A DNA stretch of 64,000 nt. Origin: Strix aluco. Its lineage: Eukaryota > Chordata > Aves > Strigiformes > Strigidae. This document shows, one piece after another, positions 1 to 64,000 of the stretch. Location: contig NC_133954.1 in NCBI RefSeq assembly GCF_031877795.1, positions 8,523,256 to 8,587,255 on the forward strand. Direction: 5' to 3'. Below the pieces are notes generated by a model. That model was not told where the DNA came from and searched no databases. It saw nothing but the letters and a program-made list of their open reading frames with translations. Each line of letters opens with the position of its first letter. The stretch's first letter is position 1. A program made the position numbers and the translations under genes.

Positions 1-328
1 TCTGCAACTCCCTGAAAGGAGGGTGCAGAGAGGGGGGATGAGTCTCTTGAGCCAAGGACCCAGCGGCAGGCCAAGAGGGAATGGCCTCAAGCTGCGCCAG
101 GGCAGGGTCAGACTGGCTCTTAGGAAGGATTTCTTTGCAGAAGGGGCTGTTGGGCGTTGGAATGGGCTGCCCAGGGCAGGGGGGGAGTCCCCATCCCTGG
201 AGGGGTTGAAGAGTCGGGTTGAGCCAGCGCTGAGGGATCTGGTGGAGTTGGGAACGGTCAGGGTGAGGTTCATGGTTGGACTGGAGGAGCTTCAAGGGCT
301 TTTCCAACCTAAGTGATTCTCTGATTCT
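1..328 (+). mobile_element. CR1 LINE 3' end, cut by window start
   Basis: The sequence runs into the typical avian CR1 end: a GGTTGGACTGGAGGAGCTTCAA-like block, TTTTCCAACC, then short ATTCT/TGATTCT repeats. It differs from the copy ending near 17084 at only a handful of positions over about 300 bases, which suggests recent insertions of one subfamily. A 97-codon reading frame inside resembles the degraded C-terminus of CR1 ORF2 and should not be called a host gene. It probably lies in MRPL45 intron 1. Confidence 0.9.
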
Positions 329-506
329 GAGTCAGGGACGGAGGGTGTATGGAGAGGGCCATGGGATGGGACACTACAAGTAGTGGCGTTTGGTGTGTTT
401 ACAGCTGCTCTGTGTTTGGGAGGTGTGAAGGGAAATAAATCAGAATGTTGGTGGTGTTTCTTGGCCGTTGGGCTGACTCCATGGCTGCGTTATTTCTCTT
501 CCGTAG

Positions 507-702
507 ACTGCGGAGTCAGTGCTCTGTCCTGCTGGAGCGGCTCCGGCCTGTTTTCTTGTCCCAGTGAGAACGAAGAAGAGGTTTTCTGTCCCCGAATGGG
601 CCAGAGAACTGACCCCAGAACAGAAGGAGAAGAGACTCAAGTCTTTGGGGACCATATTTCCTGAGGAACATGTAGAACGGAATTTCTACTTGGCCTGCAC
701 AG
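507..702 (+). CDS. MRPL45: MRPL45 coding exon 2
   Basis: The acceptor is a good pyrimidine tract ending CCGTAG at 501-506; the donor is GTGGTA at 703. The exon starts in phase 0 and ends with one base of a codon. It encodes the end of the presequence and the mature start around VPVRTKKRF. The exon start is less certain than the rest because its first 16 or so residues are poorly conserved. Confidence 0.82.
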
Positions 703-3700
703 GTGGTAGAAAGCCTGCTTTGGTCTTTTCTCACGGGCAAAAATAATGCAAAGTAGCAGGATGGAGCAATTGATCTAAACGGTGTGACCGTGCTGACAGT
801 GTCTGTCTGCAATAGACTGAACTACGTGCTCTGCCTCCTGCTGAGGGAGGGTAGCTGCCCTGCTTCACCTCGGAAGCGTGTCAGACTGTTGGCCCCTTCG
901 TACCCAGGGGCAGGGAATAGTAAGGGAGGTCGCCTTTCCCGCTGCTGAGTGTGTTTCCTCCTATCCTGGGCTGTATGGTTGGACTAGATGATCTTCAAGG
1001 TCTTTTCCAACCTAGATGGTTCTGTGATTCCGTACGGGAGAGGAGAGCAGAGAGCAGGCACCTGCTGACAAGCTGTGTTAGACTAGCAGGTCTCTGCGTG
1101 CTCATATTTCATTTTGCAAACATTATCAGGGCAGAATCCTGCTTCTCCAGCCCTCAGAGGAAGGAAACAAAGAGGGTGCTGCCTCTTCGTTTCTTTCGTT
1201 TTGCTGTTTTTAAGCCTCCTCCTGACCTTTCTTCTCTCCATACAGCTGATATTATGGACCCATATGTCCCTCCTGAGGGCGATGCCCGCTTGAGTTCCCT
1301 GTCCAAAGATGGGCTGAAGCAAAAGATGGAGAAGCTGAGGCAGACTGCCACCTCCCAGCTAGCGTACGTACCCCCTTTTTAATTAGTCTGTGGTGCAGAA
1401 GTTTTGCTCGGTTCTGTCTTGCAGTGGTGAGATGACATGTTTTGTTTTCTACCCACTTCTTCCATTGTTGCTGTCGTACCACTTAACCAGGAGTCCCTGG
1501 TGTGAGGATGAGCGCAGGGCAGCTGTCCTGGTGTGAATGGACGCAGCGTGCACTCATTTTCTTGGAGATTCTTTGGGTTTGCAGCACTATGTCTGTTTTA
1601 CGAGCACCCAGAGGTTATGTCTTAGTGGGGAGGCCCCAGTTCTCAGTCGCTCCCTGGTAAAAGCTGGGCTTAAACCGGGTAAGATCGCTGCCATCATCTG
1701 AAACATGCGAGAGACTTCCAAGTTGTTCTTTACTTACTGTAGAGCTTTTCTTCTCTTTTTAGTCTGCGGAAGGTAAAAGATCATGTTCCGGATTTCAGCA
1801 CTAAAACCTTCCCAGAGAAGGCGCAGGAGATATTTATTGAAGCTCACAATTGCCTGGCAAAGTAAGGCCCCTTCTCTGGCTGATGTTGTTATGTCGGACC
1901 GCCTTCTCTTTGCTTACACACTCTGTTTTTCTTCCTTCTCTTTCTAATCCTTGTACCTCCTCTGCAACAAGTACTTTATCCTTTTCTGCCCCCATCTCTG
2001 TGAAGAGTAGAGTGTTGGAGGTCTGGTCGGTGCCCTCTTGCTTTTGATAATGAAAAGCAGGTTGCAGAAAATTTATCTCGGCCTGACCTGCAGAGATGAG
2101 CTGTTGCAGCACCCGCGTTATCAGCAGATGTGTGGGTGTTTGGTGCTGTTCAGAATCATGCTGCGGGGCATTGTTTGGATGGGAAATGACACTGCACTGG
2201 CTTGTTCCGCTTTCCAGTAACAGAATAGATTTCAAAACTGCATCATTCTTGGTTACAGTTCCAAACATCAGTAAAACATCTAGGTCATAACTAGCTTCCG
2301 AAGGATGTTGTGTCTTTCCCTGAAGTCTTGTCAACCAGCTTGCGTTCACGTTCTGCTTTTGTTCTGAGATCACAGCTGAGAATTCTTTTTCTGTTTTGCC
2401 AGTAGATTGTGGGTCTTCTGGGGAAGGAGGGGTTTGTGAGTAAACCTCTGTACCATACGTGTGTATTCAAGTAACGGGGTGTGTTTCACTTGCAGTTTTA
2501 ACAAGCAGAAACTTCACTCCCTGGTGACAGAGCGCTGCTACCCAGTAAGTGTTTATCTGGATGTAGCATGTCCTTGATCTCTTCTATGGTCTTTAAGGCT
2601 CTCTGAACCCGATTGTCTCATTTTTTCTGGATGCAGTAAAGACAGAGCAGGGAGGGAAAGCACAAGTCTAAGGAATAGCTAATGCATAAAAGCCTCATTG
2701 TATAGAGGAGTTTGCTTGTCCTTCAGTTCACATCCTAATTAAGTTGGTGCTTATTTTTTCCTTTATATAGGAAATGGTGCGTGGGAACAGGTACAAGACC
2801 ATCCGGTGGAGTTTTGTGGAGTCGCTGGAGCCTCCACGAGTGGTTCATGTTCGATGTGACAGCATTGTGAACCGAGGCAACCTGTACGGCCAGGTGACGG
2901 TGCGGATGCACACGCGGCAGGTACGTCCCCTCGTGCCCCTCGCGCTTCCCAGCTGACTCCGACCTGCTGCCAGCCCAATGTACATTTCTCGGTTCTTTTT
3001 ACAGACTCTGGCAATCTATGACCGCTTTGGGCGGCTGATGTATGGGGGGGAGCAGGTGCCCAAGGATGTTTTGGAGTATGTCGTGTTTGAGAGGTACTTG
3101 GTCAACCCATACGGCGCATGGAGGATGCACGGCAAGATCGTTCCAGAGTGGGCTCCACCGAAGGACCCCATTATTAAGGTAATGCCACCAGGAAAAGGCA
3201 CCAGCGTGGCCTGTGTCTGTGAAACATCAATCCCTAGTTAATTCTGCTCAAAACTGAAGCTGAGCTTCCTGTAATGGGAAGGTGGTGGGTCAGTCTGCAA
3301 GCATACATATTTATAAACGTGGCGTTATCAGCCTCTAGTTAACAGGAGACCGAGGGCATTTGATACGTGTGTGATAATTTAGGGGGTTACTGCTCCTTCT
3401 ACATAACCTGGCAAAGTGATGCAGGTGCTCTGTCTTCCTGTGTTACTAAAAACAGGTCCTAGAGAGGAATGGGGTGAGAACTATTGTGTAGTATGAGGCA
3501 CGTCATCCCATTGCCCCTCTGTGTCCTCCCCCATGCTGCTGCCATCTGCTCATCTTCCCGTGCGAGGCCTTTGCATTGCCAGAACCCCCTGCTCGCCCTT
3601 TCTCGTGCTCTGTGACGTGAAGAATTCCTGTTACAGCAGTTCCGAGCTGCTCTGTGTCGTGCTGATTTTGTTCCTCGCTTTTTCAGACGGTGATGATTCC

Positions 3701-3746
3701 CGGCCCAACCTTGGATCCCTCGCAGGACTATGAAGAAATGAAGTAG
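507..3746 (+). CDS. MRPL45: Mitochondrial ribosomal protein L45, 5' partial, spliced
   Basis: MRPL45 is a large-subunit protein of the mitochondrial ribosome. It has a Tim44-like fold and sits near the polypeptide exit tunnel, helping to hold the ribosome at the inner membrane (established for the family). Coding exons in the window are 507-702, 1246-1363, 1763-1861, 2496-2544, 2771-2920, 3005-3178 and 3687-3746, all with AG acceptors and GT donors. Joined they give 281 residues in one frame, ending at TAG 3744-3746. Recognisable blocks are [48 protein letters not shown] and a VMIPGP C-terminus. The human protein is about 306 residues, so a short first exon with the start of the targeting peptide lies upstream of base 1. 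Its 3' end converges on GPR179. Confidence 0.96.
966..1035 (+). mobile_element. Short CR1 3'-tail fragment
   Basis: It carries the classic older CR1 end (GGTTGGACTAGATGATCTTCA, then TTTTCCAACCTAGATGGTTCTGTGATTC) in the MRPL45 intron between exons 2 and 3. Only the last 70 or so bases survive, and it belongs to a different subfamily from the copies at 1-328 and 16570-17084. Confidence 0.85.
1246..1363 (+). CDS. MRPL45: MRPL45 coding exon 3
   Basis: The acceptor is TACAG at 1241-1245 and the donor GTACGT at 1364. It encodes the conserved [18 protein letters not shown] block. Confidence 0.93.
1763..1861 (+). CDS. MRPL45: MRPL45 coding exon 4
   Basis: The acceptor is TTTTTAG ending at 1762 and the donor GTAAGG at 1862. 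It encodes [13 protein letters not shown], near-identical to the human FPEKAKDIFIEAH block. Confidence 0.93.
2496..2544 (+). CDS. MRPL45: MRPL45 coding exon 5
   Basis: This is a 49-nt microexon between TTGCAG and GTAAGT. It encodes [12 protein letters not shown]. Confidence 0.92.
2771..2920 (+). CDS. MRPL45: MRPL45 coding exon 6
   Basis: A phase-0 exon of 50 codons between TATATAG and GTACGT. It encodes the [10 protein letters not shown] and TVRMHTRQ blocks of the Tim44-like domain. Confidence 0.95.
3005..3178 (+). CDS. MRPL45: MRPL45 coding exon 7
   Basis: A phase-0 exon of 58 codons between TTTACAG and GTAATG. It encodes [23 protein letters not shown] and [13 protein letters not shown]. 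Confidence 0.95.
3687..3746 (+). CDS. MRPL45: MRPL45 last coding exon
   Basis: The acceptor is TTTTTCAG ending at 3686. It encodes [19 protein letters not shown] and then TAG. The C-terminus is shorter than the human one. Confidence 0.94.
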   Translation, partial: TVMIPGPTLDPSQDYEEMK

Positions 3747-4104
3747 GAAGTCCTGGAGCCTGTACAGAGCCAAGAGCCCTGGGGGGAAGAAGGGCAGAAT
3801 GTCTGTGGAGGCAGCGGGTTGGATATGGCTGTGCCTTTCCAGTGAGCAGTCAACAAACAAAGCGGCTTCAGAAATGGGCTCCAGTCACTGAGAATTTGTC
3901 CTTAAAGGAGCAAGAGGGGCCTGGGAGGGGGACTTAGATGAGCTCTGAGCAGAGCTTTGCTCTGTCCAAGTAGACTTAGTGTGCTGCAGCGTAACCCTCT
4001 CCGTGTTTCTGTGAAGACAAGTCTGTTCTCATCGGGACCGACCCCGTCCAGACGGGGGGTATTTGCCACTTCCACGGCAAGTGTCATACACCTGGTGGGC
4101 TCAC

Positions 4105-4110
4105 ATTAAA
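4105..4110 (+). terminator. Candidate MRPL45 poly(A) signal ATTAAA
   Basis: ATTAAA lies 359 bases past the MRPL45 stop, with GT- and T-rich sequence (TTTCTTTTCCCGTCCTGTTTCC) about 25 bases on. An AATAAA at 5072-5077 would be a more distal alternative. RNA ends were not available. Confidence 0.5.
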
Positions 4111-5393
4111 ACTTCCCGCAGTAAGTGCTGGCGCTTTCTTTTCCCGTCCTGTTTCCCCCTCTGTAGTGATTCCCAGGCTTCTTTTTTTTTAACAGAAAAC
4201 AGGGAAGAGCAGCGAGAACACTTCACATCGAATTCTCCTGGGTGGATACTGCAGTTGGACTCCTGTGGGATGGTGCTTGGTAATGGCCGGGCTTCCCAGA
4301 GGGGCTGCAGCACAGCGCTGATAATTTAATATAATTTTTTGACTCCTAAGGTCAGCGTTTGCGTCTCCTGGTGCCCTCTTGAAAGGCAGCATTTCTCCCA
4401 GCTGATGGGTTTTGGTGCGTTTGTTAGAGACGCTGATGAAGTGGGCGATGGGGTGGTGTTAGTGAGTGGCTGGCACCATCCTGTGGACACGGGGACATTC
4501 GCGGCGGGTCCCCCGGCTTTGCAGGCCGAGTGGCTCAGGAAAGCCTGGACCCACGGTACCTTTTCCGTGGCTGGGAGTAACTCAGTGAGTCTGCTGATCC
4601 GTTCTCACTCTGTTTTGCTCACTTAAGTTCCATTTACTCGTAGTCACAGAGCAAAATACTCACTAGTCATCAAACGACGAAGCATTTTCTTTTTCAACCT
4701 TGTCTTGCTTTTTAATTTGGCCGTTTTCCAGAGCTTGTGAGAATTGCACCAAAAAAAAGTGCATTTTTTTTATTCTTCCTTGAAAGAGATTTTGCGGAGC
4801 ATGCTGTAAGAGTTACGGCTCCTTATGCTTGCAAAGTTCTTCAGTGTTTCTTGAGAATGATGTTCTGAAAGGGCAGAATATCATCTTTATGCTCTGTTAG
4901 GAGAGGAGCCAGCCATGGAATCCCTTTCATCTCTTTGGAAATCAGAGGGGTGTCACAATCTGTCTGCCTTTCCTGAAAGAACCTACTATCTTGAGCCTTC
5001 TGCCTACGCTTCATTCATGAGCTGAGGAGAGATTCAGTGCTCCAGCACATGCGAGCTGGGTTGGGAGCTAAAATAAATCGGGGTGAGCTGCCTGGTTTGT
5101 GTCTGGTGCGACTCGGGCAGCTTATGGGCAGGTGTGGACGTGACTCCTCAGGCCAGACCTGCGGACGAGGTCGTTCAGCTCTGGCTCTGGATGAGAAGAG
5201 TGTGTTTTCTAGGGGAGTTGCTGGTTTTTCTGGGAGAAGGGCCTTTCCTCCCCATCTCCTCTGCCAATATTCAGACCTCTGCGGCTCAACTGCTTTGTTC
5301 CTTCGCAGCCTCGCTGCTTTCTGTTGTACCTCTCGGTATCTTACCCACACCCCATAAATCAGCCACTACGTGTGCACTCTGTAGATAATACTT

Positions 5394-5399
5394 TTTATT
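5394..5399 (-). terminator. Candidate GPR179 poly(A) signal
   Basis: AATAAA on the minus strand, about 1.8 kb past the GPR179 stop. A second AATAAA at 5578-5583 is equally possible. It is chosen only from the motif and the convergent arrangement. Confidence 0.4.
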
Positions 5400-7195
5400 T
5401 TCTGTATGTACACTTACTTACACAACTGGATGATTGTCTGACATTCAGACCACAGACAGCACACGACAGCAACGCCACTTTCTAAGGAGAGTGGAAGTAA
5501 ACGACGAAGGAACGGCAGGACGAGCCCTGAGCCCCGAGATCAGAGAGAGAACCGAAACCACTTCTGCTCGCTCTGCTTTTATTTGCTTCCATTTAAGTGG
5601 AACCGAGGGCCAAATCTGGGGCGACTGGAGGTGTCGTTTCCCAGCTGCTGCATTCCTGACCCTGAGGCTTTTCCCCGCGCATAGGGCCCCATCCCTTCCC
5701 TTGTGCATTTGTGAGGGGATGGGCTGGAGCAACGGCAAACCCGGGGGCCCTGTCCAATGCTGCGGAGATCGCAGAGCCCGCCCCTCCCCATCATCTCGTC
5801 ATCCAGGAGGCTGTTTGCATCTCTGCCCAAGGGGACGGGTCTTGCAAATAGAAGAAGTTGAAATGTGGGATGACAAAAGGCAACCAGCGCTTCTACAGAT
5901 GGGCTGTAAAAGTGAAGGCTTGCTAGTGCCGGTGGAAATGGTGGAAAAAAAACCCCTCTCCTGTCATGGGGAGGTGAGGCCAGGGCATGTTTGCACACAT
6001 GGTGAATGTAACACGCACGTGGGGTACGAGCGAAGAAACCAGTAACGACAAAGTGCTTTGAAAAGTTAGTGGCATTGTTAGTTAAGACAAACACCTTCAC
6101 AGCCGAGCTGCTGCAAGAGCTCGAAGCGTAGCAGCGCCGTGAAGCCCGAGAGGAGGTGAGTAGCAGGAAAACCCATCTCGGCCTTTGCGGGTGCAGAGGT
6201 TTCTAACAGCAGAGCGGTGGGGGGGGCCTGAAGGTTGGTTTTATCCCACCCAGGTCAAGCGATAGGCAAAGGTGTCCGGGAATGGAGGTGGTGGCGGTGG
6301 TGGTGGTGGCGGCGTCGCCCAGGGGCGGTGTTCAAGCGCTGGGCTGGCATCGCCGGACCAGAACGGAGCAGCGAGGTTCGCTTTGCGTGCCTGGCAGGAC
6401 TCAGTGACTTCAGAGGACGGTTAAAAATAAATGACTTTATATCAAGGAAGCGAAATGTGTCGTGGGGCTGACTGGGAACAACGGTCCTTCATCCCAGGCT
6501 TCAGAACCTGCCTGGTCCCAGCAGTGCTTAAACCCTGGCTTAAAATGGAGGTGAGAGCAGCGCTGGGGGAGGCCGGCTGGGCTGCAGGAGCTCTGGGAAG
6601 CTGTTTTCCTCCCCGTCACATCATTGCTGCCCCTGGCTTGACTCTCCCCTTGTTTCGGTGTCCAGCTTGCTGAGGCTGCGGGATTGTGTGTTTCGGGGTG
6701 CCAGGCAAGCTGTTCCTGGCTGTGCCAGAGGCACAAACCTCCCGACGTGGTAGGAGGGCGTTGAGCTGCCGGCGAGCTTGCAGGTGAGCGTCTCTAGCTA
6801 GCCAAGCCGCAGCTTTGGCCCACGGTGTCGGTGGGAGCGAGCGAGGCTGGCACCACTGGCGCTTTGATGGATTGAGGTGCCCCACTTGGCCCAAAGGGCC
6901 CTGCGCTGGCCCAGGTACCTGTGGGCAAGTGATGGGTGGCATTTGCAGGCCACTGCCTGGTTGAGAGCTTCGATGAAGGCAGGAAATGTTAACTGACCCC
7001 TCGCTGCGTCGATCCCCAAGCCTGGCTGGTTGGTGGCCACCACTGGAGCCTGCTGGGAGTGTGGCCATGCCCTTGGCTTTGGTGGACGCTTCTCTGTCCC
7101 CGTCCGGGCTGTGCAGGTGGGCAGCAGCCTTCAGCTCAAGACTTTCCACTCACGAAAGCCACGTCTGCGCCCGGCTGGTGGCCGGACGGAGGGAG

Positions 7196-10100
7196 CTAGT
7201 CGTGGACCCACGGGCAGATGTCGGGTTTGGTTTCCGTCCCACCTCTGCCTCCATCGTGGGGGCTCGCCCCAGCCCTGCCCTGCCCGCGGAGGGTCGGGGT
7301 GAGATCCACGCTCTGCACCTCCTGCGGACACACCTCGGAGGTTTTCCTTGGGTCTGTGCTGGTCTTGTCAGATGCTGGCGGAGCCTTTTCTGCTTCCCAG
7401 GGACAAACCTCGGCTACGGTAGCGCTTGGGCTGGGGCCGCTGCCAGCCGCAGGAGCTGTGCTCCCTCCCTGAGGCTCTGCCCTGGGGCCCCACGAGGGCT
7501 CAGTGCCTGGCAGGATGCGGCACAGGGGCTTGTGCTCAGCCTTGCAGTCAGATCCGCCCTTGGATTCTTTCAGCAGAGCTGTTGCAGACACAGGGCTGGC
7601 TCCTGCCGCCACTTTTGACTTTCCCGGCGCGGTGGGAGATGCTCCATCAGCTCCCAGTGGGTGCACGCCTGGTTTGCCGCTTTCCTTTGCCAAGATGGTG
7701 GGTTCTGCTACTTCCCAGGGGCAAATATCAGACTTCTTGGATGGCTCTTCCCCTGTTGCAGCTTTCAGGGAGAGCTCCTCCATGCCTGGGCTCTCCCAGG
7801 AGCAGATGGCCTTGTGCCCACTGCTCCCCTGCTCCGGTGCGTTGGAGGCACCCACTTCTTTTGGTGGGAGGCTCGCCTTGCCCGCGGCTGCTCCTTTTTC
7901 CAGCAGAGGTGCAGCCACTTCCCAGAGGCAGATTTCTGCTTTATCACTGGACTCGACATCCTGAGCCTCCCAAGGACAGACCTCTGCCTTCAGGTTCTCT
8001 GCGCTCTGGGATTTACTTGAAGGTGATTTGGGCAGCGCTGGGCTCCCAGCGTGGGGTTTTTCTGGGGGCAGCTCCATGCCCAGGCTATCCCGGGGACAAA
8101 TGGACTCACGGTCTCTGCTTGCTTTCTCCTTTCCAGACAAGCTGCCTACAATCTTTTTGCGGAGACCTTGACCTGTAGAAGGGCTTTTGCTCACTATGGA
8201 CAAAGCATCTTTGTCCTGTCTTGATTTCTCTTTCATTGATGGTGAAGCAGCCGCCTCCCAGGGGCAGATTTCTGCTTTATCGGTGGTTTCAAGCTCCCAA
8301 GGACAGACCCCTGCCTTCAGGTTCTCTGCACTCTGGGATTTCCTCGAAGGTGATTTGGGCAGCGCTGGGCTCCCAGAACGGGGTTTTTCTGGGGGCAGCT
8401 CCATGACCAGGCTGTCCCGGGGACAGACGGATTCATGGTCTCTGCTTGATTTCTCCTTCTTTCCAGACAAGCTGCCTACAATCTTCTTGCGGAGACCTTG
8501 ACCTGTAGAGGGGCTTTTGCTCACTATGGACGAAGCATCTTTGTCCTGTCTTGATTTCTCTTTAGTGGATGGTGAAGCAGCCACCTCCCAGGGGCAGATT
8601 TCTGCTTTATCGGTGGTTTCAAGCTCCCAAGGACAGACCTCTGCCTTCAGGCTCTCTGCGCTCTGGGATTTACTCGAAGGTGATTTGGGCAGCGCTGGGC
8701 TCCCGGAACGGGGTTTTTCTGGAGGCTGCTCCATGCCCAGGCTCTCCTGGGAACAGACGGACTCACGGTCTCTGCTTGATTTCTCCTTCTTTCCAGACAT
8801 GCTGTCTATAATCTTCTTGCGGAGACTTTGACCTGTAGAAGAGCTTTTGCTCACTATGGACGAAGCATCTTTGTCCTGTCTTGATTTCTCTTTAGTGGAT
8901 CTTGAAGCAGCCGCCTCCCAGGGGCAGATTTCTGCTTTGTTAGTGGATTCCAGCTTCTGAGCCTCCCAAGGACAGACCTCTGCCTTCAGGCTCTCTGCGC
9001 TCTGGGATTTCTTTGAAGGTGATTTGGGCAGCGCTGGGCTCCCAGAACGGGGCTTTTCTGGGGGCAGCTCCGTGTCCAGGCTCTCCTGGGGACAAACGGC
9101 CTCTCGCTCGCTGCTGCCCATCTCCGGGGATCTCACCGGGCTGGCTAACGCTGCCTGGCGTGTGATGCACTTGTCCCCCTTTGAATCCCCCCCAGGACCC
9201 TGCTTGGCCTTTTGCTGATCAGAGGGAGTTGCAGCTGCCTCCCAGGGGCAGATTTCTGCTTTGTTAGTGGATTCCAGCTCCTGAGCCTCCCAAGGACAGA
9301 CCTCTGCCTTCAGGCTCTCTGTGCTCTGGGATTTACTCAAAGGTGATTTGGGCAGCGCTGGGCTCCCGGAATGGGGCTTTTCTGGGGGCAGCTCCGTGCC
9401 CAGGCTCTCCTGGGGGTGGACATTGACCTTTGCTCTCCCCATGCTCTCCCATTTCTTGACGGTGGCTTTCAGCAGCTGCAGGCTCCTCGTGCTGTACCCC
9501 GTGGAGGAGCCCTCCACGTCTGTGCTCTCCCAGGGACAGACGGACTCACGGTCTCTGCTTGATTTCTCCTTCTTTCCAGACGTGCTGTCTATAATCTTCT
9601 TGCGGAGACTTTGACCTGTAGAAGAGCTTTTGCTCACTATGGACGAAGCATCTTTATCCTGTCTTGATTTCTCTTTAGTGGATGGTGAAGCAGCCGCCTC
9701 CCAGGGGCAGATTTCTGCTTTGTTAGTGGATTCCAGCTTCTGAGCCTCCCAAGGACAGACCTCTGCCTTCAGGCTCTCTGTGCTCTGGGATTTCTTTGAA
9801 GGTGATTTGGGCAGCGCTGGGCTCCCAGAACGGGGCTTTTCTGGGGGCAGCTCTGTGTCCAGGCTCTCCTGGGGACAAATGGCCTCTCGCTCGCTGCTGC
9901 CCTTCTCTGGGGATCTCACCGGGCTGGCTAACGCTGCCTGGCGTGTGATGTGCTTGTCTCCCTTTGAACCCCCCCCAGGACCCTGCTTGGCCTTTTGCTG
10001 ATCAGAGGGAGTTGGAGCTGCCTCCCAGGGGCAGATTTCTGCTTTATCAGTGGTTTCAGGCTCCCAAGGACAGACCTCTGCCTTCAGGCTCTCTGTGGTC

Positions 10101-13100
10101 TGGGATTTCTTTGAAGGTGATTTGGGCAGCGCTGGGCTCCCGGAATGGGGCTTTTCTGGGGGCAGCTCCGTGCCCAGGCTCTCCTGGGGGTGGACATTGA
10201 CCTTTGCTCTCCCCATGCTCTCCCATTTCTTGACGGTGGCTTTCAGCAGCTGCAGGCTCCTCGTGCTGTACCCCGTGGAGGAGCCCTCCATGTCTGTGCT
10301 CTCCCAGGGACAGACGGACTCACGGTCTCTGCTTGATTTCTCCTTCTTTCCAGACGTGCTGTCTATAATCTTTTTGCGGAGACTTTGACCTGTAGAAGAG
10401 CTTTTGCTCACTATGGACGAAGCATCTTTATCCTGTCTTGATTTCTCTTTAGTGGATGGTGAAGCAGCCGCCTCCCAGGGGCAGATTTCTGCTTTATCAG
10501 TGGATTCCAGCTCCTGAGCCTCCCAAGGACAGACCTCTGCCTTCAGGCTCTCTGTGCTCTGGGATTTACTCGAAGGTGATTTGGGCAGCGCTGGGCTCCC
10601 AGAACGGGGTTTTTCTGGAGGCTGCTCCATGCCCAGGCTCTCCTGGGAACAGATGGACTCACGGTCTCTGCTTGATTTCTCCTTCTTTCCAGACATGCTG
10701 TCTACAGTCTTCTTGCGGAGACCTTGACCTGTAGAAGAGCTTTTGCTCACTATGGACGAAGCATCTTTGTCCTGTCTTGATTTCTCTTTAGTGGATGGTG
10801 AAGCAGCCGCCTCCCAGGGGCAGATTTCTGCTTTATCGGTGGTTTCAAGCTCCCAAGGACAGACCTCTGCCTTCTGGCTCTCTGCGCTCTGGGATTTCTT
10901 TGAAGGTGATTTGGGCAGCGCTGGGCTCCCAGAACGGGGCTTTTCTGGGGGCAGCTCCGTGTCCAGGCTCTCCTGGGGACAAACGGCCTCTCGCTCGCTG
11001 CTGCCCATCTCCGGGGATCTCACCGGGCTGGCTAACGCTGCCTGGCGTGTGATGCGCTTGTCTCCCTTTGAACCCCCCCCAGGACCCTGCTTGGCCTTTT
11101 GCTGATCAGAGGGAGTTGGAGCTGCCTCCCAGGGGCAGATTTCTGCTTTGTTAGTGGATTCCAGCTCCTGAGCCTCCCAAGGACAGACCTCTGCCTTCAG
11201 GCTCTCTGTGCTCTGGGATTTACTCAAAGGTGATTTGGGCAGCGCTGGGCTCCCGGAATGGGGCTTTTCTGGGGGCAGCTCCGTGCCCAGGCTCTCCTGG
11301 GGGTGGACATTGACCTTTGCTCTCCCCATGCTCTCCCATTTCTTGACGGTGGCTTTCAGCAGCTGCAGGCTCCTCGTGCTGTACCCCGTGGAGGAGCCCT
11401 CCACGTCTGTGCTCTCCCAGGGACAGACGGACTCACGGTCTCTGCTTGATTTCTCCTTCTTTCCAGACGTGCTGTCTATAATCTTCTTGCGGAGACCTTG
11501 ACCTGTAGAGGGGCTTTTGCTCACTATGGACGAAGCATCTTTATCCTGTCTTGATTTCTCTTTAGTGGATGGTGAAGCAGCCGCCTCCCAGGGGCAGATT
11601 TCTGCTTTATCAGTGGTTTCAATCTCCCAAGGACAGACCTCTGCCTTCTGGCTCTCTGCGCTCTGGGATTTCTTTGAAGGTGATTTGGGCAGCGCTGGGC
11701 TCCCGGAACGGGGCTTTTCTGGGGGCAGCTCTGTGCCCAGGCTCTCCTGGGGACAGACCTTTATGCTCTCCACATTCTCAGGTTTCTTGGCCTCAGCTTT
11801 TGACCTCTCAAGGCTTTTCTCAGTGAGCTTTTCAAAGATCCTGATGTCTGTGTGCTCTGACTGAGAGCCACCCATCTCTGCCAGGTTTGCTTTGATATCT
11901 TCAGGTCCTCTGGATCCTGGTTTATTTTCCCCTTCGGAAGTCCCACATGTGTCCTGACTTGGTCTCTCCTTCCCTGAAGGAGTTGCAGGCTCTTCCCAGG
12001 GGCAGATTTGTGTTTTAGCAAGTGGCGCGTGCCCCACTTCCCATGGACAAATGTTGGCCTTTTTGCTATCGGTGGTTCCTGCTTGCTTGGATGATGCTGT
12101 GGGCAGAGCTCGGAGTTTTGCTGCGAGTCCCGTGCTGGGCTGCTTCGCACCTTCTCTAGGGCGGGGGGATCCCCTCTGGCTGCTCCCCTTGTCTGCAGCT
12201 GGTGCCATCTCCCCTGTGCCCCTCGAGGCCACTCTCTGCAGGGAAATCCCTTTCTTCACTTGGGAAATTTTACCATCATCTAATTTTCCTGCATCAGGTA
12301 AAGTTCCCCTTTCCCAAGGGCAGACTTGTGCATCGCTGTCAGCTCCCGCCGCTTCCCAGGGACAAACCAAAGCCCGTGAGCTCCTCCAGGTCACTTCTGA
12401 CAGCTCAAAGCTTTTGGGAGCAGGTTTTGGAGGGGATTCCTTGCTGCTGGCGCTGCCCCAGGGCTGGCTGGGTGCTTGCAGGCTGCTCCTGCTCTCCTGC
12501 GCTGTCAGCAAACCCACTGAATTTGGTCTGATGTTCTTGTCCTGCTTGGGCAGCTGCCTCCGCTCTCCCTCCGGCTTCTCTTGCTGCTGCTGAGCCCTCT
12601 CCCTGTCCCAGGGGCAGATTTCTGCGCTGAGGGTCCTTCCCCCTTCCCCAGTGTCCCACAGACAAACCTCAGCCCTGCTGCCCTCCACGCGTTCTGCTTT
12701 TTCCCCAGCCCCTTGCAGCAGCTCTGGGGTTTTGGCTCGTGGTTTCTCCGCACCCAGCTCTTCCCTGGGGCGACCAGGATCCTCCTCACTGCCGCCCTTC
12801 CCTGGGGCTCTGCCCGGCCCCCAGTGCTCGCCCCCACTTTCATCCCGGGGGCAGATTTCTATTTTAATGCTGGAATCTGCCTGGGTTTCCCCAGAACAGA
12901 GCTCTGCCTGTCTGCCCACCGCCGTGCCGGCTTTCCCTGCTGCAACCGGGGCCGTCTCCGCACTCCGGCTTCTTGGGGAGACCCTCTCGGTGTCCCGGTT
13001 CTCCCCAGGACTGAGGGACTCGGGCTGGCTGCCCCCCTTCTCCAGTGCCGTGGTCGGGCTCTCCTCACTTGGTAGGACCCCGGTGTCCTCCCGGGAAGAA

Positions 13101-15175
13101 ACAGCCCCTTGGCGCAACAAGGCTCCTCTTCCTGCTGGGACACCTGGGGCCCCCCGGGGACGAACCGCAGCCCCCGGTTTCTCGGTGGCCGCTCTCTGCG
13201 CGCCGGTGGAGGACGGGTCGGGGCTGCCTGCGATGGGTTCGGCATGTGGCTGCTGCACCTCGGCACCGTCCTGGGGGTGGATGGACCTGCTGGCCCCATC
13301 GAGCCCTTCGGCTGGCCTGGCCACCCCTTCCTTCGGTGTGATCGGCCTCACGCTGGCTGCGGGAGCATCCTTCCCTGGCTCCGTCACGGCAGGCTCGGCC
13401 CCTTCCCAGGGCTGGACCGGTGCCTTCCCGCTGCTGCTGGCCACCGCTGGCGTTTCCTGGGGCTCTTCAGCTCCTTCTTGGTGGCTGATGCTGGGTGGGA
13501 TCTCACACACCCCCGAGGGTGACCCCAGGCCCCCGCCAGCAGCTGCGTCCCCCCGGGAAGCGCTGGGCTCTTCTGCCCGTTTCTCACCATCGCTTGTCCC
13601 CGGGGCCGGGCTGTCCCTCTGTCCTGCCCCGCCGCCCCCCCAGCCAGCGTTGTGCTGGCCGGGGACCGCATCCCCCTGCTCCCGGCGGGCAGGGGACTCG
13701 CTGCCGGGCCTCTGCCGGCTCCACTCAGGCCTTTTGGCGGTGGGGTCTTGGCCAACCCCCCCGAGGGACACGGCTGCTGTCTCTGCCAGGCTGGGCCTCT
13801 CCCTCCTTCTGCCCCCCTCCCGCTCGCACCCCCTCTTCCTGAGGCTCCCCTCGCCTTCACTCTTCACCTTCAGGATGCTTTTCCCCCTGAAGGCTTTGAC
13901 GGTGAGTCCCAGGTTCCGCAGGGAGGTCCTCTGGGAGGGCAGCTTGAGGCTGGGGGGGGCGGCTTCTGCCTCACGGGGGGTCCCCAAATCTGCTGCTTCA
14001 GTGGCTTTTTGCTTCCGGCTCAGAATCTCCTCCTGGACCAGCTCCCAGGGGCAGACCTGTGCCGGGATGGAGGCTGCGGCCAGCAGCCTGCCCTTCCTCG
14101 CCAGGGGGGACGTACGCCCCAGATCTTCCTCCGCAGACCCCTCCGCTGTCCTCTCTGGTTCTCCCACCCGTGCTGGGGGGTCTGGGGGTGGTTCTGGGGG
14201 GTCTGCGGGTGGCGCTGGGGGGTCTGCAGGTGGCTCCACCGGCTCCAGGCTGTGCCTGGCCGGCGCGGCACTATGCCCCAGGCTCTGGTAGCGCACAGGG
14301 GGTGGTGGGGGGGTCCTCCTCACCGCCAGCCGCACCCGCCCCCGGAGGTGGGAGCTGTCGATGCTGATGCTCTTGATGGGCGCGTAGGTGACGTGTTTCT
14401 GTACTTTGCCATCACCTAGGGGGGACGTGTCCTCCTGGAAGCCCCTCTCTGCGGGGCGGGAGCCAGCTGGTGCGAGGGCATCAGCTGCCCCCAGGCTTTG
14501 GGGCTTCCTGGCTTCCTTGGGGGGTCTGTGGCTCGTGCGGTGCCGCGATGGGTGCCGGTTGGGGTGCCCCGATGGGTGCCGGTTGGGGTGCCACTGGTCC
14601 CGTGCGGCTCGTCTGGCGGCGAGCAGGGCCTCTTCCCGCGCACCGGTGATGACGCTGAGCGATTTCTGCAAGGGGGCTGCGCAGGGCCGGAGGAGCTGCC
14701 CGTGCCCTGCCAAATTGTGGGCACTGGCCGACTTGCACACGAGCGGGGCGGTATCGAGGGACTCGCTGTCGGATTGCTCCAAGGCCGTCACCCCCATCGT
14801 CTTCCTCTCCAGCCCAGGTTTCCTGGTGGGGACAGGGGTGGGCGAGCTTCCCCGTGGCTCCTGCGCGGGACCCTCGGTGCTGCGGAACCTGCGCGAGGAT
14901 GCGATGCGGCGCCGGGAACCCTCGTCCCGCGTCCGCGGGCTGGCGCCGGTGGCTTCTGGGAACTGCTTGGCCGAGGAGCCGCGATGCACCGGGGTGGTGC
15001 CCCCCCGCCCCCCGCCACCGCTCCGGCGTGTCCCGGGCAGCTCGACGATGCGGCGTATGATGGAGCGGCCCAGGCTGCGGCGGGAGCTGTGCTTCTTGGG
15101 GAGGTGGGGGTTGTTGGCTGTCATCCTCCGCGTCTTGTGCACCTCCAGCTGCGCGTAAAGCTTCTTCAGCTCCTC
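7196..15175 (-). CDS. GPR179: GPR179 last coding exon: giant CPWE-repeat tail
   Basis: A 7980-nt exon open from the acceptor (CGCGCAG) to TAG at 7198-7196. It opens with [12 protein letters not shown] and NNPHLPKK, the RGS-binding coiled stretch of the family, then the conserved SASAHNL and LQKSLSV blocks and Pro- and Ser-rich linker. It then carries about 31 CPWE motifs plus variants (CPWD, CLWE, CSWE, CPQE) and ends ICPWVHD. Sequence outside the central array (7963-11757) is divergent between motifs; inside it the copies are nearly identical. Confidence 0.95.
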   Translation of the reverse strand, partial: EELKKLYAQLEVHKTRRMTANNPHLPKKHSSRRSLGRSIIRRIVELPGTRRSGGGGRGGTTPVHRGSSAKQFPEATGASPRTRDEGSRRRIASSRRFRSTEGPAQEPRGSSPTPVPTRKPGLERKTMGVTALEQSDSESLDTAPLVCKSASAHNLAGHGQLLRPCAAPLQKSLSVITGAREEALLAARRAARDQWHPNRHPSGHPNRHPSRHRTSHRPPKEARKPQSLGAADALAPAGSRPAERGFQEDTSPLGDGKVQKHVTYAPIKSISIDSSHLRGRVRLAVRRTPPPPPVRYQSLGHSAAPARHSLEPVEPPADPPAPPADPPEPPPDPPARVGEPERTAEGSAEEDLGRTSPLARKGRLLAAASIPAQVCPWELVQEEILSRKQKATEAADLGTPREAEAAPPSLKLPSQRTSLRNLGLTVKAFRGKSILKVKSEGEGSLRKRGCEREGGRRRERPSLAETAAVSLGGVGQDPTAKRPEWSRQRPGSESPARREQGDAVPGQHNAGWGGGGAGQRDSPAPGTSDGEKRAEEPSASRGDAAAGGGLGSPSGVCEIPPSISHQEGAEEPQETPAVASSSGKAPVQPWEGAEPAVTEPGKDAPAASVRPITPKEGVARPAEGLDGASRSIHPQDGAEVQQPHAEPIAGSPDPSSTGAQRAATEKPGAAVRPRGAPGVPAGRGALLRQGAVSSREDTGVLPSEESPTTALEKGGSQPESLSPGENRDTERVSPRSRSAETAPVAAGKAGTAVGRQAELCSGETQADSSIKIEICPRDESGGEHWGPGRAPGKGGSEEDPGRPREELGAEKPRAKTPELLQGAGEKAERVEGSRAEVCLWDTGEGGRTLSAEICPWDRERAQQQQEKPEGERRQLPKQDKNIRPNSVGLLTAQESRSSLQAPSQPWGSASSKESPPKPAPKSFELSEVTWRSSRALVCPWEAAGADSDAQVCPWERGTLPDAGKLDDGKISQVKKGISLQRVASRGTGEMAPAADKGSSQRGSPRPREGAKQPSTGLAAKLRALPTASSKQAGTTDSKKANICPWEVGHAPLAKTQICPWEEPATPSGKERPSQDTCGTSEGENKPGSRGPEDIKANLAEMGGSQSEHTDIRIFEKLTEKSLERSKAEAKKPENVESIKVCPQESLGTELPPEKPRSGSPALPKSPSKKSQSAESQKAEVCPWEIETTDKAEICPWEAAASPSTKEKSRQDKDASSIVSKSPSTGQGLRKKIIDSTSGKKEKSSRDRESVCPWESTDVEGSSTGYSTRSLQLLKATVKKWESMGRAKVNVHPQESLGTELPPEKPHSGSPALPKSPLSKSQSTESLKAEVCPWEAQELESTNKAEICPWEAAPTPSDQQKAKQGPGGGSKGDKRITRQAALASPVRSPEMGSSEREAVCPQESLDTELPPEKPRSGSPALPKSPSKKSQSAESQKAEVCPWELETTDKAEICPWEAAASPSTKEKSRQDKDASSIVSKSSSTGQGLRKKTVDSMSGKKEKSSRDRESICSQESLGMEQPPEKPRSGSPALPKSPSSKSQSTESLKAEVCPWEAQELESTDKAEICPWEAAASPSTKEKSRQDKDASSIVSKSSSTGQSLRKKIIDSTSGKKEKSSRDRESVCPWESTDMEGSSTGYSTRSLQLLKATVKKWESMGRAKVNVHPQESLGTELPPEKPHSGSPALPKSPSKKSQTTESLKAEVCPWEPETTDKAEICPWEAAPTPSDQQKAKQGPGGGSKGDKHITRQAALASPVRSPEKGSSEREAICPQESLDTELPPEKPRSGSPALPKSPSKKSQSTESLKAEVCPWEAQKLESTNKAEICPWEAAASPSTKEKSRQDKDASSIVSKSSSTGQSLRKKIIDSTSGKKEKSSRDRESVCPWESTDVEGSSTGYSTRSLQLLKATVKKWESMGRAKVNVHPQESLGTELPPEKPHSGSPALPKSPLSKSQSTESLKAEVCPWEAQELESTNKAEICPWEAAATPSDQQKAKQGPGGDSKGDKCITRQAALASPVRSPEMGSSEREAVCPQESLDTELPPEKPRSGSPALPKSPSKKSQSAESLKAEVCPWEAQKLESTNKAEICPWEAAASRSTKEKSRQDKDASSIVSKSSSTGQSLRKKIIDSMSGKKEKSSRDRESVCSQESLGMEQPPEKPRSGSPALPKSPSSKSQSAESLKAEVCPWELETTDKAEICPWEVAASPSTKEKSRQDKDASSIVSKSPSTGQGLRKKIVGSLSGKKEKSSRDHESVCPRDSLVMELPPEKPRSGSPALPKSPSRKSQSAENLKAGVCPWELETTDKAEICPWEAAASPSMKEKSRQDKDALSIVSKSPSTGQGLRKKIVGSLSGKEKASRDRESICPRDSLGMELPPEKPHAGSPALPKSPSSKSQSAENLKAEVCPWEAQDVESSDKAEICLWEVAAPLLEKGAAAGKASLPPKEVGASNAPEQGSSGHKAICSWESPGMEELSLKAATGEEPSKKSDICPWEVAEPTILAKESGKPGVHPLGADGASPTAPGKSKVAAGASPVSATALLKESKGGSDCKAEHKPLCRILPGTEPSWGPRAEPQGGSTAPAAGSGPSPSATVAEVCPWEAEKAPPASDKTSTDPRKTSEVCPQEVQSVDLTPTLRGQGRAGASPHDGGRGGTETKPDICPWVHD

Positions 15176-18100
15176 CTGCGCGCCGCGGGCGGGGGGACGC
15201 GGCAGAGAGAGGGGAGAGAGGAGAGCATGGACGATGGGACCCCACAGGGGCTGCGGCTGGGACGACCCTGCAAAGCCCCGGCTTGGCCCCTAGGGCCAGG
15301 CTGTCCCCGTGTCCGCAAGCCCCCGTGCTGCCTGTCCCTCCGACCCAGGGGGCGCAGCAGGTTCCCCCACCCCACAGGAGGTTCACCCTGCACCCCCTTC
15401 TCCTCCCCCCTTTTCGCTTTGCATCAGGAGAAAGATTGCAAAAGGCACCTCTTACTCTGCGCGGGGCTGCATAGCTAGCGTCAAAAGAAGGTCCTGAGTG
15501 TGCCACCCACCCGAATGTCATCGGGGTCGAGACTGTGCTCGCTCCAGGCGGACGCGATGCTGCTGTTGAGGCAGGAGCCCGAGCGCCGCATGTCCAGCTC
15601 GTCCTCATAGACCTCGGCCGCGATCTCCTCCCGCAGCGGCGAGCCGGCGTGCAGGAACTGGGGGTGGCGAGGGGCGAGCGAGCTCGAGGGGTCCCTGAAA
15701 CACCGGGAAACCCCAACCCTCGTCTCCCCGAGTCCCGGGGCTGAGCGTTACCTTTGGGATGAAGAGCAGCGCCAGGGTCATGGTGATGGTGCCGTGGGTG
15801 TGAGCGAAGAAGAGCAGCAGGGTCCAGTCAGGGTGCAGCGAGGGGACCATGACGAACCTAGAAAGGGCGAGAAGGGCAGCGCCGGGTCCCGCCGAGGTGC
15901 CTGCAGCCCCCTCCCCATCTCTGGACCCTGCGGCCTCCACCCTGCCCGGGGACCCACGCAGGGAACCTGCTGGCTTCAGGGATTCGCCACCGGTTCCTCT
16001 GCAGCACCAGGGATGGGAATTTCGGTTCCCAGCCCCATCGCAGCCCCTACCTGACCACGTGGAAGGCGGCAGAGATCATGAGCTCGTTGTGGAGCGCGAT
16101 GCCCATGTAGCGGGGCTCATGGAAGGCGGAGGGCACGGCGCGTGTGGCGTAGCACAGGAAGCTGCCCCACAGCAGGAACAACATTTCAGCTGTGGGAGAG
16201 AGCGGGGGAGCGGTGCTGAGCATCCAGCCCCATCGCCTGGCTGCCCTCAGTCTCTTTTCCTGGGTGACACAGATGGGTGCTGAGCTGCAGGGTGGGTGCT
16301 GCTGCCCGCTGGGACCTCCCTGCCTCAGGACGCATCCACAGCATCCAGCTGACATGCCGTGGTTGGAGCCGGTGCAGAGCATCATCCTCTGTCACAGCCG
16401 GCCCAAAGGCCACCAGGATTCACCCCCTGCGCCAGGCGATTGATCCCACGCCAGGGCAAGTCCTGGGGATGCTCAGAGGAGAGGGTGGGAGGCAGCTCGG
16501 GTGCCCCAGCCCTGCTTGCAGGCTCCAAGCAGGTTAAATGCAAAAGGAAATTAAAACCCTGCATTGAAGCACTGTGTTCAGTTTTGGGCCCCTCACTCCA
16601 AAAAGGCCATTGAATGACTCGAGCGTGTCCAGAGAAGGGCAACGGAGCTGGTGCAGGGTCTGGAGCACAGGTCTGATGGGGAGCGGCTGAGGGAACTGGG
16701 GGGGTTTAGTCCGGAGAAGAGGAGGCTGAGGGGAGACCTCCTGGCCCTCTGCAACTCCCTGAAAGGAGGGTGCAGAGAGGGGGGATGAGTCTCTTGAGCC
16801 AAGGACCCAGCGGCAGGCCAAGAGGGAATGGCCTCAAGCTGCGCCAGGGCAGGGTCAGACTGGCTCTTAGGAAGGATTTCTTTGCAGAAGGGGTTGTTGG
16901 GCGTTGGAATGGGCTGCCCAGGGCAGGGGGGGAGTCCCCATCCCTGGAGGGGTTGAAGAGTCGGGTTGACCCAGCGCTGAGGGATCTGGTGGAGTTGGGA
17001 ACGGTCAGGGTGAGGTTCATGCTTGGGCTGGAGGAGCTTCAGGGTCTTTTCCAACTGATTCTGGGATTCTGTGATTCTGTGACAGGATGGGGTCCTGGCG
17101 CTGTGGGGACCCCCAGGACACTGCGGGGGGTGGTCTCACCGATCACCATCATGTAGTCCCAGCGGTCATGGCCGCAGATGTAGAAATGGAGCCCGCGGGC
17201 GGTCTGGGTGCGGATCACCAGCGGGATGTTCTTGTCGATGTTTTCCAGCATCCCGATGGTCCAGGCCGCCAGGAACCACAGCACCAGGAGCAGGATCAAC
17301 CCCAGCATCTTCAGCACCCGCCCGCTCGACACATAGGGCACCCGCTGGGCCGTGCGGGACAGGAACACCTTCAGCACCCTGCGAGGGGCAGAGGGGTGAG
17401 CCCCCAGCCCGTCCCTGCTGCGGGGGTCCCAAGCATCCAGCTCCTCCCTTCCCACATCCCAACTACCTGTACAGCTTGAGGGTGATGGTGCCGTAGACGA
17501 TGGCGAAGCCGAGCATCCGCACCCAGCGCAGGACGATGCAGCGGAAGATGCTCGGCTTGAAGTACAGGATGAACACCTGGGGCGGTGGGAGAGAGGGGTC
17601 GGTGCGTGGCACAGGGCCAGATCCCGCCTGTCCGGGGGGGTGGTAAATTCCAGAGACTCGGAAACCACCTGCTCTGGGGCCAGCCCTGCTGCTGCCCTTC
17701 CCCCTTGGCTCTACAGCATCCGCTGCAGCTCTTGCGGGAGGGAGAGGGGATTTGGGCAGGGATTAATTCCCGCGGCCAGCGGGAGAAAAAGGATTCAGTT
17801 TCCTGAGAAGGTTTATACCGCAGCCACCGGGGGCTGTGCCAACAAAATTAACAATTAGGCAGAGTCGTGCCCGTGCCCTGCCTGGGGCCAGCTCGATGCC
17901 TTCGTCCAGGGGGCAGCCGGCCAGGCTGCAAATGTTCTTAAACCCTCACCCAGAGGTTTTTGGCGCTGGGGCCAGCTGGATACTCACGGGGAAGTAGAGG
18001 AGGAGGGACCCGAAGAGGATCGTCTCCAGGAGAACAACTCCCGACGCCCGGATCCTCTGCAGGGACAGAGGCGTGAGGGTGCAGCCGGGAGCCTCAGCCA

Positions 18101-21100
18101 GTGCCCAGAGGGGATGGAGCCAGGTCAGGGAGATCCCCCCCGCCCCCCCGGGCTGTCACATCCCCACCCCCGAGAGCCCCCCTGAGACCGCGGGGTTTGG
18201 GGGTGGGAGGGGAGCAGGGCAGGGGCTGAGGGGCAGAGGGGGAGGACCCGGGGCTGCCTTGCCTTGCTCTGTCGGAAGTGGTAGGAGACGAGCATGCTGA
18301 GGAAGACGGCCAGCATGCAGCAGGCCTGGCAGGAGAGGACGGCCGCCCGCAGCGCCCGGTCCTCCTGGATCAGGCAGGGCGCGTCGTCCTCGCAGGTGGC
18401 ACAGCCCCGGCGGCAGGGCCGGCACGCCAGCCGGGCCCCCCCCGCGCCTGGGGACAGAGCGATGGCGCGGTGAAACCCCCGTGTCCCGGCCGTGGTGGCT
18501 CTTTCCTTGCCGCGGCATGTGTTTGGGCTTCCCAAAGCCGCCCCCCTCCCAGCCCCAGATCCCACTGCTGGAGCCACAGCTGGGTGAAATGGGGACCCCG
18601 GGGCCAGGCACGGCACCCACCTGCCCAGGCACCGCTGGCCGCTCCACTGGCCCTGTAAAAACCCGGCTTGCACCGGCACAGGTACCTCCCGAGGATGAAG
18701 TCGTGGCTTTCCTGGGGAACACACTGAAGGAGACAGGCTGAGACACACGGAAGGGCGAGGGCTCATCCTACACCCCATCTGCTCCCCCCTCCCTGCACCA
18801 AGGGCTCCGGCAGCCCCCGGGCTCGCGGGTACCTGACCCCACACCATCCTCCCCCTGTGCCCAGGAGGAATCGGTGGTTAAACATTTAAGAATTAAAAGC
18901 CAAAGCCTGGGCCCCCAAATCCCTCCCTAAAACCTAAATGGACACCTAATGCAGCAGAGCGCACTAATCCTGCCCGGCTGTGACGGCAGCGGCGGGCTGG
19001 GCACTGCTGCCCTAATCCCCCCGCGGCCGGATCCTGCCCTGAACTGGCAGCTTTTCTGGGTATTGTTTTTTTCTGGAGAGATGCCGGGTGGCAGAGCCCG
19101 TCCCTCCGGAGGGCAGGAAAGAGAAGCTGGTGACGCTTTTCCCGCTTGGGGACAGCTTTTTGCCTTCGGGGTGGGACCCTGAGCCGCACAGGGCTGGGGG
19201 GCTGCGGGGTTTGCCCTGGTTGGGGGACGGTGCAGGTTGGGCCGAGCCCTGAAACGCGCTCGGACATCACCGGCTCCTTGGGTGGGCACCGCCGGGGGGG
19301 GTCGGGGGCTGCTGGTTGGGGTGATTCGCCCCCCCCCGCCCCAGCTGCCAGCCCTCAGCCCCCGGCCGTGGCTGCGGTTCCCCAGGCAGGGAGCAGCGGG
19401 GTCACACGCTGCGGTAGAGAAGGAAGATTTGCACAATAAACCCCTCGGCTGCATCGCCGAGAGCAGCTGAACGAAGCAGATGGATCGGCCGGGAGAGGAT
19501 AAAGCTCAGCCCGGAGGGGAGGGACACGCGACACGGACAGCCCAGCTGGGGGGACGGGGGACGGTTGGGTGCTGGGGACCCCCAGCCCTGTGGGACGGGG
19601 AGGTAGGGGTGCAGGGTGCTGGTGGCCGGTACCTGGGTGCTGTTGAGGTCGCAGTGGTGTGTGTCCGCAAACCAGCCCGGCCCGCTGGCGCACTGGTCGA
19701 TGGCCACGTCCCGCAGCTCGACGTCCAGGCGCACGACGCCCCTGTGCAGAGGGACGGGGTCAGCCCCCAGAGGGGCTGTGGGGGGGACTCTCTGTGCCCC
19801 CCACCCAGTGTGGCCATGCCCCCCCTCTGGATGCAGCCACGGGGCGGGGGGTGGCTGGTGCTGGTTCATGGACAAGGGGGACAATGCGAGGTGTGGGCAG
19901 CATCCCCTGGACCCCCGCTCAGGGATGTGCCCCCCCCCCCCCCTCCTGAGCTGTGTCTGGGGGAGGTTGGAGCTGGGGCAGGGGCAGGGGCAGCAGCTCC
20001 TGGGGGTGAATTTGGCCTCTCAAGCAGCTTTAATGCAACCGATGGGGAAACAGGAGCTGCTGGGGTGGCCCCTGCGTGCTGCCCCTCACCCAACGGGCCC
20101 AACCCTCTTCCCTGGGTGCACCCCGGCTCCCCCCTTGGAAATGGGGCCATGTCCCCTCGCTGGGACCAACCCCAGCTGCCCCCTTCCCTCCCCAGTGCCA
20201 CCCACCGTGGCTCCTTGTGCTGGGGTGCAGCAGGGACCCACTAGCCCACGGACACCCTGCAGCTCCCAGGGTCGTGGGGGGGGGTCCAGCCCAGCTCACC
20301 CACCCCCCAGCTTGGCTGTGGCCGGGGGGCCTCTGGGGGTGGCAGCCCGAGGTGGGCAGCACAAGGACGACCGAGGGGGCGGGGGGGGGACGACAGGGGT
20401 CAGCTCCGTGCCTGTGGACGTGCAGATACCCACGAGCACACACGCGTTGGGGACACGGGTAGGGTGCTGGCACACACCACACTGCCTGCACCCCAGGGTG
20501 ATGCCTCCAGCTGCACCCCCCAACATGCACACGGGGCACCCCCCCCCCCCAGCCCCCTTACACCCCCCAGCCCCTCTGGGTGCCACTTACTTGAACTCAG
20601 GGCTGAGGTCTGGCTTGAGCCCGTAGAAAGCGGAGGAGAGCGTGACTGCCCAGGCGGGAAGGAACTTGCCATCCCGGCACTCAAGGAATGGGGGGGACCA
20701 CCGCACGTGGTCCGGGTCCCCCACGTAGCTGTCACCCCGCTGCCACTTGGGGGTCTCCATGCTGCGCAGGTCGTTGCTGAGCAGGCGCTTGCGGAGGAGG
20801 GGGGTCCGCTGCGACTTGAGGGCGTTGAACCACTCGTTGTCCCAGCTGAGGTTGCCGAGGCTGGGGGCAGCGGCGGAGATGTCCTGCAGCAGGATCTCGC
20901 CGTCCCCCTTGGTGGCCTGGAGCATCAGCCGGGGCTTGGCGGCCAGCGGGTGGGCGTCGAGGGCGAGCACCGCCCGGCGCACCCATGGGTGCCCCTCCAC
21001 CAGGCTGCGGACCAGCGCCTGGTACCACTCCACGTCCTCGGCCACGCTGGCCTCGCGGATGTCGTTGGTCTGGAAGAGCATGTTGAGGAAGTTGGCGGCG

Positions 21101-21417
21101 TGGGCCAGCGCCTCGGCGGCGGCATGCAGGGCGGCACGCAGCGCCAGGGGGGCGCCGGCACCGGGTGCCCCCACCACGACGCCCTGGCTGCAGTTGGCCC
21201 GGGCCAGTCGCTGTGTATCGCCCGTCTGCAGGAAAACCAGCGCCGCCGCCGAGCCCTCGGGGTCCCCCGACGATGCTCCCGGCTCCGGCGTGGGCACCCA
21301 CGAGGACAAGGGGCTCGGGGACCATCCTGTCACCCGGGGGGGCGTCTCCTGCGGGTGCTGGCCCCCGGCGAGGATGGTGCCAAGGACCAGCACCGCGTGC
21401 AAGCACCGCGGCCCCAT
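7196..21417 (-). CDS. GPR179: Orphan class C-like receptor GPR179, complete, 11 coding exons
   Basis: GPR179 is a postsynaptic receptor of retinal ON-bipolar dendrites. It anchors RGS7/RGS11 near the mGluR6-TRPM1 cascade and binds pikachurin; human loss causes complete congenital stationary night blindness (established). Exons in transcript order: 21417-20591, 19741-19633, 18723-18621, 18447-18263, 18056-17988, 17576-17467, 17378-17140, 16189-16051, 15857-15752, 15657-15511, 15175-7196. All joins keep frame: 10014 nt, 3337 residues. Order: signal peptide (about 1-20), Cache-type ectodomain with [13 protein letters not shown] and [12 protein letters not shown], Cys-rich EGF-like segment (about 285-345), seven membrane spans (about 375-630), then a roughly 2700-residue tail with [18 protein letters not shown] and about 31 CPWE motifs. 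Human GPR179 is 2367 residues; the excess is in the tail. One intron uses a GC donor. Confidence 0.96.
7963..11757 (-). repeat. In-frame tandem repeat array in GPR179 tail
   Basis: The core encoding [10 protein letters not shown] (plus-strand GGTGATTTGGGCAGCGCTG) starts at 8022, 8349, 8679, 9018, 9342, 9801, 10116, 10575, 10905, 11229 and 11679. The spacings are 327, 330, 339, 324, 459, 315, 459, 330, 324 and 450, all divisible by 3. The long units contain an extra module encoding [20 protein letters not shown], seen three times (9416, 10190 and 11303 as markers, spaced 774 and 1113). Copy-to-copy identity is high enough that assembly collapse or copy-number polymorphism is likely. Confidence 0.93.
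15511..15657 (-). CDS. GPR179: GPR179 coding exon 10: proximal tail
   Basis: 49 codons in phase 0 encoding [19 protein letters not shown] and [14 protein letters not shown], conserved in GPR158/GPR179. The donor is GTGGGT. Confidence 0.94.
15752..15857 (-). CDS. GPR179: GPR179 coding exon 9: TM7
   Basis: It encodes [19 protein letters not shown] and LALLFIPK, the seventh membrane span. The donor is GTAACG. Confidence 0.94.
16051..16189 (-). CDS. GPR179: GPR179 coding exon 8: TM5-TM6
   Basis: It encodes [20 protein letters not shown] and [17 protein letters not shown], near-identical to human. The donor is GTAGGG. Confidence 0.94.
16570..17084 (+). mobile_element. CR1 LINE 3' end in GPR179 intron 7
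   Basis: About 515 bases of CR1 3' sequence in the intron between GPR179 coding exons 7 and 8, antisense to the gene. It starts near TGTTCAGTTTTGGGCCCCTCA and ends with ATTCTGTGATTCTGTGA, the diagnostic 8-mer tail. It is 5' truncated, as CR1 copies usually are. From about 16749 it is almost identical to the copy at 1-328. Confidence 0.93.
17140..17378 (-). CDS. GPR179: GPR179 coding exon 7: TM4 and extracellular loop 2
   Basis: It encodes the hydrophobic [18 protein letters not shown] span and ends at [10 protein letters not shown]. The intron that follows (16190-17139) contains a CR1 insertion. Confidence 0.93.
17467..17576 (-). CDS. GPR179: GPR179 coding exon 6: TM2-TM3
   Basis: It encodes [13 protein letters not shown] and [16 protein letters not shown]. 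The donor is GTAGTT, a weak but GT-type site. Confidence 0.93.
17988..18056 (-). CDS. GPR179: GPR179 coding exon 5: TM2 start
   Basis: A 69-nt phase-0 exon encoding [16 protein letters not shown] and LLLYFP, strongly conserved with GPR158. The donor is GTGAGT. Confidence 0.94.
18263..18447 (-). CDS. GPR179: GPR179 coding exon 4: Cys-rich segment and TM1
   Basis: It encodes a CxxC-rich stretch, then [19 protein letters not shown], the first membrane span. The exon ends ...AGCAAG followed by GCAAGG, so the donor is GC rather than GT. No nearby GT donor would preserve the family alignment to RIRASG in exon 5. Confidence 0.88.
18621..18723 (-). CDS. GPR179: GPR179 coding exon 3: EGF-like segment
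   Basis: It encodes [15 protein letters not shown], a calcium-binding-EGF-like block. No ATG-initiated frame exists here; the exon is supported by the AG acceptor (TCCTTCAG), the GTGGGT donor and correct phase on both sides. Confidence 0.9.
18724..19632. other. GPR179 intron 2
   Basis: Non-coding by exon logic. It holds two TAATCC motifs at 18965-18970 and 19013-19018, the core recognised by OTX2/CRX. No exon-like conserved peptide was seen. Confidence 0.6.
19633..19741 (-). CDS. GPR179: GPR179 coding exon 2
   Basis: It encodes [18 protein letters not shown] and [10 protein letters not shown], conserved in GPR158 and GPR179 just before the EGF-like segment. The donor is GTACCG. Confidence 0.94.
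19742..20590. other. GPR179 intron 1
   Basis: A C-rich, low-complexity intron with several runs of more than ten C on the plus strand (for example around 19929-19945). No coding or RNA gene was seen. Confidence 0.7.
20591..21417 (-). CDS. GPR179: GPR179 coding exon 1: signal peptide and Cache ectodomain
   Basis: The start ATG is at 21415-21417 and is followed by a hydrophobic stretch of about 15 residues (signal peptide). The rest carries [41 protein letters not shown] and SPPFLEC, shared with human GPR179. The donor is GTAAGT at 20590-20585. Confidence 0.94.
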
Positions 21418-22240
21418 GGCTGGGGCTCAGCGGAGCCCCCCGGCCCCCTGCGGCCCCACCAGCCGGCCCGGGGGGGGCATGGTGGGCACGGTGCCCGAGC
21501 CGGCCGGGAGCCTGCTCCGCTCCGTGGGGCCGGACTCGCGGTCTGCCGCCTGTTTTCCTCCCTCGGCGATGCCGGAGCAGACGTCACCGGCTCCAAAACG
21601 TGTTCAGCTGCTGGCGCTGCCCGCCCGGAGAGCCCCCCCCTGCCTGCCCCCGCGCTCCCGCTCGAGCAGGGCGCGCTGCCGGGGAGCCCCTCGCCCTGAG
21701 CCCCGGGGGGACCCCCGCACCCCGGCCCCCTCGGGCTGGCCATGATGCAAGCGCATCCTGATGGGAAGCCATGGCAACGGGGCCGGGAATTTTCCTCCCA
21801 GCATCCCCCTCCCCGCGGCCCCCTCGGCAGCCCGGGGAGGGGGGGAGAAGGTGGCCCCGCTGGTTGCCCATATGGTCCCGGGCTTCAATCCTGCGGTGCC
21901 CTCCCCCCCACGACAGTGGGGTGGAAATGGGGGGGGGTGGCACACACCAGCAGGATGTCCCTGTGGGGCTGAGGATGGCGAGGGCAGCACGGGGGTGGGT
22001 ATGAGCGTGGTCCCCACGGCATGGCCTGACGCCCACACCCCCCCCCGAAGCTGGGGGGTGATGTCCTGGGTCCCAGGCAGCGCTGGGCTGGTTGCAGAGG
22101 GGAAACTGAGGCACAGGAGGCTGCTCGGCACCACACCCACGTCTGAGGCAAAGGTGACACCCCCGTTCACCAGCCTCCAGGCAGTTGTGGGGAGAGCTGG
22201 GCCCCATCCCCTCTGCTCCCGTGGGGCACGCTGCCTGCCA
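21418..22240. promoter_or_regulatory. GPR179 upstream region
   Basis: The stretch upstream of the GPR179 ATG on the minus strand must hold its promoter or 5' UTR. It is GC-rich, without a TATA box that I could identify. Long frames here show no family signature. Confidence 0.45.
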
Positions 22241-22545
22241 GAACAGTGCAGGAGCCATGCAAGAGCTGTGCCAGATCCGTGCCAGAGCCATGCAAGAGCT
22301 GTGCCAGATCCGTGCAAGAGCCGTGCAAGAGCTGTGAAAGAGCCGTGCAAGAGCTGTGCCAGATCTGTGCAAGAGCCATCCAAGAGCTGTGCAAGAGCTG
22401 TGCCAGAGCCGTGCAAAAGCCATGCAAGGGCCATGCAAGAGCCATGTAAGAGCCGTGCAAGAGCCGTGCAAGAGCTGTGCCAGAGCTGTGCAAAAGCCGT
22501 GCAAGAGCCGTGCAAGGGCCATGTACGAGCCGTGCCAGGGCCGTG
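22241..22545. repeat. 15-bp minisatellite between GPR179 and SOCS7
   Basis: About 20 imperfect copies of a 15-bp unit close to AGAGCCGTGCAAGAG / CTGTGCCAGAGCCGT. It translates without stops in several frames on both strands (CKSCARAV-like, or LARLLHGSC-like), which is why long spurious frames cross it. It ends about 390 bases before the SOCS7 ATG. Confidence 0.9.
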
Positions 22546-22916
22546 CCAGGGCTGCGCAGGCCCCGCAGTACGGAGCTGCCGTGTGCCCGTGCCTCAGTTT
22601 CCCGGGCCCACCCGCTGTCCGGGGGCCGGGCAGAGTCCCCTGGGCCCCGCCGTGTCTCCGTCCCCCCCGCCCCGCCCGTGGGTGCCGGGGGTCGCAGCGG
22701 GGCCCCAGGGCTGCGCTGCACGTGGCGGGGCGGGGGGCGAGGGGGAGGCGGAGCCTCGGCGCGGGGCGGAGCCGAGCGGGGGGGGGGCGTGTCCCGGACG
22801 GGGGCGGGGCCGGAAGTGCGGGGGCGGGGCGCGCGCGGCCGGCGCCGCGGAGGAGGGAGGAGCCGCGGCGGCGGCGCTGGGAGGGCGGCGGCGGCCCGGC
22901 CCGGTCCCGCTCCGCC

Positions 22917-22931
22917 ATGCGGCGGCCGTAG
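22917..22931 (+). CDS. Four-codon upstream ORF before SOCS7
   Basis: ATG-CGG-CGG-CCG-TAG with a G at -3 ends two bases before the ATG at 22934. If it lies in the mRNA it could reduce or time initiation at the main start. It is a motif-level call only. Confidence 0.4.
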   Translation: MRRP

Positions 22932-22933
22932 CT

Positions 22934-23844
22934 ATGCAGCGCGCAGAGCTGCGCGACGGGGAGGCGGCGGCGGCCGCCGCGGCCTCTTACCGGGTGTTGA
23001 GCCGCCTGCTGGGCTATGGGGCCGGGCCGGAGGCGGGCGCGGCGGGCGGCGCCGTTACCGGCGCGGCGGGCGCGGGGCCTTTGGGCCCCGGTGGCGGGCG
23101 GCTGCCGGCGGCGGCGTTACCGGGCGGCGGGGGGCTGCGGGCCCCGCGGCCGCCGCCGCAGCTGATGGTGTTCCGCAACGCGGCGGAGGGGCGGCTCGGG
23201 GAGGAGGGCGGCCCGGCGGCGGGAGGAGGAGGAGGAGGCGGCGGCGGCGGCGGCGGGGGCCCGGCGGGAGGCGGCGGTGGCGGCGAGCTGCTCTGCCCGC
23301 GGCACCGCTGCGCCCTGGAGCCCAAGGCGGCGGCGAGGTGGGGGAGCGCCCCGCCAGGGGGGCTGGAGCTGCAGCTGGCGGCCCTGGGGCTGCGGCCGCC
23401 CGGGCTGGGCGCGAAGGGGCCGGCGGGCTGCCCCTGCCCCTGCCTCGGCCCGCCGCCCGCCGCCGGGCCCGCCGCCGAGGAGACCAGCGACGCGCTGCTG
23501 GTGCTGGAGGCGTTGGAGCCCGACGAGACCGGGAGCTGCTCCGAGGAGGAGCCGGGATCCCCCGGCCGCGGAGCCGCCCGCACCAGCGGGAGAGGAGCCA
23601 CCGGGACCGGCCCCGCGCCGCCGCCCGCCGCCCCCGGGGGAGCCGGTCCCGGCGGCAGGAAGGGCTCGCTGAAGATCCGCCTCAGCCGCCTCTTCCGCAC
23701 CAAGAGCTGCAGCGGCGGCTCGGCCACCGGGGACGCCGCCGCCATCGCCACCACCGAGAACCGGCGCACCGGGGAGCTGCCCGCCTCGGCCGGCAGCCTG
23801 ACCGACGTCTGCGGGGCCCGCGGCCGAGAGCAGGAGGCGGGCAG
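22934..23844 (+). CDS. SOCS7: SOCS7 coding exon 1
   Basis: A very GC-rich exon with a polyglycine run near 23220-23285. The alternative start ATG at 23165-23167 gives the MVFRN N-terminus known from human. It ends [16 protein letters not shown] before GTACGG. Confidence 0.88.
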
Positions 23845-26800
23845 GTACGGGGATGGAGGGGGGGCCGGCCCCGGGGGCTGCCCCCCGGCTTGGCGGGGGG
23901 GGGGGGTCTGGGAGGGGGTTTTTGGGGTGGCAGGATGGGGGGTTGCGGGGAGCAGCCGCCTGCGTTGAGACCTTGGGGTTGGTGCCAGGCACGGTGTGAC
24001 CCCGTGGGGTGGGGGGAGAGGGGGTGTCAGCGCCGGGAGGCTTCACGGGGGGCGCGGGGTGGCCGCGGGTCCCTCCCGCAGATGGGCACCGGGGTTGTCC
24101 CTCAGCTCCCAGCTGGGCTCCGGCTGCCGAGGCCTCGTCTGTGACACGGGGTCAGCGAGCGGAGCTGGAGGCAGCGGAGGAGGAACACGCTGCGCTGGGC
24201 CCTGCATCCGCCAAGGGAACGGTGGAAAAACATCTTGGAGCAGGACCGGTGAGGCGGCGGGTGGCTCGGAGAAGCCGCTGGGACCGGTGAGGCGGCGGGT
24301 GGCTCGGAGAAGCCGCTGGAGCCTGGCGATGCTGCAGGTGCCGGCCGAGCGAGGAAGTGGTACGGCCTCTGGTGACACCACACTGAGACCCCAGGGACTG
24401 GCGTTTCCTCTCGCCCTCCCGGGTCTTGCAGAATGATTTCCTGAGGCTCGTCAGCGTGGCGGTGGGTGCTGCCGTGGGGGCTCAGCTCTCCCCATGCTCT
24501 CCCGGTGCTCCGCAGCAGGACGTGGCCGGAGGAGGCGTTGGCAGCTGGAGGTTGGCTGGGTCGTGCATTAGGCTGGAGGGACAAATCTTGTTGGTGTGGG
24601 GCCCCGTGCACCCCCCGTTCTGTTGGCTCCGGCGTTCCTCGGCTTCTTCAGTGGAAGACACGAGCTGCTTGATACTGTCTGGGGAGGGTAAAGGCCTGAT
24701 CTGTACCCGCTGCCCAGGTCGGGGTGGGCCTCCTGTGCTCCAGAAACCACTTTCTGTAGCGTTTCCAGCAGCAGAACTCAGATTCCTCGTGGGGAGCCTG
24801 CCCAAGGTCTGTGCAGCCAGCGCGGGAGGAGCGTTAAATCATTGAACGGCGTAGTACAGCCCAGTCCCTTCCCCGCGGGGTTAATTAACCTCGCGTGAGG
24901 TTTTTGGGGTGAGTTGCCTCCTCAGTGCAGCTGAAGACCTGTTGATAGGCGAGCAGGAAACTCTCCAGGCTTGCTCTGAAGATGCTGACCCTGGGTCAGG
25001 GGTGACCTGCAACACTGGTTTGTGGTGACTGGGCGCTTTGGCAGCCCAAAAGGCCACAAGGCTGTAGCAGGGGCCAAAATTACCTCCCTTCTGAAGCAGA
25101 ACATGGCTTCTGAGATGGGGCAGCCTCCGCTCCGGTGTCTGAGTCCTCCCTAGAGCCCGTGCGCCCGCGAGGAGCTTCGCTTTTGTATGTGGGATGGTGA
25201 AGCTGTTTTATACAACAGCTTCATTCCCCACAAATGACTAAATGGGCCTCAAACGGTAGCCCAGTTGCCTGTAATGACATAATGTTTTGCTAATGGGCTT
25301 GTGGTTTATTCCATCCTTGCACTTGATGAGAGCGAGGAGGCCTCGGGACCTCCCAGCGCCGGGGTTAGGCGGTGGAGAGTTGGCAGTTGAGTCTTAGCAG
25401 GTCGGGAGCAGCAAAGCGCCGTGTCGCTGCCCGGGTCTTCCCTCTGCTCAGGGAACTTCATGGTCACTCCTCATGCTCTGGCGTTGTGCAACTCCGCCGC
25501 ACTAATTAGGCGGTATTTTAACAAAGGTTACTTCAAGGTGCCTGATGCAGCAACTCTTGTGGTTCAGGGACGACTTTGCTGTTTCCAGTTCCAGGAGTCC
25601 CTTTCTGCTGATGAGGGCCGGATTATTGGAACGATGCTTTTTGCTCCTGGGGAGCTCAGCTCCTGCCTGGTGGGATGCGGGTGTGCCCGGTGCCGGCATC
25701 TCCTGCTGGGGGGTTGCGCGTTGATGGGACGGTCCTGGCTGGCCCCGGAGGTCTGGCCCTGCTCTCCTCGGCGAGGACGAGTGGTTTGGGATACTGGGAT
25801 GCCCAGACTCTTATCAGCAGGTTAGGTGCAGTTTAGCTAAGCTGAGCTTGCTGAGGAGTGAATGTTTGACCTCAGCAAATGCTGCTTTTCTGTTCCTCTC
25901 CTCCCAGTTGCTCTGGGCCCTCAGTTTGGAGATGTGCAGTGACTCGGTTTTCTGGTGTGGTCTTTGCTAGATTTAATGCCCCGCTAGTGAACGCTCTCTG
26001 CTACTTTGCACCTGTGTTTGTTGGTTGACTGGGAGGATGAGGATGACCTTTCCTTGGTTCTGCAAAGAGCTGGAGGCTGTTGCCTCCCAACGTGTGGCCC
26101 CCATTACTGTAGGATGGATCTGGCGTTCACGAATCGCTGCTGCAGTCGCTCGTGGCTGACGAGGTGGGCTCGGAGCAGCTTTTGGGTTAATTCACGCCTC
26201 TGCTGTCCACCTCTCCTTCCCGACTCGTAAGTCTCCCTGCAGGCTGATGGTGAAGGGTGTTCCCTTGGTCCGTGGTGGGTGTTATCTAGCCTGGCTCTTC
26301 TTTTAAACATCACAAGCAGCAGAATTCCTGGTGTTTGGAGTTGCTGCCCAAGCTTCCCCTCGTGCTGCCGGTCCTGGAGGCAGCAGGGTGCAGCTTTGCC
26401 TCCCGCCTGCAGCAGCAGTTAGGAAGGAAACCAGCCCCATTATCTAAGATCTGTAGCTGGGCTCAGCTGAGCTGCAAGAGACTAAGGCCCTAAATGTGGA
26501 GATACCAATGTGTGGCTTCTCGCCCAGGGCCTGAGTGTTGATATTTAAAGGCTGTTATCAGTGAAACTGCTCTTTTTGGGGAGCAGTTTGTACTGCAGAG
26601 GTGATGGCGGGGAAGGGGGGACAGGGTTAGGCTCTGCAGGTGGGTGGGTGCAGCTGTACCCGAGCTGCAGATCACCGGCCAGGCTGGTACCCAACTCTTG
26701 TAAGTTAGTTGTGTTGGTGACATGTTTTTAACGTGTCTCTGTGTTATTACATATGTAAAATAACACATGGCCAGGTGAGACTTGCCTTAGAGTTACCAGG

Positions 26801-29800
26801 ACGGTGCCTTGGGGCGAGTGAAGGCAGCACCAAGTGCTGGCTGCGAAGGCAGCAGCTGCAGAACTGGTGGGTAACTGGCTCTAAAAATCTTGATTTGCTG
26901 GAACTCGAGGGGTTTCACAGTTCTCCGTGCACAAATCCGGGCAGAATCTGTCCATGGCGCTCCTGAGCGACAGTGTCCACCTCTGGCTTTCTCCAGCTCT
27001 GCAGGGCTGCGCTGATCCGATGCAGCAGCGTTCAGGTACCGGTCACACGTAATTACTTCTCTCTGGGTTTCAGCATCGTTTGGATGTGGCAGAACTTGAG
27101 GGCGGGAGGAGGAAGTGTGGAAGAGTGTTGTTTTGGTGGAGACTGAGTTGGGAAGTAGAGGATTTGGTCCATGTGAATCGTTTCTTGCTCTCGCCCTGCT
27201 GCGGATGTGAGCTTGCTAGAAATGAGAAATCTCAGAAATCGACGGCTGTAAAATGTTGGCATAAAATGTAGTTGTTTTGGTAACAGCAAAATGCCAACAA
27301 TGCTCCTTTCCGTCTGGCTTAGTGGGTGGGAGCAGAGCTGTTACTATATTATAAGATTAGTTGATATTAATCCAGAAGTGTAATTTTGTGTGTGCGTGTG
27401 TGGCTGACGGTTGGGGAATTGTTCTCCTTTGGGGAAAAAAAATCCAACCCTCAAATAGGTGCGAGAGGCTTAAAATGGAAACACTTCCAAACACTTTAAC
27501 GGGGTTCTATATAGCGGGATGACGAGTGTTTGTAGTATTTTTATTTGCAGGCTTATAGTATTGTTTAATCACAGCTGTGTGGCCCGGTGACACAACAGAG
27601 AGCTGCGTTTGGTCTGTGTGGGGAGGAGATGTGGGTGTACCCGCCTGTTCTGCGCTCCCAGGGCTCTTCGGTGCCCGGCGCTGGGTTTTCTTCTCCCTCT
27701 GGTTGATCTGCTCGGTGCGAACCCTCCTGACGGGTGGCAGGCCCCGCTCAGAGCTGGTTTTAGCCAAAGCTTTGTCTGGGTTTTGCGGGAGGCTGCGAGC
27801 AGAGCTGGGGTCTGAAGCACGAGGTGGGCTTAAGGTTGAGGGTCACTTGCTGGCTGGGAGGAGGTTGGAGGGTGAGGAAGACGTCCAGGAGGCGCAGTGG
27901 CAGCGGGAGCAGGGCGCTCTGTGGGTGCGAGTCGAGCTGGTCTCTGAGCTCCTCTAGATCTTGGTGGTGCAGCCACTTGTCTGGGTGCAACAGGACCAGT
28001 TTCTCTGGCCAGCACAGTGAAGTTGCACTGTTTAACTTGGAGTAACCCGGTCTGACCCAGGGCAGACCTGCGGGCTGACACGGTCTGTCCCGTGCCGGGA
28101 TGGGCGTTGCACGACGTGCTGTGGGTGCTGGACAGCCCGTTGTCGCCGCTGCGGCCCGCGGGAGCTGCGCTTGTGCTCAGCTTTGTTCTTGCGCTCTCCT
28201 CTCCGGTGGGGGTGAGTTTCTGGCACCAGGGACGCGTTTCTCTACTCAACCTCAACCGTGGTTTCAAGTCCTGGGGGTGCCATACTCTGTGCCTCAGTTT
28301 ACCAGCATTTTCTCTGCCTAGATCTGGAGAAAGCCCTTTGCCGTTGCCGTAGGGGAGGCGCTGGAAGGAGTGGGTTTGTGTGGGGAGGGCACAGGCCTGG
28401 CTACAGCGTCGGTATAAAACCGCTGGTTTGGGAGGGAAGCTTCACAGGGATTGCTGGTACTCCTGGGTCCTCATCAGAGGTGTGTTTTTAGCTGTTTCTG
28501 GGTCCTCATCAGAGGTGTGTTTTCAGCTGTTTCCATGCATCTCGATGGCTCTGGGTTCTGAAACCCTCCAAACGTGGCGCGGGGGCATTCAATGCGCTCG
28601 CTCCGGGCGCAGCCCCTAATTGGACCCAACCTGTTTGTCGAAGGCGTTTGGCAATACCCGATCCAGAGAAATAGCGTGACGTCTGTTGTGAAAGAGCTTC
28701 TTGGCTCCGCTTACCATACTTGCTTGGGGTTTTTCTTTCCAAAGACTTTATTAATTACCTAGTTAGAGATTTGCTTCGTAGCAGGACAGAGACCTAGCTT
28801 TACTGGTTGAGTGCCCTACTTAGGCCAAAGCACTGCTCTAGGAGTCGAATAAACGCAGGACTGAGCTGTCTCCAGCTTCTGTAAAGATCGGTGAAGGTTC
28901 TCCTGGTCTGAGAAGGTCAAACGATGTTTTCTTCTGGTGGGATGCGCTGAGTCTCCTCATCTCTGCTAACAGTGTTTTCCTTATTTCCGATAGGAAACAC
29001 AGACTGACAAGAACTCAAAGTGCCTTTTCCCCGGTTGTGTTCAGCCCCCTCTTCACAGGTAAGGATTTGAAAAATTTACAGTATGGCGTTTGATTTTGCT
29101 ACGAGAAGAGCAGTGTGTGCTTAGTGATAGACGCTGAACGTTGCCTCCCCGTGCAAACTGGGATCTCTGCGAAGAGTCCCTCTGTCCTGCTCGGCCTCAA
29201 ACCCTGAACAAGAGGAGCTGTAAAGAACGTGACTGTTGCACGTCAGCGTTTTGCAATTCCTCCTGTTGAAACACAAGTTTGAGTTGTGCTCTTGGAGGCG
29301 AAGCCGCTTCCTCTGCGCCGGGCTGTTTGCATCCGAGTGGTTTGGACAATCCCCTGTAGAGCAAGTGCAGTTTGGTGCTCCCCTCCTGTGGTTTGAGAGG
29401 GGCTGGGACCAAGCCCCGCTTCCCACCTGGACCATCCAGCATCCTCAGCGGCCCTGCTGCGTGACAGCTGTGGGAATTGAAACCTCTTTTGTGGAACACT
29501 ACCTTCTTCTGCATGTTTCCTCGCCTCTCCCTGCATCCTGCTGGCTTCTGACCTTCCCCTTTCTGCTGCAGGGGGAAGTCGGCCGGTTTATAAATGGTAG
29601 AGGGGGGAAGTCCTGCTCTGCTGACGACTGAAAGCTGTAGACAAGCTCCTAGTCACGGTCATGTGCCTCTTGTGGTGTGAGCCCGTGGTCACAACAGCCC
29701 TAGCCATAGAGCTTGGGGCTTCCTCGGGAGAATCCTGTCTCAAGACATGTGTGAGTAGGAACCTAAGGTCACAAGTGAGGTTTTTTTTCAGCTGTGTGTG

Positions 29801-32800
29801 GTTTTATGTGGCTTGTTATGGAGGTCAGATTCAAAATAAATTCACATTGAGGGTCTTGGTGCAGAGGAAAGGCATCAAAACGTGATTGTGTGGTGAGAGC
29901 CGCCTTAGGAACGGGCGGTGAGTTGAGCCCAAAGCCTCCTTGTGCTGTGGGTGTTTGGTAGCAGAAGGTGGTTGGAGAGCTCGGCGCAGGAGCTGGTGTG
30001 TGGTTTGTGTTCCCGAGCAGGGCGAAGCCCTCTGCGGAGAGCGGTGGTGAAGCCTTACCGAGAACTGCTTTAAATGTCAGAGAAGTGACCTTCAAGGCAA
30101 AGCAATCGTTTGACTTGCCTGAAACTTGTCGCTCATTCAGCTCTTGCAGAAGGGCAGTGGTGTGGGGGTAATTCAGCTCAGGTGGTGCTTGTTCTCTTCT
30201 CCGTCCCCCATCCCTCCAGCCGGTGTCCTGGCAGCGGGGGGGGGCATGCAGAGGACGTGTTCCTCGCGTGATGCTGCTGCCTTCCTCTGTGTCGGGTGTG
30301 TTTAGTTGGCAAATCAAGGCTGGTGAAAGCAAAAGCTGCTTCTACTGCTTTGTCAGCTGTTGCTAGGGGAAGTCGTGGGTATAAAACCAGTAATTCTGTA
30401 CGCTGGTGACGGGGGTATGTGGATGTGTCTGCAGAGCTGCTTTTCCTCAAAAGAAACTACAGAGGAGAAGCTGGAGTTGACAAGTTTTTGCTTTAAATTT
30501 GGGAAGTTGATTTGATTAATTGTTAGTTGATGCTATTAACTATTTTTAAAATTCCTTATGTCCATTTTTGCCAGTCGGTGGAATAGTGGCGATGCGCTTG
30601 TAGGAGTTTTTCCTTTGCAGAAGACTGTGGAAGCATCCCTGAAGTGAATAGCTGGATTTTAATTGCTCTGGTTTGTTGACTTCTCCAGTCTTTACGCTGC
30701 TGAGGTCTCAGTTTCTTTAATGGCTGCTGTATAGGGGATTTTCTGAGACTGGGACCACCAGAGTGGGACAGAACTGAAATGTCTGGCCCAACTCGCATGA
30801 GTTTCTTGGTGATTTGCTTTCAGGGCGAGCGAAGGTCTTTGGGAAGGCTGTGCTTGCCTTTCCTGACCTCTGCTCGGGTGCCTCTCGGAAGTGCTGGCTC
30901 CAGAAGCCCACCACAGCCTGCCATTGCAGCTCCTGCCACGTTGGCAAGGATTTGAAAGTGGAGTTGCTGCAACCACGCTTTGGTTGCCTTTTGTTTTCGT
31001 TGGTGCGAGATGAATGCAGCCCAGCCACTTTTATTTTTACGGTGTGGAAATGAAAGAGTGGCTGTGTGCATGCGTGTGCGCTCACACCCAGAAGTCCCTC
31101 AGGGAGAAGGTACCTTGGATAATAACCAACCCTAAATACTCCTCTTAACGTGGCTTATTAATAGACAGGACTTTTAAAAGCAGAAGGAAGCTGAGTCAAT
31201 TTTGTCCTGTGTAAAGCAGGGTAAACACAGTGCCAGGTACTTAGCGAGAGGTGGGTGATGCTGTGTCCGGTATCTGGAGCAGAAGAGGAGTTCCCTGCCC
31301 ACAGGAATTGAAATCGAAGGCAGCCAGATCTCGTTGTCCTTGAGATCGTGGTTTGGGTGTTTGGGATTATTTGGTTTTGGTGTTGGTGGTTCATCAGAAC
31401 CTGGTTAGACTGATTTTTTTTTTTTTTTCTTTTTGGAAAAACATGCTTTGGCTGTGGTCGCACCACTTAGGGTCTCTCTTCAGGATCAGGGTGTTTTCCT
31501 TTTGACTTGGTGTTAGTCCAGTACTGAGGCTGATGCTTTGACCCTGATTTGATGGCTTCATTTTTCTGCCATGATTTTAGACTAATTTTAAGCTTTTCTG
31601 ATTAAGTCGGACATCTTAGTGTCACTATTTTCCCCAGGCAGTTTCCTGGCTCCAAAGACTTTAGGCTTTGGTGAATTCCAGTTATTTAATGTAAAAGCCT
31701 GTCCCAGCTCCCCCTTATTAATTTTTAAGAGCTGGTACCCTCATGGCCTTTGGGGTAAAAGGTGTTTCTGTTTTTGATCATCAAAGACATTTGTAGGCAG
31801 ACTCAGACTGGCATCAGTGGGAGTGTTATCTCGGAGTCCTGTGCCAGCGGGTGCCGCTCAGGCCTCTGAAACCATTTCCCAAGCGTTACACAAAGTGCAG
31901 GTGCTTGCACCGTTGGTGAGCTCTGCTTGATACATGAGCTCAGTGCTGAAAAGGTCCCGCAGTGCTTCCCCATCACGTCCTCCTGGTGCTGGACTCGGGG
32001 TTCAGGCTGGACTCAGGGTTCAGGCACGCGTACCACTGTCCTTCCCTTCTGCCTGGCCTTTGGGCTGTGCTAGCGGAGCTGATCAGTGTCTCCAAAGCGG
32101 TTGCAGCAGGGAAAGTCTTTGCAAACAGCTCATGAGATCGTCTTCCAAACCCTGCAGAGGTTACTGCCCCTTCCCCTCTCCCCGCGCCTTCCCGCGCTCG
32201 GCCTCTGCGTGCCCCCGCGAAGGTGCCCTACTAACAGTCTTGCTCCACCAACCTTCAGGTGAAACAGTGTCACTGGTGGACGTGGACATCTCTCAGCGAG
32301 GACTGACCTCCCCTCACCCTCCGACTCCACCACCTCCACCACGAAGAAGCCTCAGCCTGCTAGGTACCGTCCTGGAGAGCGTCCTTGGCCGTGTGTCCGC
32401 CACGGGAGTGTAGGAACCGCCCGTCTGCCCTTGCAGGGACGGTGGAGGAGCGTCCCGAGGGTCCCCAGCAGCGGGCTCTCTGCCTGCTCATCTGAGCCCC
32501 TAACATGCCAGCTCACCCTGCCCTGGCAGAGGACTTGTTTTGGTGTTTGCTGAAAGCTTCAGAGTTTCTCTTAGATCAGCCAGGAGGGGAGGGTGGTGGT
32601 GGAGCAGTGTGAGGTGGGAGGTAACGTGCTGGTTTTGTAGCATTTCTGTTGCTTTTGGAATCTTTTCCCCCTTCCTGTCCATCGCCCAGCGAGGCCAGTT
32701 CCTGTCTGTGCTCTCTAGTCAGTGGAAGTGGAGGCTCCCTGGGAGGCTGCTGCACCAGGAGCCTGGCTTTGCTGCTCTACATCCTCCGAGGAGGAGGTTC

Positions 32801-35800
32801 CTCTGAGCAGGAGCAGCTTAGCATGGGTAAAGTCAGCCTTAGTGAGCAGCACCTTAGCATGTCCTGTCTCCTGTAAATGCCTGTCTGGTGCCTCAAGCTG
32901 CACGTGAGGAGCTGGCTGGGCTGGAAGACGGACTCCCTCGCCCTGGGAGCGCGTGTGAGCGTGCACGTGTGTGCGCCCAGCTCCGACCTGGTGCCAAGTG
33001 GCAGCAGCCCCCCGCGCTCGGAAGCTCCATCTCCGCTTCTCCAGGCAGCGCCGAGTGCCGGTTTGCTCTTTGTCAGGCGCTCGCCGGCGCAGAGCTCGCT
33101 CGCTTTCCTGTTTTCTGAACCTCTCTTGCTTCTGTTCTCTCCTAGATGATATCAGTGGGACGCTGCCTACATCTGTCCTAGTGGGTCCAATGGGCTCCTC
33201 CCTGCAGTCTTTCCCTCTGCCTCCGCCTCCTCCGCCCCATGCCCCAGGTCAGCTTAGCTTTAGCAGCAAGGCTCTGGCTTTCCCTTCAGGGATCTGGACT
33301 TCGAGGGTGGTTGTTTTTTTTTTCTTTTTTGGTAAACTTTAAGGCTGCACTTGGGTTTTAACAGCAGCGGTGCTGCCTGTGCTGCCCGCTCAGGGACGTG
33401 CGGTCCTGCGCTGCCGAGCGCTCGGGCGCTGTTGTGCCAAGGCTCTTGTTGCCCGCCGTAGTTTTGCTGAAGCTCGTGACTGCATCAGCTTTCTCCTCAG
33501 TTCGACATCTCCCGTTTTCTCTGGTTCCTCTCGGAAGCGCAGCCCACCCTGATTTGCGCAGTGTCAGGTAACGGGTGAGTGAGTGTCAGGAAGGAGCGGT
33601 GGGAGCAGGGTTCAGTGCAGGAGCCCCAGCTTTGAGAGCCAGCCTGGCGCGTGGTCCCACCAAACAGCACCCGAGGAGTTTTCCTGCGCATTTACCCTTT
33701 TGCTTTTGGTTTCCTTCAGGACCCAGAGGGTTTTAACTGCCCCTTTTTCAGGCTGTGTGTTCATTCCTTCCAGTCCGTGCCGCCTGGCACTTCCCTGCCT
33801 TCCCTCCGAGCCAGCATAAGGAAATAGCAGGTGAAGGTGCTGAGTTAGTCGCCGTGGAAGCGCCAGGCAGTGGCTCCCGCTGTGTCCTTCACAAGGACAT
33901 TGTCCTTCCACCCGTCAGCCCAGCTTCCTCCTCCCCGCTGCAGCTCTGCCCCTCCTGCCCTGACCTCTAGAGCCGTGCGAGGGGGACGGGGTGTCGGGGG
34001 AACGTTCATCTTTGGGCTGAGCTCCCCGTGGGTGACCGTGGCCTTGGGCTCTGCCTCTCTCCCTCTGCAGACGCTTTCCCACGGATTGTCCCGCTGAGGC
34101 CGACGGAGGCGATGCCCGGCCAGCCCGCCCCGCACCTCCAGTGTCCGCTCTACCGCCCCGACTCCAGCAGCTTCGCAGCCAGCTTGCGAGAGCTGGAGAA
34201 GGTAACGCCGACGGGGGGTGGTGGCAGCAGCCAGAAGGGAAAGAGTGAGGGTCTAAGCTCTGGTTTTTGGGGACTGCTCATCCCTTTGGGAGAGCTGGGA
34301 GCGTAAGATTAGGATAGGACTGAAAAAAAACCCCAACCCTCCTGTCTTTCTCCCAGTGAGGTCTTTGAGTCTGGGAAAGCATTTTTTATGCATGGGAGGG
34401 GTGTCATAGTCTCATCTGTTCTGGGTGTTAAGGGTTGTGGTGGTGCACTTCATCCAGGAGCAACGAGTTCCAACCATCCATCCATCCTGCGCGGGTACAG
34501 CCAGGCACTTCCATTTTGGTGTTTAAAAGGAATTAACAAGAGCAAATCGTATTGTGTTTGGTTGCTGATAAAATCTTTCTTGCTAGCAATCTGCTGATGT
34601 GCTGGCTGTCTCTTTTCCTAGTGCGGGTGGTACTGGGGACCGATGAACTGGGAGGACGCAGAGATGAAGCTGAAGGGGAAGCCGGATGGGTCCTTTCTGG
34701 TCCGAGACAGTTCTGACCCCCGTTACATCCTGAGCCTCAGCTTTCGGTCGCAGGGCATCACCCATCACACCAGGATGGAGCACTACAGAGGTGAGAGCCC
34801 CGGCCGGGTCTGGGGGTGCTGCTGACGGCAGAGGCCTGGGGCTGGGGACCAGTCTGATCTCAAGGTCCCAGGACAGTGCTCTGGGGCACAGAAGAGGGGG
34901 AGCAGCAGCAGCGTGTCCTTGCTCTTATGTTGGGGTTCCGCAGGAGGCCTTTGGAGCTGCATTTGACTTGGCTTCTTGTGCCTCAAGCAACACCTCTCCT
35001 TATAATTCTGAAAAACTGGGGAATACAAGAGTTCCCTGTGCCTGTCCCCAGGCCTGGCTTTGGAAAACTTGACTCCAAGAAAATAATGATGGCAAAGTCT
35101 TTGGGATCCCGTGTGGCTGAGATGAGATGTACAGCAAGAGCCCTCATTCGTAGCAGTCAGTGCTTCCCAAAGTGAAACTTGTTTCTTTGTGAACTGAGAA
35201 GGAATCTCCTGATATCGTGGCTTTGTTCTCCCCCTGGGAGATGCTTGGCAGTGGCACCAGGTGCAGTCGGTCCCAGGCTGAGCCTTTAGCTCCACCGTGG
35301 TGGGTTTTTATTCCAAGAACTGTTCGTGGCCTTTCTTCCTGCTGCGCTCGCCCTCCTGCGTGGGCTGCTTCTCGCCTCGCCCGCACGCTTTGTCTGCTCA
35401 TCTTCACACGTGGTTTTCTGTGTCGAGCCCTGGCACAGGCAGCTGTCCTCAGGCTGAGCGAAATGCCCGAGAGGCTCAATGCACGGGGAGGAAGCTGCCC
35501 TGGAACCAGTGGGCAAGCTTTAATAACAGCTGCTATAGAGCCTTGTCATTACATGTGCCTGCAAATAATGGGTTCAGAGGCTTCCCAGCCAACCTGCCGC
35601 AGAAAATAGTGGTTTGGAACCTTCCAGAGCAAAGCTCATCTTTTTCTCCCTTTTACCTTTGCCCCAGGGATGCTCCTGTTGTCCTTTTACCCCTCTGCTA
35701 GCAGAACCTGGCAGCGCTTCTGGCCCCTCTGATGGAAAGATGCCCCAGCACTAATTCTAGCCCAGCTAGAGCCACTTCCCCCGTCCCTGGCCGTTGCGTA

Positions 35801-38800
35801 AGAAGGGAGGATTTTCATCACCCTGTCCTTACAGAAATTACAAGAAGCTCTTGCAGCTGGAGGAGATGTCAGGCTGCCTGTACAGTGGATACTTTTTCAT
35901 AATTGAGCTTTGGAGCGAACTTCTCTTGCTGCTGGTCTGGTTTCTTATTTTGGGGCTGGGTTATATCCTTAGCTGGTGTCCTTCCCTGTCCTCAAGCTGT
36001 CCTCCTCGCTGCACAGATGAAGGTTGGTGCTGCCACCTTCCCTCGAGCTGTTCTCCCAGCCATGGCTCCACATCGAGGAGTTCAGTTTTGGGGGTGCAGC
36101 GCTTCGCTCTGGGTCAACGGCCCCGTGCCCCCCCCCCCCCTCCCGCCCCCCCAGGACTTGTGCCTTGTGCTGAATGTGCTGCGGCAGCGTGGAAAACTGC
36201 AGAGCGGAGCACTTTGATAAACCCATGAAGATGACAAATGGTGAGGCTGGGGGAATGGTAAAGAGATAAATGCTTGACCTTCAGGTTTCGGGTAGATGAG
36301 AGGAAGAAACCACAATTTCTTTGTCTTTTTTTAGGCCAGCTGAGTAGGCAGGCTGGGGAGGCTGGTGTTTGTGCTTTTGTCCTTTGCATCTACTGGCTAC
36401 TTTTAAGGGCTCATTCAGATCTGAGATTCCCAAGAATTACTTATTTTTGTGCTTGCTGACCCTGGATGTTTAGCAGGTGCTCCCGAACTGGCCCATGGCA
36501 GAGGTGAGAGGTACCTTTTCCCAGTAAAGCCTACCAGACACAGCTGTGGGGAGAGGAGGTGTGGTTTAAATTTTGTGGGCTGTATCTAGCCCCTGTGTTG
36601 CTGGTTGCTCTCCACCCTAGAGAAAGCCGTGAGTGCTGGGCATCCTACAGAGCTGCTTCCTCTGGTTTTTCTCTAACAGGTTGGTGATGCTGCTGGGGGA
36701 GCTGCTCCTCCAAAAAGTCCCTGACCTGAAATATGTCCTGGGCACCTCTGATTTGGCTATGCTTTGTCCTTAACACAAGTTCTTTACGTGGAGATGGGGT
36801 GTTTTCAGAGTCCTTTCTGGTTACAGCGCTTGTGCAGATGAGCGGTGTCACCCACCTCCTGCGGGAATCTGCCCCGCTGCAGGCGTGTGGATCGGCTCCT
36901 GATGGGCTCCGTCCTGAACAGGGCCCTTGTTTTCCCATTTTGCTCTGCCTGGTGAAGCTCCGCTCTGTGGTGGCTCTTGCTGGGGCGCTGACAAATGTGC
37001 AGGTGGAAAGGGAGGTACAGGGGGGGCGGAGGGGGATGCAGGCAGCGTTTTGACAGGTAAGGGGGGATAAATGGCTGCGTTTTGGTGCAAGGAGGGGGTG
37101 TCTGGCTGCAGCCAAAGAGATCGTGAGACTGGTCTGACCTGAGGCTTAAACTTAACCTATTTAGAGATCTGTAAACAGGTTAGCAGGCCTGCTTTCCCTG
37201 GGTTGCCCAGCTCCAGTTTCATTGTTGTTTCACCGCTCGAGCTTGGTGCCTCCGTCGTGTCAGGTGGCAGCATAGGGAGGGCTGTCGGGGTATCCTGACA
37301 GTAATTTGAATTAAGCTGTTGGAAACAGCTGCTCCAATGCTTGCTTTGAAATAAGTGATCCCTGACAGCTCTCAGGCTGGCAGAAGGGGCCTTCAGCACC
37401 TGGATCGCTGTTTTTACGTACCGGTGTGTGGGCTGACCTGCTCCGATGCGCTGGCTTGCTTTGGGAGTGCTGCTGCTGGGACGCTGCGGAGGAGCAGGGC
37501 CATCTGCTAACGCTCTCTTAAAGTGTGTTTTGATAGTTTAAATTTAAGACCCAGCAGTCGTTGCAGGCTGTTTACAAGTTCAGGCAAGCATGACTTGTGG
37601 CCGTGCCTGGGTTGCAGTGGTCACGTTGGCACGTCTTTCTGCGTATCCTCAGCTCATGGAGAGCACTGGTTCCAGTGGAACAGCGTCCTTGCAAGCTGGT
37701 GCTACTGGTGTTTCCTCTTAGTGCCCTGCCTTGTCCCAGCTCTATGAGAAATAGTCAGCCTGGGACATTCACCTGGTTTTGGAGAACATCAGACTTGTGA
37801 CTAAATGTCTCCTCTTGCCACCAGCACTGCTAAAACGTGAAACCTTTTCTGTTCTGTTGGAAGGGACCTTCAGCCTGTGGTGCCACCCCAAGTTTGAAGA
37901 CCGCTGCCAGTCTGTGGTGGAGTTCATAAAGAGAGCAATCATGCACTCCAAAAATGGGAAGTTTCTCTACTTCCTCCGATCCAGGGTTCCAGGTAAGTCT
38001 CCTGCTCTGAGTCTGGGGGGTGTTTTGCTCTGTGATTAGCTGCTGCTCTGTCCTAGAGGGCTGGTTTAACGTGGCTTTGCTCTGCTGTGCTCAGTGCCCT
38101 GCTCTGCATCCTTGCCCACAGACTTCTCGGAAGGATCCTGAGGAGCAGATCTCCCACCTAATAGCTGCACCACTTAATTGTGGTGGGAAGGAGACTTCCC
38201 AAACCTTTCTTTCCAGGACTGTGGAAACATGATACTATCTCACACTATGACAAACGGAGCTGAAGACTGAAAAGCTGCTCCCTCAACAAGCAATTATTTG
38301 CCTACTAAAACTCTGCTTTCTTCCCTCCCCCAGTCTCAGTACTGCTGTTCTTACAAACCACTCCATGCTTTGTAGTTTCCCAGCTCTCCCTTAGCTGAGA
38401 CCCACCTGGGGCTGTCGAGGGGAGAGACGTTCAGCTGAGCATGTGGGAACATTTCCAAGTGTGAGCTCAACGTGAGCCTCGAGCGATAGATACTGTAGAT
38501 TCAGAGTCCCTGGGGGGACCGTGATGCCAGAGCCCATCAACAGGCAGGTGCTTGCAAGCAAGGAGGGAGCATTAGTGCAGCTTTGTTGAAGCACGTTTGA
38601 CTGCAGAGTGCTTGTTTCCCCGTCCATCAAACCTTAAGCCTCCCTCCTGCTAAATCTGGGCAGGCAACTGGACCAGTATCTTTATATTTTTTCTGATTTT
38701 TGCTTGTCCTGGTGTACCAGAAAGCGAACCAAGAAATCCAGTGTGAGAAGAAGGGAAGAGTCTGCCAAATAGGCAAATATGCCCCGTAATTTTGAGGGAG

Positions 38801-41800
38801 CAACAGTAGGGGACAGAATTTGGAGGGTGAGCGAGCGGTGATGCTTTGAACAAAACAGAGCAGGAATGGGAACGTGGTGAGACGGGTGGCTGCAGTGAAG
38901 CAGAGAGGGGCAGGAGTGAGCAGAGTGTGAGGAATTGTGGTAAATCTGCAAGTGAAATGATAGTAAATTTGCTCCTTATCCCTATTGCCATCATGCCTGC
39001 AGGCCCTGATGGTGACAGCGACCTCTCCATGGCACTGCAGCATGGAGAGAACTCAGCCCAAAGATTTTCTGGACTAGAAGAGGCTGGAGGGGAGGAGGGA
39101 TGGGCTGTAGCAGGGCTGGAGTCACAGCCCAGATCTGTTCAGTGTTGCCCTCTGCTGCAAACACCACCAATAACTGGAAAGCTGATTTATAACGCGCTGG
39201 GGAGAAGAGGGATGTAAAGCTGGTTTTGCAATGTACCCTATTTTCAAAAAAATCCTTTCAAATTAAAGATACTTCACCTTCCTGATCCTGAGATCCCTTC
39301 AAGAACAGGGCTTTGAGGGCTTAGGGCTCCAGGTAAATACCTTAGAAAGGACTTGCTCTAGGAAAATCTCCTCCAAATACCTTGGAAAGGACTTGGCTTA
39401 CAAAAATATCATCCAAAAAGAAAATAACCTCCCCAAACAGTGCTGTGCACCTGCTGAGGAGTCCCTTGCTCCCGTGCTGCTGGCTCAGGGTCCTGCGTCT
39501 CTCCGTGTGGGTGCAGCGTCGGGCCTGGGCGCTGCTCAGAGCCGCTGCGCCTTGAGCCTTGAAAAACCAAAAGTCTCGCGCTGGTGCCTGATCTTTAGCG
39601 GGAGGACACTGAGGAGCTGCATCTCCCCAGTGTGCTCGTTAGTGCCGTTCTCCTGCTGAAACGTTAACTGCTGCTCAGAGGAGGGGGCTGTTTCCAGCTC
39701 GCATCTGGCTCCTGGCAGCGAGGCGCGGGGCTAGCGCAGCGTGCGGAGCTCGTGCTGCGTCCCCGGAGTCGCTGGCTGAGCTCCCAGAGGCTAATTCCTT
39801 TTTGGTAGGAGGATAAGGGTGGGGGGGGGAGAATCCAGCCTTCAATTGATTGCTGTTCTTTGCTTTCTCAAAAGCTGGCTCGCAGCTTCCTGAGCTGCCT
39901 GGAGCAGTTTTGAGCCCATCTTAGTGTGAAGAGCTTTCCCTTTTCTCCTTTCACTCCATTGCCCTCAGAGACAAGCCAGCAGGAGGGGGTTAGAGTGTAA
40001 CTCGCTTTGAATCCTTCTGTAAAGACAGATAAAACCTTGTGCTGTGAAGGAGCCCAGCTCCCAAAGATCCTTCCTGGTGCTCCTGCCGACCTCTCGGTTC
40101 TGTGGGCTCGATTGTTGCTCTTAACTTTGGGGGAGGAGGAGGAGGTTGCGGGGTGGGGGATGGCTGGATGCAACTCGCTTTCAGCCCTGCGAGGTTGCTC
40201 CCTGCGTGGGGAGCTGGCTGGAGCGAAGCTGCTGCTGCCTCTGCCTTTGTGCCCAGCCTCGTGACCCCAAGAATGAGCAACTCTGGCGCAGCTTGAGCTG
40301 ACCAAATCCCCCAGCTTTTTTTTAACGCCTCGCTAGAACTACCCAAAGGCTGTGCAGAGCAAAAGCCTACGTGCCGGTCATGCTGCCCGCCTTCTCCTTC
40401 AGTTTTCTCCTGTATCCTTTCAAAAGTCTGTTGCTTCTCTGTATAAAGTGATGCTTCATCTGCCAGTCAGGGAGAGGGGGGGTGGTGAGGAGCTCGCAGT
40501 GTCCCGGGATCTGTTTTTCCCCAGCCACCCTGTGACATCAGAACTGTTGCTGCCGTGTGAGGAAGGCTGGAGATATTTTGCAGCCAAAGGGGTATCACCC
40601 CTGGAAGGTTTGGCTCCCCACTCCCAAGCGACTCCGAAGCGGTGGGCTCCTGGGCAGATATCACATAATCCCAGAATCATCTGGGTTGGAAAAGACCCTG
40701 AAGCTCCTCCAGTCCAACCATGAACCTCACCCTGACCGTTCCCAACTCCACCAGATCCCTCAGCGCTGGCTCAACCCGACTCTTCAACCCCTCCAGGGAT
40801 GGGGACTCCCCCCCTGCCCTGGGCAGCCCATTCCAACGCCCAACAACCCCTTCTGCAAAGAAATCCTTCCTAAGAGCCAGTCTGACCCTGCCCTGGCGCA
40901 GCTTGAGGCCATTCCCTCTTGGCCTGGCGCTGGTTCCTTGGCTCAAGAGACTCCTCCCCCCTCTCTGCACCCTCCTTCCAGGGAGTTGCAGAGGGCCAGG
41001 AGGTCTCCCCTCAGCCTCCTCTTCTCCAGACTAAACCCCCCCAGTTCCCTCAGCCGCTCCCCATCAGACCTGTGCTCCAGACCCTGCACCAGCTCTGTTG
41101 CCCTTCTCTGGACACGCTCGAGTCATTCAATGGCCTTTTTGGAGTGAGGGGCCCAAAACTGAACACAGGAATTGAGGTGCAGCCAAGATAATGTGATGAA
41201 CGCAGCCTTGCAGAGAGCTCCGCTTCCCCAGAGCCCCCTTCTCCTTTCTGAATCAGTAGTGTTTCCTTTCTAACACACCACTTCTCTCCAATATTGCTTT
41301 TTTCCAAAGGTCTCCCTCCAACGCCTGTCCAGCTCCTGTATCCAGTCTCCAGGTTCAGCAACGTCAAATCCCTTCAGCACCTTTGCCGCTTCCGGATCAG
41401 GCAGTTGGTCCGAATAGACCACATCCCCGACCTCCCGCTGCCCAAGTAAGGCTCGAGGGCCCCCCTGGGGATGAGTCTCTCCGGTTTCCTCCCTGACCCT
41501 CGCTGCAGCAGGCAGTGAGAAGGCGTCTGTATCTGCAGAGGGGCTGTGGGAGGGAGTAGTTGATAACTTCAGCCTTGGGACAGTGTCCTGAGGTGTGTAG
41601 GCTGCGTGCGGGAGTGGTGACCACCTCGGGAGTGAGGTGCTACCTGTGGGTGCCACCACCTTGGGGTGCTGGCTCCTGTTTCTGCTGGAGGTGACTGTGC
41701 TGGGTGGGCTGGAGGGGGAGGTTCTGGTGCTCCTTTGCAGACATTGGCGTGGTGGTGGCTCAGGGTTAAAGCTTCTGCCCGTTCCTTCCCCAGGCCCCTG

Positions 41801-41914
41801 ATCTCCTACATCCGCAAGTTCTACTACTACGACCCGCAGGAGGAGGTGTATCTGTCGCTGAAGGAAGCTCAGCTCATCTCCAAACAGAAGCAGGAGACCG
41901 AATCCTCCACGTAG
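22934..41914 (+). CDS. SOCS7: Suppressor of cytokine signalling 7, complete, 9 coding exons
   Basis: SOCS7 is an SH2/SOCS-box adaptor that recruits Elongin B/C and Cullin-5 to tyrosine-phosphorylated targets; it is linked to insulin, STAT and Reelin-Dab1 signalling (established). Exons: 22934-23844, 28994-29058, 32259-32363, 33146-33247, 34071-34201, 34622-34790, 37864-37992, 41310-41445, 41794-41914; all GT-AG, 1869 nt, 622 residues. Order: Ala/Gly-rich N-terminus, [14 protein letters not shown], basic [13 protein letters not shown], Pro-rich [14 protein letters not shown] and [13 protein letters not shown]2 domain from [13 protein letters not shown] (FLVR arginine at residue 466), and SOCS box [20 protein letters not shown] with LPLPKPL. 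Human SOCS7 starts at MVFRN (ATG 23165 here); the upstream ATG adds 77 residues in frame and has the better -3 base. The SH2 and SOCS regions are almost identical to human. Confidence 0.96.
24243..24318. repeat. Exact 38-bp tandem duplication
   Basis: Units 24243-24280 and 24281-24318 are identical, beginning GGACCGGTGAGGCGGCGGGT. Confidence 0.95.
25199..25222. repeat. Inverted repeat, 9-bp arms
   Basis: GAAGCTGTT and AACAGCTTC are perfect reverse complements separated by six bases. The arms also contain CAGCTT/AAGCTG, and the flanks are AT-rich relative to the intron. Confidence 0.85.
28465..28534. repeat. 35-bp tandem duplication
   Basis: Two copies of GGGTCCTCATCAGAGGTGTG plus TTTTxAGCTGTTTC, differing at about one base. 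Confidence 0.9.
28994..29058 (+). CDS. SOCS7: SOCS7 coding exon 2
   Basis: A 65-nt exon between CCGATAG and GTAAGG encoding [19 protein letters not shown]. Confidence 0.93.
29059..32258 (+). other. SOCS7 intron 2
   Basis: No supportable gene. It is AT-richer than most of the window, with a poly-T run near 31415-31428. Short frames on both strands show no domain. Confidence 0.7.
32259..32363 (+). CDS. SOCS7: SOCS7 coding exon 3
   Basis: It encodes [20 protein letters not shown] and the first proline-rich stretch. The donor is GTACCG. Confidence 0.94.
33146..33247 (+). CDS. SOCS7: SOCS7 coding exon 4
   Basis: It encodes [20 protein letters not shown] and the second proline-rich stretch, a probable SH3 ligand. 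The donor is GTCAGC. Confidence 0.94.
34071..34201 (+). CDS. SOCS7: SOCS7 coding exon 5
   Basis: It encodes [20 protein letters not shown], the segment just before the SH2 domain. The donor is GTAACG. Confidence 0.94.
34622..34790 (+). CDS. SOCS7: SOCS7 coding exon 6: SH2 N-terminal half
   Basis: It encodes the start of the SH2 domain, including GSFLVRDSS with the phosphotyrosine-binding arginine. The donor is GTGAGA. Confidence 0.96.
34791..37863 (+). other. SOCS7 intron 6
   Basis: No supportable gene or repeat family. A C-rich low-complexity run lies at about 36128-36152. Confidence 0.7.
37864..37992 (+). CDS. SOCS7: SOCS7 coding exon 7: SH2 C-terminal half
   Basis: It encodes [20 protein letters not shown] and [14 protein letters not shown]. 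The donor is GTAAGT. Confidence 0.96.
37993..41309 (+). other. SOCS7 intron 7
   Basis: It contains the reverse-strand CR1 at 40661-41190; otherwise nothing supportable. Confidence 0.75.
40661..41190 (-). mobile_element. CR1 LINE 3' end, minus orientation
   Basis: The reverse complement of the same CR1 3' region as at 16570-17084. It starts TCACATAATCCCAGAATCAT (tail), then GGGTTGGAAAAGACC, and runs to GGGGCCCAAAACTGAACACA. It ends about 120 bases before the SOCS7 exon 8 acceptor. Confidence 0.93.
41310..41445 (+). CDS. SOCS7: SOCS7 coding exon 8: SOCS box
   Basis: It encodes [10 protein letters not shown] (BC box, Elongin C contact) and [10 protein letters not shown] (start of the Cul box). 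The donor is GTAAGG. Confidence 0.96.
41794..41914 (+). CDS. SOCS7: SOCS7 last coding exon
   Basis: It encodes [20 protein letters not shown] and [12 protein letters not shown], ending at TAG 41912-41914. Confidence 0.96.
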
Positions 41915-44900
41915 CGAGGCTGCCTCACCCGTCTTGTTGCTGTCACTGATGGTACGTGTGTGCCGCTGGCCCCTGCCCCGGCCCGTGGGGTCAAACGTAA
42001 ATCGCTCTGTTCCCTCTGATTGCAAAGAAAAGACAAAACCCTCCCGAAGAAGTCATGGCTGTTCACTCCATGGGCTTTGACCGTTGCCCAGCTTTTCTTG
42101 GGGAGGGGAACGAGGCTTCTGCTATTTTTTGGTGCATATTTATGCCCACGCAAGCCTGTGCTCACTCTGGTGCCAAACCAGCTGCAGTCTGGGGCAGATC
42201 CTGCCGCATCGAGTGGGCTGTTTGATCCCTCTCCCCTCTCTCTCTTCCCCACCAGGAATTTGGTTGTTGCCATCCTGTAGCCCAAGTCAGGCTGTGGTGG
42301 GAAGGAGGCACGCGACGGTGGAGCCTGCTTCTGCGGTGCCGCTTCTGCTCTCAAGCTCTTTTGTACAGAGAAGAGGGTTCAAGACTCCTAAGAAGCACAG
42401 CGGAACGGGAACGAGAGCCTCGGCTCCTGGCTGAGGGAGAGGGGTCTCGGAGACAGCTGAGCCCCGCTCGCGGACTCCTTGCAGAACAAAGAATGTCACG
42501 GCACTATTTACAATTTTTCGAAAGTTTTATTTTTGATGTCTTTTTTCTTATTTTTATTTTCAGCATGAGAAATACTGTCTTATGATCAGATGAATTTTAT
42601 TATCCTCCCTTGGAAACTTCAAGGTGGGGAGAGATAGAGAGAGAGAAGGGGACTCTCTAGGAAGATCACCTGCTCCAGGCGTTATGGCAAGACTGTTCTT
42701 TGCTCCTCACCGAGAGGGGACGCAGCCAGAGAGCTGCTTGGAGGCAGGCTGAGCCAGAATGACGTGCAGCTACGTGGAATAACCTCTGGGGAGCGTGGAG
42801 CTCCGAGCAGTGGGCAGCTGCCCAGCTCCCCTGCTTCCTAGGATTTGGGAGAAGAGGGCCAAACCTACTCTTGGGCAGCTGAGCTTTGCGACTGGATTTG
42901 CAGGGTGGTCCTACATGCTTTTAAGCTGGGCCTAAGGAAGGAAGAGCATGTGAGCTATTTGGATGTCGTGGAGCCTTCTGCCAAAGGGTTGCTGCTGCCC
43001 TGGGGAGCAAGGGCTGCTCCTCTGAGGAGACGTTCCCTGAGCAAACACTGGAAGATTTTGCTAAACCCCTGGGATAAGTGGAAGGAAGGTGGCCAAGCTG
43101 TGGCTGTAACTGTTGCAGCACTCCATGGACCAAAGGTACTTGCTACAGTGATCTCAGTCTTGCACAGAGCTGCGGGACGTGCACTTTCAGCCTTTCTCTG
43201 GCTGCCTCCAGAAGCTGTGAACGAAGTGACTTTCTGCTGAGCTGTGAAGGATCTTGATCAGGAGTTGCTGGGGCATTAAGAGGCGTCTCCGAGGTGACTC
43301 GGAGCAAGAAGCAGTTAACTGAGGGTTCTCCTGGAAGGGCATCTGATCCCTGTGAACTTGCTGCTTCCTCCTCTCCCTGGGATGTCCACAGAACCACAGC
43401 AGTTCAGAAACAGGGAAGCCAAGAGAGGTGGTGGCTCTTGCTTTGTTTCTGGGCTCGGCACTGGCTGAAATACCCCCCCCACTCCACCCCTTCACATCCT
43501 GGTCTGCAGCCACTGCCAGAGTTTGCATTTCATGGTGAAGTTTAAAGTTTGCCCGAAGTGATGCTGAGAAGTCTGGAGAAGCATCTTTCCTCCTGTATTT
43601 AAACGAGCAAGTGTTCCTGTGCTGCCAACCCGAGTGAAGGAAACGCTCCATCCTGCAGCACCGTGGTCTGGAAACGCGACGTTGTGGGTGAGGTTGGTGC
43701 CCTGTGAGGTGGCTGCAGTCACTCAGGAGCTGCTGGGACCTTGGTCTTGCCCTGCAGAATGATCTGTGTCCTTGAACTAGACACAGTTGTGTGGATCTTC
43801 AAGCAGTCTGGAAAAATTCTGCTTGTCTGCCTCTGCCAAGCGTTGCTACGAAGGGTGCTAACAAATCCTGCCCTCCCTCTCTTCACCGTCACCTCTGCCC
43901 TGTTTTGATCTTGGAGAAAAAAATACGCTTTTTAAAAAGGATTTGGCTTCCAAATGAAACTAATAACTAAGCTTCAAAATCTGTACAAATACCTCATCGG
44001 ACACTACTCACTGCTGACTCGGTGTTGTGTTGTCGGGGCAGTGGTTATCAGGGAGGGGGAGCTGCCCCAAGACGTGCTGAGCAGCTTTTCCTGACCCTGG
44101 GTGACACCGGAGCTGACCTGCTCTACGGCCACCGTGTCCCCTCCACATGGGGACCGGCACCGGGCCCTCCCCGGCCGCTGCTGCGTTCCCTCCCCTCGGC
44201 TGTAGACCTGCAGCTCCCACCCAAGTTATCAGCGGACCCTGCAGATAAATGCAAACGCACAGCACGTCGGGCTGGGGGGGAAACGTCTGTTCTTGTGCAG
44301 GTGAAACTCGAGTATCCGCGCGCCTGCCCCTGCTGCATCTCGGCTCTCCGCGTGCTGAAGATTTGAATCTTCTAACTTATCCCCATGCTGGAAAGGAAAA
44401 CCTTCCCGAGAGCCAACGTGGTCTGACTCCTGAAGTGTCCAAACCTGTGACAGTGAAGAGGGGCTGGTGCGTGTGTCTCCTGCCAAGATTCCCTCCAAAA
44501 AAACCCTGAAAGATGCAGAGGCGTGGATACGATGGCGTGGGCCGGTGCGTGTGGATGGGTGGTGGCCTGTGGGACACATGGAATGGGGGAGCTGTGAGTC
44601 TCCCCTTGCTGAAGCCGGGCAGAAGCTGGTCCTTTCCCTTGTGTGATGGGAGTGACAGTATTTCCACTCCTTCCTTCCCTGTTCTGGGAGGGAGAGGCAC
44701 AGGCTGGGGTTGGGAAGGGAAAGCAGCCGACCTGGAGAGCAGACCAGGGCAAACTGATGCTGGCTGGGCACTGGGAATCGGTGCAGAGTCCGTCCTGCCC
44801 ACGCTGGGCTTGCCTGGGGTGAAAATGCACAACTCTGCTCCACGGTGAGCGGGGAGAGCTGTGCTGTATCACCCTATCCCCCGTGTGTCCCCCCCTGGAG

Positions 44901-45467
44901 CTCCCCGTGTCCCCCCCAAGCTCCCCCAGGGTGGATGGGGAGGCTCTGTGGCGTTCAGAGCTGTTGAAGAAGCAGCCAGACTTTAGGGATAATACTTGAA
45001 TTAGATGTATTTGGCTGTCACCCTTCTTGGGAGGATTTCTCCCAGCAGCCTGCTGGTGCTTCTGTTGTTACTTGAACCCCGTGCACGGGGCAGGGGGGGC
45101 AGCACTCCCCAAACTGAGGCCAGCAGCAAGGCTCGGGGTCTCTCCAGCAACTGAAATGATGGAGGAAACGTGCTCTGGGGTGTTGGATAGGGGATGGGGG
45201 GACACCAGCGGGTCACGCTGACGTGCTCGGTGTCAGCTGTAGCTGCACAAGGCCCCCCCCAAATCGATCTGGACCCTCAGGAGTGGGGGGGTCAGCTCTG
45301 CCATGAAGGTGGCAGATGCTCTTCAGCCTCCCCAGGGCCCTGCTCCACCTCTCCTTGCTCCAGGGCAGGCAGGGGACCTGGAGTGAGGTCAGTGCCTGTG
45401 GCTGGTGGCACTGGAGAAGATCCCAAGGTGAGCTGTAGTTAACAGCTTTTTCTTGAAATCCACTTAA

Positions 45468-45473
45468 AATAAA
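45468..45473 (+). terminator. Candidate proximal SOCS7 poly(A) signal
   Basis: AATAAA in CTTAAAATAAAGCTGTTCCTTG. The downstream context is less GU-rich than for the site at 47608. Confidence 0.35.
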
Positions 45474-47607
45474 GCTGTTCCTTGAGCTCCTTCACGTCTA
45501 GGTGTAAGGGGAGGGACTTGTTCTGCTGTTTGGGAGTGGAAAAGGTCCAGAGCTTTTGTTTCAAGGCTGGATGTGAGTGGAGCGAGCAGAGCGGTGCCTG
45601 CCGAGGGGGTGACGGGCTTTGTGGGCACCTCAGAGAGGTGGCTGGGTCCTGTCTTGCCAGTGAGCCCCATCCCTGTTTGGGGAGGAACACCTGATGTTTG
45701 TGTCCTGCCTGGAATGGTTTTGTAGGTTGGTTCTGGAGGGTGCTCTCATCCTGCTGATTTGGGAAAAAATTTTATAGCCTCCTTTCTCCAACCTTGAATT
45801 CTGCAGAGGTTGTTGCCATCCTCCTCCCTCCATCAGGGACCGGAGGCAGATGAACAACGACGCGGACCATAAAAACTACCAAAGCGCAGAAAGTACCTGC
45901 GGAAAAACTCCTTTTTCAGCTGGAGATGGTGCTTTTTCAGCTGGATGGGCGCAGCCTTCAGCCGTGCGTTGTACCCGCTTCTCAGGTTGGCGAGATCCCG
46001 TGGCTGCTCCCTGCAGCTCCTCTCCCTGCAGCCTTATTTCAAGGTGGGGAACGACCTGGCTCGCTCCTGCAGCGTGAAATTCAGATAAACCAGGACAGTT
46101 TTCTCACGTGGAAGTTTTGTGCTCAGCCTTGACCTCCTGGAGGCCAAAAGAAGGGGAAAACAAACCATCCTTAAGTTGGTTTGTGTGGGACCTGCCGCGG
46201 GCAGGGTGGGACCCACCTGAGCCACTGATGCGAGAGGGAATCGGTGGTTTCCAAAGCGCCAGGCACGTGGGGTTTACGTATCTGGCCAGTTTTTAAACCC
46301 TAAAAATGTTTTTAATAGAAACCTGTTATCGTGCACGTGCTTGAAGGAGCGTGTGGGTGCAGGGAGAGGTGCAGGGCTGCACCCCGGCTGGGCACGCTCT
46401 GCTGCGGGTCGTGGTTGGGGCTGATGTCTTGTCCGGGAGCATTTTGGGGAGAAAACTGCTGGAAAGCAGAGTTTGCAAAAGGAAGGATCTTCCTGCTCCC
46501 CCTAGGAAGGGAACTGGCTGTTCTTTGTTCTTCGTGGTTAAGATCTGCCCTTGGGATGATTTTGACCCTTAAGATTGACCATCAGGTCTGAGCCTGGGGG
46601 GCTCATCGGGGACTCAGACACCCCCCGAGCCCCCTCGGCTTCCCAGAATGGAGGGATTTATCGGGGTGCTCCAAGCCGCCCCCCTAGTGCTCCCCTCCCC
46701 AGCCCCTCGCTCCTCATCCACAGTCTTCCAGGTGAGATGGGGCAGGCGGGACCCCCCCCACACCCCCCCAAACATCCCCTGGGATTAACGGGGTCCCCGC
46801 AGCGCCGCCTCCCACTGTGCCTCCAGCTGAAAAGCACAACCAGTGCCCAAAACCGCAGCAGCCCCCCGGGGAGAGCTCCCAGTGTCCCCCCCCCCCCCCC
46901 CCATCCTGGCTGCTCCCCTGCCAGGGTGTTACCCCAAAAATCGCTGATGGGCAGCGCTAACCCTGGACCCCGACTCGCCTTTAGGGAAGGACCGAGCAGA
47001 TTCCAGCAGCTCTGAGCGCAGGACCTCGCGCTGCTCGTCGCCAGGACTGTTGAACCACCCTTTGGTAGAAACGCCGCTTTGCTTAATTTTATTTTTTTCT
47101 TTTTTTTTTTTTTTTGGTGTGTGCTTAATTTATTAAAATAGTTGCTGTATAATTTATTTTCATAAACTATATTAAAAAGTTACTAAATGGTAAAAACAGA
47201 CTTGCAGGCCAATCTTTCAGAAGAAGAAGAAAAAAAAAAAAAACGTTTTTGATATAAACACAAATGCACTTTTGGGTGTGTTTGGTTATTTTTGGGGGTG
47301 GGGAGGGGGAGCCTGGCTGTACCTGTGGGTTTGTCTGTATATATTGTATTAATAGGCATGTTTGGCCTCTCGTGTGGAGATGTTAGTAACTGCTGCAGGT
47401 CCTCTGGGGGAAGCTGGCGTGAAGTTCCTGGTTTGGTTTCTTTTTTTTTTTTGGTTTTCTTTTTTTGTTGGGGTTTTTTTTTTTTTTGTAAGCTGTCAGT
47501 GAGGGCGAGCTGACTTCTGTGTTTGTAACTCCTTTCTATCGTCGTTTTGACTGATGGGTTTTTTTGGTTGGGGGGGTGGGTGGGAAGGGAAGAGAGTGGG
47601 GGTTTGA

Positions 47608-47613
47608 AATAAA
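47608..47613 (+). terminator. Candidate distal SOCS7 poly(A) signal
   Basis: AATAAA followed about 20-40 bases later by TTTTATGTGCTGTGTGTTGT, a good GU-rich downstream element. Sequence turns strongly C-rich just past this point. Confidence 0.65.
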
Positions 47614-47664
47614 ATAATTGGAAATTGTTTTATGTGCTGTGTGTTGTCTTGAGTCTCCCCTTTG

Positions 47665-47689
47665 CCCCCCCCCCCCCCCCCCCCCCCCC
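47665..47689 (+). repeat. Poly-C run, 25 bases
   Basis: An uninterrupted run of C. Homopolymers of this length are often miscounted in assemblies; a run of 17 C lies at 46886-46902. Confidence 0.95.
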
Positions 47690-49514
47690 TACTTACAGCA
47701 TCGCTGTAGGGTGGGGACCCAAGGCCTGGAGCTGCCCGGCTCCCCCTCCTGCCCCCCAGCTTCACCTTGTCCCCCCTCCTCAGCCCCGTCCCCCTCCCCA
47801 GGAGCCATGGGTGATGCTTCCCCCCCCCTCACCCTGCACCGAGGTGCTTTGAACGCCCCCGAGTTTGGCAGATCAAAGGCTGCGGAGCGACAGATCGGGG
47901 CTGAGGCGGGCGGCTGCAGGGGGGGCTCACAGCCCTGGGGAGCCTTCATCCCCTCCTCCTCATCCTTCTCCATCACTTGGCGCGGGGCAGCGGTGGGGTG
48001 TTGGGGTGCAGCGGGGCTGGGGAGGGGGCCGGCGTTTGCCCCAGTGCCCCCCAGCCACAGTCCCTGTCCCCAGACCGGGGCTCTGTGTGGGGACAAAGAC
48101 CCCATTGATGGGCTCAGACGGTCCCTCCAGGCTGGATCCAACATCTGGGGCCTCATCGTGAATTTTTTTTCTTGGCTGGCCCAAGCTGAGATGCCACCGG
48201 CCCCCTCCATCACCAGCCTGCGCCCACTGAACCCCCCCAGGCAGGACCTCTCGGAGGAGGGGAGCGGGGAGGTTTTGGGGTTCCCCCAGCCCCGAGGACG
48301 GTTGCGTTTGGGGGTGCCATGAGCAGGGGTGGCTGTACCCCAGCACTTGCCCTCCACGGGGACGGTGCCCCGCAGCCGTGGGGAGCCACGTGCCCGGGGC
48401 AGGGATGGGGCACCCCCTCGGTGTCCCCCGCAGCCCCATAAAGCCCCTTTGTCCGGCCGCCTCTGCGCCGCCCTGGAGAAGCCCCAACATGGCTGCGCTG
48501 CGCAGAGCTTATTTTTAACATCTCATTAGCATCAGAAAGCAGCAAATTTTCCCCCCCGCCCCCCCCCCCACCCCCCAGTCCCCGGCGAGGTTCGGAGCCC
48601 CCAGACAAAAGCCGCTTTCTTTCCACCCGCGCTCCCTGCTCGCCTCCCCCCCCCTCCCCAGCCCTGGGGTGCTGCTGCAGTGTGGGGCCCCGGGGACCCC
48701 CACATGCTCCCCCCCCCCCTTGTCCCGGTGGGTCCCCATGCCAGTGGGGCGCTGTGGCCCTGCTGTGTGGGCTCAGGCGAGGTGGGGGGACATGGGGGGG
48801 GGCCCGAGCATCACTGGCTCCTGGTGCCACCCACCCTGTGCCAGGTCTGAGCCTGGTGGGGTTCCTGGCCAAAAAAAACCCTGTTGAAGTGTCACTGTGC
48901 TGCTCCCCCCCCCCCCAGCTCCCCTCCTCGGCCAGCCCTGCCCAAACCACGAGGCCAGGCTGACCCGGAGGTGGGGTGCGGGGTGTCGTGTCCCCCCAGT
49001 GCAGCACCAGCATGGGGCTGCACCCTGAGGAGGGGATGGGGTGGGTGCTCTGCCCCTCCTCATCCTCACACGCCCCAATGGGGGGAGCGCGGGAGCGTGC
49101 AGGGAAACTGAGGTACAGCCCGAGGCCACACAAGGGAAACTGAGGCACAGGGTCATGCCAAGGGAGCTGAGGCAGAGTGTGGGGCCGTGCCTGGGGAGCC
49201 CAGGGCGGGCACGGGGCCGGGTGCCGCTGGCCGAGGCGTGCTGGGGGCTGGCCGTGTCCCAGTGGGTCACTGGGCCACGCTGGGCCTGGCACTGGCGCTG
49301 CCTCCCAGCTAATATTTACCCAGGCTGGAGGGCTTGGCCGCTGCCACGGGAAATGCCACGGCCGGGCCAGGGGCCACGAACCCGCTGCTCACTGCGGGGG
49401 GGACACAGCCAGTGTCACCCACTCGCTGCCCCGGTGCCACCCCAACTCTGGGCACGGCCACCAGCCCCCGGGGGCCTCTGGAGCCTCTGGGAGAAGGGAG
49501 AGGGGTGAGGGGAT

Positions 49515-49800
49515 GGATGGAGGGTTGGGGAAAGGAGGGAGGGAGGGATGGTGGGTGATGAGGGGGTGGGATGGATGGGAGGGTGGGTGGATGGATGGAT
49601 GGACAGGTGGATGGGTAAAGGTTGGGGGACAGGGGATGGATGGATGGATGGATGGATGGATGGATGGATGGATGGAGGAAGGAAGGAGGGAAGGAAGGAC
49701 AGAGAATGTGTGGATGGGCAGGAGAAAAGAAGGATGAATGGGGATGGATGGAAGATGGAGGGGAGGGAGGATGGATGGATGGATGGATGGATGGATGGAT
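49515..49800 (+). repeat. GATG/GGAT microsatellite, imperfect
   Basis: Stretches of (GGAT)n, for example 49636-49674 and 49771-49801, broken by GGAGGGA and GGAAGGAA variants. Confidence 0.95.
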
Positions 49801-49823
49801 GGGAGGGAAGAAGGGATGGAAGG

Positions 49824-49949
49824 GGAAGGAAGGAAGGAAGGAAGGAAGGAAGGAAGGAAGGAAGGAAGGAAGGAAGGAAGGAAGGAAGGAAGGAAGGAAG
49901 GAAGGAAGGAAGGAAGGAAGGAAGGAAGGAAGGAAGGAAGGAAGGAAGA
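49824..49949 (+). repeat. (GGAA)n microsatellite, about 31 units
   Basis: A near-perfect tetranucleotide run. It is flanked by two copies of an approximately 75-90 bp segment beginning ATGTGTGGATGGGCAGG at 49706 and 49949, 243 bases apart. Confidence 0.97.
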
Positions 49950-50047
49950 TGTGTGGATGGGCAGGGGAAAGGAAGGATGAATGGGGATGGATGGAAGATG
50001 GAGGGGAGGGAGGATGGATGGATGGAGAGAGGGAGGGAGGGAGGGAG

Positions 50048-50120
50048 GATGGGATGGGATGGGATGGGATGGGATGGGATGGGATGGGATGGGATGGGAT
50101 GGGATGGGATGGGATGGGAG
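50048..50120 (+). repeat. (GGGAT)n pentanucleotide, about 14 units
   Basis: Consecutive GATGG units without interruption. Confidence 0.97.
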
Positions 50121-50229
50121 GATGGCTGGGGGCTGGATGGAAGGCTGAAGGGGTGAGGGGGGGTGGAAGGACGGATGGATTCAAGGAAGGAGGATGAGGA
50201 GTGGAAGGGGGTGTGCGGGCAAGGTGGGA

Positions 50230-50560
50230 GGCAGGACGCAGGGGTGTGACGGAAGGGTGGCGGGAGGGGGGGGTGGAGGGGGAGGCCGGGGGGGGCCGGG
50301 CGGAGGGGAGGGCGGCGGCGGGGCCCCGGGTGGGGCCGGGCACGGCCCCCTCCCGCCGCCGCTCACATGACGCCGCTCCCGGGATGCGCCGGGCGGCGCC
50401 GGGCGTGGGCGGCGGCGGCGAGAGGCGGCGGCGGCGGCGGCAGCGGGGCCGCACCGGGGCGCGCCGGCTCCGCCACCGGCCGCGGGACCAGCCCATGGCC
50501 CGCGGGCGGCCCGCCGCGCCCTGAGCGGCCCCATGGAGCAGGTAGGACCGGGACCGGCAC
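50230..50560 (+). promoter_or_regulatory. CpG-dense island, possible alternative first exon
   Basis: CpG-dense sequence ends in an ATG-GAG-CAG followed by GTAGGA (50533-50547), which would suit a tiny first coding exon with a donor. It could be an upstream ARHGAP23 promoter, a separate non-coding transcript, or simply GC-rich DNA. No homology supports the ATG. Confidence 0.3.
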
Positions 50561-53500
50561 CGGGACCCCCGCGGCGGGGACGGGACGGGTCGGGTCCAGC
50601 ACCCACGGGCGCGCCGCCGCTGCGGGGGCCCGAGGCTGGGGAAAGCCTCGTACCGGGACCCCCGGCTGCCCCCCCACCCCCGGGGACCGCGCCTGCTACC
50701 TGGGGGGACTCCGCCTGCCACCTCCGTGCCCCCCACCTGCTGCTCAGGGACCCCCTTTTTGCCTTCGTGGGTCCCCACCCACCTTCCTCCAGCCCCCCAG
50801 GTGCTGCCCTGGCATCACCCCCCACCACCACCCACTCCCCCATCACCCACCTGCCTCGCTGGGACCGCCTGCGCCCCACCCCAGCATCACCAACCTAGGA
50901 CCCCCAGTATCACCCTCTGCTTCACCCAGGACCCCCCACTGACACGACGCCTGCCCGGGGGTTGAGCCCCTGACTACCCCCCCAGGCCCCCCGTGTCCCA
51001 CCGACGCCAGCTGTGGCATCTGTGTGGGCACCCATGGGTGCTCACCCTGCCGTGGGGATGCTTCCTGGCCCCTCGTCCGCCGTGGAGGGGGTGGGTGGCC
51101 GGGAGAGGACAGTCCTGGCTCTGCCACAGGTTTCTGTTGCAGCCCGAGGTGTGTCTCGCCCCGCTCGCTGTGAGCAGCGAGATTTGGGGAAGGGGCTTCT
51201 GCTCGGGGAAGGGGCCGGAGCCGCCGTGGGGTGTGGAGAAAGCTCGGGGGGGGCTCAGGTGAGGCTGTGTCTGTTGGTCTTTCCTCTGTCGCCTCGTCCT
51301 GTTATTCACCAGCCGACGCCTCCAGAAACCGGGCTGCTGTGCCCCGGCCGGGCTGCGATGTCCTTCCCCGGTGCCCACCCAGAGCCGTGGGTGCTCTCAG
51401 TCCCCCCATGCCCTGGCTCCCTGTGGCGGGGGGGTTCTTCCCCCTCGGAGCATCTCCCCCCACCCCAGCGCCATGCCCACGGGCGAGGGGTCCAGCTCCC
51501 TTCGTGCAGCCTCTGCGCCCCTCGGGCTCTGCCTCGTGCTTCCACCATCCTTCAGGCTTGGCCCAGATCTGAGCGCAGGATTTAACGCCTTGTGTGTGCC
51601 CCCCCCACCAACACCCCCCTCACGGGGGGCAGGAGGGTCTGGGGCTGCCCCGGGGACCAGGGCAGAGCCACCGCTTTGGGCACGACACATCCCCAGCGCG
51701 CAGCGAGGTTCCACGGCACGTTGGGGGCCGCGTGCTTGTGAATCCCCCCCCCGCCTCGCCCCCCGCCAAGGGCCGTGGCTGGGAGAGGCAGCGCGGGGGT
51801 GCGCGGCAGCGTGGGTGAGCACGCGCCGGCGCCTTCACCAGCGCCCCCCCCCTCCCCAGCCCCCCGGGAGCTTCGCACGCATCCGCCTCGCCGGAGCGGC
51901 GAAAGCCAACGCGGGGGCTGCACGTGATGCGCTGACATCCCCATCCCTGGGTCCAGCACCCTCCCTGGGGCTGCGAGCACCCAAAGCCCCCCCCCTCAAC
52001 TCCTCACCCTGCCTGCCCGCTGCCCGCTGCTGCCCGCCGTGGCTTGATTCCCACTGGAAAAAAATCCCCCCCTCGAGCACATCCAGCTGCAATGCAGAGG
52101 AGCTCCCGAGCGGCCCCCGCGCCTTCCCCGCCGCCCTCGTTGGCAGCGACGCCTTCGGAGGAGCCGCGGTGGTTTTAGGCCGGGAGCGGCAGCAGGTTGG
52201 CATGTGCCTGCCAGCACCCGGGCAGGGCAGGCAGGATCCAGGCAGGGCAGGCAGGATCCGGCAGCGAGGGCAGCCCTGGCCAGCCGCCCTCCCGCCTCCC
52301 ACCTGCGATGGGCCACGGCAGCCGCGGATGCGCCGAGCGAGGGGTCCCCCGATTCCCAGCAGGATTTCAGCCCCTCCCTGATGTGGGATGAGCATGTAAG
52401 TCCGCGCCGGCCCCCCGCACCCCCCGTCCCGCCGTGCTGCCCTGCTTTGCTCTGCCTCGCTGCCGGGTTTCCTCGCCGATCCCATCCCAGATCCCCCCGC
52501 CCTGGCCTTGCTCTTGTTTATCCCCCGACAGACCCGCTGGCAGGGGAAGGAGGGGTTGGGGCCGTAACCCTTTCGCCTCTCCACCGCCGTATCAAAATGG
52601 CTTCGCGCCGCGGTGGCTGCGAGAGGAGAGAGGAGCTCTCGGCCCGGAGATGTCTGCCGGGGGCCGGGAGGGTGCTGAGCGCTGCGGCGTGCACCCACCT
52701 TTGCCCCCTGGGCCGTGGCGAGCGGGGTCTGCGTGAGACCCCCCACCCCAAAGGGGCACCCAACGCTGGGTGTCCCTGTCCCCAGCCCCGCTGCCATGGT
52801 CCCACTGTGCCCTACCCCGACGCCGCTGCCCCTCCGGCTGTGCCAGCCCCGCTCTGACATCCCGCTTTTGCTTTTTTTTCATTTTAATTCGTAGGATTAG
52901 GTTAAAACCCATCGCCCAGCCGGGATTCCCCTCTCGCTCCCTTTGTCTGCGGCACGGAAGAGGCTCCACAGGGAGCGGCAGCTTGGGCGGGCGGGGGGCT
53001 CACGCTCCCCCAGCTCCGCTTCTCCGGGATTTGGGCCAGAGTGGGGGCCGGGGGGGTTGAGACGTGATGGATCCGCTCAGCTAAAGCGGGCAGGGCGGGC
53101 GGGAGCCAGGATTTTCGGGTGGATGGTTATGGAATGGGGTGTGGGGTGAGCGGCGATGGCATCCGGGCTCGGGGACGCCCTGCCAGGGCCGTGTGTCCCA
53201 TCCTGGCATGTGGGGACGGAGGAGCCGGGTGTCCCCGGGGGGGCTGCAAATGGGGGTCTTGGTGCTGGGGTGGGGCCGGGGGAGACAAAGAGGGCTGGGA
53301 GGAGGGAGGGAGTGTCGGCTGGCTGGGTGCCTGGTGGCACACCACTCCTTGGGGATCCCCATGGAAAAGCTGCCCCAGGAGTGGGGCTGAGGTTTGGGGG
53401 CTCTCCTTGAGCCCCCCCCCCAGGCTGTGCACCCCAGAAGGGGGGTCACCCCTTGCTGGGGATGGCTGCTTCTCCCCGACCTCGCAGGAGGGTCCGTCCC

Positions 53501-55842
53501 TCTCTGCACCTCGCACAGAGGGGGGGTCAGGGCCACCGCGGCCAGCTCGGGTTGTGTCACCTCCCCTGGTGAGGGTGGCACTGGGGACCCTGGGGGCCGT
53601 TGCTGTGTCCCACCGGCAGCACCTCCTCTGCCCTGGGCTGCTGGCTGGCCCGTGGGAGGGTCATGGGTAAGACGTGACCGTGTGTCTTCTTGTGGGGGGA
53701 CACCACAAGAGGGGCCCCCAGGAGCGGCACTGCCAGGGAGCAGCGTGGCCAGTGGGCACAGCCGGGGGAGGTCACGGCTCCTTCCCATGGACCGGCCACC
53801 GGGAAGGGCTGGAGGTTGGTCGGGTCGGTCCTCGGTGCCAGACCCGGCTGGAAGAGAAGTTTCCTGGAAAGTCTCTCTGGAGAGAGGCCACGGCGGAGCC
53901 GGCCGGGGTGGCAAGTCCTGCCGCAGCCGGGCAGGGTCAGGGCAACCGTCCAGCGCGTCCCGGCGGGACCCGGAGCTGCCCTGGAGCTGCTCCGCTCCAC
54001 CGCGGGCGGGAGGGGGGGCTGGGGACAGAGGGACCTGCCGCGGGGCCTGGGGGTGCTGAGCGTGGGTGGAGGGTGGCCGGAGACGGGGTGCGGGTGTCCG
54101 GCTGTGCCCTCACGGGGAGGAAACATCCCGTCACTCACATCCGACTGCTCCCTCCAGCTGCTGGGATGGTTCCCGAGGCTGGGACAAGGGGACAGTGGTG
54201 GTGGCAGCACTCCCATGGGTCCCCCTCAGGCGCTGGCACCTTTACATTTCCAGGGCGCAAGATCCCCCCATCCCACCCCCCCCGTTTCTGAGGGTGCTGT
54301 ACCCCAGGGTGGCTGTTTCAGCACCCTGGGATGGCCGATTGTACCGTCCGCCTGTGACTGTGAGTCGGCGACTGTGCGTGAAGCGTGCGGAGGGCGAGTG
54401 GCACTGGGGAGCCACCAGCCAGGCGGGATGTGCCCGTGAGCAGGATCAGGCCCTTCGGCCTCTCCCCAGCCCCGAGTTCCTGGCGGTTCCATGGCGGTGG
54501 CCGACGACTGGGTCATTTATTTTTTTTCTGGTGGTGCTGAGGTTTCTCCAGGCGCCCGGAGGAAGTCGTTGTTGACACAGACTTTCTTAATTGTGTCACG
54601 AAAAACTTGCGCTCGGCGCCTGGGTCTGTGCCGCGTGGCAGGGGCTGGCATGCCCGGGGCGTGCGGGGCAGCGCGGGCAGAGCTTGGGTGCGGGCAGGGA
54701 AATGGCTGCTCAGGAGGGGGGTCGGTGAGTGGGTGGGGGCTGGCACCGATCCTGGCTGCGGGGGCATCGCGTGGCTGTGCCGGAGCCCTCGGCACGAGCT
54801 CAGGCCGCACCGTGTGTCCGGCGCCGGCCCGGCACAAGCGGGAGGTTGTGCGGCCCCGACACCCTCCCTGCACCCTGGGGTGCTCTGCAGATTTAGGCCT
54901 GCCCCCCGCCCAGTACCCCCCCACGGAGCCCTGTCCCCGCTGGGGACTGGGGACCCGCCAGCAGCAGAGGAGCCATCTCAGGGTGCTGCGGTGGGAGATG
55001 GGGAGACCATCGCGCTGCGCCCTGCCCTGAGCCCCCCCCTGGGGGTTCAGCCCCACCGTGGGTTCAGTCCCGTTGGTGCTTGGCTGAGCCCCGGCTCCGG
55101 CCCCGCCGCTGCTCTCCGGGTCCTCCCCATCCCGTGTCCGTGTGTCCCCGTGGGCCGTGGCTGTCATTCCTCCCTGGTTTCCTGCGCTTCCTCCTCCCGC
55201 TTTCCCGTCACATGCGGCTCCGTTTCCCCTCCGGTGTTGCCCCCCACCACCCCGGGGCCACCACTGCCACATGCCACGTGCCTCAGCCGAGCCCGCGGTG
55301 ACTCAGGGCTCGTCTCACGGTGGCGCGGCCGCCTGCCGCCACCGAAGCACCTTTGAGGTGCCGTTTGCACCCCGAGACTGGGGTGTGGGAGTTAATTTAC
55401 TCGGTGGCTGCTTAATGACGGCTCCGGGATGCTCCTCTGCGGGCCAAGTGGCCTGAGCCGGGCTGGGCCCCGTCCTGCTGTCCCTGTCCCTCTGTCCGCC
55501 AGGCGAGGCTCCGTCCGTCTGTCCTGCTGCTTCCCGTCTTCGCCGTTTCCTTTCCCCGTGGGTCTGTGTCAGCCTTTGTCCCTCCGTCAGCCCCAACCCG
55601 GGTGTTTCCGTCCCCGTGTCTGCCTGTGCCAGTCCCCGTCAGTCCTGTCCCCCCGTCCTGGCGTTTCCTGTCCGTGTGTCCTTCCGTGCTCCTCCCGCCA
55701 CATCGCCTGGCTTCAGCCTCGCCCTGACGCTCCCCGTCCGGCTGTCCCTGTCCCGCTGTCCTGCCATCGCTCTGTGCCTGTCCTGGGCCACGTCCCTCTG
55801 TCCTGGCTTATCCTGTCCCTGGGTGTCCCTGTCCCTGGGTGT

Positions 55843-56215
55843 CCCCTGTCCATCCCTGTCCCCATCCCTGAATGTCCCTTGCTTGGTCCTAGTCCTGGGG
55901 TGTCCCCTGTCCATCCCGGGGTGTCCCTTGCCTGGTCCCTGTTCCGGTGTGTCCCCTGTCCATCCCGGGGTGTCCCTTGCCAGGGCCCAGTCCCGGTGTG
56001 TCCCCTGTCCATCCCGGGGTGTCCCTTGCCTGGTCCCGGTCCCGGAATGTCCCCTGTCCATCCCGGGGTGTCCCTTGCCGGGTCCCGGTCCCGGGGTGTC
56101 CCCTCTTCATCCCTGTCCCCATCCCTGGGTGTCTCTTGCTCGGTCCCGGGGTGTCCCCTGTCCATCCCGGTGTATCCCCTACCCGTCCCGGTCCCCGGTT
56201 GTCCCCGTCTGTCCC
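55843..56215 (+). repeat. 49-bp minisatellite upstream of ARHGAP23
   Basis: The block TGTCCCCTGTCCATCCCGGG recurs at 55901, 55950, 55999, 56048 and (variant) 56097, giving exactly 49-base spacing; degenerate units flank it. It lies 370-730 bases before the ARHGAP23 ATG. Confidence 0.95.
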
Positions 56216-56580
56216 CGCTGGGGTCCCCGTCCCGCTGCTCCACCGCTGCCGGTTCCAGTTCCGCTGTCCCGGGGCCGGTGCCCGCGGTCCCTCCCGCCGG
56301 GGCGGGCCGTGCCGAGCCGCGCCCCGCCCGCTCCCGCCCGTCGCCGCGGGCGCCCGGAGGAGGCGGAGCCGCAACCGGGGCCGGGGCCGCCGCCGGCCCA
56401 GCCCGAACCGAGCCGTGCCGAGCCGAGCCCAGCCGGACCGGATCGTGCGGGGCCGGGCCGGGCCGAACGGGACCGGACCGTGCCTTACAGGGCTGAGCCG
56501 AGCTAAGCCGAGCTGAGCTGAGCCGAGCCTTGCCAAACCGGGCCGGACCGAGCCGAGCCGAGCCCGGCCGCCGCGCCCCG
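56216..56580 (+). promoter_or_regulatory. ARHGAP23: ARHGAP23 promoter/5' UTR CpG island
   Basis: CpG-dense DNA with no TATA box runs into the ATG. From about 56403 to 56570 it consists of degenerate GAGCC/GACCG pentamers (GAGCCGAGCC-type), probably transcribed as 5' UTR. The transcription start is not determined. Confidence 0.6.
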
Positions 56581-56631
56581 ATGAATGGGATCGCCTTCTG
56601 CCTGGTCGGGATCCCACCGCCCGCCCCCGCG
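56581..56631 (+). CDS. ARHGAP23: ARHGAP23 first coding exon (partial gene)
   Basis: The ATG opens MNGIAFCLVGIPPPAPA and is followed by GTGAGC at 56632. Human ARHGAP23 begins MNGVAFCLVGIPP, so 12 of the first 13 residues match, and the gene follows SOCS7 in human too. The protein is a large Rho GTPase-activating protein with PDZ, PH and RhoGAP domains; all of those are encoded beyond the window. The exon holds 17 complete codons (phase 0). Confidence 0.88.
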
Positions 56632-57439
56632 GTGAGCGGCACTGGGTGATACTGGGTGAACTGGGGAGGTGGTGGGCTGGGGGAGGAAGTAAGGACTGGG
56701 GGGAACTGGGAGATATTGGGGGAGCAGGGACTGGAACCGGTACTGATGGACGGGGACAGACGGGGGACGCCGGGGGAGCGGGGTGGGTGGGGGACACCCG
56801 TGGCGTCGTGGCGGGGCCGAGGCGCCTGGATCCGGCCTCGGGGTTGTAGGCGAGACCCTGGACTTGGGCTTCCCCTTCCCCGGGACGAGACCCACAAACA
56901 CCCACACGTGTTTCCTTGGAAATTCCCGGCTGGTGGGTCCGGCCGCTCCATCCTCACCAGCTCCGTCCCCGCCAGCTTTCGGCACTGGGCAGGCAGCAAC
57001 CCCCCTCCTCAACATGCCCGTAGCCCCTCGAGGTCATGTCCTGCCCCTACGTCAGGCTCCCCCAGCTCCGAGCAGCCCCCCCCGGCCTCGAAGCAGAGCT
57101 GGTATTTGCTGACCCACGCTCCTCCCGTGGCGCGGGCATCGGCATCGCCCGGCTGGACCGGAGGGCGCCGGGGCGATACCCGTTTCCCCTGGGAGCAACG
57201 CGGTGCCAAGGAAAACCAGCCCAGCCGCCAACTAAAACCCCCATTTCCTGCCCGTTTTGTGCCAAATCCTGGCGAAGGCGTGGGGTGGGGATGGGGACGG
57301 TGCTGGGTGACGCGGGGCCGGGGTCGGGTGGCGGGGGGCAGGCTGGGGGGAGCGCCCGGGCGGGGATACGGGTCGCGGTGTCGGACTGGCACAACGCCTG
57401 CGAATTTGGGCAGAGGTTGCACGTCCTCTCCCAGAGCTG

Positions 57440-57610
57440 AATTCGGCCTCTGTTCCTCAGTTCCTGGTTATTTGAACTTGGCTTCCCCGGCCCGGCGATG
57501 GGGCTAATAACCAACCTCAAAGGATTAATTGGAGTGTGCGAAATGGTTCAGATATGAGGAGTGCTGCTCCTTGCAGCGGCTGAGCATTAATCATGGTTTC
57601 TCTTCAGATT
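57440..57610. promoter_or_regulatory. AT-rich island with homeobox-type motifs
   Basis: The segment holds GGCTAATAACC, GGATTAATTGG and GCATTAATCATGG in about 130 bases, within intron DNA that otherwise has few TAAT cores. It is a candidate enhancer only. Confidence 0.3.
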
Positions 57611-60600
57611 CCTCCCTGCTTACTCCGTACCGCTGAGCGCTGGGGTTTGGATTTTCGGGGCGGGGGGGGGGTGGTGGTGGGGGGGGTGTGTGTGTGTGTC
57701 CAAGTCTCTTGAAATCTGCTCTTCTGTCACATTTTGGGGTGAAACGTGCCCTCCAGGAGGGCAGCATGTGGAGTGTGGGGGCTTTGCTCAGTGCTCACCT
57801 CCGCCCCCCCGCTCGCTGGGTGATTTTTGGGGGGGAATTACTCAACCACCGCTGCCTCCCCCTGCGTGGCCGTGGGGGACGGTGGTGAGGAAGGCGCTTT
57901 GCAATCCTCCAGTGAGGATTTTTGTGCTGCGTAAGCAGAAATCCAGCCCAACGGCCACCCCCGGGGCTGCGTGGCAGGGGCTGCGCCCCACCGTCCCCAA
58001 GCCTTCGGCCGGCGGCTGCTGCCCTCGTCCCCGCGTGGCCACAGCTTGGCAAATTGAATTTCTTAACGCCTTTTATTTTTTTTTTTTTTTTTTTCCCCTT
58101 TCTTTCTGAACCCTGAACTTGAAAGACAGGAAAAGCCTGTGCTCGGGGCTGCTGCTGCAATCCTGCCTTGCAAGCGCGAAACCTGGCACCGGCGCCGGGC
58201 CGGGGCACGCGGCGTGATGCCATACCGGGGTCTGGGTGGCCACCTCGGGGTTTTCGGAGCCACAGAGCCCCGGCCACACAGAGGGCTCCGACCTCGCCGT
58301 TGCTGCGTTTTTTTTAACCTTGACGTGTATCACGCGCTGGGCCCAGCCGGCAGCTCTGGCACCCGTCTCTCGCACCGCGGGGGTACTGGACCCCCCCCGG
58401 GGCTGGCAGCGCTGCCTGGGCACCGTCATCGGCAGCGTCAAATGCCAAGGAGCCACCGCTGGGTGTTATTTAGGCCTTGGGGACTGTGGTCTCTGGGGGT
58501 TTGACGTTGCAGGTCTGGCAGGAGGGACATCTGGTTTGGGGTCGGAGCGTGGGGGCTGGCTCGTGTGCCCCCCGCGGGGCGTGGGTGCTGCTGGGGTGCA
58601 GGTGGGTGCTGCATGACCAGGTGCTGGGAGTGTTCGGAGCGAGCGGCCGCGGCTTCTCCCTCGTTTGTGCGGAGCCACTCACTGGGAGAAAACACGGAGG
58701 GATGGGGGGGTCATCCTGGGAAGCTGCCGAGCCCTGGGGATGGTCTTTTATTCTCATTAAAGGGGGGGAAAAAAAAAAAAGATTAGGTTTCAAGTCGGTG
58801 CTGTCCCATTAATAAACCAAGTTTGTCTTCAGCAGGCAGCAAGACCTGATTTAAAAAGGAATGGAGATAGATGACCTATTTTAAGCTCTCAAGTTGGAAA
58901 ATATCGACCTGGCTGCCTCTAGGCCACGAGCGGCGGGGCCGGCTGCGCGAGCTGTGCCATGCCGTGCCGCCTGCTCCCAAAACCCGTCCGGCTTTCCCCA
59001 AGCCGGCCTGGCTCGGGATGCCCCAGGTTGCAAACCAGGGTGGCTGCTTTAAACCTGCCACCGACCTCCTGGCCACAGCCCAGACGTCTCCAGCACTGGC
59101 TCAGAGCACCTGAAGCGGCTGACTCCTTTTTCAGTGGCTGCTTATCCCCAGGATTTCATTAAGTCTCCCCTAATTGCCTTCTCGGGCGAGCACACCTCCG
59201 CCGACGCGGCTGCGTGTTGCAAGACCCGCGGCGGTGTGGCCCAGCAGGTCGGGGCTGCCGCTGTGGTGGGGATCGGCTGCGTGCCCGGCGGGTTCCATCT
59301 CCGCCGTGCGAAGCCCCGGGGGTCCCCAGCCCCTGGAGAACGTGGATTTCCCAAGAGGGGGAGGATACTGGGATTGGGGGGGGTGTCTGTCCCGCTCCCC
59401 AGCTGTGCTGGGAAAATGGGAGCTGGAGAGCAAAGCTGGAGCTGGACCAGGGAAGAGGGGGGTCGTGAAGTGGCTGAAGTGAAACGCTGGTGATGGTGGG
59501 GACCGATCCTGTTCTCGCCCCAGGGTGGGGCCCAGCGGGGTCCCCTGGGCTGTGCCTACAAGAGCTTTGCTTGAGACCCCAATGTGGCAGGAAGGAGCCA
59601 GGGCTGCGGTGAGCCATGGCCAGCCCGGGGTAGCAGGGAGGCTCCTGCCGTAATCCCTGAGCCCAGCTGCTGGCGCAGCCCTTGGGGGGCTGGGGTCCCC
59701 CCCTCCTCAACAGGCAGGTCCTGGGGCTCTGCGGGCCCCCCCTGCCCTGCCACCCGTGGGGCAGGATGGGCTGTGCCGTAAAACAGCACCCCTGGGGCAG
59801 CACCCCCAGACTTGCCGCTGCGCACCCCGGGGTTGCCATTCCCCACCCCCCCCCCAGTGACAACAGTGGGTCCCTTGATGGGGCCGAGCGCGTGGGGCAG
59901 CCCCGGGGCGGGTGGGACGGGGCCCAGTGGCTCCGGGGGACAATCGTGCCATTGTGGCACATAGTGGGCTCTTTTTGTGCCGTGCGAGGCGGGGGGCCGG
60001 GCCACGGTGCCAGCGCTTTCGGGGTGAAGCGTGGTCCCCGCTGGGGCTGGCGGTGACTGGTGTGGCACCAGTGGCGGGATGCTGATGTCCTGGGGGTGTG
60101 TGGGGGGACAGCGGTGGGGTGGGGAGGTGCTGGAGGGGAGCCTGGCCTGGCCGTTTGGCTGCTGGATGCGTGTGGGCTGCGGAAGAATGTTGTGCTGCTC
60201 CTAATCGCAGGAAAACGCTGCCGGGTGTCGGTGCCGGGGAGCACGGCTGTCCCCAAAGCCACGTGCCCAAAGCTCCTCCGTGTCCCCAAAGCTCCTCCTG
60301 TCCTTGCTGTGGCCAGAGGGAGGCTCAGGACCCCGCTCGGCTCTTTATTTTCCCCATCCAGCGAGGGATGCAGGATTTGGCACTTCTCCTGTGCATCCCC
60401 CCAGCCGAGCATCTCCCACCCCTGTGCTCCCTCCCCAGCCCTGTGTCCACAGGCAGCACCCCAAGGAGGTGCAAGGGGGTCCCCAACGTGTGCGAGGGGT
60501 GCACGGCCACTGCCCCCAGCCCGGGCCCCCAGCCTTGAGCGGGGCAGAGGCTGGAAGGAGCAGGCAGCCTTCCCCTGACCTCCCCGGGTAGGATTTTTCC

Positions 60601-62986
60601 GCCACGGAGAAGTGGGAGCAGAGCGCAAGGTGCCTCTCGGAGCCGCCGGAGGAAATGGCTCATTGTTAGCCCTGCTGAAAAAAAAGAGACCCAAAAAATT
60701 GGAATAATGAGGCCAGCTTCTATTTGAGGGTTTCCATGGGAAAAACAGGAAACGGAATCCTGTTACTTTTCTAGGGCTTGCTGCCGATAACGCCGTTTTT
60801 AGGACAGGGCAGAGAATGAGGAGGAGGAGCTGGGGATGAAGGCAGCCCTGGCCGCGAGCTCTCTCAGTCCCATTTCCCCGTGAGTTGGGAGATAAAACTC
60901 CTCCTCACTGTCGCTCTGGCTCGGTGTTCCCCAGCCTCTCCGGTGCGGGGCCATCGGGTAGGTCCCCGCGCTGAGCTCGGACCTGGCGCGGCTCCAGTGC
61001 GTGTCCCCCACCCTTGTCCCCACCTTGGAGCCACTTTCTCCACTGGCACCATGTGTTAAGGACGAGCTGTGAGGGCGTGGAGGGGGCTGGCACAGGGGAT
61101 GCCCTGGGGAAGAGGCTGTGGGGGAAGAGGCCGCGGGGCTTTGCTGCAGGACGGTGGCACCGTTGGTGCCGTGGGGAGCTGCTGTATTAGGAGGGGTTAC
61201 GGTGTCCCCAAAACCACCTCTGCCCCGGGATGTGACCCCGGGAAGCCGTGAGCATCCCCCAGCCTGGTGGGTCTGTCCCTCGCAGGTGGGCAGAGCGTGG
61301 CACCGGGCGTTCAGGAGGCCAAGCCACAGCCGCATCCTGCCCCAGCATCGTGACGTGTGGCCGCGAGCAGAGGTGGCCCATGGGCTGGCTCCACACGTAC
61401 GCGCTTGCATCGATGCGGTGGCATCAGCCGGTGTCGGGGCCACCGGTACGGCTGCGAGCGGGGCCAATCCTGCCCCGGGAACTCGACCAGGGATGCCAGA
61501 GAGCCACGGTGGGCACGGGGGCTGGCAGCCTGGTGAGGAGAGGCCAGGAAAGGGGACAAGGCTCTCTGGCCACATTCCCAAATTTCTCTCGCTGTGGCAC
61601 CCCTGGGCTGGGCGAACCGGAGCCCTCCAGAGCTGCCGCTTTGGGACATGGCAGGAACGAGAACCCCGCGGAGCCGGGGCCAGTGTCCCTGGTGCGGAGG
61701 CTGCCCAGAGGGAGCTCAGTTTGGTCCCGCCGCCGCCGGGAGGGGACGGAGCCAAGGGGGGACCCGGCGTGGGCTGATCGACGGGGCTGCGAAGGAGACG
61801 CTGTCAAGATAAAAGTTTGTGTTGGGAAGGAACAAGGCGATTTCCTTCCCCACGTTAACACCCAAACCGGGGCGGGAGGAATGGCCTCCTTGCCACGCCA
61901 CTTCTCTTTGGCACTTGGCTCGGTGTCACCCGGGCAGCGTCACCTCCCTCCCGGCGGCTTCAGATGGTGGGGATGCAGGAGGGGGTCCCCAGCTGGGCAC
62001 GTGGCTCTGGCATGGGGTGGGATTTGGGGTCAAGCCGTGCCCTTGGCAGCGCCCATTCAGCCGCTCGGTGCTGCCAGCCCAGCATCTCCCCCAGGACCCC
62101 TGGACTGGCTGTGAGGATGGGGAGCCCCACGCTCGAGCTGGGAGTCCCGGCGATCATCTCCGGTTCTCCCATGAGGTCCGTGGGGTTTGCCCAGGCCCTG
62201 CGGTGCTGCCAGCGCCTCGGTGGGTGCCTGGGTGCTGGCCGGCAGCCGGGCGGTTGTGGAGCTGGTGGGAAAAGAGGACAACGTCTGCTCGGCAACTTAG
62301 TGGGTGCCGGAAGCCATCTGGGGGGGTTCCTGCTCTGCATCCACCCCAAAAAATCCCTGCCCAGGGCTGGGATGTGGCACGGGGGCTGCTGGCAGCCTTG
62401 GGGGGTACTGGGAGGCGTCTCTCCCAGTTTCTCTCCATCACTGAGGTGTTGCTGCCTCCTCTTCCCACACTGGTGGGATGTGCATCCGCTCGCCAGCTCC
62501 CTGGGATGCAGCCGGGCTGGGGTGGGGGTGTCCGGGGGGCTCAGGGGAGCGTGCGCCGGCTCCATGCAAGCAAGCGAGCACACCCCAAATCCTCGCTGAG
62601 CTGCAAAGCTCCTCAGCCCTCGTTTGGGTTAAAGAGAATTAAAATGCTTTCTCCTGCGATGCAGTAATCCCGGAGGCTGGGGCACAGCCCGGGGGGGGGG
62701 CTGCTCCTGGCGTGGTCACCTGGGTCCAGCCCCCCGCCCCCAGTTCTCCTGCCACCACGTCCCCTGGGCCAGGTCCCACTGCAGGAGCATCCCCACCTTT
62801 CCTGGGGTGCACGGGTGGGTGCAGGCAGCCCCTGCCTGCAGGGGAGTGTCGGTCTCTGCTCCCTGTCGGGGGGTGCTGCCTCCCCAAATGCTGCCTGAGC
62901 CAGCCCAGACCGAGGGGTGCGGGTGGGACACCCGTCCCCCCTTCCCCACCGGGACCCTCCGCAGGTGGGAGCAGGCGACGGCTTTG

Positions 62987-62996
62987 CCATATAAGG
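62987..62996 (+). promoter_or_regulatory. Perfect CArG box
   Basis: CCATATAAGG fits CC(A/T)6GG, the serum response factor site, inside an AT-rich island in ARHGAP23 intron 1. ARHGAP23 acts on Rho GTPases, whose actin signalling feeds SRF, so regulation is conceivable but untested. Confidence 0.35.
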
Positions 62997-64000
62997 GCTG
63001 GAAATCGGTTATTGTCTCAACATGGCTTTCTCCTCCCCGAAAATCCTATTAAAACCTCATTTTTCTGACCCTAATCTCAGCTCGCCGTTCGGGAAGGATT
63101 AGCGTTTGCCCCCCTCCCGGCCTTGCGCGCTGCCGGCTCCGTGCCGGAGAAACCTTCCCTGTGCCGGAGGAGGGAGGTTGGGGCTGAGCCCAGCACGCCG
63201 TGGTGGCGGCAGGACGGGCAGCTGCCTGTCCCTCTGTCCTCTGTTCCTGCCCGAAGCGTGACGTTATCCTCGCTGCGTGCCAGGGGTTTGCAATGGCCCC
63301 GCTGGCAGGGACCCACAGCTGCAGCTGGTGGGGCCAGGACGTGGTGTGGGGTGTGCGTGGGGGGGTGACCCCTCCAGCCAGGACCACCTTAGGGGTGTCA
63401 CCAGGGTCCGAGCAGGGTGGGAGAACTCGGGGAGCAGCAGCTGTGGGGCAGGGGGGTGACATCGGTGCAAAATACGGGGACCCCCCCCAGCACCGGGGTG
63501 CTCGCTGCTGCCAGGGCAGGGGAGGGCCGAGGCGAGCAGGGGGTTTTGGGGGTTTTTTCTCCTTTGTGCCTCAGTTTCCCCTCAGTTGGGCTGGGGGTGC
63601 AGGCAGGGGGGCGATGCCGGCAGAGGGCCCTGCAGCCCACCGGCAGCGTGGGCTGTCCCCCACGCGTCCCCCACGCCTGCGCGGCGGCGATGCATGCCGG
63701 GACCGCGCGGCCTTCCCCCTTGCTCCTGTTTGGCTGCGTATTTAGGACACTCCTGTGCAAAAACACAAGTATTTTGGAAGGCGTCCAGGCGCGCTCGCAT
63801 TCCGCGGGGTGGAATCTGCCCCCGCGAACGCTGCCTGACCTTTCCCGCTTTGGGCTGCGGGAACAATCCTGGGGCCCGTCCTCCCCTCGACACCCCGCCG
63901 GGGGCATTGGGGACCCCTTCTCCAGCTGGCCCCTGCACCCCCAGGCTGCTGGGGGGGGGGCAGCTCCTGCCTGTTTGCTCAGTGCTGCCAGGAAAGGTGT

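What the first reader, a model, noticed from the sequence alone, without database searches (positions are those of the whole stretch)
7963..11757. Homogenised, frame-preserving CPWE repeat array makes this GPR179 about 1000 residues longer than human
Eleven copies of a core module are spaced 315-459 bases apart, and every spacing is a multiple of 3. Copies are nearly identical, including silent positions, while repeats outside the array are divergent. This points to recent unequal exchange or gene conversion under selection for an open frame. In GPR158/GPR179 the CPWE motifs are reported to engage the G-protein/RGS side of signalling, so array length could tune scaffold valency at the ON-bipolar synapse. 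The functional link is inference.
Basis: partly seen in the sequence, partly recalled or inferred. Interest (0 to 1): 0.72.

Follow-up and report, generated by a model that had tools for sequence, protein, structure and literature searches.

The report
Expanded repeat array in GPR179 tail
The intracellular tail of this retinal receptor gene (GPR179), probably from a bird, contains eleven copied modules that make the protein about 970 amino acids longer than the human one; the copies have been exchanging DNA with one another, and more copies may mean more docking sites for a signalling protein, which is untested.

Summary
An intact 11-exon GPR179 gene lies on the minus strand (window 21417-7196) and encodes 3337 residues, against 2367 in human. 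Its last exon carries eleven in-frame modules (11758-7808; residues 1818-3134) with 24 of the protein's 31 CPWE motifs.

"Nearly identical" needs refining. Two unrelated linker types (A, B) and a 120-bp insert (C) form a higher-order order: AC-B-A-AC-B-AC-B-A-A-A-edge. The 186-bp core is shared across linker types (91% DNA identity, A versus B) while A and B linkers are 44% identical. Module 5 is a mosaic with B flanks and an A-like centre. Exchange inside the core (conversion or crossovers) is well supported.

Selection for the open frame is not demonstrated: recent copies give omega 0.71-1.07. CPWE codons vary less in amino acid than the rest of the core (P=0.04).

Most likely function, inferred from GPR158 motifs reported to bind G-alpha-o: a disordered multivalent G-alpha tether near RGS7/11. 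Other birds and sequencing reads could not be examined.

The parts
7196..21417 (-). GPR179 gene, 11 coding exons: 21417-20591, 19741-19633, 18723-18621, 18447-18263, 18056-17988, 17576-17467, 17378-17140, 16189-16051, 15857-15752, 15657-15511, 15175-7196 (3337 aa; the start codon is inferred)
7196..15175 (-). Last coding exon (7980 nt) holding the intracellular tail with the array
7808..11758 (-). Repeat array of 11 modules M1-M11, residues 1818-3134, 24 of 31 CPWE
11309..11758 (-). Module M1, core + A linker + C insert
10985..11308 (-). Module M2, core + B linker
10655..10984 (-). Module M3, core + A linker
10196..10654 (-). Module M4, core + A linker + C insert
9881..10195 (-). Module M5, core + B linker; mosaic core
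10046..10114 (-). A-like tract inside M5 (alignment codons 28-53) with B-type sequence on both sides; exact ends uncertain
   Evidence: Against M2 and M7: no difference in the 51 positions of codons 1-17; 9 substitutions and a 9-nt gap in codons 18-61, 7 of the 9 substitutions matching A modules; 3 (M2) or 7 (M7) differences in codons 62-114, one of which also matches A modules
9422..9880 (-). Module M6, core + A linker + C insert
9098..9421 (-). Module M7, core + B linker
8759..9097 (-). Module M8, core + A linker
8429..8758 (-). Module M9, core + A linker
8102..8428 (-). Module M10, core + A linker
7808..8101 (-). Module M11, edge copy: core kept, linker not like A or B
11309..11428 (-). C insert copy 1 (begins with VCPWE)
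10196..10315 (-). C insert copy 2
9422..9541 (-). C insert copy 3; an 18-residue helix is predicted in it, with pLDDT 81 and 72 in the two blocks of ten residues
11120..11496 (-). 377-bp stretch repeated exactly at 9233-9609 (distance 1887)
9233..9609 (-). Second copy of the 377-bp exact repeat

Best explanation
This is the native CPWE-rich intracellular tail of a GPR179 orthologue, lengthened by duplication of blocks of modules and homogenised by non-allelic exchange whose breakpoints fall inside the shared 186-bp core (supported from sequence). The tail is mostly disordered (predicted, from one sequence). Each module presents two CPWE motifs 13 or 16 residues apart (the second is CLWE in M11), and three modules carry a third. 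Inferred mechanism: these motifs dock activated G-alpha-o, as reported for the VCPWE motifs of GPR158, beside the RGS7/11-Gbeta5 complex that the receptor's membrane-proximal coiled coil recruits, so the array acts as a multivalent tether that concentrates G-alpha-o next to its GTPase activator at ON-bipolar dendritic tips. The array beyond the motifs looks weakly constrained, so the exact copy number may be drift as much as adaptation.
For: Orthology and full gene model. Divergent relatives of the core upstream in the same tail at 27-30 bits, so the array grew from native modules. Cores alike across linker types that are unrelated: core A-B identity 0.908, linker A-B 0.438. Mosaic M5. 145 of 351 pairs of biallelic informative core sites show four gametes, and near neighbours are less often incompatible than in shuffled site orders, P=0.001 of 2000 shuffles. 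Block M1-M2-M3 versus M6-M7-M8 97.4% over 1104 compared positions. CPWE codons of the core: 1 of 10 columns vary in amino acid versus 24 of 52 other columns, Fisher P=0.04. Mean pLDDT 48.7 for M6-M7. GPR158 VCPWE motifs and G-alpha-o: review PMC9027133, passages. RGS7-contacting coiled coil conserved in GPR179: PMC8611064, passages.
Against: I saw no binding datum for GPR179's own motifs. Omega of recent copies, 0.71-1.07, is not distinguishable from neutrality. The motif constraint rests on one marginal P value, on columns I chose after seeing the modules. The disorder prediction used a single sequence. No other bird was compared, so the reach of the expansion is unknown.
Confidence: 0.55

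Rival explanations
1. Near-neutral expansion: a disordered tail tolerates in-frame duplication, and the module number has no particular effect on signalling.
For: Recent copies diverge with omega 0.71-1.07 and no significant synonymous excess; freedom from stops among recent changes is not significant. By composition the array and the rest of the tail are equally rich in disorder-promoting residues, 0.720 and 0.719.
Against: CPWE columns are less variable in amino acid than the rest of the core (P=0.04), and 21 of 22 core CPWE sites are intact.
Confidence: 0.3
2. Assembly artefact: modules duplicated or collapsed by the assembler, so the true number differs.
For: A 377-bp exact repeat exists, long enough to confuse short reads; no reads could be inspected.
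Against: Copies of one type differ by 1-10% and have their own order and indels; the assembly has 202 contigs and the window lies in a 10.63-Mb contig; 10 of 10 exact genome matches of a 19-bp core word lie in this array, so that word shows no second location. The frame is open throughout.
Confidence: 0.07
3. The motifs serve another partner, for example TRAF6, whose motif a GPR179 peptide EVCPWEVTE was noted to match.
For: Passage of preprint PMC11291154.
Against: By my own count on the modules printed, only 7 of 24 array CPWE copies (M2, M4, M7, M11 and the three C inserts) fit P-x-E-x-x-[FYWHDE], so the array does not keep that motif.
Confidence: 0.05

Closest known systems
Human GPR179 (structures 8irj, 8d1b; 2367 aa)
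   Same: Class C receptor with the same ectodomain, 7TM and membrane-proximal cytoplasmic part; 942-bit match over residues 35-736. Cache and EGF-like ectodomain of the family: PMC12716839, passages
   Different: This protein is 970 residues longer; the human tail was not available here, so its modules were not compared
GPR158 (mGlyR), VCPWE motifs reported to bind G-alpha-o
   Same: Paralogue with the same motif in its tail and the same receptor core (838 bits)
   Different: The review speaks of two conserved VCPWE motifs; here there are 31 CPWE
Coding tandem arrays under concerted evolution (recalled examples: involucrin, polyubiquitin, mucins)
   Same: In-frame tandem modules in one exon, divergent edge copy, mosaic copy
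   Different: Two unrelated linkers and an insert stay apart while only the motif-bearing core is shared between them

Membership tests
GPR179 orthologue | Receptor core closer to GPR179 than to GPR158 | tested here: met
   942.5 versus 838.5 bits
GPR179 orthologue | GPR158/179 extracellular domain | tested here: met
   PF22572 at 34.3 bits (cut-off 28.1), profile positions 1-38 of 96 in the exon 1 part
GPR179 orthologue | Intact coding gene with splice sites | tested here: met
   11 exons, one frame, one GC-AG intron
GPR179 orthologue | Expression in ON-bipolar cells | not testable with these tools
   No expression data
Array under concerted evolution | Array copies closer to each other than to other repeats of the gene, at silent sites too | tested here: met
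   true for cores and within a linker type, not for A against B linkers
Array under concerted evolution | Mosaic copies or recombination signal | tested here: met
Array under concerted evolution | Homogeneity within a species exceeds similarity between species | not testable with these tools
   No other bird sequence was reachable
Array under purifying selection on its reading frame | dN/dS below 1 among recent copies | tested here: inconclusive
   omega 0.71-1.07, P 0.22-0.64
GPR158-type G-alpha-o docking motif | VCPWE-like sequence | tested here: met
   31 CPWE; V or I precedes them in the list
GPR158-type G-alpha-o docking motif | Binding to activated G-alpha-o | not testable with these tools
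   Needs bench work

The most novel reading that the evidence does not exclude
The core is a fast-turnover, recombining cassette that lets GPR179 change its number of G-alpha-o docking doublets within and between bird species, with the helix-bearing C insert as a second kind of module, so that copy number is a heritable dial on the speed of ON-pathway signalling in bird vision.
Probability: 0.1. Interest if true: 0.75.

Novelty: new variant of a known kind. Interest (0 to 1): 0.4.

Why it matters
GPR179 loss causes complete stationary night blindness (PMC8122890, abstract start in the listing), and I found little about what its long tail does. A natural series of alleles or species in module number would allow the tail's docking role, so far inferred from GPR158, to be tested by dose, at a synapse whose signal is measurable by electroretinogram.

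Tried and rejected
Considered that the core similarity across A and B modules is only protein-level constraint: rejected, because silent divergence in cores is 0.17 while A and B linkers are unalignable. Considered uniform tandem duplication of one unit: rejected, because the linkers form a higher-order order and M5 is mosaic. Considered an inserted foreign satellite: rejected, because divergent relatives of the core lie upstream in the same tail. Pfam gave no family for the last exon at E up to 0.01 or 1. Rfam gave no match in the window at gathering thresholds. The C insert had no convincing solved relative (one match, E 0.11, an engineered repeat protein). The C insert weakly resembles the residues just before M1 (score 30, 2.35% of 2000 shuffles as good), which may mean that the ancestral module began with that helix; unproven. 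In the same call I scanned the rest of the tail after joining the two parts around the array; the top score, 33, falls at that same place but takes one residue from across my join, so I do not claim it as the best match. Clustering of invariant core codons was marginal (longest run P=0.058, transitions P=0.048).

Literature: nine searches. Searches found 0 papers. The listings were complete (6, 15, 2, 2 papers); those of 11, 18 and 30 showed 20 of 97, 20 of 34 and 8 of 19,582. No title or abstract start shown treats this array or bird GPR179 repeats; that is all I can say of print. Eight papers were seen as passages only: PMC6203450, PMC8611064, PMC9027133, PMC11291154, PMC3581496, PMC8122890, PMC13205639, PMC12716839.

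The gene model missed four residues at exon 3, seen from the alignment and corrected (3333 to 3337 aa).

Not achieved: comparison with GPR158 of the same genome and with other birds. The genome machine was busy; alone was answered.
Full report
What is there. The minus strand has one open frame of 2697 codons between 15289 and 7196. Its start matches the membrane-proximal cytoplasmic part of GPR158 and GPR179, and ten exons upstream complete the gene. My final model has 11 exons, 21417 to 7196, in one frame, with GT-AG introns except a GC-AG intron after exon 4, and encodes 3337 residues; the start codon is inferred. So it is a GPR179 orthologue. Human GPR179 has 2367 residues (passage of PMC13205639), so the excess is 970, equal to 8.1 mean modules. 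The own genome has 1.41 Gb in 202 contigs and the window lies in a 10.63-Mb contig, which would suit a bird microchromosome (recalled).

The array. Eleven modules lie at 11758-7808, residues 1818-3134, with 24 of 31 CPWE. Each has a 62-column core: a degenerate first motif (CPQE, CSQE or CPRD; H replaces C in M2, M5 and M7), then after 40 residues two CPWE motifs 13 or 16 residues apart, the second being CLWE in M11. The difference of three residues is a 9-nt indel. After the core comes linker A (M1, M3, M4, M6, M8, M9, M10), linker B (M2, M5, M7) or, in M11, an edge sequence like neither. M1, M4 and M6 also carry a 40-residue insert C with another VCPWE. The order is AC-B-A-AC-B-AC-B-A-A-A-edge. 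M1-M2-M3 and M6-M7-M8 are 97.4% identical over 1104 compared positions, and the array holds an exact repeat of 377 nt from M1-M2 to M6-M7. The three C inserts, of 120 nt, differ at one position.

How it arose. The core is 91% identical between A and B modules (dS 0.17), hardly less than among A modules (93%, dS 0.13), whereas A and B linkers are 44% identical, with silent sites saturated. M5 has no difference from M2 and M7 in 51 upstream positions, an A-like centre with 9 substitutions and a 9-nt gap, and a B-type linker with 3 (M2) or 7 (M7) differences. Seven of the 9 substitutions match A modules; two match none, the gap is placed one codon off the A gap in the alignment, no single A module is identical to the tract (the nearest, M1, differs by 3 substitutions), and one of the linker differences also matches A modules. 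Of 351 pairs of biallelic informative core sites 145 show all four combinations, and near neighbours are less often incompatible than in shuffled orders (P=0.001). Exchange inside the core is therefore well supported. Whether it was gene conversion or crossovers cannot be told. Upstream relatives of the core at 27-30 bits show that the array grew from modules native to the tail.

Selection. Four independent recent pairs (M1-M6, M2-M7, M3-M8, M9-M10) hold 43 changed codons, 36 with one change: 11 synonymous and 25 not. The 7 codons with two changes were left out of the test. Under twelve mutation models omega is 0.71-1.07 and the synonymous excess has P 0.22-0.64; the probability of no stop is 0.14-0.31. 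With the minimum of 74 substitutions over all modules it is 0.02-0.10. The two CPWE motifs of the core vary in amino acid at 1 of 10 columns against 24 of 52 others (P=0.04), but not significantly less at silent sites (1 of 10 against 13 of 52, P=0.43).

Artefact. A 19-bp core word has 10 exact matches in the own genome, all 10 in this array (the tool gives its counts as lower bounds). The copies differ in order, indels and substitutions. This speaks against a duplicated haplotype, but no reads were seen.

Function. The review PMC9027133 (passages) says that VCPWE motifs of GPR158 regulate its interaction with Go and that GPR158 traps G-alpha-o through them. PMC8611064 (passages) says that the coiled coil that recruits RGS7 is highly conserved in GPR179, and PMC6203450 (passages) places GPR179 with RGS7/11 on the postsynaptic side of the photoreceptor synapse. 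From these I infer a disordered multivalent tether for G-alpha-o beside its GTPase activator. Modules M6-M7, folded from one sequence without relatives, give mean pLDDT 48.7 and no secondary structure but one helix at residues 131-148, in the C insert (blocks of ten at 81 and 72). That helix is an unexplained second element; its hydrophobic moment ranks fifth to seventh among 62 proline- and glycine-free 18-residue windows of the tail.

Verdict. Real, well resolved and informative, but a lengthened repeat tail in a known gene. Its interest turns on whether module number varies among birds, which I could not test.

Noticed in passing
window 22246-22546: About 27 copies of an 11-bp tandem repeat (GTGCAAGAGCC) upstream of the GPR179 start. 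A plus-strand frame beyond it looks like the start of SOCS7 (recalled); Pfam showed only one match for that frame, far below its cut-off.
   Followed up: partly
window 16618-16788: In the intron between GPR179 exons 7 and 8 a plus-strand frame resembles the end of a CR1 LINE (recalled), an element common in birds and reptiles; Pfam gave no match for the frame.
   Followed up: partly
window 18263: The intron after GPR179 exon 4 appears to use a GC-AG splice site (aag|gcaagg).
   Followed up: partly
window 9422-9541, 10196-10315, 11309-11428: The C insert is the most uniform part of the array (one difference in three copies) and a short helix is predicted in the copy that was folded; it weakly resembles the residues just before module M1.
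   Followed up: partly
window 7808-11758: The array is poorer in GC (0.562) and CpG (observed/expected 0.36) than the rest of the same exon (GC 0.658 and 0.632, CpG 0.53 and 0.44), contrary to what GC-biased conversion would give.
   Followed up: no
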